Source of the DNA: Timema cristinae
Taxonomy: Eukaryota > Arthropoda > Insecta > Phasmatodea > Timematidae
Reading direction: 5' to 3'
DNA: 64,000 nucleotides
Assembly (NCBI GenBank): GCA_039000515.1
Contig: JBCFYV010011164.1
Span: 51,003,192-51,067,191, forward strand
In this document: positions 1-64,000 of the stretch, one piece after another
How positions within the stretch are numbered: the first letter of the stretch is position 1
Layout: the number at the start of each line of letters is the position of its first letter
Translations under genes and position numbers: made by a program
Notes under the pieces: model-generated
What the model was told of the DNA's origin: nothing
The model's database searches: none
The model's input: the letters and a program-made list of their open reading frames with translations, nothing else

Positions 1-300
1 TATAGCAGTACAATCACCCCCTCTTCAGCTAAGAGTTCTCTGTATAGCAGTACAATCACCCGTGTTTAGCTAGAGTTCTCTGTATAGCAGTACAATCACC
101 CGTGTTAGCTAGAGTTCTCTGTATAGCAGTACAATCACCCCCCTCTTCAGCTAGAGTTCTCTGTATAGCAGTACAATCACCCGTGTTTAGCTAGAGTTCA
201 TCTGTATAGCAAGTACAATCACCTCTTCTTCACTAGAGTTCTCTGTATTAGAGTACAATCACCCGTGTTTGGCTAGAGTTCATTGTAGAGCAATACAATC
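1..300. repeat. Minisatellite, unit about 40-44 bp
   Basis: About seven imperfect direct copies of a unit containing 'tatagcagtacaatcaccc' and 'agctagagttctctg'. The array is cut by the left edge of the window, so its full length is unknown. Later copies are more diverged (for example 'gagcaatacaatc' near 290). No reading frame or splice signal is linked to it. Confidence 0.93.
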
Positions 301-1195
301 AAACTCGTATACCCTAAGCGTGTCATACGGTTTCTTGAAGTAATTCATTTAATAGTTTTAATATTTAAGGAGATAGGAATAATAATTATCAATAATGCTA
401 ATAATAACATATTAATTTTTTAAACAATTTTAACTAGATTAATAACAAAAATTTTATTTTTAAGGTAAACACAATTTGTATTACCAAATTGTAATTTTTT
501 TACAAAACTCAAAACAAAAGTCACTGAAAATTAATAAACATGTACCGTACTGTACTTGGACCTATTTTTTTAAATCAACATAAATATTATGTATTTTAAA
601 AAGTAAAAAAAAAGGCATGCTTAGATTAGTAATTTAACTACTACAAAATTTTAGACTTAAAACGCAAATTCAAATTTGCGATTAGCACTATTTCCAAAAT
701 GGTTTAAAACCTTGTCTGACAGCGGGTGTGGCACAGAAAATACCATTAATTAAAATTAATTAATATTAAAGAATATTTTAATAAACCAGGAATCATTTAA
801 ATAGTTGGTCTAAGATCCAAATTTGAATATAGGCAACAGTTCTATCGGTTATTGGCGAGCAAAATATTAGTTCACTTGTTTAGTTATTTTTTTAAATAAG
901 GAATAGCCTCATATTCAAATTATTTCACGTTGAAAGCTACGTAATTATCTCAATATCAATAAAAACAAATGAAACCCCTTGGACCTAGACACACCCTTTG
1001 TGATTTGGAACCAGTCACTAGTTTTAACACAAGACAGTGCTAAACAAAAACTGCAACTTTAGCTGCTTTTTACTTTACTTTCCCTCCTCCTCTCTTGCCT
1101 TGCACCTTTCTCATGGGTAGGTAGAGTTTAACCAACTCGAGTCAATAACACAAGGTAGCGGTATTTACGTTCATCAAACGTTGACTTGGGTGAAC
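301..1195. other. AT-rich non-coding DNA
   Basis: No open frame, repeat or signal was recognised. The stretch is rich in A/T runs typical of intergenic or intronic DNA in this window. Confidence 0.6.
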
Positions 1196-1209
1196 ATCAG
1201 AGTTTAGTT

Positions 1210-1496
1210 TATTATTATTATTATTATTAGCACCGCGTCTTACTACCCATTCGGGTTATACGCACTTACGCTAATGTGTAATGGTAGGGTGATTGTGAGA
1301 TGAAATGAAGGACCTACAGTTTAACGTGGAAACCGAACCACGGTGGAGGCCTGGAATTCCCCACATTCACAAGATATCTTGTCAGAGGTGAAGGAAGGGT
1401 TTGATAATCAGATAAATCTTTGCCGGGACCGAGAATTGAACCCCGGCCGCCAGCATAGAAGTCTGACACCTTACCCCTAGACCGCCATGTCACCTT
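1210..1496 (-). mobile_element. tRNA-derived SINE, type A, full length, with 14-bp target duplication
   Basis: Read on the minus strand the element starts with a tRNA-like head: an A-box-like 'ggcggtctaggggtaaggtg' and a B-box-like 'ggggttcaattctcgg'. A unique body follows, then a 3' tail 'cccgaatgggtagtaagac' and 'gcggtgctaa' ending in (TAA)n. The perfect direct repeat ATCAGAGTTTAGTT flanks it at 1196-1209 and 1497-1510. The intact duplication suggests a fairly recent insertion. Other copies are at 25226, 37418 and 58683. Confidence 0.9.
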
Positions 1497-1510
1497 ATCA
1501 GAGTTTAGTT

Positions 1511-4500
1511 GAAAGAGTTATTGGTTAGCTCGTGTAGAAACTGGGCGAGGATATAAAGTTAGACACTCTTTACAATATCAACATATAGGTTTCAATATAT
1601 TTTATGATTTTCGATGCGTCGGGTGGGGGGTGTTTAATGATAGTGTAGTGGCAGACTAAAGCAAGGTTCCGAGGCTGGATAAGCAGACACTTCTCAAATA
1701 CAACCCATCAGAAGCTTTCCTGCATTCACAACCGTCAAAGACTAATCTTCTCCTGGCTCACTCCATTTCCTTGATCGTCTAGGCTTGTTAAATTGGATTG
1801 CATAATATCATTCTATCCAAGACTCCGATGTGCTAATATTTTCAGCTATTTAATCTTTATAACGTAAACAAGTTCTTTTAATTCGTTTCAAATTCTAGTT
1901 ACCGGTATTTATCCATTAACTACAGTGTATCAAGGGGAGAACATTTTCACAAAATAATAAGCAATTAAAAATTAAGTAAGCTTTAAGAAACACTAAAATT
2001 AGGTGCACACTTGAATAAATGTGATGTTTATGTATATAGGAATAATCATGAAGGCCTCAATTATATCTTGTACACGTAGGTACTAGTCACAGTCATGAAC
2101 TGTTACGTAAACGTTGAGTTGTGGGTCATCGTTGAAAAATAACTTGAGTGGAGATCTTTATGGATCTACTAACAGGAATAAAAACATCATTTGCAGTTCG
2201 TGGAAAAAAAACTACCAACAGAGTGTCACTTTCCTACATATTCATACGAAAACAATAGTACTGAATAACATAGATAGCTCCACTGTGAAATATGAGGAGA
2301 TTGTTTGGGCGAGCAGATAAACAAACCGAAAAGTAGATTTTAAATGATTGGAGTTCTGAAGGACCAGCCTACTTTTGGATGCTGTCTTGAATAATTATTT
2401 ACATTAAAGGATATTCACTTCAGTTGACAGGTAATATCTAATAGAAGAAGTGACGAATACAGTACCGGTAACAAAGATATTCAAAGAAGAATGGGAAGGA
2501 TCAAACATAAGAGAGATATACAAGTTAACAAATCAGTTTATTTACATTCAAACAAGTCGAAAGTATTTCAAATGGTTTTACGAGATCATGTACAAAACAT
2601 TCCATTGTTTATTGATGGGAATTATATATGTTACTTTAGACATAGTTGTCCTAATCGGGAGAGTTAGGTGTGAAATACCTTGGTTTGACCTGAAACCATG
2701 ACAAGTATGGTTGTGTCTATATTAGATAAAATAGGACCAACACACATTCTACAACGAAGGTGCGTCTGCCTCAGCTCAACGGCGATTTAAATTAGAAGCA
2801 ATATTGATTTAAAGTTAAGCAACAATACATACCACTCCAGCCTTGCGGCTACTAGACTTAACCAAATAAACATATAAAATAATAATAGTTAACAATACCT
2901 AATTCTAGAAAGTCCTAGTTTAAAGAGTAACAACTTGGTAGTTTTACAGGTTAGCTAGCACGAGTAAACTCCATATTGAGCTACGAGATATAAAGGTTAA
3001 GTGCCCATTACAGAAACTGTAAGTTTACAAATAGTTAATGGCGAGCTACAAGGAATCTAGGCTGTAAATATACTACAGCCGGTCTATTCCTCGTTAGCAC
3101 TGTCAGGTCTTTCAATAGTATATTTAAATTTCAACACAAGTCTGAACACAGACTATAACAACTGCAAACAGTTGAACATTAACTAATTCAATCAGTGCCT
3201 GAAGGGAGCCGACAAAATAAACAATAGTTACCACGCGGGTCACTACTCTGGACTAGTAGCATACCCACGAGTTGATCACCGTACTAAGGTACAACAATAG
3301 AAAGATTAGAGACTGGTATAGGTCAAACACCCAACTAGGTCATGGAACACAACTATACCTGATTTCCACAATTTTTTGATCTAAAGAATTTGACAAGCCG
3401 TAACATGGTCATATACAGTATAGGGCGTCTGGTTATTTCGCAAGTATTCAAAACAATGTCTTATGAACATCCAAAAACAAGTCAGAAACTCTGACATTCA
3501 AAACTATGTCTTAAGCACATAGTAAAACGTATAACGAAAACCCTATCAAAAAATTACTAGATCTAAATTCTCATAGTCACAGACTTTACTTCATCTGCGG
3601 CGAGGAGGTGAGACCGATGCCCCAAACATCGTGATCGCTGGTTTAGTCCACCGGTCCTCATTTAACTTCTAGGATGTCTTCCGACAAATCTTTACAATAG
3701 AATACAAAATGTGAATCCGAAATCCGAAATCAAATGGCATTCTCTGATGCTTCCTGAAGGGGAGCACAAGAGCAAGTTCCAACACGTACCGACCAATTGG
3801 TCACACCGTGTGGTTCGCAAGTAATAAGTTGGGTTGTCGCGTTTCGCGAAGTTCTGAAATAAAAAAACAGAGAGAACATATTATTAGTTATAGTGGGGGG
3901 ATAAAGTATTTGGGGAACCGAATATGGGTTTTTTTGGAGTTACGTGCGGAGACACTACTCTATGGGGGGCTGGGTGAGAGCCTCCCAAACCACTGTTGAT
4001 ACATCTCGCTTATCCGAGCAGGGCTTTTGGACGTCGATGGCACCCACCAGGGTCGATGACGTAGTTCCCAAGCCCCTGGATAAGAGGATTGGTGGCACCG
4101 CTAAGTCTGGCGTACAAGGACTGCGCCAGTTTCCGGACAAAATGTGAAGCGAGGGGTGACGGTTTTATGCAAGATGCACTGACGTACTAGGGAAGGGTCA
4201 TCTACAAGGGGAGGGGAAATGGTGATTTAATATAATTGAGCAGAAAGACAACTAGCGCTCGGAGACGGCCGCTGAGGACCACACAAGGAAGTGACCCATC
4301 GTTTTACTCAAGTCTGGCAAGCGTACAAAATGTTTGTGTTTTGAACGTCCTCCAGGAAGTGTTGAACACTCAGTTGGGGCACTTTACTCAAGTTTGGGCG
4401 TTTCTAGCAACACGATTTCACCGTGAGTTTATATCTGTCACATATTATTAGGATTTATTAGTTCTTGGTTCTATTGTGATAATCATCTATAAGGTATTTT

Positions 4501-5460
4501 GGGTGTAAGTACTAACAGCTAACTAGCATGTTACAAACGTTTACATTCTGACAAGACTATAATATATTTAAAGTTGGCTATTAGCTTGTATATTGGTTTC
4601 AGAAACCATGTACTATTGAAAGTTTGATAACTATAATGAAATAAGTTATTTTAAAACTTAATTACATTTGTTTGAATTACAAACTTTGTACAGAAGTCTT
4701 ACGTTCAAACGATCAATTTGGTTATAGGCTTGTATGAAGTACTTATAACTATATTAGCCTAGATCAACTTATTTAAAGAAGTACCTCACGAGCCTCAAAT
4801 TTTGTTATGCTTTTCAAATATTTTATTAACTCATTTATATCATTTAACTAATCACACATTGATGCACCTCATATATTCAATAAAATTACGAAAAGTGTTA
4901 AAATGGCACATTTCTTTATATGTGTAATAGAGAAAAATATACCCGAAAGTTTCTCTCTCTCTCTTACACAATGGCTTGCAGACGACAGCGCGAAAGTTCC
5001 TCAGCCACAGATGTCCGTCCATCCAGTTATATTATAGAGATCAATGGGTTGACAGCACTCCTAGAACACACTTTATTCACAGCATGTAAAAGTTCTAGTT
5101 CCAGTGATCAAATATTGAAGCCAGAACGCGATAGTACTGGATTTCTGGCAGGCATTCGAATTCCCCCCCCCTCCCCGATCTGTCTCTTCCTGAAACAATG
5201 GGTCAACTCTGAGAACTGAAGATATTGAAATAGTTTATATTCACCACAACAGATGGTGCTCTTAATCACTTAACTTTGACAAGGTGAACTATTGTTGCAA
5301 GAGCTTGTTGAATGGGTATTTAGACACCTATACATGATAATTTAGTGTACAAAATTAATATTTGAATTGATTATTATTAAAAATTTGGGAATAACATCAG
5401 CTTTGATTGAATATTTGATCTTAACTAAAACAAAACTGCTTCAGTAGATGATTATGAACT
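1511..5460. other. Non-coding stretch, no gene recognised
   Basis: Only short unrelated open frames occur here. The segment at about 3940-4150 is more GC-rich and open in more than one frame, but matches no family I know and has no flanking repeats. The 4920-5219 frame begins in a CT-rich run and ends in unconvincing sequence. No exon with credible splice sites was found. Confidence 0.5.
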
Positions 5461-5645
5461 AATTATGCTAATATGTAAGGGATGAGGAAGTGTACCCACA
5501 TTTGTGTGGAGGAAGAATGGAAAACCATTTAGGGTAAAACCACCCTCAGTACACATGACTGGGATTCAAACCTCAATCTCCCTGTAATTGGTGGCTTAGT
5601 CTATTGTACTGCAAGAGTGACATCTTATACCATGTGACCACTGAA
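5461..5645 (-). mobile_element. SINE type B fragment
   Basis: Aligns with the copy at 7655-7918: 'ggaaaaccattta', 'accaccc', 'cagt', then 'ttcaaacctcaatctccc', the complement of a degenerate B box. The 3' tail is not preserved and the head is diverged, so this is an old copy. Confidence 0.65.
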
Positions 5646-6878
5646 GCAGGTAAAACAAGCTGCTAGTAACAATACGTTGTTTGTGCTATATTTCTCGATA
5701 CAAACATATATAACATATAAATGGTAGAAAAAGCTATACATTATGGGCATTTTAATTTGTTCTACCAATTATTAAAATGTTTGGCTTTAGGATTAAATGG
5801 TAATTGAAACAATTTGGCTTATAAACAAAATATTTTTATATATTTAGAGAATTAAAAAGAGTTTATAAAACAATGCACATTAAATTAATATAGTTTAACA
5901 GAGAATTATATAATTAAATAGAAATAATTTACACTACATTGACATATTTAAAACTATACACCGTATCGAGGTTTATTCATGTACAAACAAATCTACATAA
6001 TTTTTATTAATTTACTTTTATATTTATTTAGTTGAAAGTATATCTGTTACCAAATGTCTGTATCAGTACCCGAGAGCTCTCATATTAATCTGAGTTTTAT
6101 TTGATAAAGGCAGGATTAAAATGAAAGAAACTTTAAATACTAAAGATTCAGATCTTTTACTCAATTATTAATAGTTTACACTTCACACAGATACCACTGG
6201 ACAGAAGGACATGTTTCACACTTTACTCTTCACCTAGTACTCAAATTGAAGAACTTATATTATCCTTGTTAAGGGTGACATTTTTAGACTTGTAAAATGT
6301 GATTAATGGAGAAAGAATTGGCAGCTAGAGATCATTAACGAGATTTATGGCAATATTAAATAGTATTTCAAGCTTAGCGTCACCACTGGATGAAACTATC
6401 ATATAACACGTTTAATATTCCGAATATGTTCTTGCCCTTGAAGATAAACACTAATATAAATGTACACTTAAGTAATAATAATAACAATAATAATAATAAG
6501 GGTACATACATTCAAGGTCACATATTATTTTTAGAAAATTACAGGTGTTAATTTTTACAGATCAAAGTACATTTTTAAAACCATTTACAGATTGGTCTAT
6601 TTTCAATGGGATTTTTCACAAACAAGTATTAAATTTTTATTATGTATAAAGCATAAAATATGAGAATAAGATTTTTATATTTGTATTTATCATTCCCAGC
6701 AAGCAACGTCATCTAGGCAGTAGAATCTTCTTTGGTTGTAAAATCAAGTTTCAGATTTACCACAGTCTAACAATCTCATATACCTACTTCCAAACCATTC
6801 ATATTAAATATATGAATATTTAAATTTTAGAGCATGAACATACATAAAAAAACACATAAACACATAAAAAAGGATTGT
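5646..6878. other. AT-rich non-coding DNA downstream of the Rap1-like gene
   Basis: Very AT-rich, with a short (AAT)n tract near 6475-6500. No frame or repeat could be supported. It lies 3' of the minus-strand gene ending at 7068. Confidence 0.5.
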
Positions 6879-6884
6879 TTTATT
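6879..6884 (-). promoter_or_regulatory. Candidate polyadenylation signal (AATAAA) of the Rap1-like gene
   Basis: AATAAA on the minus strand about 185 nt after the TGA stop at 7068-7070. It is a plausible end signal, but the region is AT-rich and chance occurrence is possible. Confidence 0.35.
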
Positions 6885-7067
6885 TAGAGAAAAGTTGGGT
6901 ACACTGGGTCTATTTTTTTAATTAAAGGCAGGAATCATTTCAACTAAGAACAGAAAATTGTATTAAGAGAAAACATGTTAGAATGTGCAATGTGTATTAT
7001 CAAAGCCTGTACAACCATCTTACGTTAGAATAGAATGTAAGATCAGGGACTGTGGAGCCTGGTGTCC

Positions 7068-23059
<15,992 letters not shown>

Positions 23060-24270
23060 TTTTACAGTAAATAAACCAATTGCAACGATCGGGCAGCGCT
23101 TACATCTAACAGTGTTATGACAGGATCATGATCAACTTAACCTAACGTAGTTATCCAGGTGAGAACTTTCATGTTATGTGTTCTAGCCAGCCAATCGTGT
23201 TGCGAGCAACATTTACAGTTTTTTTAGTAGATACTTCATATGTTTGTTTATGGTGTAAACATGACTTCAAGGTTATAAATAGTTTTTCTCAAAAACGTTG
23301 TTGCATCTTGTTACATTTGATCCAGTTAATATTCTATTGTCAGTTCCTACTTGTAGCCTAATTTATTCTAAATGCTTAGAATTACTTTCAAATTTGAACA
23401 GTAAGTTCATTAAAAAAAAATCTAATATTGATACAAAATGAAAAAGGTAGGCTAAGTATTTTTGTATGTAGTAAGAAACAAACAATATTAAAACTAAGTA
23501 CATTGAAACGTGATGTAAATTTATTGTTCACTTTGTAATATTTAGTCCATTTTATTTCGCAAAATCTCTCTAAACTTCTATTTTAAAACTATTAAGTTTT
23601 TACTCTTAATATTACACACACAAAACCCATAGTGAAACAGGGTTATGGGACCGAGAGATATGTGTGTGTTATGACATTTTAATTTAGAATCAAGAAGTCT
23701 CTCTCTCATAAGCCAAATTTAAATTAGTTTTTCAATAAACTATTTCAAATGGAAAAGAGGCGCCAAAATGCCTGTACAACAATAAAGAACGCTAATAGTT
23801 GAGATTTCAAATTTTATTATGTCAATACTATAAATCCTAGAAATCATCACAAAAAAAATGCACGTGGGTAAAATAAATAAAATCTGAATATAAGTTTTGT
23901 TTTCTTGAAGAAATCAACCCATAAAGTTACCTAGCCATTCTATTTAAATTTTTTTTAAATCTGAATAGTGATGGTTAGAAGTTAGCGTCACAAGCTCTCA
24001 GAAGTCCGCTTTTCCCCTTTTCACAACAGTCAAACTAGAGTAAACTTTTCCACAACCTCATAAACGTTTATTCTGGTGGAAAACAGCATATGCGCAGGGT
24101 GACAACAGTATAAATAATAACCAGATATAACTATAGTAAAAAAAAGTGAATAATTAATAAATGCACTAAAACCAGATATAACAATAATAAAAATAAGTAA
24201 ATAATTAAAAAATGCATTTAAAACACATGATTAGTAAAAATTATCATTCAAATTGTAAAAATATTTAGGA
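23060..24270. other. AT-rich DNA upstream of the Rap1-like gene
   Basis: Contains the presumed promoter of the minus-strand gene starting at 23059, but no TATA box, initiator or motif could be assigned. No coding frame is supported. Confidence 0.4.
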
Positions 24271-24579
24271 AATTTAGAGATGCTTTTCTTTGAAATTATA
24301 TCATACATGCAAATAGTCGTCTAAAATCACTAAGTTTAAGGTGCCACAGTTTCTATATTTGAAATTGCGGCACGAGCACACTTGGTGGTGTAGGTAGTCC
24401 TAGGTACCAACAACAACCCTACATAGTCGTGGAACCTGGATCCTCTGGAAATTTTGAGATATTTGACTTTGAACTTATATCAGACATGCAACTAGTGTTT
24501 TAGAATCGCCAAGTTTAAGGTGCCACAGTTTCTATGTTTGAAATTGCGGCATGAGCACACTTGGTGTTGTAGGTAGTAC
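24271..24579. repeat. Diverged direct duplication, two copies of about 130 bp
   Basis: 24271-24400 and 24450-24579 align: 'aagtttaaggtgccacagtt' and 'gaaattgcggca.gagcacac' are shared. They differ at many positions, so it is an old tandem duplication. No coding potential. Confidence 0.85.
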
Positions 24580-25225
24580 GGTCCAATTAATGGATCCTGT
24601 CACTGGTCTGGCCACGCGTCGTGCCCATGTCACGCAACTAAAACCTTGTCCCTGACTCCACGAGTGAACCAAGTGCTTAAGTTCTCTTGTGATTCATATG
24701 TATGTTCTGCTTGAGAAAGAAAAGTTTCTTTATGAGCTGATGTTCGTTTCCGCATGTTGCATGTACCCCATATCTCAGCATAATGACAATGGGATGTGAG
24801 AGCTCTTTGCTAAGACGATACTCAGTGCTTCTAAGATAATACGGGGCATACTAGTAACTATGTGAACTAAGAGTGAACAAAAGTTATAAGGACTTGGTGT
24901 TAAGTTAAATGGATATTGTAATTTTAGGATAGGTAGTTAATCTTCAGCACGCGCGCGCTGAACTCTGGATGTCATTAATTTTGAATTAGTTTATTTCACT
25001 CATGGTTAATAAGTCCCAGGTGTCTTGTTTGGTATTATTTCATCACATGTTATATTGTTATATGGGTATTTCCTTGGTTGGTCCGGATTTTTGGGTTATA
25101 ATCACTTTACTTGGGACACCTCATCTCCTCCCGCCCTGCCCTTAAGTTTAAGGGGGGGACTCTGTGCCAAGTTCCTCGTCCCTTATTGTTTGGAACCGCG
25201 CACAGAGTGGTTTGCCCGTTCCCCC

Positions 25226-25425
25226 TTACGCACTTACGCTAATGTGTAATGGTAGGGTGATTGTGAGATGAAATGAAGGACCTACAGTTTAACGTGGAAT
25301 CCAAACCACGGTGGCGACCTGGCATTCCCCACATTCACAAGATGTCTTGTCAGAGGTGAAGGAAGGGTTTGGTAATCAGATAAATCTGTGCCGGGACCGA
25401 GGATTGAACCCCGGCCGCCATAACT
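25226..25425 (-). mobile_element. SINE type A, truncated at both ends
   Basis: Matches 1260-1450 closely ('ggtagggtgattgtgagatg', 'cccacattcacaagat', 'gattgaaccccggccgcc'). It lacks the 'gcaccgcgtc' tail and the 5' part of the tRNA-like head. No target duplication was seen. Confidence 0.85.
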
Positions 25426-26588
25426 TCAGTCCTCTATTAATAATTTAATACTTTTGTGACAAGTGACATTAAAAAAAACTAAACGAAGAGTGTTACTTTT
25501 TTTAATGTGATGTTGTCAAATACATTCGAATGCAAATTATATAATTTTTAGTTTCTATCGATTATCCATATCTTTGTGAGTGTATTGATACAAAAAACTA
25601 TCAAATATTTAATAATTAACAAAAATAAGCGAAATATTAATGGGTAAAGTTTTTGAGAAATGCCCCCTTCTTACTTAATCGTTCTATCCTTTCATGTGCA
25701 AATAAATGTCCTTCGTCTAGAAAATAATTCTAGTGAGATGTCTGAATATTACAAAATCAAATCATATTAAATAGGCCTAGATATGATTATAGTATCATTT
25801 GATTTGCCGTTTATTTGCAAGTATAAATGGTAATAGAAATGTCTTAGTGATTTGATGTTTTGAGAATATATAGTCTTTTACTTGTATAAGTTCTAGAGCA
25901 CCATCCCCTATTAAAAATTAAACTTTTTTACTTTGATATATAAATAATGTTTAAAATCAAGGCAGTATCAAAATCACTGTTATAAATAAACATATAAGTA
26001 GCCAACGACATAGGAGTGGTGGTAACTGATATCTAGTAAATTTTTTTAAAATTGCAAACATTGATCAACCAATGTGTAAATAATTAAGAGAAAAACTAAT
26101 TTTAAATTATAAGAATCAAATGCACACTTTCTTATTGAAAAATTCTTTCATCACTATCTGTTACAATCCACTCTCGTAGAATATCTTTTGGCCAAAAATG
26201 TTTTTCACAAATTCTATCATTAGATTTGTTGTGTTTTTTTTCTAAAATTCTTTTGACCATCTGGAAACTTAGTTATTCTTATTTTTTCCATGTGAAGCTA
26301 TTGTGCAGAAATAAAATCTTATAAATTTGAACAGTTGTTGTTATAAAACGTCACAATTATCCGCAACGATCACAACGCTTTCTAATATAGCAGCAAATCG
26401 TGCAACTAAAAAGCTTCAAAGTCTGATCAACTTTTACAATGGGGTTTAAGTAGAGTGTCTTAGGAGTGGTTTGAATGGGGTAAAATTCAGCCTCGTAAGG
26501 ACAATTAATGAGGAGCTACTTAAATAAAGTAGTAGCATCTCCGGTTTGGCACGTCTATCCTCGCTAACCAGTGGCAGCCTCTCAGTAT
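25426..26588. other. AT-rich non-coding DNA
   Basis: No coding frame was supported. About 26495-26580 ('aatgaggagctacttaaata') shows complementary similarity to 32155-32215, suggesting an unnamed dispersed repeat. Confidence 0.4.
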
Positions 26589-27721
26589 AAAGCCCGTATC
26601 ACATGACACTAGCTCGTACTTGAAATCCAGTGTGCTAGCTAGCACTACAGTAGCCCCACGGCTTTTTTGGTGTTGACTGACAGCTCACAGCTGAGAGTTG
26701 AAAGCTTTGAAAAGTTACCAGACCAAATTATGTATCCCTACGCCAAACCATATGATCTGTAAACACATGTGTTTAGCAGCTGTCACTTCTGACGGTCAAA
26801 ATTTAAGTATATACCTAGATGTTGACTGTCAGAAGTCAGCTGTCAATTAGCACCAAAGAAGCCATGGGGCTACTGTAATGCTAGCTAACACGTCATGATC
26901 TATCATCGTGTGAATCAGAAAAAGTATACTGGTTCTGCAACTTGGTACTGGCTATCATACTAGTTGTGAGAATAGAACAGGCGCTATTTTCGTACTAGTT
27001 CCAACACTAGTCTGTATAATTCGACCAATCGATGCGCACTGAGGCTGTGTGTAGAGAAATAGTGCCAACATCGTCATCGAATGTGATTTTGTTGTTGGCA
27101 GAAAATTATTCTAAACATCCTTATTTATAAAATACCAAATTGCCACAATATGACAATATATTTAGTATATATAAATTTAATTAAAAACATGTCATCTAAA
27201 AACGACAAACTGTGTTCCAGACCCAATTTTAATCTAAATAAACTTGATAGCATGCCAACCTTGGGTATTTTTTTTTAGAATATAAAATGTTCGTAGGCCT
27301 AAAAAAGAACATTTGTGTATTAAGGATTCTGTTCTTGGACACCCATGGTCTTAGGGGCCTCTGACCACATTGTAAATAAATGAATACAAATTTAGGGCGA
27401 TACTAAACGTTTGTGTCACCCCGAATGTTTATTACCTAACCACAGAATGTATCACTTTTAGCATCCCGTGACCATTACCGGTATTTCGTCTTTCCAGCCA
27501 GTCCCGTGTCCATATTATTTAAAATATCATTATTAGTAAATAATGCACCTGCTGCACCCAAAATTAATCTCCGACGGTCGATAAATATTTGCACTAGAAC
27601 CTAGTACCAAACTAGCAGCGTATGAATACTCTAGTCCCGTTTCTATTGTACTAGCCAGAATAAAAATATCTATGCGCTACACACTTTCTAGTACAAGCAA
27701 GTTTCGTGTGATAGTAGCTTT
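26589..27721. mobile_element. Candidate terminal-inverted-repeat element containing a second one
   Basis: The end 26589-26620 (AGCCCGTATCACATGACACT) is an imperfect inverted match to 27690-27721 (AGCTACTATCACACGAAACT read inward). Sub-terminal stretches rich in 'actag' are also roughly inverted. No coding remnant was seen. The ends are only about 70% alike and no clear target duplication was found. Confidence 0.45.
26632..26891. mobile_element. MITE with 41-bp inverted ends, nested
   Basis: Arm 26632-26672 and arm 26851-26891 are inverted (shared 'ctacagtagcccca.ggctt' and 'ttggtg'), with few mismatches. The inside continues as a weaker inverted repeat. The 41,100-41,225 region carries a related half copy ('ctgctaaacacatg', 'gcagatcatatgg', 'tggtctggtaactt'). 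Confidence 0.8.
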
Positions 27722-28334
27722 ACAGCTCACTTGCAGGCTTACACCAGAGAAAAATTAAAGTTGTGTTCATATCTTATTTCAAATTCTGAGCGGTAACTAC
27801 TTTTTGGGATCTACGGAATAAATTAACTGTCCTTTGGTATTCTAAAACTTCAATAATTTTTATATAATAGTCTTTTTATCTATCTATTTATTTTTGAAAT
27901 TGATTAGCAGCATTTGTATTCTATTTGGGAAGGTTTGTAGAGATATAACATTTTACTTTAAAATGTTGGTAATAGCCCAAACTCGATAATAAATACCAAT
28001 CCGTCGCTGTGATGCCGGACTTTAACGGTTACTGTGTTCTTTTTAATAAAGTTGTTGTTATGAATGTAAAATTCAAGTTGGTCTGTGAAAGAATAGTGTC
28101 TTGAAGGCCGTACCTACGATATAAACAACATTTTCCGTGTTCTTTGTTGGTAAAGTTGGAATATCTAGAGACAACCGCTAACATATCAAACATTAATTGA
28201 TGGTATCTTGTGGACGCCAGGCTACCATTAGAAGCACAGGTGTGATCCCTACTTAACCTAACTACCCGAGGAACTAAATTTAGTCTATCAAAATAGATTG
28301 CATAATCGCTCCGGTTCATAACGTGGTGGGCGTT

Positions 28335-28787
28335 ATGAACTTCCACGGAGGAACGATGACACAACAGTGTCTAATCTGCGCGGCAGAGTCCCTCACCAAC
28401 TATGTAGATCTGACTCTGGTCACATCTCAGACGACCCAGAGTGAGACTCCGGTGGAGGACAAGTTGAGGAGCATCTTGACGGACAAATGGCGGGAACCAG
28501 ACTCCGACATGGCGATGGTTGTCTGTGTTCCTTGCTTTCAGATGGTGGACCAATTTGACACACTCGAGTCGCAGTTGGTAAACTTGAGGAAGGAGTTGGT
28601 GGAAAAGTATGGAGGCAGCTTTGGTCGAGACAAGATGCCTCCGCCGGCAAAACTGGAGAAACAGCACAGGAAGAGAAGGGGCAGGCCGCCAAAATCCGCC
28701 AACAAGAGTGTACCCAAGATTAAGATTAAAGATCCTGTCAAACCCAAACGGAAATATACAAAGAGGAAGAAGGTTGAAAAGATTATG
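28335..28787 (+). CDS. ZAD zinc-finger gene, exon 1
   Basis: 151 codons holding the ZAD domain and AT-hook, ending '..KVEKIM' at GTAATT. The open frame runs on into the intron for about 36 codons, but the extension is a repeat-rich hydrophobic read-through. ATG 28335 and ATG 28356 are both upstream of the first zinc-binding Cys; neither has an obvious advantage. Confidence 0.82.
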
Positions 28788-30688
28788 GTAATTACATGTT
28801 TGAGTTTGCTTATTTCATGTGTATTCCTCCTTGACAATTTGAGATATTTCTTGTGTGTCCTTGAACAATTTGAGTTTTTTCTTGTGTATCCTTGAACAAT
28901 TTGAGTTTTTACTTGTATAATATCCCAACTTGCAAAGTTTGAACAAGCTTCCTTATATATCTCAATGTTGCACTGTTTTAGCTATTTACAGCAACAAGGT
29001 GTGACAGAAGTTTATCTAGAACATTGAGAAGTTACATGAGGTTATCTAGGGCAATGAGGAGCTATAGGAGGGAATCTAAAGCATTGAGAAGATACAAAAG
29101 AACATACAATATTTGGAAGTTATCTAAAGAAGTTCATGAATTAAGTTTGCAGGCTATGAATATATTGTGCAGCAAGGTTTATTCAATAGAAACATTTCTA
29201 AAGATATTCACACAACTTACACACTAAGTTAGGTTAATTAAAAGTGCAAGCCTCAAATTCAGTAATGATGAGTTTTTTGGCCATGATGGGAATTATACCT
29301 GGAGGCCGGATTCAATAGATTGGACACACTTTTAACTGCTCTAGCGTCAAATCTAAAAATAATTATAGGACCTATTTGCAATACTTTTGTCTACATTGTC
29401 ATATACTATACAGTTAAATCAGGTGGCTTTGGTTGTTTTGCAAAGATATTTCTCCTATTGTGAATCACGGTGTGACAACCAATCTAGAGACAAAAATTAT
29501 CATTGTCCATCTGTACCGACAGAAGTCCCCATAGTTCTTTAAAATCCAAAAGTATATAAAAAAAAACACTGCTTAAAATGGTTGGTTGAAATATTTTACA
29601 TGCCACACCAAATTTACTAACTCTAGATTTACAAGGAATAGAAAGATAAAAAAAACTTAATTTAAACATTTTTCAGAAACTTTTATATTTAGTCCCTAAT
29701 ATCCCCTTTTCTTTTTCATATTACAAATTTATCAAAACAAATTAATAGGTAGACCTGTATACGACATTAAGCCGGTTTAGAATATACTCAACTTAAGAAA
29801 AACAGGCCACACTCATAAACATTAGTGAAAAAATCAGGTATCCATGGTCATAGTCATGTTTCACTGTAGTTGGGGAGATTGTGTGTGTTCTAGGAAGTGG
29901 ACAGTGAATCAGACGCTGACACTGCCTGGGTCCCCGATGACGCAGACAACCAAGACGGGGACTCGTCCCCAGGGCCCAGTCAACACAAGGAGGCAGACGG
30001 GGACCTCAAGAAACGCAAGGCCAGTGAGAATGGTATGCGGGCACGCAAGGAATCCACCAAAGCACGCGCCCAGGTGGCAGCACTCGCGGCTGCAGCGCAG
30101 TCATCGTCGGATGCAGACAACGCGGTGGATAATCCACCAGACATCCCCCTGCAACCCCCACCGCCACCTGAGGAGGAGAAGAACAACAATGTGTATGATG
30201 AGGAGTCGAGTATGTTGGGGCTGAACCCCGGCGAGAAGTTGCGCATGGGAGCCATGAACGAGACGGATGACGGTAACATAACATACGCCTGCTCTTACTG
30301 CGAGGAAATATTTGTTGACATTGGGATGCTTAAGGCGCACGTGCGTGTCCGTCACCGCCCGGAACCTCTCACGACACTCCTTCCTGTCGATATGGGTTTC
30401 GGCAACAAGGTCAACTGTGGTATGCAGCTCTCGGGCGTGACGTCCACCACGGAGCTGGGCAAACCTTTTGTGTGCATATTCTGTGATGGGGCGTTCAAGT
30501 TCAAGAGTAACGTTCTCCTGCACTACAAGGAGAAACATACACCATACAAACCGTTCTCCTGTGTGGATTGCAAGGAGGCGTTTAGGCGCTCAATGGAACT
30601 GTCACGACACAGGGTATACTACTGCCCCTTCAGAAAGAGAAGGGTCCCCAAAAAACGCGGCCGTGAGCCCAAGGTGAAGAAAGAATAA
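28335..30688 (+). CDS. ZAD-type zinc-finger protein with AT-hook (two exons, 415 residues)
   Basis: Exons 28335-28787 and 29894-30688 join in phase 0 (GTAATT donor, TGTGTTCTAG acceptor). The N-terminus has a ZAD-like zinc-binding pattern: C12-x2-C15 and C64-x2-C67, followed by a helical stretch with 'QFDTLESQLVNL'. ZAD domains dimerise, and the family expanded in insects. A basic segment at about residues 115-150 includes the AT-hook core RRGRPPK. The middle is acidic, then Ala-, Pro- and Glu-rich. Three fingers follow: C2H2 at about 274-295 (YACSYCEEIF), C2H2 at about 335-356 (FVCIFCDGAF), and C2HC at about 364-385 (FSCVDCKEAF ... C). The tail is basic (KKRGREPKVKK). It is a likely nuclear DNA-binding regulator; its targets are unknown. 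The start could also be ATG 28356. The orthologue was not identified. Confidence 0.85.
28797..28915. repeat. Short tandem repeat in ZAD gene intron, about 33-bp unit
   Basis: About 3.5 copies of 'cttgaacaatttgagttttt' plus 'cttgtgtatc' begin ten bases after the splice donor. Copies become more regular downstream. Confidence 0.8.
29013..29100. repeat. Tandem repeat in ZAD gene intron, about 29-30-bp unit, three copies
   Basis: Three copies of the pattern 'tatctag.gcattgagaag.ta'. It is open on the plus strand by chance and has no exon signals. Confidence 0.65.
29894..30688 (+). CDS. ZAD zinc-finger gene, exon 2
   Basis: 264 codons ending with TAA at 30686. It begins EVDSESDADTAWVPDD and includes the acidic linker and all three fingers. 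It is notably GC-richer than its surroundings. Antisense open frames here are shadows of its codon bias. Confidence 0.87.
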   Translation, partial: EVDSESDADTAWVPDDADNQDGDSSPGPSQHKEADGDLKKRKASENGMRARKESTKARAQVAALAAAAQSSSDADNAVDNPPDIPLQPPPPPEEEKNNNVYDEESSMLGLNPGEKLRMGAMNETDDGNITYACSYCEEIFVDIGMLKAHVRVRHRPEPLTTLLPVDMGFGNKVNCGMQLSGVTSTTELGKPFVCIFCDGAFKFKSNVLLHYKEKHTPYKPFSCVDCKEAFRRSMELSRHRVYYCPFRKRRVPKKRGREPKVKKE

Positions 30689-30748
30689 AGGTCCCTAGAT
30701 AGGGATAACCAAAGTGTTTCTGATTAACAAACTTGCAGGAAGTTCTCC

Positions 30749-30754
30749 AATAAA
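30749..30754 (+). promoter_or_regulatory. Candidate polyadenylation signal of the ZAD gene
   Basis: AATAAA 61 nt after the stop codon. Another AATAAA at 30684-30689 overlaps the stop itself. Either could act. Confidence 0.4.
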
Positions 30755-31272
30755 CTTCCAATGTATTGTTACTTGTTAGGCGTAAATTTTGCAAGTGTAT
30801 ACTTTGACAACCACCTATCGTACTAGGTTATTAGAAGTAACAATATTAATAAGATGTATCATCTTAAACTCTCGTAACTTCACATTTTAAACATTTGTAA
30901 ATATTTGACTCGAACAGGAGCAGTTTAATTTGTCTTTGTTTTAATTGACATTAATTTTCCTGCACTTCTTTGATTTATTTTAACAATCGGTCATTTCGAA
31001 CTAGGCTGACATCGCGATATGTTTTACTCTGGGTTCAATTTTATTTATTTATCTTTTCAGTCTCGTGTCATCCTAATTTTCACCACCCTTCATTTCCATT
31101 TACTTTTAACTGAGAGTGCAGTAGGTTTTCAGACTTGATGTTCAAGTAATTTAAAGTAATATAAAGTGCACACATTTGTCTGAAGGAATTTGTCCAAGGA
31201 CATTTTTACTTAAGATTTAAACCTTTAGTGTGTGTCTGACCTTGGAGAAGACAATTCTCTTTGTAGCCTCAG
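30755..31272. other. 3' flank of the ZAD gene
   Basis: AT-rich, with no frames or repeats recognised. The mRNA end may lie here. Confidence 0.4.
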
Positions 31273-31285
31273 TCAGGTAATTATT

Positions 31286-31329
31286 ATTATTAGCACCGCG
31301 TCTTACTACCAGTTTGGGCTACACATACA
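31286..31329 (-). mobile_element. SINE 3' tail only, extremely 5'-truncated insertion
   Basis: Only the (ATT)n plus 'agcaccgcgtcttactacc' tail of the type A/B SINEs is present, about 44 bp. It is flanked by the perfect 13-bp repeat TCAGGTAATTATT at 31273-31285 and 31330-31342. Confidence 0.8.
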
Positions 31330-31342
31330 TCAGGTAATTATT

Positions 31343-33950
31343 TCCTCTAGAACGTATCATCAAACCTATTTGAAGTTGCTAGATGTTGTGTAAACGCGAT
31401 TGCAGAAAATGAATCCATTTTACTAGAAAACAAGCCCGCACAGGAACAACACTTTTACTGTGAAATATTCATAGGTGGTAAATTAATATTTTTATGTGAG
31501 AATAGAATAGAAAATATTATTTTATTAATTCTGGCTTCCTTTGAGTAAAATAAAAATGAAATTAGTTTGTTTATACTAAACATAGATCCATCCACGTATT
31601 AAATATTTTTATATCTGTCTTGAAAATATTATCTAGAATAGGTAATGCAAGTGTGTTTAATTGGTTTAGTGTTTTAGAGGTGTCATAAATATCCTTTTAT
31701 TGCCAAATATAAATAATTGGGGGTGTGAAAGGTTCAAAATGTTTTAAGTCAATGTTCAAATCTCCTTTGAATTCAACACCAATAATTATAAGAAGACTTA
31801 TATAATAATATTATCAACAGATTTGAAAAGTCTCCCTAAATATGAAATATTTCAACAAATAATAATTTTTTAGAACAGCCACTAAATAAACTCCATGACG
31901 CCAGCCCACAAGCGACCTATCCTGGCTGCACTCTTTTGGTAAAGATAGTACTAACATTTGAGGATCGAGTGTGACATGTGGTCAGCACAACTATACTCCA
32001 TTCACGGTAGGAATTACTTTCTGTAAGGTCATTTTTCCTACCAATATCCCACTATATAATAGATTTCTGGTAGGGAAAAAGGCATTTCAGAAAACAATTC
32101 CTACACTGAGCAGACTTTATTCCTCCAGCCTTTAATCTCACTTTTCTAGACCAGAGCTGCTACTTATTTATTCAAGTAGCTCCTCATTTGTCCTCACAAA
32201 GCTGAGTTAGACTTTGTTACAGAGCCATTGCTTCACAGATAAATATGGAACACTGGGGATTGAATATGGGCCTGTGGACAACAAAAGCCTGTTCTTCTTT
32301 GGCTTCAACTTTTCTTCGCATATTTCAAACTAATGTGCAACTAATAAGTGGCCTTCACACATTCTTTTAAATAAGTTAATAAGTTGAGAGAGCACTTCAT
32401 TTTCAAACATCCTTCAAACTGCTAAAAAATTGTTTGTTAAAGTGGGTTGCTAACAAAACAAAGCAGTTCAGATAAATTAAGGTCTTAAATCTGTTGATAA
32501 ATTGTACTGAGCAGATTGCTGAAGTGCTTATATCGGTGCATCTAAATAGCAGCAAAGGAATTATTTTGATACATTTAATTGATGAAGCTCTGCTATATAT
32601 TTTAATACAGTACATTTAATTTAACATTAATAATGTTGTAAATTAGTGGCTTGATAATGGCAGTTGTATGGGACTGAGACTTCCTCGGATTACCGAAAAC
32701 TTTGAATATATGGGATAACACGAGGGAGGCGAATTGTGAATTAAACAACATTTAGAACAAAGTCACTACACAATAAATAAAACAGACCTTCCAACTGGTA
32801 TCGAAATAATTACTTGATAACACAATTTTTTATGCCTTGATTCTTAACTCTCAAATACCAGTAAATGAAATATTTGGCATTAAACAAAGCAGCAAAATAA
32901 GTTAATTGGTTTTCCATTATATCCATCAGTACCACTTGTCTGCCATTACATTTTATTGCTAGCAATAAACATACTTTACATTAGCTTTGTGTTGTTCTCC
33001 TGTGTAGGTCAAAGATGGAGGAGCTATTTTGTTTGGGTCTTTTATTTTTACTACTTGAATTTTAAATATTTTTTAACACATCACGAAAATGTGTATACAT
33101 AAATAATATTTTTAATAGAATGAAACCTAGGTCACAGTATTGTGCGCTAACAATCGGTTTTCTCCAAGAGGCAGCCGTTACTTTTATAGTTCAGTGGCAG
33201 CAGTGTAAAGTATGAACAGTGTTCTTTTCATTTTCAAAGCCGTATTGTGTTCATTCACTTTTATTTGTTTCTATCAGAGGTGGTATTCAAACTTCATAAA
33301 AGTCTCAAATTATCTCGAATACAATTATTATAAAAACCTTGTGTTGATAAGAAATTGGTAAAAGGAATTATAAAGACCTGTGTAGTTGAGAGAAAAACAA
33401 AATTGCAAAAAAATTATAAAATTGTGTTAATATAATCAATTTGTAATTTATGACATAGTGACAATGACAAACAAAATATAATTTGTCATTGGCACCAGGC
33501 CCTAAAAATCCTTTATTAAATTAAATTATAAATATTTTCACTTCAACTAAAATTGTAATATTATTTTAATTTGAGGATTCTAAAGAAAATTTAAGATTTG
33601 GATTCAAGAAATATAGTATTTGGCCCATATATATAGTTTCTATCCTTGTGTGTATAGTAAAATGAACCTCAAAGGTAAAGAGGGGTTATCTTAAAGATAT
33701 ATATTGCTAATATTAGTTAGATGCATGGAAAAAGATAGAAACTGTAAATGTTGAGAATTCAAAAATTGAAAAGTTGGGTTAAAATTCTAAAATAAATAAA
33801 ACCAGAATTGTGTAATAAAATGTTGTATTTAAATAGTGTGTGTAGACATGATTGCATCACATGTGTGTTCAACGTAACACCCGTGATTCGAACCAAACAA
33901 GATGATGTTTTAACTGTAGTGTCTGCTTGGCTGCCCTTAGTTCTTCAGAG
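31343..33950. other. Intergenic AT-rich DNA
   Basis: No gene recognised. A stretch at 32155-32300 ('agtagctcctcatttgtcct', 'ggggattgaatatgg') may be a diverged SINE-like repeat. A short frame at 32403-32615 has no support. Confidence 0.4.
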
Positions 33951-33954
33951 GTTC

Positions 33955-34640
33955 GAGATTTAGTATTCACACAAGGAAATCGGACATTTAGTCTTCACAC
34001 CTAGGGAAATCAGACATTTAGTCTTCACACCTTGGGAAATCAGACATTTAGTCTTCACACAGGGAAATCAGACATTTAGTCTTCACACAGGGAAATCAGA
34101 CATTTAGTCTTCACACAGGGAATTCGGAAATTTAGTCTTCACACAGGAAAATCAGACATTTAGTCTTCACACAGGGAATTCGGACATTTAGTCTTCACAC
34201 AGGGAAATCGGACATTTAGTCTTCACACAGGGAATTCGGACATTTAGTCTTCACACAGGGAATTCGGACATTTAGTCTTCACACAGGGAATTCGGACATT
34301 TAGTCTTCACACAGGAAAATCGGACATTTAGTCTTCACACAGGGAAATCAGACATTTAGTCTTCACACCTAGGGAAATCAGACATTTAGTCTTCACACCT
34401 TGGGAATTCAGACATTTAGTCTTCACACAGGGAAATCAGACATTTAGTCTTCACACAAGGAAATCAGACATTTAGTCTTCATACAGGGAAATCAGACATT
34501 TAGTCTTCATACAGGGAAATCAGACATTTAGTCTTCATACAGGGAAATCAGACATTTAGTCTTCACACCTTGGGAAAACAGACATTTAGTCTTCACACAG
34601 GGAAATTAGACATTTAATCTTCACACCTTGGGAAAACAGA
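33955..34640. repeat. Minisatellite, about 28-bp unit, about 24 copies
   Basis: Unit with 'gacatttagtcttcacacag' and 'ggaaatca'. Variants with 'cctaggg' or 'ccttggg' in place of 'caggg' change the unit length to 30-31 bp and recur in blocks. No coding or splice context. Confidence 0.95.
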
Positions 34641-35490
34641 TGGAAGAATTGTTGACACAGTCTGAAGGCTAATAACTACCACTTATGTAATAATAAACAA
34701 TAATAACATTGTCAGAGGGAGGTTGAAATATATTCATGTTCTCTTGTATCTGACATTTTCTCCTCTGATTGAATCTCTTGCGAGGAACATCATTATGTAT
34801 TCTTTGTCCAACTCTCGATGATGTTTAAACATTACTTTATACATTCAAATGCAGATAATATAGATACAAGCCACTGTAAATATTCCTTTATAAATTCAAT
34901 ATTTATTAAGTTCCATTAAATGTTAGGGTAGTTTTTTATTTGAGGTACGGAAATTTCTCGTCATTTGTAGAGCAAGACTGAATCAGGCCGGCTATGAATT
35001 GTAAATAGTAATTGTATTAAATATGATTGGCTGTTCACTGCTGTCTTGTAGTATTATGTTTGCTTGTGTCGCATTTATCAGTAGAATGGAACTCAAACTG
35101 TAAATGGAAATATTATGTGTGTTTGTGGAGGTAATGAAGTTCTTCAGCGCGCACTCTTATTGGCACTCGGTGCGGCCGTGAGTGAATGTGGCGTTTCTTT
35201 AAAAGTTTTAACAGAAAACCAAATGAGAAGCTAAGCATTATCGATGAGTAGAATAGCAGATCTATGTTGAAACATGGTTTTGTTGGTGTAAAAAATAAAA
35301 ACAGTGCAGGTTTTTTTTAAATGCACATTCATGAAATATATATTATCTAATAAAAATATTAAATTGCCCTAAATAAAAAATAATTATTTGATACAGTTTA
35401 TATTAGGGGTCTGCAAGATTATACAAGTCTTATCTCGAGCAAGCTTTTCAGAAAACTTTGAATTTAGTTGAGATGAGCTCAATAAAATTA
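34641..35490. other. AT-rich non-coding DNA
   Basis: No frame, repeat or signal that could be supported lies between the 28-bp array and the mariner element. Confidence 0.5.
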
Positions 35491-35494
35491 TATA

Positions 35495-36838
35495 CGAGGG
35501 TCATCCAGAAAGTAATGTTACAACATTTTTGTAGGATCGAAAAATGCTTGTATTTAATTGAAATTCACGGGATACTTCACAAATATATTAAACTATTTTT
35601 CAACGTAATCGCCGTCGAGATCGAGCCATTTCTGTAGTCGGGGCACCAGCTTTTGTATGCCAGTGTCATAGACCTCTGCCGCCAACTCTTTCAGCCACTT
35701 CTTCACAGCTTCCTCGACCTCCTGATTGTTGGAAAAACGTTTCCCACCCAAAAACTCCTTTAGTTTAGTGAAAAGGTGATAGTCCGAAGGCGCCAAGTCG
35801 GGTGAATAGGGGGTGGTGTGGGTGACAATATCCCATCCAAACAATGTCATCAGTTCCTGTGAAACTCAACGCGGTGTGGGGCCTGGCGTTGTCATACATG
35901 AGGCTGACTCCCCGGCTCAACATTCCCCTTCTGCGGTTCTGAATGGCTTTTCTGAGTTTTTTTAGGGTATTGCAGTAAGCCTCTGAATTAATACTAGTCC
36001 CTTTAGGCATAAAATCCACCAAAAGGACCCCCTTAAGGTCCCAAAAAACAGATGCCATGACTTTTCCAACTGAATGGGTCGTTTTGAACTTTTTGATGGC
36101 TGAGGAAGATGAATGACACCACTGAAGTGATTGTCTTTTGGATTCTGGGGTGTAGTGACACACCCACGTCTCATATTGTGTCACGATAGAGTCCAGAAAA
36201 GCTTCTCCCTCCTGTGCAAAACAATCCAATAATTCATGCGATTTTGACGGTGCTCCAGTGTGAGCATTCTGGGCACCTATCTCGCACACAACTTCTTGTA
36301 ACCAAGTTTTTCCGACACAATATCACCAAGGAGACTTCGAGAAATGTCAGGAAATTTTTTGTGAAAGTCATCAAGCGCCACACGGCGGTCATTTCGCACT
36401 TGTTCTTCAATTTTTTGCACAAGTTTGTCAGAAATCACTGATGGTCTCCCACTCCTTGCCTCGTCGTGAGTATCAGTACGGCCTTCTCTGAACAACCTAA
36501 CCCACTTTGTGTCATGTTGTCGTCTCATCACATCACTACCATAAACTTCCACGAGCTTCTGATGGATATTCACTGATGGATATTCACGGTGGTATTATTC
36601 TGCAAAGTCAAAAAACTGACAACCGCGGCGCGGATCTCGCATGGACGGGAGGTGGCAGGAGCGCGCGACGACCTCTCCATCGGAAGAATTTACTGTGACT
36701 GAAAAAAATGGTCGACAAACACTTGAGACCAAACAAACTGGCCGGTAGGATCCCCCCCCCCCTATACTCCAACTTCGAAACAAAAAATTTCCCCCGGCCT
36801 CAGGAGCCCTTGTAACCTTACTTTCTGGATGACCCTCG
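35495..36838 (-). mobile_element. Mariner element with near-perfect ends and inactivated transposase
   Basis: 28-bp inverted ends starting CGAGGGTCATCCAGAAAGTA at both termini, with one mismatch, flanked by TA. Minus-strand transposase pieces: 36573-36277 (helix-turn-helix region, 'SGRPSVIS', 'FHKKFPDISRSLLGDIVSEK'), 36289-35870 ('FLDSIVTQYETWVCHYTPES', 'MYDNARPHTA') and 35850-35593 ('TPYSPDLAPSDYHLF', 'WLDLDGDYVEK'). The frame shifts at about 36285 and 35860. The first catalytic Asp before 'ETW' is replaced by Tyr; the second (YDNARPH) and third (PSDYHLF) acidic residues remain. The copy is dead but could be mobilised in trans, since both ends are intact. Confidence 0.93.
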
Positions 36839-37002
36839 TAGTTATAAACCTAATATGTAATAAATATAAAATTTAAATGTATTAGAAAATAAAATTTGTA
36901 TATTTAAAATAAAATACCTTTGAAATGACAATATCATTATGTTTTATGATGCAATAACATAAGTTTTGAAAATTTAAAACAAATGATAACATTAGTTACC
37001 TG

Positions 37003-37265
37003 CTTCGATGGCTTAGTTAGCTAATGCGCTAATCATGTTGAGCCAGACTGCCGAGGGCGGGGATATTGGGGTTTGAATCTTCAGTCGGGTGAAATGGTCT
37101 TCCACTCTCCGTCCACGCAAATACGGGTTCACTTCCTCTAAGACACCCAGTCCCTCATCTGTCAGTTAATCACTGTGATTGGAGAAACTCCAATTGAATT
37201 AATGATAACTTGTCGCTTCATAAGCCAACTGCCAGTAACGGCAAATAAAAATACAGGAGAAAAAA
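37003..37265 (+). mobile_element. SINE type C: type B head with a different 3' tail
   Basis: The head has an A box (atggcttagttagctaatgc) and B box (ggggtttgaatctt) matching type B, and the body includes 'cacgcaaatacgggttcact'. The 3' end is instead 'cataagccaactgccagtaa' and 'cggcaaataaaaatac', not the 'gcaccgcgtc' tail. No target duplication was seen. Confidence 0.75.
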
Positions 37266-37417
37266 CTTGCCTGTCCAATCAGGAGAAGTTGTAAAAAAAG
37301 AATGACAGTTTTTTTTAGACAGTAAACAACAAAGAACCTTTGGACTCAAATAAAACAAAAACTAAAAAAAATAATAAATTTACAACTAAGAATGAACACA
37401 TCTTATGCAGGAATCTA

Positions 37418-37710
37418 TTATTATTATTAGCACCGCATCTTACTACCCATTCGGGCTGTACGCACCTACGCTCATGTATAATGGTGGGGTGATTGTTAGA
37501 TGAAATGGAGGATCTACAGTTTAACGTGGAATCCGAACCACAGTGGAGGCCTGGCATTCCACACATTCATAAGTTGTGATTAATACACGTCTTGTCAGAG
37601 GTGAAGGAAGGGTTTGGTAATCAGATAAATCTGTGCCGGGACCGAGGATTGAAACCCGGCCTCCAGCACAGAAGTCCGACACCTTACCCCTAGACCGCCA
37701 GGTCGCCTTT
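37418..37710 (-). mobile_element. SINE type A, full length
   Basis: Complete head, body and (ATT)n tail. Flanks CAGGAATCTA (37408-37417) and CAGGAATATA (37711-37720) form a 10-bp duplication with one mismatch. It carries 'gattaatacacgt', absent from the 1210 copy but present at 58683, so it belongs to a sub-type. Confidence 0.9.
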
Positions 37711-37763
37711 CAGGAATATAATTCTAACTAATAAAAATATATATATTCAGATTCTTAGTATTT

Positions 37764-37905
37764 TTTAGCACCACGTGTTACTACTTGTTCAGGTTGTACA
37801 CATATGCATTAATTATGCTATTAAGAGTTTAATTTAGAGGAAGTGTATCCACATTTGCATGGAGGGGAGCGGAAAACCACACTCAGTACATCTGGTCAGA
37901 TGTAG
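37764..37905 (-). mobile_element. SINE type B fragment (tail and body)
   Basis: Contains the tail complement 'agcaccacgtgttactactt', the body 'gaggaagtgtatccacattt', and 'ggaaaaccaca'. The head is missing. Confidence 0.6.
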
Positions 37906-38084
37906 ACAAGAGACAGGACGGGTTTGAAGAAGTGGTAGAGAGAGTGGTTAGAAAGAAAGAAATGAAAAAGGCAAAAGACAGCTAGAAATAGATCAAAGGT
38001 TGGAAACAGCTGAGATAGGCAAAGTGCAGACGATATTTGAATTCACGATAACAGCGCGCAAGACAGCCACATTTTTAAGTTGTT

Positions 38085-38710
38085 GCAGGGTAAGTCCAAG
38101 CGGCATCATGTTTACCGTGATCTAATACTCGAAAATCCTAAAACATAATAACTTTTTAAGGTTTATCTATTCACTAATTTACAAGAAAGGTAGAATATAT
38201 TATAAACAGAGTGCACAACCAAAAGTTATTTAAGTATTTATCATAATAATGATTGTTGTAAAGCTAGTAATAATGAAATATGTAGGAACAGAATCCCAGA
38301 CCGGTCTTTCTGCCATCTTCAGTTTATCAAAAACCTGTCGCCATGAAGAGCTTGTAACTAAACACATCAAAATGTGAAAAGTATTGGTGTTACAGGAATG
38401 AGTCTTATATCAAAATAAAATTCAGTTCATGATGATAATTTCGTATATTTATACTACCAATTTATCTCAATTAGGAAAAAACTTGTACACAGAGTGAAAA
38501 TATGTCTACAGTAAACACCTCATCATTATTTTTTCAAAGCAAACCAATTTTAATATAAATATCCTCCTGTCTTTTTAAGGTTTTATAACGAATTCTGAAG
38601 ATAAAAACTACAGTTATTGTCCAAGTAGTTTACAAGAAACGGTGAGCTATGTTTTAGGATTTTCGAGTATTTGATTGTGGTAAACATGATGCCGCTTGGA
38701 CTTACCCTGC
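38085..38710. repeat. Fold-back with 63-bp inverted arms
   Basis: Arms 38085-38147 and 38648-38710 are inverted copies (core 'gtaagtccaagcggcatcat', 'ttcgagtatt'), about 90% alike, with a 500-bp AT-rich centre. Both arms, read outward from either side, encode 'CRVSPSGIMFT' and 'YSKILK', as if the arms derive from a coding element. Weak similarity continues outside the arms. Confidence 0.8.
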
Positions 38711-41099
38711 AAGAACTTACAAAGTCATCACGAGTCGCGCCACCAGTACTGGTGCACAAGCCTATAAAAACAGTGATATAAACAAGATAACACAATAAAG
38801 TTGAACATGGTGTATACTTAACTTGACCAATGAAATTCGTGACCTTTTCCTTCATTTCCCCTGATCATTTCCTAAAATTCCCGACTCATAGTATGTCACA
38901 CCCTTCTTCTGCCCCCCTCCCCTTTTTATGAATAGTAATAAGTTTTAAATTTTAAACATGTTTTTATTTACAATAACATAGTCTACTAGGAATTAGAAAA
39001 CATATTATGCAGCTAAAAAAAAATAATTGGAATCCCATTGTAATTTACTGATTTAATGATTATTATATTTCATATTTGGAGTAAAACAACATTTTCCCAG
39101 CTTTTTTTTTTTTTTTTTTTTGTAATTTACCAAATTCCCGATTTTTCCCAACCACTTCAAATTTCCGGCTAAATAGCAGTTTTTCGGATGGTAGAAACCG
39201 TGTTGGAATATTAACATTGATCAAATATTTCCTCTTAGAAAGGAAAGCAAAGACGTGTACGTCATAACAGTCTTACCCAAGAAACAAGAATAAGAGTGTG
39301 AAAGTTGAGAAAGGTCTTTAAAACAAAGGGCCGTATGCAAGGAGTCTGAATAGATACTAAGTGACTGTTCAGTGGTAGCAGGGTCGACTTTCCTGTTAAA
39401 ACAAAGGGCTGAATGCAACAACAAGTTTGGATAAATACAGTGGAATTATGACTTCTTTGGTTTTACATGACAGCAGATGCTATCAGTAATGCCAACATTG
39501 TCTGAAAGTAACTTTTCTTAACATATTTGGAAATAATTATTATCTGCTAAGTATTACTATTATAATTAAAAATATTATCAATAACTTTTAACAATACTTC
39601 CCTGAGGATTACAGCGGAATTGTATTTTCCATAATCAAATTTAAGAAGAAAAAAAAAAAGTCTAGTAAATTCATGCTAGTTTTTCTTTTAACTATTATGG
39701 CAGTTACAGGTTAAATAGAGTGTAAAATTTTACATTCAATGGTATTATATTAAGTTATTTATATTTTTGTAACTGGCCTCGCATATCTTTAACATAAATA
39801 AATGGTTTGTGATAATAAAGAAAGAAAGACATACAAAATGTTTGTGAAATAATATAAAGTTTAAACTTTGTAAACAAGAGTATTACTACCATTCGCTGTC
39901 CAGCCGGCAACAAGTTTGCCTACATCACCAACAGGGAGCAAAGTTTATATTCAGTGGCCATATTTGTTTTTTTACATCTAAGGCCAATTTTAACGAGCTT
40001 TGCTTTTAATAAAACTATACAAACAACCAAACAATTAACCAAAATCCAACCATTTTAAATATAGATTATAACAGTGAAATATCGTAAAACATATTTTATA
40101 GTTGAGTATTTAGGTGTGTGTATGCTACTGTTAATAATGTTATTACATATTTTAATAATACAGTGTCTTTTTTGAATATTAATTCGGCTACTTAGTAATC
40201 CGTGTGTTCTTGTGATATTAGTACAGTGTGTGAGCGTGTTATTATTAGAAAATAAACGTTTTTTTAGTGATATTTAAATAATTATTTTTCCAATATAATA
40301 TTGAAGCGTGTGATAAAAAAATAGCAAGTGTTTTTCAGTGATCAATACACATTATTAAAAATTCAAGTCTTTGTTTCAAGACTATAAAATAAATCTTTTA
40401 ACCCCAAGATTGTGTTGTGTGCCCTCTAGGCTAACCTCAAGTTTTAGGATTTTTATAGTATTCCAAAAAAATCTGTGTAGTGTAATAAAAAAATACTTGC
40501 GAGTCTTTCTCCAGTGTTGATTAAATAAATACCAGACTAAGACTTCAAGTTTATAAGTTATTGTAGTTTTATTAGATACTTAGTAATAACTTTTTAGGAG
40601 TATTGAATTTAAAAAAGATTTTTTTAAACTAGGATAGCTTTTGATTTGTCACTAGGCCCTACAGTGTATTTTTTATTTTCAAGGTTATTTTTGATTTTTG
40701 TTTGTTAAATTATTTAAAGTCATCATAAATAAGCCTACGAATATGATGTAGTAGTTCTTGCGACCCCGTTGGAAAACACTTAAAGTACAAGGTCATAACA
40801 ATATGACTATGTTTATAGTGTTAAAAGTTTATGACGTGGGTATTTTTCTGTTACTACATGTTAAAATTTCACATTAATGTTGTTATAATACTACTAACAA
40901 ATAATTACTTATAAATTTAAAAAAAAAATATATTGGTATAAATTATTTAATAATAGTAAAACTAATATGGGATTAAATGCTAAAATTTTTAAAATATTTA
41001 ATATTTTATAATAAATTCTTTATGTTTAACATAAACATATTATCAAGGTCAACAATAAATAAATAAATGTAGTCATATATGTTTCTGTATATACCTACA
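38711..41099. other. AT-rich intergenic DNA
   Basis: Low-complexity A/T runs, including T(19) near 39103. 'aaaacaaagggc' and 'gtgactgttcagtggta' at 39320-39415 recur in part at 41225-41275, pointing to a dispersed repeat. No gene was recognised. Confidence 0.45.
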
Positions 41100-41280
41100 T
41101 TTGACCGTCAAAAGTGACCGCTGCTAAACACATGTTTTTGCAGATCATATGGATATATAACTTGGTCTGGTAACTTCTCATAGCTGTCAGTCAGCAACGA
41201 AGAAGTCATCGGGCTACTGTACTAAGTGACTGTTCAGTGGTAATGAGGTCGACTTTCTCGTTAAAACCAGTTGCACAGAT
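41100..41280. mobile_element. Fragment related to the 26632 MITE, joined to another repeat
   Basis: Matches the inside of the 26632-26891 MITE in inverse orientation ('ctgctaaacacatg', 'cagatcatatgg', 'tggtctggtaactt'). It then switches to 'gtgactgttcagtggta' and 'gaggtcgactttc', shared with 39361-39395. Confidence 0.55.
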
Positions 41281-42029
41281 GTTTTTTACAAGAAACATCA
41301 AAACATGAGTAACTTAGCGCTTTATTCTAGTCTTTAGTGAGTCTAAATGTTTACGGATACTTACTTCAGTGGCCCAATTATCTTTGTTTGTGTTTAAATG
41401 TGTACAACTACTTCTACTATAGAAAACAGAAGAAAGGAAGAAATAAGATGGCAAATTGTGTGTTGGATTCTTCCCACATTATTTCTTCTCTCTTTAGGTG
41501 GGCTTTTCACTCAGTAGTTTATATTTCTTTATTTTTTATCAATTTTCATTTTTTTTATGATCATAAACTCTTATAAAAGAAATCCAGCTCAATTTAAAAG
41601 TAAAACTTTCTCTCTTATTGTAATAATACAAATAAAATATGTACAACACTAAAATGCGCCTATCACAAACCAACCATATTCAGTATTCATATATTACACA
41701 AAATACTCTAGTAATAAAAAATACTTGGTTAGGATTTATGTTTGCAGGGAGGACATGCTTTAGTTTGCATCTGAGTTCACACAAATATCGACATAGTTTA
41801 TTTATTTTGGCACAAGAGGAAATAAAAAATAGTTTATTAATGGAAAGTTTACTAAAAATTTGTTAGTCCTATTTTTTTTAAACTGTATAATATATATAAA
41901 AGGGACAGAGTTTGCCTAAAACGCAATAGGCATAATGTTCACCTTAATTCCCGACAAGGACAGCAGACGAACACCATTGATGAGTGGAGAGTTCGAAAGG
42001 CAATTTTCGTAGAAATCGTGTATTTTCAT

Positions 42030-42035
42030 TTTATT
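42030..42035 (-). promoter_or_regulatory. Candidate polyadenylation signal of the coiled-coil gene
   Basis: AATAAA on the minus strand about 160 nt after the stop at 42195. Chance occurrence is possible in AT-rich DNA. Confidence 0.3.
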
Positions 42036-42194
42036 ACACAGTATCGAGAATCTTAGATAAAACATTTACAAAAATAATGTTATGGCATGGGGCAAAATCC
42101 CCAAATAATCCTGTTAATCTCCACTCTTTTAGAGATAAAAATAAGTTACAAAAAAATTGGACGATTGTTGAATCCAGATCCCTGCGATGGTTTG

Positions 42195-42475
42195 TCAGCA
42201 TGTTCCTGATTTAGAAGGCAGTTGCGAGTCTAGTTTCGGTCGTCGGCGGAGGGTGGGTTCGTCACTAGCCGCAGCCTCCAAGTTGGACCGAGTTGTCTTA
42301 AGAATGTGATTGGTCTTGTGGATCTGTCTGCAGATGGCTCTCTCCATCTGTTTCTTTCTTTGATTGGCAACAGTTAGTTGCACGAGTGTTTCCTCGAGTG
42401 TGCGACGTGTGCGCAACAAACGACGCTTTAGCTCCATGTTCTCCTGCTCCAGGCGAGACTGGTCCTTGGCTTCCC
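42195..42475 (-). CDS. Coiled-coil gene, terminal exon
   Basis: Acceptor TATTCCAG, entering in phase 1 to match the previous exon. 93 codons including stop: 'EAKDQSRLEQENMELKRR', 'LEETLVQLTVANQRKKQM', then 'KTTRSNLEAAASDEPT' and a Ser/Lys-rich end. Clear heptads are broken only near the end. Confidence 0.8.
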
Positions 42476-45400
42476 CTGGAATAGACGCAAACCTCTTCAA
42501 TAATAAAAGGACAGGTTTGATCTTGTTGTGATAGTGACCAGTTGTTTACCCTACTGACAGTTACCAGTGTTGTTACCCGTAGTGACAGTGACCAGTGTTG
42601 TTACCCGTAGTGACAGTGACCAGTGTTGTTACACGTAGTGACAGTGACCAGTGTTGTTACCCGCTAGTGACAGTGACCAGTGTTGTTACCCTAGTGACAG
42701 TGACCAGTGTTGTTACCCGTATGACAGTGACCAGTGTTGTTACCCGTAGTGACAGTGACCAGTGTTGTTACCCGTAGTGACAGTGACCAGTGTTGTTACC
42801 CGTAGTGACAGTGACCAGTGTTGTTACACGTAGTGACAGTGACCAGTGTTGTTACCCGTAGTGACAGTGACCAGTGTTGTTACCCGTAGTGACAGTGACC
42901 AGTGTTGTTACCCGTAGTGACAGTGACCAGTGTTGTTACACGTAGTGACAGTGACCAGTGTTGTTACCCGTAGTGACAGTGACCAGTGTTGTTACCCGTA
43001 GTGACAGTGACCAGTGTTGTTACACGTAGTGACAGTGACCAGTGTTGTTACCCGTAGTGACAGTGACCAGTGTTGTTACCCGTAGTGACAGTGACCAGTG
43101 TTGTTACCCGTATGACAGTGACCAGTGTTGTTACCCGTAGTGACAGTGACCAGTGTTGTTACCTGTAGTGACAGTTACCAGTGTTGTTACCCGTAGTGAC
43201 AGTGACCAGTGTTGTTACCTGTAGTGACAGTTACCAGTGTTGTTACCCGTAGTGACAGTGACCAGTGTTGTTACCCGTAGTGACAGTGACCAGTGTTGTT
43301 ACCCGTAGTGACAGTGACCAGTGTTGTTACCCGTAGTGACAGTGACCAGTGTTGTTACCCGTAGTGACAGTGACCAGTGTTGTTACCCGTAGTGACAGTG
43401 ACCAGTGTTGTTACCCGTATTGACAGTGACCAGTGTTGTTACCTGCCGTGACAGTGACCAGCTGTATTCGACCAGTGTTGTTAGGAGCCTCTAGACTGGA
43501 GAATCTTCCAGGGTCACTCTCAATACCCAGATCTGGAGAGGAGTTGTTCAAGGTGCGAGGGACCCCAGCTGGCACAGTCACCCACAATCTACTACTGCGG
43601 GTCTGCAACATAAACATCCAGGGGTACAGGAAAGGTGGATACAAACACAATATGACTGTTACGAAAAGAACACAGTCCACACCTTACAGGACTGTCACTG
43701 GACAAAGCGGTAAAGGCTGGATATTGAATAAAATTGATCGTTACCACCCAATCCCCTGACCTAGGTTTCTTCTTATCGGAACTCTTCAGAGAAAGTGTTA
43801 AACGCACTTCAGAATTGTGTTTGTTCCCTTTTATGTATTGCTATTCCTATATCTCGTACTTTCTTTGCTATATAACAACACATACCTCAAAAAGTGAATA
43901 GAAGTTTCTTTAAAAAGATATGTTATCTGACTTGGGCACATTTTGCATTCTGTTGTCATAATTATAATTAACAGACTTTGTCACTTTGGAAGATGCCATG
44001 TTGCATCAAAATAGTGAACTGTTTGTAAATATGTGTTAATATTTTGTATTAATGCTTCATTTTATAAAATTCTTTTGTATTTATTTAAAACATTTCAAAA
44101 CCATTTACAAAATAACATTTTTATTTAACCTAACACCAATCAATTGTTCTGAGTCCTATGTCGATGATTTGTACCTGCGTAAAGACAGCCTCATATTCCT
44201 GGTCCTCTGACACGTAGTCGGACATCTCACTGCGTTGGCGACTCAGGATAGGCTGAGACATTGACATAGGATCTTTCAACTCCAAGGAACTGGCTTCGTC
44301 TCCCACCATCTCCAGACCAGAGGATTGACTGCAGGCCTTCGTCAGGCCTAAACAACAAAAACAACTTGTGAGTTGTAGCGTCTCGCTACCCGTTCAGGCT
44401 AGTAAAATGTATGCTAATGTTTCAGGAACGAGGAGGGTTGAATCTAAATGGAAGTGTACTTGAATTTTCATGGTTGTAAATTATAAAACCATTTAGGAAA
44501 ATTGTCCTCAGTCCACCTGGCCAAGATTTGATTATACATCCAGTATGTGAATTGTCCTGCGGGCTGGGACTTCTATTAAATACGCTCAGCAATTCACGCT
44601 GAATGCACAAGTTGGCAATGTTCAGACACAATTGGAAACTGTGGATGTAAGACCTAAGTCGCAACAATTAGTAACGAGGAATTATTGTTCAAAAAGAACA
44701 CTGGTGTTAAAGGAGAGGAATAGCCCCTGATCACCTGAAGTGAGTCTCAATTATTACATCACTATCCAGGTAAGTGGTGGTCTCTGGTGGGACGTTTATT
44801 AAAAGCTAGCACCACAGTCCGAATGTCACGAGATTTGGCTGTTCAGAACTTGGCGAGTAATTACCCAGTACAGTCACTGCCCTCTCAGATCTGAAGAGCC
44901 CAGTCTCAGTCGGTCATATTTTCTCCATTCCAATGCTGCCTCATAATCCCCCAATCTCTTCTCAAGCTGGCCTTTTGCTGTTTCAAGATGGACACCTGGA
45001 ACAATCATACTACCCCTACAATCAGATCACCAGCAGAATACTTGGAATGGATGTTTATAGGGTATATATGCCCGAAAACCCCAAAATGTCAGATATTCTC
45101 ACACCTTGAATTAGTCAATAAAAGATAATCTTGGGACAAGGTCCTGATTCAACTCCTGTGTAGAAAATGTTGATACTATCGGACAAGTGAACAGAAGTCA
45201 ATTAGTTTGTTAAAATAATAATAATAAATCCACCAACAACAGTTACAAATCTTCAACAATAAAAATATATTTTTGATCAATTGTGTTAAAAAGAAAGCTA
45301 AAAATACATTTGTGTTAAATTTCAGCCCTTCTCTTCTGTTATGTACATTACTAATTAACGTCTGCAAGACAAAGATCAACAGTGATCTAATTATCTGTTG

Positions 45401-48400
45401 TGATAACTTGATTTACCAGATTAGAAAGAAGCATTTAAACCATTTTGTTATAAAACATTTACCATCTGATATTAGATGTATAAAGTTTAGTTATATAGAT
45501 ATGCGAGGTGTAACTTTCCCCCCAGCTTAAAACAACCCTGTTTATTGTCTTTGGAAATATGTCATGTATTTGATTTGATTTTGAATGGAGTAGTGGACTT
45601 GGCACAGCTCTAAATCTGTTTATTGAACATGACCTGTGTTGGGAGTGTTAAGCTGTACAGCTGCTCCACACTAACCTGTATGTACATCTGCTCCACACTA
45701 ACCTGTCTGTACATCTGCTCCACACTAACCTGTCTGTACAAGCTGCTCCACACTAACCTGTCTGTACAGCTGCTCCACACTAACCTGTCTGTACATCTGC
45801 TCCACACTAACCTGTATGTACATCTGCTCCACACTAACCTGTCTGTACAGCTGCTCCACACTAACCTGCCTGTACATCTGCTCCACACTAACCTGTCTGT
45901 ACAGCTGCTCCACACTAACCTGTCTGTACATCTGCTCCACACTAACCTGTCTGTACAGCTGCTCCACACTAACCTGCCTGTACAGCTGCTCCACACTACC
46001 CTGTCTGTACATCTGCTCCACACTAACCTGTCCTGTACATCTGCTCCACACTAACCTGTCTGTACAGCTGCTCCACACTACCCTGTCTGTACATCTGCTC
46101 CACACTAACCTGTCTGTACAGCTGCTCCACACTAACCTGTCTGTACAGCTGCTCCACACTAACCTGTCTGTACAGCTGCTCCACACTAACCTGTCTGTAC
46201 AGCTGCTCCACACAACCTGTCTGTACAGCTGCTCCACACTAACCTGTCTGTACAGCTGCTCCACACTAAACCTTCTGTACATATGCTCCACACTAACCTG
46301 TCTGTACAGCTGCTCCACACTAACCTGTCTGTACAGCTGCTCCACACTACCCTGTCTGTACATATGCTCCACACTAACCTGTCTGTACAGCTGCTCCACA
46401 CTAACCTGTCTGTACAGCTGCTCCACACTAACCTGTCTGTACAGCTGCTCCACACTAACCTGTCTGTACAGCTGCTCCACACTACCCTGTCTGTACATAT
46501 GCTCCACACTAACCTGTCTGTACAGCTGCTCCACACTACCCTGTCTGTACATATGCTCCACACTAACCTGTCTGTACAGCTGCTCCACACTAACCTGTCT
46601 GTACAGCTGCTCCACACTAACCTGTCTGTACAGCTGCTCCACACTAACCTGTCTGTACATCTGCTCCACACTAACCTGTCTGTACAGCTGCTCCACATCT
46701 CGCTCAAGTCCTCTCTTCTCTCTGGACATCTCAGTCCCTCGACCTTCCAGCCTGCGCACATCTTGCTCTAGACGCAACTTGTCACTGGACAGCCTTGTAC
46801 GCTCAAGTGCAGTCTGAGAAGTCTCCAGAGCTACCTGGTTTAATCTCCTCTCCAGTTCAGACTGGCGTTCACGGGACTCTCTTTCGGTGTTGGCGAGTTT
46901 GCGGTGGAGCTCACTCTCTTGGAGCTGTGACACAAGAACTAACACATTGACTCACCTTCCTGGAGCTTAGTGAGTAACATTCAGTACTCCTCTTCCTAGT
47001 AGAGGATGTCCCTCGTGATCTGTATGACCTTGGAGTCCAACAACCTTAAGGCTTCATTGTTTGATTGAAAAATGGTTACTTCCAAACTTAGCCAATCCCC
47101 CCCCCCCCCCCCCCCACACACACATACAGTGGTTGATTTCTAAAAATTAGGTTTTAAATTTAAACTTCAAAAGACTTGTTCTTAAGCCATTAATTTATTC
47201 TAAAAACAGAAGAAAATGTTTTCAAATGTATCATAATGTGATTGTGTCTTAATGTTTTTCAATTAAATTTAATGCAAATTCTCACCAGATAATTAATCTA
47301 ATTTTTTTTTTTTTACTACTAGTTTTACTATTCACACGGGAATCATAGGAGCGATTAGAAATTTAAAGTCAGAGATTACACATAACAAATGTTTTAAATT
47401 TTTACAGATGTATTTTGAATTAAAAATACACATAGGCTATTATACGTGATTTGGCTATTAAATAACCGAATTGATGCTCTAAAAAATTGTATTTACAAAA
47501 TTACTCAATGAACATGTTATCATCTCCAATGTAGTCCCCTCCCCGATCCCCACACCTCACCATACGAATCTTCCTCTGTCGGAAACAATGTTTCAGGTCC
47601 TTTTCTGAGAGGCTATTCATGAGCTTCGTTGCTTTTTCCTTCACAGCATCAACAGACTCGAAACAGGTTCCTTTTAGTGCGGACTTGATCTTCAGGAACA
47701 GAAAAAAGTCACAGGGGGCTAGATCAGGTGAGTAAGGAGGATGTTCCAACACCGGAATCTTGTGCTTCGTCAAAAACCTCTGGATAGACAGCGCTTTATG
47801 TGCTCCTGCGTTGTCCTGGTTAAGAACCCACAAGCTGTTCTTCCACATTTCAGGTCTTCTTATGTGTTCACGAAGGTTGTCAAAACCTCCTTATAGTAAA
47901 CCTGGTTAACATTCTGACCTTCAGGTGGCCAAACAATTTGAACAATTCCTTAGATATAAAACAAAACTATCATCATTGCTTTGAATTTGGACTTGCTCAT
48001 CTGTGCTTTCTTTTGTCTCGGTGGACTGTGACTCTTCCAATGCATGTATTAGCGCTTAGTTTCAGGGTCGAACTGGAAAAAACCACGATTCGTCACAAGA
48101 TATCACATTTTCTAAAAAGTTTGGATCATTTTCGATGTTATGAAGGATGTCAGCACAAATGTTCATTCGAGTCTCCTTTTGCTCAAGAGTGAGCAGTTTT
48201 GGCACCATTTTGGAGCAAACTTTTTTAATGTGTAAGTTTTCATGTAAAGTTTGTAGAACAGTTTCCTTATCGATATTAACTAAGTCAACAATTGCTCGAA
48301 TGCTCAGGCGTCGATTTTTTTCGAATGATTTCACCAACTTTTTCAATACTACCATCTGTTTTTGATGTGCGAGGACAGCCGGGGCGAGGATAGTCTTCAA

Positions 48401-51400
48401 TCTGTTTCCTCCCTCCTTAAATTTTTTAAGCAAATCAAACACTTGAGTAAGAGATAAACACTGATCACCATAAACGTCCTTTAACAAGTTGTATGTTTCT
48501 GTAGTGGATTTCCCAAGTTTTACAAGAAACTTCACGTTGCTCACCTTTTACACTCAACATAATTCTGACAGAGCTCAGGTACATGGTCCACTTCGAACAA
48601 AGGCTATGACCTTGAGATTTGGAAGGTAGAGGAGATAATAACATAGATCAATAGCTGGCCCTGCTGGTTGTTGCCGAGACCTCAGGTAAGTGGCAAAAAA
48701 ATGAGCCCGGTTATTTAGTAGTCACACCTCATATACATAATTAAAAAAAAAATGATTGTCCATTTTAGAAGCAACTACACAGTCGTTCCAGGTTTTCATC
48801 ATATTCAATGCCTCTAGACCTTTCCTTACTCTGAATGTCTGTGGCAGGATGCCATCCTGAAACTATCCATGAGTCAACATAGAGGGAGGGATTAAATAAA
48901 CAAAGAGGGGGTCCAGTGATTCTTATAAATAAAATACCAAAGATTAAAAAATGTTCTTAGTGATGTCATAATCAAATTAATCTGGGAGAAAGCTCTCTCG
49001 CATTCACTGGAAGATATAGCAACTGACTTGATTATATTCTTCGATAAAACAAGACTGTTCAGAAATGTCTTACTATATATATATATATTATTTTTTACCA
49101 GTTTTTTATGACTATTAATTTTATCAAGTTAACAATCTTCAAATCTTGTTCACTCATTCTCTTCTCAATTAATTGCTCCAATGCTTCAAAGAACTTCTCA
49201 GGATCTAAGGGATCATTATTGTTGCGTCCTTCCCCTTTATGAAGAAGAACTCCCACAAAATTAAAATTTTGCATTGCTTCTAGGGCCGTGGTAAGATAAG
49301 TACCTGGTACTGATTTTCTACTTTCAAACAAAGAGACTGTTAATTTAAATTTTCCGTTTGCAAAGCCTAGCTCAACTCATATCCTGTAACGCATCATACA
49401 TTAAGACAAGATCTAAAATGAAGTTTGCATCGGTAATTTTACTCGGTGAGACATCTTAAGATGAGAGAAAACAAGATTGTGTATTAGGGACTTTTAGGTT
49501 TTGTTTGCGAAGAATGATACAGCTATTTCCTCATTTTTATAAAGGTTTGCAAGAAAATTCGCCAAACCTTTATTTATGAAGCGGTTATTTTGATGTTTCT
49601 ATCATGTTAATTCACATGTACTGTTCCTTAATAATAATGAATTAATACAATTTAATTAAAATTATATGATTCCTAAATTTTAGGAGTCTGCGAGCTTGAG
49701 TTTTTTCATTCGAGTCGAGTATTTCTAAAAGCTCGCGAGTTCGAGCCGAATATATTCATGATTTTAAAATGTTAAAAAAGTATATTTAAATACATGTTCT
49801 TAAAATATGAATGACATTTATTTTTATAAAGAGTAAATACGTTTGAAAAAAGAAAAAAAGTTAAATAATGGAGATATTGATTTTTAAATTAAAAATAACA
49901 CCTATAAAACACAATTTAAAGATAAGAACAACACTCAAAATAAAAATCTATTAAAAAAATAATTTAAATGGTTTCACACTCATGTCTTAAGGACATTAAA
50001 ACTACACTAACGATTAAAAAAAAAGTTAATAAAAATAATAATCGCAGATGGCTTGGAAAAATTTAACAAGACAGTGTAGAAACACTGTACAGTGATGTAA
50101 AGTAAGTGATAGTGAAGGAAGCCAACCTGAAAGGATAGTTAGGTTAAGATTAGATAGTAAAACACACTTCTCTCTTCATGTCTTCACTAACTTTTACACT
50201 TTCCACTTCTTCAAAACTTCCACAGTTGCACACCAGACCTAGTTTGAATTTTCGGGAATATTACTTTTTCATTGATGTCTTATCATATGAAAAATAAATA
50301 TTTCCTAAAATATAAAACAATGTGCAACTGTGGAAGTTTGAAAAAGTGGTAAGTGTAAGAAGAAATAGAGAAGTGTTTGTTTATATCCAGACCTAACCTA
50401 ACTATTCTTTCAGTTTGGCTTCCTCAACTATCACTTTACATTATTGTAGAGTGTTTCTACACTGTCTTGATAAAAAGTAGAAATGGGCCACAAGAATCTT
50501 TCACCTCATAAACAAAGCATAAATTTTGATTTTTGAATTCAAAAGTTACTAAGTTAGGCCTACTTGAAAAACAAAACTTAATCTGTAATCATTATTTTGT
50601 CTGACAAAAGAGATTTACATGAATAAAATCTTTGTTTAAAAAAAAGTAATAATTGTTAGGTGTAGAAAATTTAACATGCCTAATATTGTACCCTTCTAGG
50701 CCTACAGGAAACGTGGACTAGACCGTTTCATCACATGCTCACTTCTAAAACTTTCACCTCACGAACAATCTTGTAAATATTTTAATAAACACATCAAAAC
50801 TCTTCATAAACTGAAAATCAAAACTAGAATTACAAATAAACTCGAAATAAATTAAACAAATTATGGCTTTTTTTTTTAACAGAAATAAGAACACATTACA
50901 CATGATACAAAGTCAGCCGCCATGACATATATGTTTACTCGCCAGCAGCCAGAGTGATGATTAAATAGACATGACTGTAATTATTACTACTCAACTTGTT
51001 TTAATCATCTACAACTATGCAAAGAACTCCAATTTATTGCATACGATCCTTCAGTTAGATGTTTTGTTGAGTTTCATGAAAAATAAATACTGTCAACAGT
51101 CAGACAGCAATAAAACTGTTTATTTACTCCAACTGGCCTACACGTATCGTATATCGATTATTTGTTTAAAATCGATTCAGGTAATCTGATCACTTAGTGC
51201 TATCGAGTTTTAAGAATCAAATAACGACTGCTAATTCATCATTAGTTTTTAAATTGATTTTAACTAAGGGTTCATTATTTTTTCAAATATGTTAATGAAG
51301 TTATTGTAAAAATATTCGTATGCAGTCTTGCCTAATAAAATAGGAATGTATTCTCAAAAATCGATATATCACAAGAAAATAATAATGATAATATATACAT

Positions 51401-54400
51401 ATTTATACATTATTGTGTTCACTATTTCCAATGTATGTTTATTGTTAAGCATGTTGTTTTAGTATTTTTTTTTATTATCTGTTTGTATTTTTATTTTAGC
51501 TTTCTTATCAAAATAAATGACGATACCTCAAGATGATTAAAGTTGATCAAAAGGTAACTTGGCCTAATCTGTTTGATTATTTCACAAGTTTTTTTTTTTT
51601 AGAAACTTGACTCATTCTATCAAGACACTCAAATTTTGATTGATTTTGTTTCCAAACAATAATATGAGTCTAGATTGTTTAATTTGGCTGCATTTTAACC
51701 TGTATTTTGAAGGGTTGGTTGGGGTTGATTAAAATTGTAATCATGATTGAAATAAATCTAGGCCTATATTCTGTAATGTAGGTATATTTGTAGATCATTA
51801 AAATTTCTAACAATTTGCTAGGATTTGTATTTGAGATTCGAAAATAAAATGTAGATTCGGATTCAATAAATAGTGGATTCAACCCATCTCTAATAAAAAG
51901 TTAATAAAATCGACATTAATAAGTTAATATTTCCCAAAAATATGCTTCAGTAACTTGATTTACCCTATAATAAAATGTAGGAATCATAAACAAAAAAATT
52001 TGAAGTGTTTCGTATCTTGTTTATTATTCCTTAGTGTAATCGTATGCGCAGTTGCACATGCTTATTGTACAGGCTCTCGTTAGACATTATCTTATTGAGA
52101 AATTTATTTCAATTCAATTTTTAATGGTTATAAAAGTTTATGCTAATACTTTAAAATAAAAATAATGACTAACATAATATTTCTAGCAAATAATATGAAA
52201 TAGTAAAGGCTTTTTTAATTTAAATGTGGTAAGTTTGGTAAGATTTGTATTGCAATAAATAAGATCAACATTGATTTTAAACAGGTTAACCAACATAATT
52301 CTTTAACTAAATAATTACTAGACTAGAGCTAGTTTTGTTGCTAAAAATATTAAATAATACCAATTTTAAATATCTTAAGTTTGAAAACATTTAATATAAT
52401 AATGTATTCTTGATATTACATTTTTAGTTGACATAAATTATTATTTTAGAGAGGGACCAGGTAAAAATAGTAAAAAGAATCATTAAATTATTTAAAAATC
52501 TTCTTAGCTATTTTTATTTTCATTGCTTTGTCAAGTGAACAACTTCAATAAAGGATAATTCAAAATGGACGACAGTACTGAATAAATTTACCGTCAAAAG
52601 TGGTTTTAAGGTTCTATTACGTTATTAATGTGAAAATTGAAATTAATTTTTAACAATCTGTTAAGTAACCGAATGATCTTAAGTGAAATGCTGATATTAT
52701 CTTAATTAAATAGCCTGTGCTTACTATTGTGTTTTAAATATGGATTATTAAGTAAAACAAGTAGAAGCTTGAAAATGATGAGCTCACAAAACTTTCAATC
52801 TCAACCTCAATGCTTAAGATACGAGCGCGGAATACGAGTACTTGCAGCCCTACTAAATTTTAAAATTTCATATTTTTTTTTTCAACACTAAGGCTAATTA
52901 ACATATCTTTAAAAAGTTATATAGGCCTATACATTTAACTATTATTTGGTTGTAGTGCATTTAGTTTTATACAAGCAATTAAAGTTTGAATATATATGAT
53001 TATAAATAGGTATTAAAGGAATTTTTATTTTATATGCTACATTAGATATTTTTGGGCCACAATTGCTTACCTTACAGCAAGATTTATTATATTGCTTACC
53101 TCATGAATAAATATTTAGGCCTACACATAATGACTGCGTTTTTCAAAAAACCTCTTATAATGAATAATTTCATATAGTTCTTTTTACATATTATATAAAT
53201 GTATATATTTATTAGGCCTAGTTACTTACATTGGTAAAGAAATATTTTCATTCACGTGACATAACATGAAAATCTAAATAGTATATTTTTCTAAACTCAG
53301 AACCATTTAACCCACACATTTGAAAACTGTTTACAAAACTATTTATATCAATATAAATGTTAGCCACACTTATGTTTTTCCATGCAGCTTGTATGTAAAC
53401 CAGCGTTGCACTTAGCACATTGAGTACGTGACGATCCGCCATTGTAAATGTACTAAACTCCCAGTTCCAATAACAACTATTTACGGTTGATTTTTGTTGT
53501 TAGCCTTATATAAAATAATAGAGGGAAATGTTCTCTTTCCAGTGATATGGCACTACTACACTATCTATCAGGTAAAGTGAGAACTAGTGTAAGTCTAGAG
53601 AGCCAACCGTATCAGCTCTGGCACTTTTAGCGATAGTAGGCAGAGCCGATCAGATCGGCTCGTGGCATTAAAAGGGTTAATGTCCTTGCTTGGACCTAGC
53701 ACGAAGTCTTTTAAAGTCTGAAAACATAGAATCAATCTAACAAAATTTAAATATCGTAATGTGTAAAAGTAGCAATCATGAATTTTAATGCTAGCTTCAG
53801 AAAAAAGAAAAAAAAAAGCATTAATACTGCATATATCTGAATCTAGGACAAGTTTTTCCCCCCAAATTTGTAGCTTCAAAATCTAGGGTCGTCTTAAAAT
53901 TGCAAACTAAGGAATGGGTTAGGCGTTCATCAAAAAATAACATTTTACATCTTTATTTAATATTAATACAATAGTGCAGAGTTGCTATTTATTTTAAGGG
54001 ATTTTATCCATTTTCACAGATTTTAAAGGTATAACACAGAGCACAGGATATTGATTATTTTCAAGGCTTTTTAGGCTATTTTTTTAAGGTTATTGTTAAA
54101 ACCAACTACCTAGTTGTGGTACAATACGATACTCGATAAGCATAATATCGACTGGTATCGCAATAATTGATACTAACACTAAAAATCTTGATACTCAACA
54201 CTGAACTTCTCCAATTGGTTGGGGCTAGTGATGGGCATAATCGAATTGAATTTTATTTAATTGTGCTGTTTTTGATTACTTTTCCAATTACTTCATTACA
54301 GATATTAAAAATTCAGCCATTCACAATCAAATCAAAATAGATTTAAAAACAAATGACAAATTATCAAAGTGTTGCGCATTTAGGTCTTAAAACTTTGCCT

Positions 54401-57400
54401 ACATAGCTAGTGCTTGTCAAGTAAAACGTGATGAGAAAACTCAAATTGATTTTAAACAAACAATTGATAATACATAGAGTTTATTAAACAATTTTAGCAA
54501 TGCCAAACTTGAGTTTTAATTGTGAAACTCCACAAAATATCTAACTTTTGAATATTAACAAGTAAATTATTATCTTTGATTAGATGTTCTGTTTTGAAAT
54601 AAGAATAAGATGTTAGTTTAACTATCACTAATTTTTTACACTTGGCTATCAAGATGGCTGACTTTTACGGTAATTCATAGCAGACGTGTTTATCGATTAG
54701 CTTTTTTGTAAACATGTGAAATGTGTTTATCTTCTTCAGTTTGTTGTATATTTGTCCTTTGATTTTTTACTTTAACTCTTTACTCTATATTATATTTTCT
54801 GTATATCATTGTGAAAATGTCACATTTTAGAAGCAAGGGTGTTAATAGTCGAGTCCAATGTTCGTATTTAGGGGGAGTAGCATATGTATGTGACTCAGAT
54901 TTTCCCTAATGAGTATCATTTTGTCATAATAAAAATTAACTTCTCATTGTTTTATGGAACTTTTTCAAAGTTAACCTTCTTATGCCAAAGCAATATTTGT
55001 GACAAAAGATAAATTCCTTAACAATTTTGCAAGCATAATTAGATTTTGAGTCAACATAGGTGTTTGTTTTGTATATAAAACAAATTTGTTAACATTACAA
55101 AATAAGTCTACCATAATTATGTTCTTCATTAATGATAAAATAAATAACAACTACATAAAATCTATTCATAACCAATGAAAAAATGGGGGTCATTTTGGAT
55201 TCGGGTGAATAAGGTATCCTCAAAACACTAATTTTTTCCCGGTTTATACCTATAAAATAAGAAACAATAGATAATATCCGTATAAACGGCAGCCCTGGTA
55301 TAGCGCCATCGCTAGTGTCCCCATGTTGAAAATTATATTGCATTTGACAAATTACAAAGAAATTGTGTTTATTTAGAAAAAAAACAGCTTGAATATGTGT
55401 CATTCGCATGAAAACAGTAGAAATCGTGTAAAAATGTGAGTTTTGTTTGTCCCTACTAATAACCGACAACATATTTAATCTTTGTAAAATTTCTAGCCAA
55501 ACAATTTATCTCCATTTATTACCGGTCTTACGATCAAGTGTTTGCATCACCTTGAACTTGTCATGAGCCTCCTGTACTCTGGCATCTGCCTCCACTCGTA
55601 TCCTGTCTGCCTCCTCTTTCTGACAATGTATCCCTGCCTCAAACTGTTCCTTGAGCCTCTCTGCTTCCTGGAGTTTCTTGTCTACCTCCTGGAGCCTCTT
55701 TGAGGCACTTTCTTCTGCATCTCGGAGCTTACTTTCCAGAGAAGATTCCTTCGCCTGCAACAATAAAACACAAGAGCTACAATGTGAATAGCGGCAGTAA
55801 CAAAGTAACGCTAGCTCCGAGTGTTACTACCTGTATCCTAGTAAGTGACTAGTGGCAGTAACAAAGTAACGCTAGCTACGAGTGTTACTACTTGTATCCT
55901 AGTATGTAACTAACAGCAGTAACAAAGTAACGCTAGCTCCGAGTGTTACTACCTGTATCCTAGTATGTAACTAACAGCAGTAACAAAGTAACGCTAGCTC
56001 CGAGTGTTACTACCTGTATCCTAGTATGTAACCAATGGCAGTAACAAAGTAATGCTAGTTCCGAGTGTTACTACCTGTATCCTAGTAGGTGACTAGCAGC
56101 AGTAACAAAGTAATGCTAGTTCCGAGTGTTACTACCTGTATCCTAGTAGGTGACTAGCGGCAGTAACAAAGTAATGCTAGCTCCGAGTGTTACTACCTGT
56201 ATCCTAGTAGGTGACTAGCGGCAGTAACAAAGTAATGCTAGTTCCGAGTGTTACTATCTGTATCCTAGTAGGTGACTAGCGGCAGTAACAAAGTAACGCT
56301 AGCTTCGAGTGTTACTACCTGTATCCTAGTAGGTGACTAGCGGCAGTATCAAAGTAACGCTAGCTCCGAGTGTTAGTACTTGTATCCTAGTATGTAACCA
56401 ATGGAAGTAACAAAGTAACGCTAGTTCCGAGTGTTACTACCTGTATCCTAGTAGGTGACTAGCGGCAGTAACAAAGTAACGCTAGCTTCGAGTGTTACTA
56501 CCTGTATCCTAGTAGGTGACTAGCGGCAGTATCAAAGTAACGCTAGCTCCGAGTGTTAGTACTTGTATCCTAGTATGTAACCAATGGAAGTAACAAAGTA
56601 ACGCTAGTTCCGAGTGTTACTACCTGTATTTTAGTAGGTGACTAGCGGCAGTAACAAAGTAACGCTAGTTCCGAGTGTTACTACCTGTATCCTAGTAGGT
56701 GACTAGCGGCAGTAACAAAGTAACGCTAGTTCCGAGTGTTACTACCTGTATCCTAGCATGTGACTAACAGCAGTAACAAAGTAACGCTAGCTTCGAGTGT
56801 TACTACCTGTATCCTAGTAGGTGACTAGCGGCAGTATCAAAGTAACGCTAGCTCCGAGTGTTAGTACTTGTATCCTAGTATGTAACCAATGGAAGTAACA
56901 AAGTAATGCTAGTTCCGAGTGTTACTACCTGTATCCTAGTAGGTGACTAGCGGCAGTAACAAAGTAACGCTAGCTCCGAGTGTTACTACCTCCAAGTCTT
57001 GTATCCTTGTGTTGGCTCTACTGAGCGCCTGCTCTGTCTCCTGTAGTCTCATCTCCAGTGCTACTATCTGGTGGTGAAGTTCTAAACTTTGTTGGTTGGC
57101 CTGGTTCTCCATCTCAAGGAGAAGACACTTCCTTTCCAAGACCTCGTTGTCACTCTCGTGAAGTCGGCTCGTCAGGGTGGCCAACTGCTGCTCTAATGAG
57201 GAAACGGTGTCACGAGACAGCTGTACACACAGGGTACCACCATTAACATAACTTAGTTGTGAGCATCAGGGACTTCCTGATGTTACCAGGTTGGAGCTTG
57301 CCTTAAATAATGTTACACTTGAAATACCTTGGATTAAAGCAATGATAAAGCTACCTGGCTGTCTCATGGTGTGTCTGTCGACTTGAGCTGTCTCCAAGTC

Positions 57401-58206
57401 ATGTCTGTTCCTACCTTGAGCTGTTCCTCCAAGTGTGTCTGTTCTTACTTGAGCTATTTCTTCAAGTCATATCTGTTCTTACCTTGAGCAATTCTCCAGT
57501 TGTCTGTTCCTCCTTGAAGTGTCTTCAAGTTGTCTGTTCCTACTTGAGCTGTTCCTCAAGTTGTCTGTTCTACTCGAGCTGTTCCTTCAAGTTGTCTGTT
57601 CCTACTGAGCTGTTCTTCAAGTTGTCTGTTCCTACCTTGACTTCTCATGTCTGTTCCTACCTCGAGCTGTTCCTCCAAGTCATGTCTGTTTCCTACCTTG
57701 AGCTGTTCCTCCAAGGCATGGTTGTAGCTGGTCGCATCGTCCAGTCTGTCAGTGACCTCCTTGACACCGTCCATGACCCTGGACACCTCCCCGGCCCCAC
57801 AGCTGCACTGAGTACCCCCTCGAGGGCCACTCTCATCTGGTCATTGTGACGCAGGGAGCTCTCGAGCTTCTCACGCTGAGCCGGATCTCTCGGAGCAGTT
57901 CCGCTGTGTTCACTGGTCCGCTCTGTAGGGAATGTCAACCCATCACTGCCTATTCTAAGGTACAGGGCATATACAACTGCCACTGCCTAGTGAAGTAATA
58001 ACTGACCTGTACACTGGTTGATTTGTCCATCATAGGAGGCCCCTCACTAGTGTTCACACTGGTTTCCCTGGTAAGAGGACGAGTCTGTTGCGATGCCCAC
58101 TGATGAAACACACTTAGCTCAGACTTGAGGGCATCATTGATCTGTTCAAGACCGCGCACCTTGGTCACCAGCCTTCTCACGTCCCCTTCCGCACGACTGC
58201 GCTTAC
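42195..58206 (-). CDS. Long coiled-coil protein, centrosomal or ciliary-rootlet type (3' portion of gene)
   Basis: Nine minus-strand exons: 58206-58007, 57920-57697, 57220-56990, 55754-55532, 46924-46676, 44995-44878 (weak), 44347-44175, 43602-43443 and 42475-42195. Most translate into Glu/Lys/Arg/Gln/Leu heptad sequence; between coils lies 'SPDLGIESDPGRFSSLE'. The C-terminus reads 'ELKRRLLRTRRTLEETLVQL' and 'NQRKKQMERAICRQIHKT', then a basic tail. The composition fits long coiled-coil scaffold proteins of centrosomes or rootlets (centrosomin/CDK5RAP2-like or rootletin-like are candidates); none can be chosen by eye. Phases chain from the first to the fifth exon (the D-E join requires the alternative phase-1 acceptor near 46939) and across the last three, but not from the fifth to the seventh, so exons are missing. 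The 5' end is not in view. Four introns start with donor-spanning minisatellites. Confidence 0.72.
42540..43442. repeat. Minisatellite, 28-bp unit, about 32 copies, starting at a splice donor
   Basis: On the minus strand the unit is GTAACAACACTGGTCACTGT plus CACTACGG. It starts with the first intronic base after exon 43602-43443. The exon's own last 42 nt contain the same unit with an inserted 14 nt. Each copy repeats '(C)ACGG|GTAACA', a donor-like site. The array fills nearly the whole intron to within about 65 nt of the next acceptor. Occasional 27-bp units occur. Confidence 0.95.
43443..43602 (-). CDS. Coiled-coil gene, Ser/Pro linker exon
   Basis: Acceptor TGTTTATGTTGCAG, phase 0. Encodes TRSSRLWVTVPAGVPRTL, 'NNSSPDLGIESDPGRFSS' and 'LEAPNNTGRIQLVTVTA', ending in phase 1 at GTAACA. 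The last 14 codons are themselves part of the repeat that fills the following intron. Confidence 0.75.
44175..44347 (-). CDS. Coiled-coil gene, acidic Ser-rich exon
   Basis: Acceptor TTGTTGTTTAG, enters in phase 1; donor GTACAA, phase 0, fitting the next exon. Contains 'SSGLEMVGDEASSLELKD', 'MSQPILSRQRSEMSDYVS' and 'EDQEYEAVFTQ'. The Ser/acid clusters look like kinase sites. Confidence 0.72.
44375..44560 (-). mobile_element. SINE type B fragment
   Basis: Tail complement 'cgtctcgctacccgttcagg', then 'aaatggaagtgtacttgaat' and 'aaaaccatttaggaaaat'. The head is lost. Confidence 0.55.
44878..44995 (-). CDS. Coiled-coil gene, weakly supported exon
   Basis: Acceptor GATTGTTCCAG, then in phase 1 'VHLETAKGQLEKRLGDYE' and 'AALEWRKYDRLRL', good heptad sequence. 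The only donor before the in-frame stop is GTGACT, phase 2, which fits neither neighbour. The exon is plausible by composition, but its borders are doubtful. Confidence 0.45.
45654..46675. repeat. Minisatellite, 27-bp unit, about 38 copies, starting at a splice donor
   Basis: On the minus strand the unit is GTTAGTGTGGAGCAGCTGTA plus CAGACAG. It equals the first six to seven intronic bases (GTTAGTG) joined to the last 20 exonic bases of exon 46924-46676. Every unit ends CAG|GTTAGT, a usable donor. As 27 is a multiple of three with no stop, the frame stays open, with nine-residue repeats VSVEQ(L/M)YRQ, far into the array. Variants (ATG for CTG, CATATG) recur in order, indicating block duplications. 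Confidence 0.97.
46676..46924 (-). CDS. Coiled-coil gene, fifth exon seen
   Basis: 83 codons from acceptor CTTGTGTCACAG to a CAG|GTTAGT donor: 'LQESELHRKLANTERESRER', 'QSELERRLNQVALETSQT', 'LRLEQDVRRLEGRGTEMS', 'REKRGLERDVEQLYRQ'. Strong heptads. An alternative acceptor 15 nt upstream (GTGTTAG) would enter in phase 1, which fits the previous exon seen. Confidence 0.8.
46990..47440. other. Intronic AT-rich DNA with a C run
   Basis: C(19) at about 47098-47116 is followed by a CA repeat. Nothing else was recognised. Confidence 0.5.
47443..48733 (-). mobile_element. Second mariner-type element, decayed
   Basis: 28-bp ends (47441-47468 and 48708-48735, both including the flanking TA) share 'ctattaaataaccg' / 'ctactaaataaccg', about 70% alike overall. 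Minus-strand transposase: 48544-48062 with 'LVKLGKSTTETYNLLKDVYG', 'LSLTQVFDLLKKFKEG' and 'VISCDESWFF', and 47848-47501 with 'LNQDNAGAHKAL' and 'PPYSPDLAPCDFFLF'. All three catalytic Asp are visible, but frameshifts and stops separate the two halves. It lies in an intron of the coiled-coil gene, in the same orientation. Confidence 0.9.
48770..49400 (-). pseudogene. hAT-type transposase C-terminal fragment
   Basis: Minus-strand frame 49331-49095 with 'FESRKSVPGTYLTTALEAMQ' and 'EKFFEALEQLIEKRMSE', then at about 49030-48960 'SSSECERAFSQINLIMTS', the hAT dimerisation-domain signature (SECERxFS.IN.I), then 'NLWYFIYKNHWTPSLFI'. Stops interrupt it and no ends were found. It belongs to a different hAT subgroup from the element at 7586. 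Confidence 0.75.
50066..50470. mobile_element. Fold-back MITE, about 165-bp inverted arms, TA flanks
   Basis: Arms 50066-50235 and about 50315-50470 are inverted ('caagacagtgtagaaacact', 'agttaggtta', 'acttccacagttgcaca'), with scattered mismatches and small gaps. TA lies on both sides (50064-50065 and 50471-50472), as in Tc1/mariner-derived MITEs. No coding sequence. Confidence 0.85.
50473..55500. other. Long AT-rich intron sequence of the coiled-coil gene
   Basis: No exon with matching phase and no transposon was recognised. The palindrome TAGGCCTA is conspicuously frequent at 50.5-53.2 kb. Short open frames (for example 55095-55472) have neither domains nor splice context. Confidence 0.5.
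55532..55754 (-). CDS. Coiled-coil gene, fourth exon seen
   Basis: Acceptor TTTTATTGTTGCAG, phase 0: 'AKESSLESKLRDAEESASKR', 'LQEVDKKLQEAERLKEQF', 'EEADRIRVEADARVQEAH', 'DKFKVMQTLD', then donor GTAAGA in phase 1. A continuous charged coiled coil. Confidence 0.83.
55785..56989. repeat. Minisatellite, about 61-bp unit, about 20 copies, starting at a splice donor
   Basis: On the minus strand each unit runs GTAGTAACACTCGGAGCTAG, then 'cgttactttgttactgccgc', then 'tagtcacctactaggataca' plus 'g'. It starts at the donor of exon 57220-56990. 'AGGATACA(A)G' just before the junction also occurs in the exon end (AAGGATACAAGACTTGGAG). The array fills the intron to about 30 nt before the next acceptor. 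Sub-types recur with a period of about 180 bp, so trimers were also duplicated. Confidence 0.96.
56990..57220 (-). CDS. Coiled-coil gene, third exon seen
   Basis: 77 codons between acceptor GTGTGTACAG and donor GTAGTA, phase 0 on both sides: 'LSRDTVSSLEQQLATLTSRL', 'HESDNEVLERKCLLLEME', 'QIVALEMRLQETEQALSR', 'ANTRIQDLE'. Confidence 0.83.
57395..57696. repeat. Degenerate minisatellite, about 35-bp unit, about 8 copies, starting at a splice donor
   Basis: On the minus strand units read GTAGGAACAGACATGACTTG plus GAGGAACAGCTCAAG. The second part is the last 15-19 nt of exon 57920-57697. Copies vary by deletions and are the most decayed of the four donor-spanning arrays. Confidence 0.88.
57697..57920 (-). 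CDS. Coiled-coil gene, second exon seen, with one frameshift
   Basis: Using the acceptor ...CTACAGAG it reads in phase 0 'RTSEHSGTAPRDPAQREKLE', 'SSLRHNDQMRVALEGVLS'. Near 57795-57810 the frame must shift by one base to continue 'GEVSRVMDGVKEVTDRLDD', 'ATSYNHALEEQLK' to donor GTAGGA, phase 0. The shift lies in a G/C run (gtggggccgggg), so a base-calling error is as likely as a mutation. Confidence 0.7.
58007..58206 (-). CDS. Coiled-coil gene, first exon seen
   Basis: Acceptor TTTTTGGTCCCAG, enters in phase 1: 'KRSRAEGDVRRLVTKVRGLE', 'QINDALKSELSVFHQWAS', 'SVNTSEGPPMMDKSTSVQ', then donor GTCAGT in phase 0. The phase-1 entry means at least one more exon upstream. Confidence 0.78.
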
Positions 58207-58682
58207 CTGGGACCAAAAACAACACAATGGCTGGTTCAGAGTTTTCCAAACCGTGCTAAGAATCACTAAACATATTTTGTTAATAAATCTTATACAAAAG
58301 TCATTGTAGATTTAGACCATATTTTGTGGTATTTTATAATAATTTCTTTCCCTCTGTAATGGCTTTGTTTATATTATCACTAGAACTTTGTTATAATTTG
58401 GAACAAAAGTTTTATACTTTGAAACGCTAACAGCATTAAAAGCCTAATAGATTGTTCAGAAACGAGGATAATGTGTAGAAGGGTGTTTCCTGAATTATGT
58501 AAACCATACTTCATAACTCTTTCATGACCTACATACACATAAATATTCAAGGCAAAACAAAAAGGAGAGAGGAAGAGTTAGTGCACACACAGGTCAAGAG
58601 AGTAGACTGATATCACTGTATAGATGGTAGCACTTTGAATGAATGGATATATAGATAGAAAAACTAGAAATGATGTTATATA

Positions 58683-58966
58683 CTGCCGGTGACCTGGTGG
58701 TAAAGTGTCTAACTTTTGAGCTGGGGTCCGGGGTTCAATCCTCGGTCCCAGCACAGATTTATCTGATTGCCAAACCCTTCCTTCACCTCTGACAAGACGT
58801 GTATTAATCACAACTTGTGAATGTGGGGAATGCCAGGCCTCCACTGTGGTTCGGATTCCACATTAAACTGTATGTCCTTCATTTCTCTCACAATCACCCT
58901 ACCATTACACATTAGCGTAAGTGCGTATAACCCGAACGGTAGTAAGACGCGGTGCTAATAATAATA
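58683..58966 (+). mobile_element. SINE type A, full length, 10-bp target duplication
   Basis: Head with A-box-like 'gtgacctggtggtaaagtgt' and B-box-like 'ccggggttcaatcctcgg', then a body, then the tail 'cccgaacggtagtaagacgc' and 'ggtgctaataataataat'. ATGTTATATA is repeated exactly at 58673-58682 and 58967-58976. It lies in the 5' intron of the coiled-coil gene. Confidence 0.92.
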
Positions 58967-59009
58967 ATGTTATATATTGTTTATTATTATTATTGTGACA
59001 TTGAATGTA

Positions 59010-59757
59010 ATAATAAGTGTGCTGGTAGGAAAGAGACCTAAGGTTGAGGTTAGAGGCTTGTCTGGATTTGATGATATATTGATGGGCCGGTTCCCATATC
59101 CTTAGTTGCGAAGGGTTGCATATTTCTTTGTTCAGGGATTTGACCACCTTGGTTGTGTAACAGTGATTAAAGTCCAGATTTTGGGTTTCGGATGTGATAC
59201 TACAGGCTTATCTTTATTTTTCATTTTTGTGTCTTGCCGATGACCATTCATTCTCTTCTTAGTTGTTCTGTTGTGAGACCGATGTATTGTGCTTGGCACT
59301 GGTTTCATTCCAGTTGGTAGTGAGGTTTTCAGAATCACATATATGTTGGCCTTTTATAGGATAATTTATGTTAGTTATGTTGCTGAAGAATGAATTTGTT
59401 GGTTTATGTATTGTGCAGGTTTTGCAGGGGATTCGGTTGCAGGGAAAGGAACCTGACATTTGTTTGGGTTCAGGTTGAATAGTTGGGTCCGGCAGTTTGG
59501 GTTTTACAAGTAAGTTGCGTAGATTGGCTGGTTGTTTATAGGTTACTTTTGGAGGTTCCTTGAAGACAAGTTGTGTAGTGGTGGAGGATTGCAGTAGGGG
59601 GAAACCTGTTTTCAAGAGATTGTTGAGTTTGTGGAGTCCAGGGTGGTATGTAGTGACCAGAGGGATGATGTTTGTTCCTGTTGTTGTTGTTGTTGTGGGC
59701 CTTGATATTTTGAGTTCTGTCTATTTGACTACACACCAGTGCTTTGGGGTGTAGCAA
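59010..59757 (-). pseudogene. Penelope-like element, C-terminal part with GIY-YIG-type region
   Basis: Minus-strand pieces in order are: 'LVTTYHPGLHKLNNLLKT' and 'PPKVTYKQPANLRNLLVK', the linker after the RT; 'GSFPCNRIPCKTCTIH', a Cys-rich motif; 'YPIKGQHICDSENLT', the start of the endonuclease region; then a shifted frame with 'MNGHRQDTKMKNKDKP'; then 'VVKSLNKEI', 'IIKSRQASNLNLR'. This order is that of GIY-YIG Penelope elements. Several frameshifts inactivate it. Confidence 0.82.
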
Positions 59758-61215
59758 TTATTGCCACAAGTTAACCAAAATTGGGCTAGTAAATCAAAAC
59801 ATCACTTACCCAATTTCACCGACTAGACTGGCTGCGGGAAGAACACACGTCAGCACGCACTAACAATACCCAAACATCTGCGAGCTCCGAGGCTATTGAC
59901 ACATCATGCCACTAGACACCGCCACCCGTCTCAATAACAACATGGACGTGTAGAAGAAGATAGAAACTGCCAGAAGACTCTCAACGCTTCTAGTACCGCG
60001 CACATCCCCTCTCCCCCTGTGTTTGAACTCATGATCCCCACCCTTGTGTAATCCCGTCTCGAGTGTTCGATAAGTTGTGCACTATATAAAAGACCGTCCA
60101 TCAAGAATGAGACCACGCTTGGATTAGGCTCGGACACTAGAACGAAGCGTAGGCTTCGAGGACATACCTATACAATGTAAGGAGAAATTATGTTTGGCGT
60201 AAATTAATAAATATTGTAACTTTTCTAAATTCCATTTTGGTCATTTTTACATTTAAATATTGTTGTTGATATCTTATATGAATCTTCGTTCTTTTACAGA
60301 ATATAGAGTAACTTTTTTTATTTTGCAAAAGGATTGTAGTGAAATATGACTTTGGTTAAAAGAAAGTAATGCGGGGAAGTTTTTTTAAAAGTTAGGTCTG
60401 AATTTTTCAATTGTTAATTAACTTATGCGTTTCAAAATAAATATATTTAGTTAATTTGAAAGTGTGTTGCAATGCAAAATGGAAGTAATATTTATAGGGA
60501 AAGTAGTTCTAACATTAGGACATAACTTTTCAATCGCTAACATAATTATGCATTACGTTGATAGCTACTCTTATCTATTTAACGTTATTTATCTAACTTA
60601 TGAGTTGTGTTTCAATGTCAATCAAATGTTGACAGAGTTGGTCAATAATCTTTAGGTTAGACGATTAGACTAGTCGTTTTGTTGTGTAACACAAACTTTA
60701 AAGTTGTTGGCTAAGATTTTGTATTACTTTTCACAACTAGCACTGAAATATGTTAGATGTTGTCATACGCCATTTTAATAAGTCCATGCATTAAATTTAA
60801 TTAACATATGTTCATAAATATTTTTTGTGAAGAACATAGAGTGTTATTGTTGCACTTTAGCTTTTGCTGATATTGTATCTATTCGAAACTTTCTAAGATT
60901 CGTTAAAAGAAGGGCATTGTTCTCTAATAAGATTTTGTCTGAAATAAAATCAAAGTTTTCTTTAAGACTGTTTACTATTCTAGTTACGCCATTTATCCCT
61001 AGGTTTTAGATATGTGTAATTTCCAAGTCCTTTTAACTTAGTCTCCGACTTCTTCATATGAAAATAATTTATCTTTGAAGTTGGACAGTGTTTTTTCACA
61101 CTTCTAGGAGTGAGTGGGTGCGTTGGAGATGGGTTGTATACCCTGCTAATCTTGGCCTCAAAACATAATGTTAGTTACACTGCGCACTCCTATTAGTCTA
61201 AAGGTTTTGTAATGT
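59758..61215. other. Unassigned 1.46 kb between Penelope RT and endonuclease parts
   Basis: The RT thumb region ends near 61224 and the next expected segment begins at 59757, so this stretch interrupts the element or separates two copies. It has short frames only (for example 59931-60137) and no inverted ends were found. Confidence 0.4.
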
Positions 61216-62880
61216 TAATTTATTTAATTGTATTGAATCCCTCTAGTTCTAGAGCTAGGATTACAGGGGTAGCCTCTGTTCATAAAAGCATGTTGCAGTT
61301 TTTTATTGTATTGTAAAAGGTCATTGTGGTCGGAGACGGTTCTTTTGGCTCTACTGGCTAGGCTATGTGGGAGTGATCTCTTTGTGCTCATAGGGTGGCA
61401 GTGGTCATATGAAGGTATTGTTGCTGGTTTGGTTTCCTTGGTGTGCACAGTTGTTTACAGGTGTTGGAGTGGATGTCTACATCCTGAAAAGTAATCCTGG
61501 ATGTGGATATTTTCCAGGTAAATCTTAGTGGAGGTCTGCCAGGAAGGACTAGAGTTGCTGAGTGATGCTGGTCCAAATCATAAAGATATCATCGATGTAT
61601 CTGGCAACAAAGGGGCTGTAGCGGTTGTCTGCCCAGGAACATACGTTCCAGTCTCCTCATATACAAGTTTACATATGAGGGGGCCATGCGCGTTCCCATG
61701 ACAGTACCTTTAATTTGTAGGTAGATGCTATCTAGAAATCTGAAGTGGTTTTTCTACTAAATAAAATTTGATAGTTTTATCAGGAATGTGGTAGTGGGTC
61801 TGGCGCCAAAAGGACGTGTGTAGAGATATTCCTCTATTGCTGCGAGTCCGTGGATATGGGGGATATTGGTGTAGAGAGATGTAACATCAATTGAGACCAA
61901 GATGGAGTGCCGTAGAAAAGGAGTGGCCAGTGTGTGAAGTCGCTCTAGAAAATGATTTGTGTCTTTGATGTAAGATGGTAGATTCTTGACCAGAGGCTGC
62001 AGGTGTGAATCCATAAGTGCGGATATGCGTTCTGTGGGTGAGCCACATCCTGATACGATTGGTCGGCCTGGAGGAGGTAATGTTCCCTTGTGGATCTTTG
62101 GAAGTAGGTAAAGCTGTGGTGTGGGTGGTTTCTGGGGGGTTAAGTTTTGTACAATCTGTTGTAGTTGCTTGTTATAACTATCAATAGGGTCCTGATTTAA
62201 CTGGGTGTAAGTTTGGGTGTCAGCTTCAATGATATAGTCCTGGCAATTCATGACGCTGGTCATTGACCCTTTGTCTGTAGGTAAGATAATGATGCCTTTG
62301 TTATTACGGAGTTATCGGAGGACTTGACGTTCTTGGTTGGTCAGATTGGTATTTCTCGCAGGTTGGTTTTGAATATCCATGGTTGAGCATTCTTAGCAAC
62401 AAAGTTTATGTATTGTTCTACAGGTAATCTTGAGGCAGACGATGTCTAAACTTTTTGATGGCGGGGTTTATGGATTTGGAATCGTCTGCAGTGTAGGGGT
62501 GCTTAGAAAAGTAATATTTGATACAGAGGTTTCTGGCAAATATAAGAACATCTTCCACAAGGCCGAAGTGGTCAAAGTTATGAGAATGAGAAAATATAAG
62601 ACCTTTTGACCAGATGTTGTCTTCATGTTCGGATAGCTTGTATTGAGATAAGTTAAAAACTGCGCTGGTCGGTATCTTCTTTTTTGTTGGTTGTTTAGGG
62701 GGTATACATTTACAGGGTTAGAGTCGGCAGAGTATCTATGGGAGTGGGAATTTTCAATATGGAGTCTAGTTTGGGCTTTTCACCCATTAAAGGGGCTTTG
62801 ATCTGTTGAGTTGTCTTGCTGTTGGATAAATCCTTGTTCCTTAAATCTAGTCACACACAATTTGGAGAGCTTTAATAATT
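61216..62880 (-). pseudogene. Penelope-like element, reverse-transcriptase part
   Basis: Minus-strand order: 'GIIILPTDKGSM' and 'NCQDYIIEAD' (N-terminal RT block), 'LPKIHKGTLPPPGRPIVSG' (finger), 'ILVSIDVTSLYTNIPH' (motif A), then in a shifted frame 'IKGTVMGTRMAPSYVNLYM' (motif B), 'FVARYIDDIFMIW' (motif C, with the catalytic Asp pair), 'FTWKISTSRITFQDVDIHS' and 'RAKRTVSDHNDLLQYNKK' with 'FMNRGYP' (thumb). The catalytic residues are retained, but stops and frameshifts break the protein. Confidence 0.88.
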
Positions 62881-63170
62881 TATTCTGTGCTGTTTCTTCA
62901 ACAATGTGTGTTGCTTATATCCACTAATTTGTTTGGATAGGCTTTAATATGAGAAATAATATGTATGAAATAAGTGCATTGAGCAAAAAAATGTCGTAAT
63001 AAATAAAATGACAGAATATTAGGAAAATGGTAGAGCACAAATAAAAGTAAAAACATTAACACATATTTATACACACTTCGATATTTCAATGCTATTGTAG
63101 CCTGTTCCTCAGGAAGTAGTAATAGACTGAACAGGATGTTGTCTTCAGTGAAGCTAGCTTGATTGGTAAG
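62881..63170. other. AT-rich spacer between two Penelope segments
   Basis: Contains the frame 'EISKCV' and AT-rich DNA. It may be the untranslated part between tandem Penelope copies. Confidence 0.4.
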
Positions 63171-63174
63171 GATG

Positions 63175-63775
63175 AAAACTTCTCTGGTGGAGTTGAAATT
63201 CTCTGAATGTCTATCTATTACTCTATGAATGGTAGGTGGTGCTGGTGTAGCCTCTGAGTTGAAAATAGCGAATATTTAGGTTGGGTGGTTTTCTAGACTT
63301 TGTGCTCCATTGATGTGCCAGTTCCAATCTTTTTAACTGAGACATATCACATTGTGTCTTGTGGAATGATTTTAACACCTTGACAGTGTAGCAGTCCTCA
63401 AAGTTGAGGTTATGAGTGGAGGCGTGTGCTGAAACTGGTTTTTCTGTATTCTTGATTTTGGTGTCATGGTGCTGTCCATTCATTTGTTTACGGAGAGTTT
63501 CAGTGGTGAGGCCAACATATTGTGCAGTACATTGTTGGCATTCTAGTTGGTAAATTAGGTTACTGGACTTACACGTGTGACTGCCTTAGATGGTATAGAT
63601 GGAGTTGGTGATGTTGCTAGAGAAAGTGGCTGCTGGATGATGTATTTGGCAGGTTTCGCAAGCTGTTTTGTTACAAGGTTGAGAGCCTTGTGGTTGAATG
63701 AAGGTTGTGTCATTTTCAGTTTTGAGTTTAGGTGTACCAGAAGATTTCTAAGTGGTGGAGGCTATTTATGCACAA
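63175..63775 (-). pseudogene. Second Penelope-like copy, endonuclease tail only
   Basis: Minus-strand reading: 'GSQPCNKTACETCQIHHP', 'FSSNITNSIYTI', then 'SNLIYQLECQQCTAQYVGLT', 'TETLRKQMNGQHHDTKIK' (GIY-YIG-type block with the family Cys motif), 'NLNFEDCYTVKVLKSF', 'LELAHQWSTKSRKPPNLNI'. It lies directly upstream, on the same strand, of the RT segment at 61216-62880. Few frameshifts are seen, so this tail is better preserved than the one at 59 kb. Confidence 0.85.
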
Positions 63776-64000
63776 GGACTGGTGGTTTTGAAGACCTTGA
63801 AAATCCTCAAGAAGCCACTGCAGAGAGAAGATACCCTAAACCACTTATTAATAACCTACTTCGACTAGCTGAAACTCCACAATCACCCAAACCTGAAAAA
63901 CCAGATACATACCTCTAGTGACCAATTACTACCCAAGCCTTCAAAAGATATCGCGTAGAATCTCTTTTGAAAACAAATTATGTAAGTTACTTTGTTCTGA
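63776..64000. other. Right edge, unassigned
   Basis: A plus-strand frame ends at 63918 with 'PQEATAERRYPKPLINNLLR' and 'PQSPKPEKPDTYL'. It looks protein-like, but I cannot assign it and it has no start here. The window ends soon after. Confidence 0.3.

What the first reader, a model, noticed from the sequence alone, without database searches (positions are those of the whole stretch)
42540..57696. Four introns of one gene begin with minisatellites that amplify the 5' splice site
In the minus-strand coiled-coil gene, introns after exons ending at 57697, 56990, 46676 and 43443 each start with a tandem array of different sequence (about 35, 61, 27 and 28 bp). In every case the unit spans the exon-intron junction: the last 10-28 exonic bases plus the first intronic bases, including GT. 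The donor is thus repeated about 8, 20, 38 and 32 times. Unrelated sequences with the same architecture, four times in one gene, argue for a mechanism acting at donors (for example R-loop or transcription-linked slippage, or selection for decoy donors) rather than chance. The effect could be splice-site choice or intron growth.
Basis: partly seen in the sequence, partly recalled or inferred. Interest (0 to 1): 0.88.

Follow-up and report, generated by a model that had tools for sequence, protein, structure and literature searches.

The report
Splice-donor minisatellites in insect centrosomin
In a stick-insect gene that is likely centrosomin, four introns open with short DNA units repeated about 10 to 38 times, most copies carrying the intron's start signal, which is likely a side effect of fast-growing tandem repeats filling short introns in a repeat-rich genome rather than a device acting on splicing.

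Summary
The observation mostly holds. Four of the eight introns I could model in the window's minus-strand gene begin with tandem arrays of different sequence (units about 35, 61, 27 and 28 bp; 10, 20, 38 and 33 units) at donors 57696, 56989, 46675 and 43442. Three arrays clearly carry exon tail; the 61-bp array only the last base or two. The gene is likely centrosomin (Cnn_1N exon 30 kb beyond the window, E 2.9e-21), the species likely Timema. A fifth array of the gene starts at a donor and runs into the next exon. A donor-specific mechanism is not well supported: the 264 kb around the gene is 14.7% minisatellite; strong donors are not enriched in units (9 of 42 arrays, 7.6 in shuffles); donor bases are not specially conserved; GC skew is not shared; with array and intron lengths fixed, closeness to donors has p 0.026 (9 arrays). 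Best reading: arrays grow in short introns, and those overlapping a donor are likely tolerated because the first donor is likely used. Amphioxus 'mirages' and the human IFI6 minisatellite are precedents. The genome-wide test did not complete.

The parts
57381..57708 (-). array 1, about 35-bp unit (TRF 30-36), 10 units; matches the last 24 nt of exon B
57697..57922 (-). exon B (coding; two frame changes, each fitting one lost base, against the predicted T. monikensis protein P0006)
55784..56991 (-). array 2, 61-bp unit, 20 units; starts at the donor of exon C and nearly fills intron C-D
56990..57220 (-). exon C
55551..55754 (-). exon D
45653..46697 (-). array 3, 27-bp unit (22 exon-like + 5 intronic nt), 38 units; stays open in the exon's frame for 316 codons
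46676..46924 (-). exon E
   Evidence: found once in the genome
42528..43461 (-). array 4, 28-bp unit, 33 units; nearly fills intron H-I
43443..43602 (-). exon H
42195..42475 (-). exon I, last coding exon with stop
58007..58206 (-). exon A; the 84-nt intron after it has no array
44865..44995 (-). exon F (weak model: frame broken in the window)
44175..44347 (-). exon G

Best explanation
Four minisatellites of different sequence sit at or across donors of one gene, likely centrosomin, and they likely arose as ordinary tandem duplications in short introns of a minisatellite-rich genome, kept because the first donor is likely still the one used. Shown: the arrays, the exon tails in three of them, the density of other arrays nearby, and that intron C-D without its extra copies would be 90 nt and intron H-I 80 nt, close to the array-free 84-nt intron A-B. 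Inferred: in so short an intron a unit of 28-61 bp has little room and must overlap either the donor or the branch-point and acceptor region; a duplication over the donor leaves the exon and its first donor intact and the extra copies fall into the intron, so it is nearly neutral and can expand by slippage or unequal exchange. A duplication over an acceptor is riskier but possible, as the fifth array shows. The main effect would be intron growth; the repeated donors are by-products that could occasionally be used.
For: Arrays and exon overlap. Introns stripped to one unit: 193, 90, 684 and 80 nt. 42 arrays of 4 or more copies cover 14.7% of the 264 kb around the gene; 3 arrays, 4.4%, in four other 10-kb stretches of the same contig. 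No enrichment of strong donors in units, no donor conservation and no shared skew, no pattern in predicted openness of the first donor. Conditional placement p 0.026 on the donor side and 0.12 for the nearest exon. Predicted T. monikensis proteins join exons at the first donor at 3 of the 4 arrays: B-C and C-D in P0006, H-I in P0001. Read-through from arrays 2 and 4 meets a stop after 17 and 10 codons, so use of later donors there would damage the protein.
Against: Geometry alone gives a joint probability of only 0.006 that all four span the donor; intron E-F, 684 nt when stripped, is the hardest case with a factor of 0.04, and B-C (193 nt) was not minimal either. The donor-side excess is nominally significant. 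P0001 and P0006 are predictions, not transcripts; P0006 also takes in sequence outside the exons at both ends, and neither covers exon E's junction. P0001 reads VTVTTG where the window reads VTVTAG just before the H-I junction, and TTG is what the array unit would give; I cannot say whether this is an assembly collapse or exchange between array and exon.
Confidence: 0.6

Rival explanations
1. A mutational process acting at donors (transcription-linked slippage, R-loops, U1-bound nascent RNA) starts minisatellites there.
For: 4 of 13 window arrays begin within 30 nt of a donor, never reached by uniform placement in 200,000 trials; donor-side excess p 0.026 over 9 arrays; 0 of 9 window acceptors have a near repeat.
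Against: No enrichment of donors in 42 arrays; no shared GC skew; a fifth array spans an acceptor; three neighbouring arrays start after, not across, the donor.
Confidence: 0.15
2. Selection keeps many donors as backups or decoys, or for regulated choice of donor; in array 3 each further donor would add nine residues (consensus VSVEQLYRQ).
For: Most copies keep strong donors; array 3 stays open for 316 codons, and 27 of the 35 further donors reached before the stop add a multiple of three bases; the human IFI6 minisatellite is reported to give alternative donors.
Against: Donor bases are not more conserved than the rest of the unit in any of the four arrays; arrays 2 and 4 stop early.
Confidence: 0.1
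3. The introns themselves, or their 5' ends, were made by tandem duplication of exon tails, as in models of intron gain (for Drosophila: PMC2891723, section 10 read).
For: Units of arrays 1, 3 and 4 hold much exon-tail sequence, and exon H matches the unit over positions -41 to -6.
Against: In the four window introns the acceptor is not part of the repeat; array 2 is almost wholly intronic. Intron age was not tested.
Confidence: 0.08
4. Assembly artefact: repeated copies inserted or inflated by the assembler.
For: Exon B holds two frame changes against P0006, each fitting one lost base, so this sequence may have consensus errors.
Against: Units differ by substitutions, and a run of three variants of array 2 recurs in the same order three times; many arrays of other sequence lie nearby.
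Confidence: 0.05

Closest known systems
'Mirage' minisatellites of amphioxus (Adh3, globin BflGb6 and BflGb9)
   Same: Tandem repeats spanning exon-intron boundaries in several genes, many units carrying splice signals, splicing reported as not disturbed (PMC3087553 section 16, passages).
   Different: Here in an insect; four arrays at donors and one from donor into the next exon in one gene; up to 38 copies against 3-6 in BflGb6.
Human IFI6 (6-16, G1P3) minisatellite that supplies multiple splice donors (Turri 1995)
   Same: A minisatellite at an exon end whose units carry donors; the citing paper says two downstream repeat units serve as donors (PMC4526556, introduction and reference passages; the 1995 paper itself was not read).
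   Different: Use of later donors is untested here, and in arrays 2 and 4 it would truncate the protein.
Internal tandem repeats at exon-intron boundaries of human paralogs in segmental duplications
   Same: Minisatellites of about 30 bp at exon-intron boundaries, with intron elongation (PMC2812944, passages).
   Different: That study reads them as forming novel introns in recent paralogs; here exon E has one match in the genome, and whether the introns are old was not tested.

Membership tests
amphioxus-type mirage | tandem repeat whose unit spans an exon-intron boundary | tested here: met
   Clear for arrays 1, 3 and 4; array 2 has 1-2 exonic bases plus a match no better than chance.
amphioxus-type mirage | both donor and acceptor boundaries are affected | tested here: met
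   Fifth array 88526-89579 (L004) runs from the first intronic base into exon U5; no array of the TRF list lies across the other 18 of 19 acceptors that I placed in this gene.
amphioxus-type mirage | regular splicing is not disturbed | tested here: inconclusive
   Predicted T. monikensis proteins join at the first donor at 3 of 4 arrays; no transcripts.
amphioxus-type mirage | length instability between haplotypes | not testable with these tools
   One assembly only; no relatives held.
IFI6-type donor minisatellite | more than one copy serves as donor | not testable with these tools
   No RNA data.
IFI6-type donor minisatellite | units carry a usable donor | tested here: met
   GT in register in 92 of 102 units; commonest copies at dG -7.3 to -9.2, 14 copies of arrays 1, 2 and 4 clearly weaker. 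Usable is judged by U1 pairing alone.
intron gained by tandem duplication | the duplication supplies both donor and acceptor | tested here: not met
   The four window arrays end 29-657 nt before the acceptor.
centrosomin (Cnn) | Cnn motif 1 | tested here: met
   Pfam Cnn_1N E 2.9e-21, 75.9 bits against a cut-off of 28.5, on an exon at 94.3 kb in window coordinates (L005). That it belongs to the same gene as the window's exons is inferred from strand and order.

The most novel reading that the evidence does not exclude
Splice donors are recurrent birthplaces of minisatellites in stick insects: a donor-linked process repeatedly copies the exon tail and donor, so that introns grow from their 5' ends and genes gain ladders of ready donors, one of which (27 bp, in frame) could lengthen a centrosomal coiled coil nine residues at a time.
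Probability: 0.12. Interest if true: 0.82.

Novelty: new member of a known kind. Interest (0 to 1): 0.42.

Why it matters
It extends boundary-spanning minisatellites, reported in the papers I found for amphioxus and human genes, to an insect gene with several at once. It also shows that a donor-centred reading must be tested against the plain consequence of long arrays in short introns. If a donor bias survived a matched genome-wide test, it would name a new route of intron growth.

Tried and rejected
Rootletin as the gene: my first guess from the coiled coil, dropped after the Cnn_1N match. Donor conservation within units: none. R-loop skew: not shared. RNA structure hiding the later donors: first donors rank 3 of 10, 10 of 20, 16 of 38 and 30 of 34 in predicted openness, no pattern. 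Donor motif enrichment in 42 arrays: none. Exon E plus array 3 as a protein query: no hit at E <= 0.001. Left out of the placement test: arrays whose intron I could not bound on both sides (94392-94607, 121133-122609) and the two (85641-86665, 87550-88056) in a 20-kb gap that may hide exons.

Literature: ten searches, all used, of an open-licence library. In the listings shown (20 of 23, 15 of 30, all hits in the others) I saw no title or abstract reporting donor arrays in Timema or another insect. Passages only were seen of PMC3087553, PMC4039745 (C. elegans minisatellites in introns of multiply spliced genes), PMC4526556, PMC2572611, PMC2915984, PMC12783039, PMC11691646 (Timema douglasi) and PMC2812944; abstract, outline and section 10 of PMC2891723.

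The genome-wide pattern count (three spaced AGGTRAGT against a dinucleotide-matched control) could not be run: every pattern request did not complete.

Full report
What is there. TRF finds four arrays at the places given. On the minus strand I built exons A to I by eye, with GT after each of the eight exons A to H and AG before each of the nine. The donors of exons A, D, F and G have no near repeat. Exon F is a weak model (frame broken).

Species and gene. Predicted proteins of Timema monikensis match: P0001 at 99% over 85% of one query, P0006 at 100% over 61% of another. P0006 also takes in sequence outside the exons, of which one stretch of 61 residues is 100% identical to the window and another of 51 is 84% identical. 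So the window likely comes from that species or a close one. It lies at contig C7598:51003192-51067191 of a 1.29-Gb assembly. I fetched 150 kb beyond its high end and 50 kb beyond its low end. An exon at 94.3 kb in window coordinates matches Cnn_1N, E 2.9e-21, so the gene is likely centrosomin. Further exons, placed by eye, lie at 94.0-88.4 kb and 68.0-66.0 kb. With those of the window this makes 18 donors and 19 acceptors; a 20-kb gap (88.3-68.0 kb) may hide more.

Anatomy of the arrays. In register there are 10, 20, 38 and 34 units, the last one not a real copy. GT is kept in 92 of 102 units; the commonest copies pair well with U1, while 5 of 10, 5 of 20 and 4 of 34 copies in arrays 1, 2 and 4 are clearly weaker. 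The exon part is clear in arrays 1 (24 nt), 3 (22 nt) and 4 (gapped, over 36 nt). In array 2 it is one or two bases plus a match of 11 nt that 134 of 2000 random 60-mers equal. The four units are of different sequence, with weak likeness in three of six pairs.

Is it more than chance? Placed at random over the window, 13 arrays would give 0.05 donor starts and never four in 200,000 trials. Counting near repeats instead, 4 of 8 donors and 0 of 9 acceptors have one, against 11.1% of random positions and 13.7% of random GTs, binomial 0.007-0.016. The first null is too harsh: arrays of 328-1208 bp sit in introns of 476-1680 nt, so an edge must lie near a splice site. With array and intron lengths held fixed, for 9 arrays in introns whose two exons I could identify (6 in centrosomin, 3 in the next gene), donor-side closeness has p 0.026 and closeness to the nearest exon p 0.12. 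A simple duplication geometry gives 0.006 for all four spanning the donor. The finding was also chosen because it is striking. A weak donor excess may remain; I cannot say more from one locus.

Surroundings. 42 arrays of 4 or more copies (period 15-130) cover 14.7% of the 264 kb. Four other 10-kb stretches of the contig hold 3 such arrays, 4.4%, so the region is richer than that small sample. A fifth array of the gene, 79 bp x 13.7 at 88526-89579, starts at the first intronic base and ends about 20 nt inside the next exon, so an acceptor is hit as well. In the coiled-coil gene on the plus strand, three arrays start 21, 47 and 71 nt after donors without covering them.

Tests of the proposed mechanisms. 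Donor bases are not conserved beyond the rest of the unit, and GC skew is +0.22, -0.05, +0.47 and -0.14. Strong donors (dG -7 or lower) occur in 9 of 42 consensus units against 7.6 in dinucleotide shuffles, and in 6 of 38 against 6.9 without the four; array 1's consensus does not pass this cut. Predicted openness does not favour the first donor.

How it likely works. Stripped to one unit, introns C-D and H-I are 90 and 80 nt, like the array-free 84-nt intron A-B; B-C and E-F would be 193 and 684 nt. In the two short ones a duplicated block of 28-61 bp would largely have to overlap the donor or the 3' signals. Overlap with the donor is harmless if the first donor is used, as predicted proteins imply at three junctions. 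The array then expands freely and the intron grows. That the first donor is used, and that the introns were short before, are inferences.

Known relatives. Amphioxus mirages are tandem repeats of exon-intron boundaries, at both ends of exons (PMC3087553, passages read; the 2002 paper it cites is not held). Human IFI6 has a minisatellite with several donors (PMC4526556, passages; the 1995 paper was not read). Human paralogs in segmental duplications have repeats at boundaries too (PMC2812944, passages). What is new against these is the host group, the number in one gene and the copy numbers.

Limits. No RNA, no second individual, no genome-wide count. Exon borders rest on splice consensus, frame and predicted proteins. 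Exon B shows two frame changes that look like consensus errors, so single-base gaps between units should not be trusted.

Noticed in passing
88526-89579 in window coordinates (L004, beyond the window): Fifth boundary array of the same gene, 79 bp x 13.7, filling an intron from its first base to about 20 nt inside the next exon.
   Followed up: partly
43443-43602 and 42195-42475 against P0001: P0001 reads VTVTTG where the window reads VTVTAG just before the exon H-I junction; TTG is what the array unit would encode. Either assembly collapse or sequence exchange between array and exon.
   Followed up: partly
57697-57922: Exon B holds two frame changes against P0006, each fitting one lost base, which suggests consensus errors in this assembly.
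   Followed up: partly
19624-20293 and 132644-133482 (the latter in L008): Nearly the same 37-bp unit, on opposite strands, at two loci (65 aligned bases of the doubled units with one mismatch); the first lies in sequence that looks like a retroelement (recalled), so the minisatellite may travel inside it.
   Followed up: partly
12462-12977: Minus-strand open frame with a PPESPIP-like repeat of seven codons (12528-12915), apparently a coding tandem repeat ending near a donor-like site.
   Followed up: no
21060-21190: Minus-strand exon-like stretch with a sub-threshold match to Rap1 Myb (E 0.017), perhaps the same gene as 17503-18714 and 12462-12977.
   Followed up: no
28323-30688: Plus-strand zinc-finger-like gene with a sub-threshold zf-AD match (E 0.00026); small repeats in what looks like its intron do not touch the donor.
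   Followed up: partly
35765-36820 and 47520-48544: Broken mariner-like transposase frames (recalled resemblance).
   Followed up: no
33958-34626: 28-bp array of 23.5 copies; on the minus strand some first copies read AAG|GTGTGA after a short acceptor-like site. No gene evidence there.
   Followed up: no
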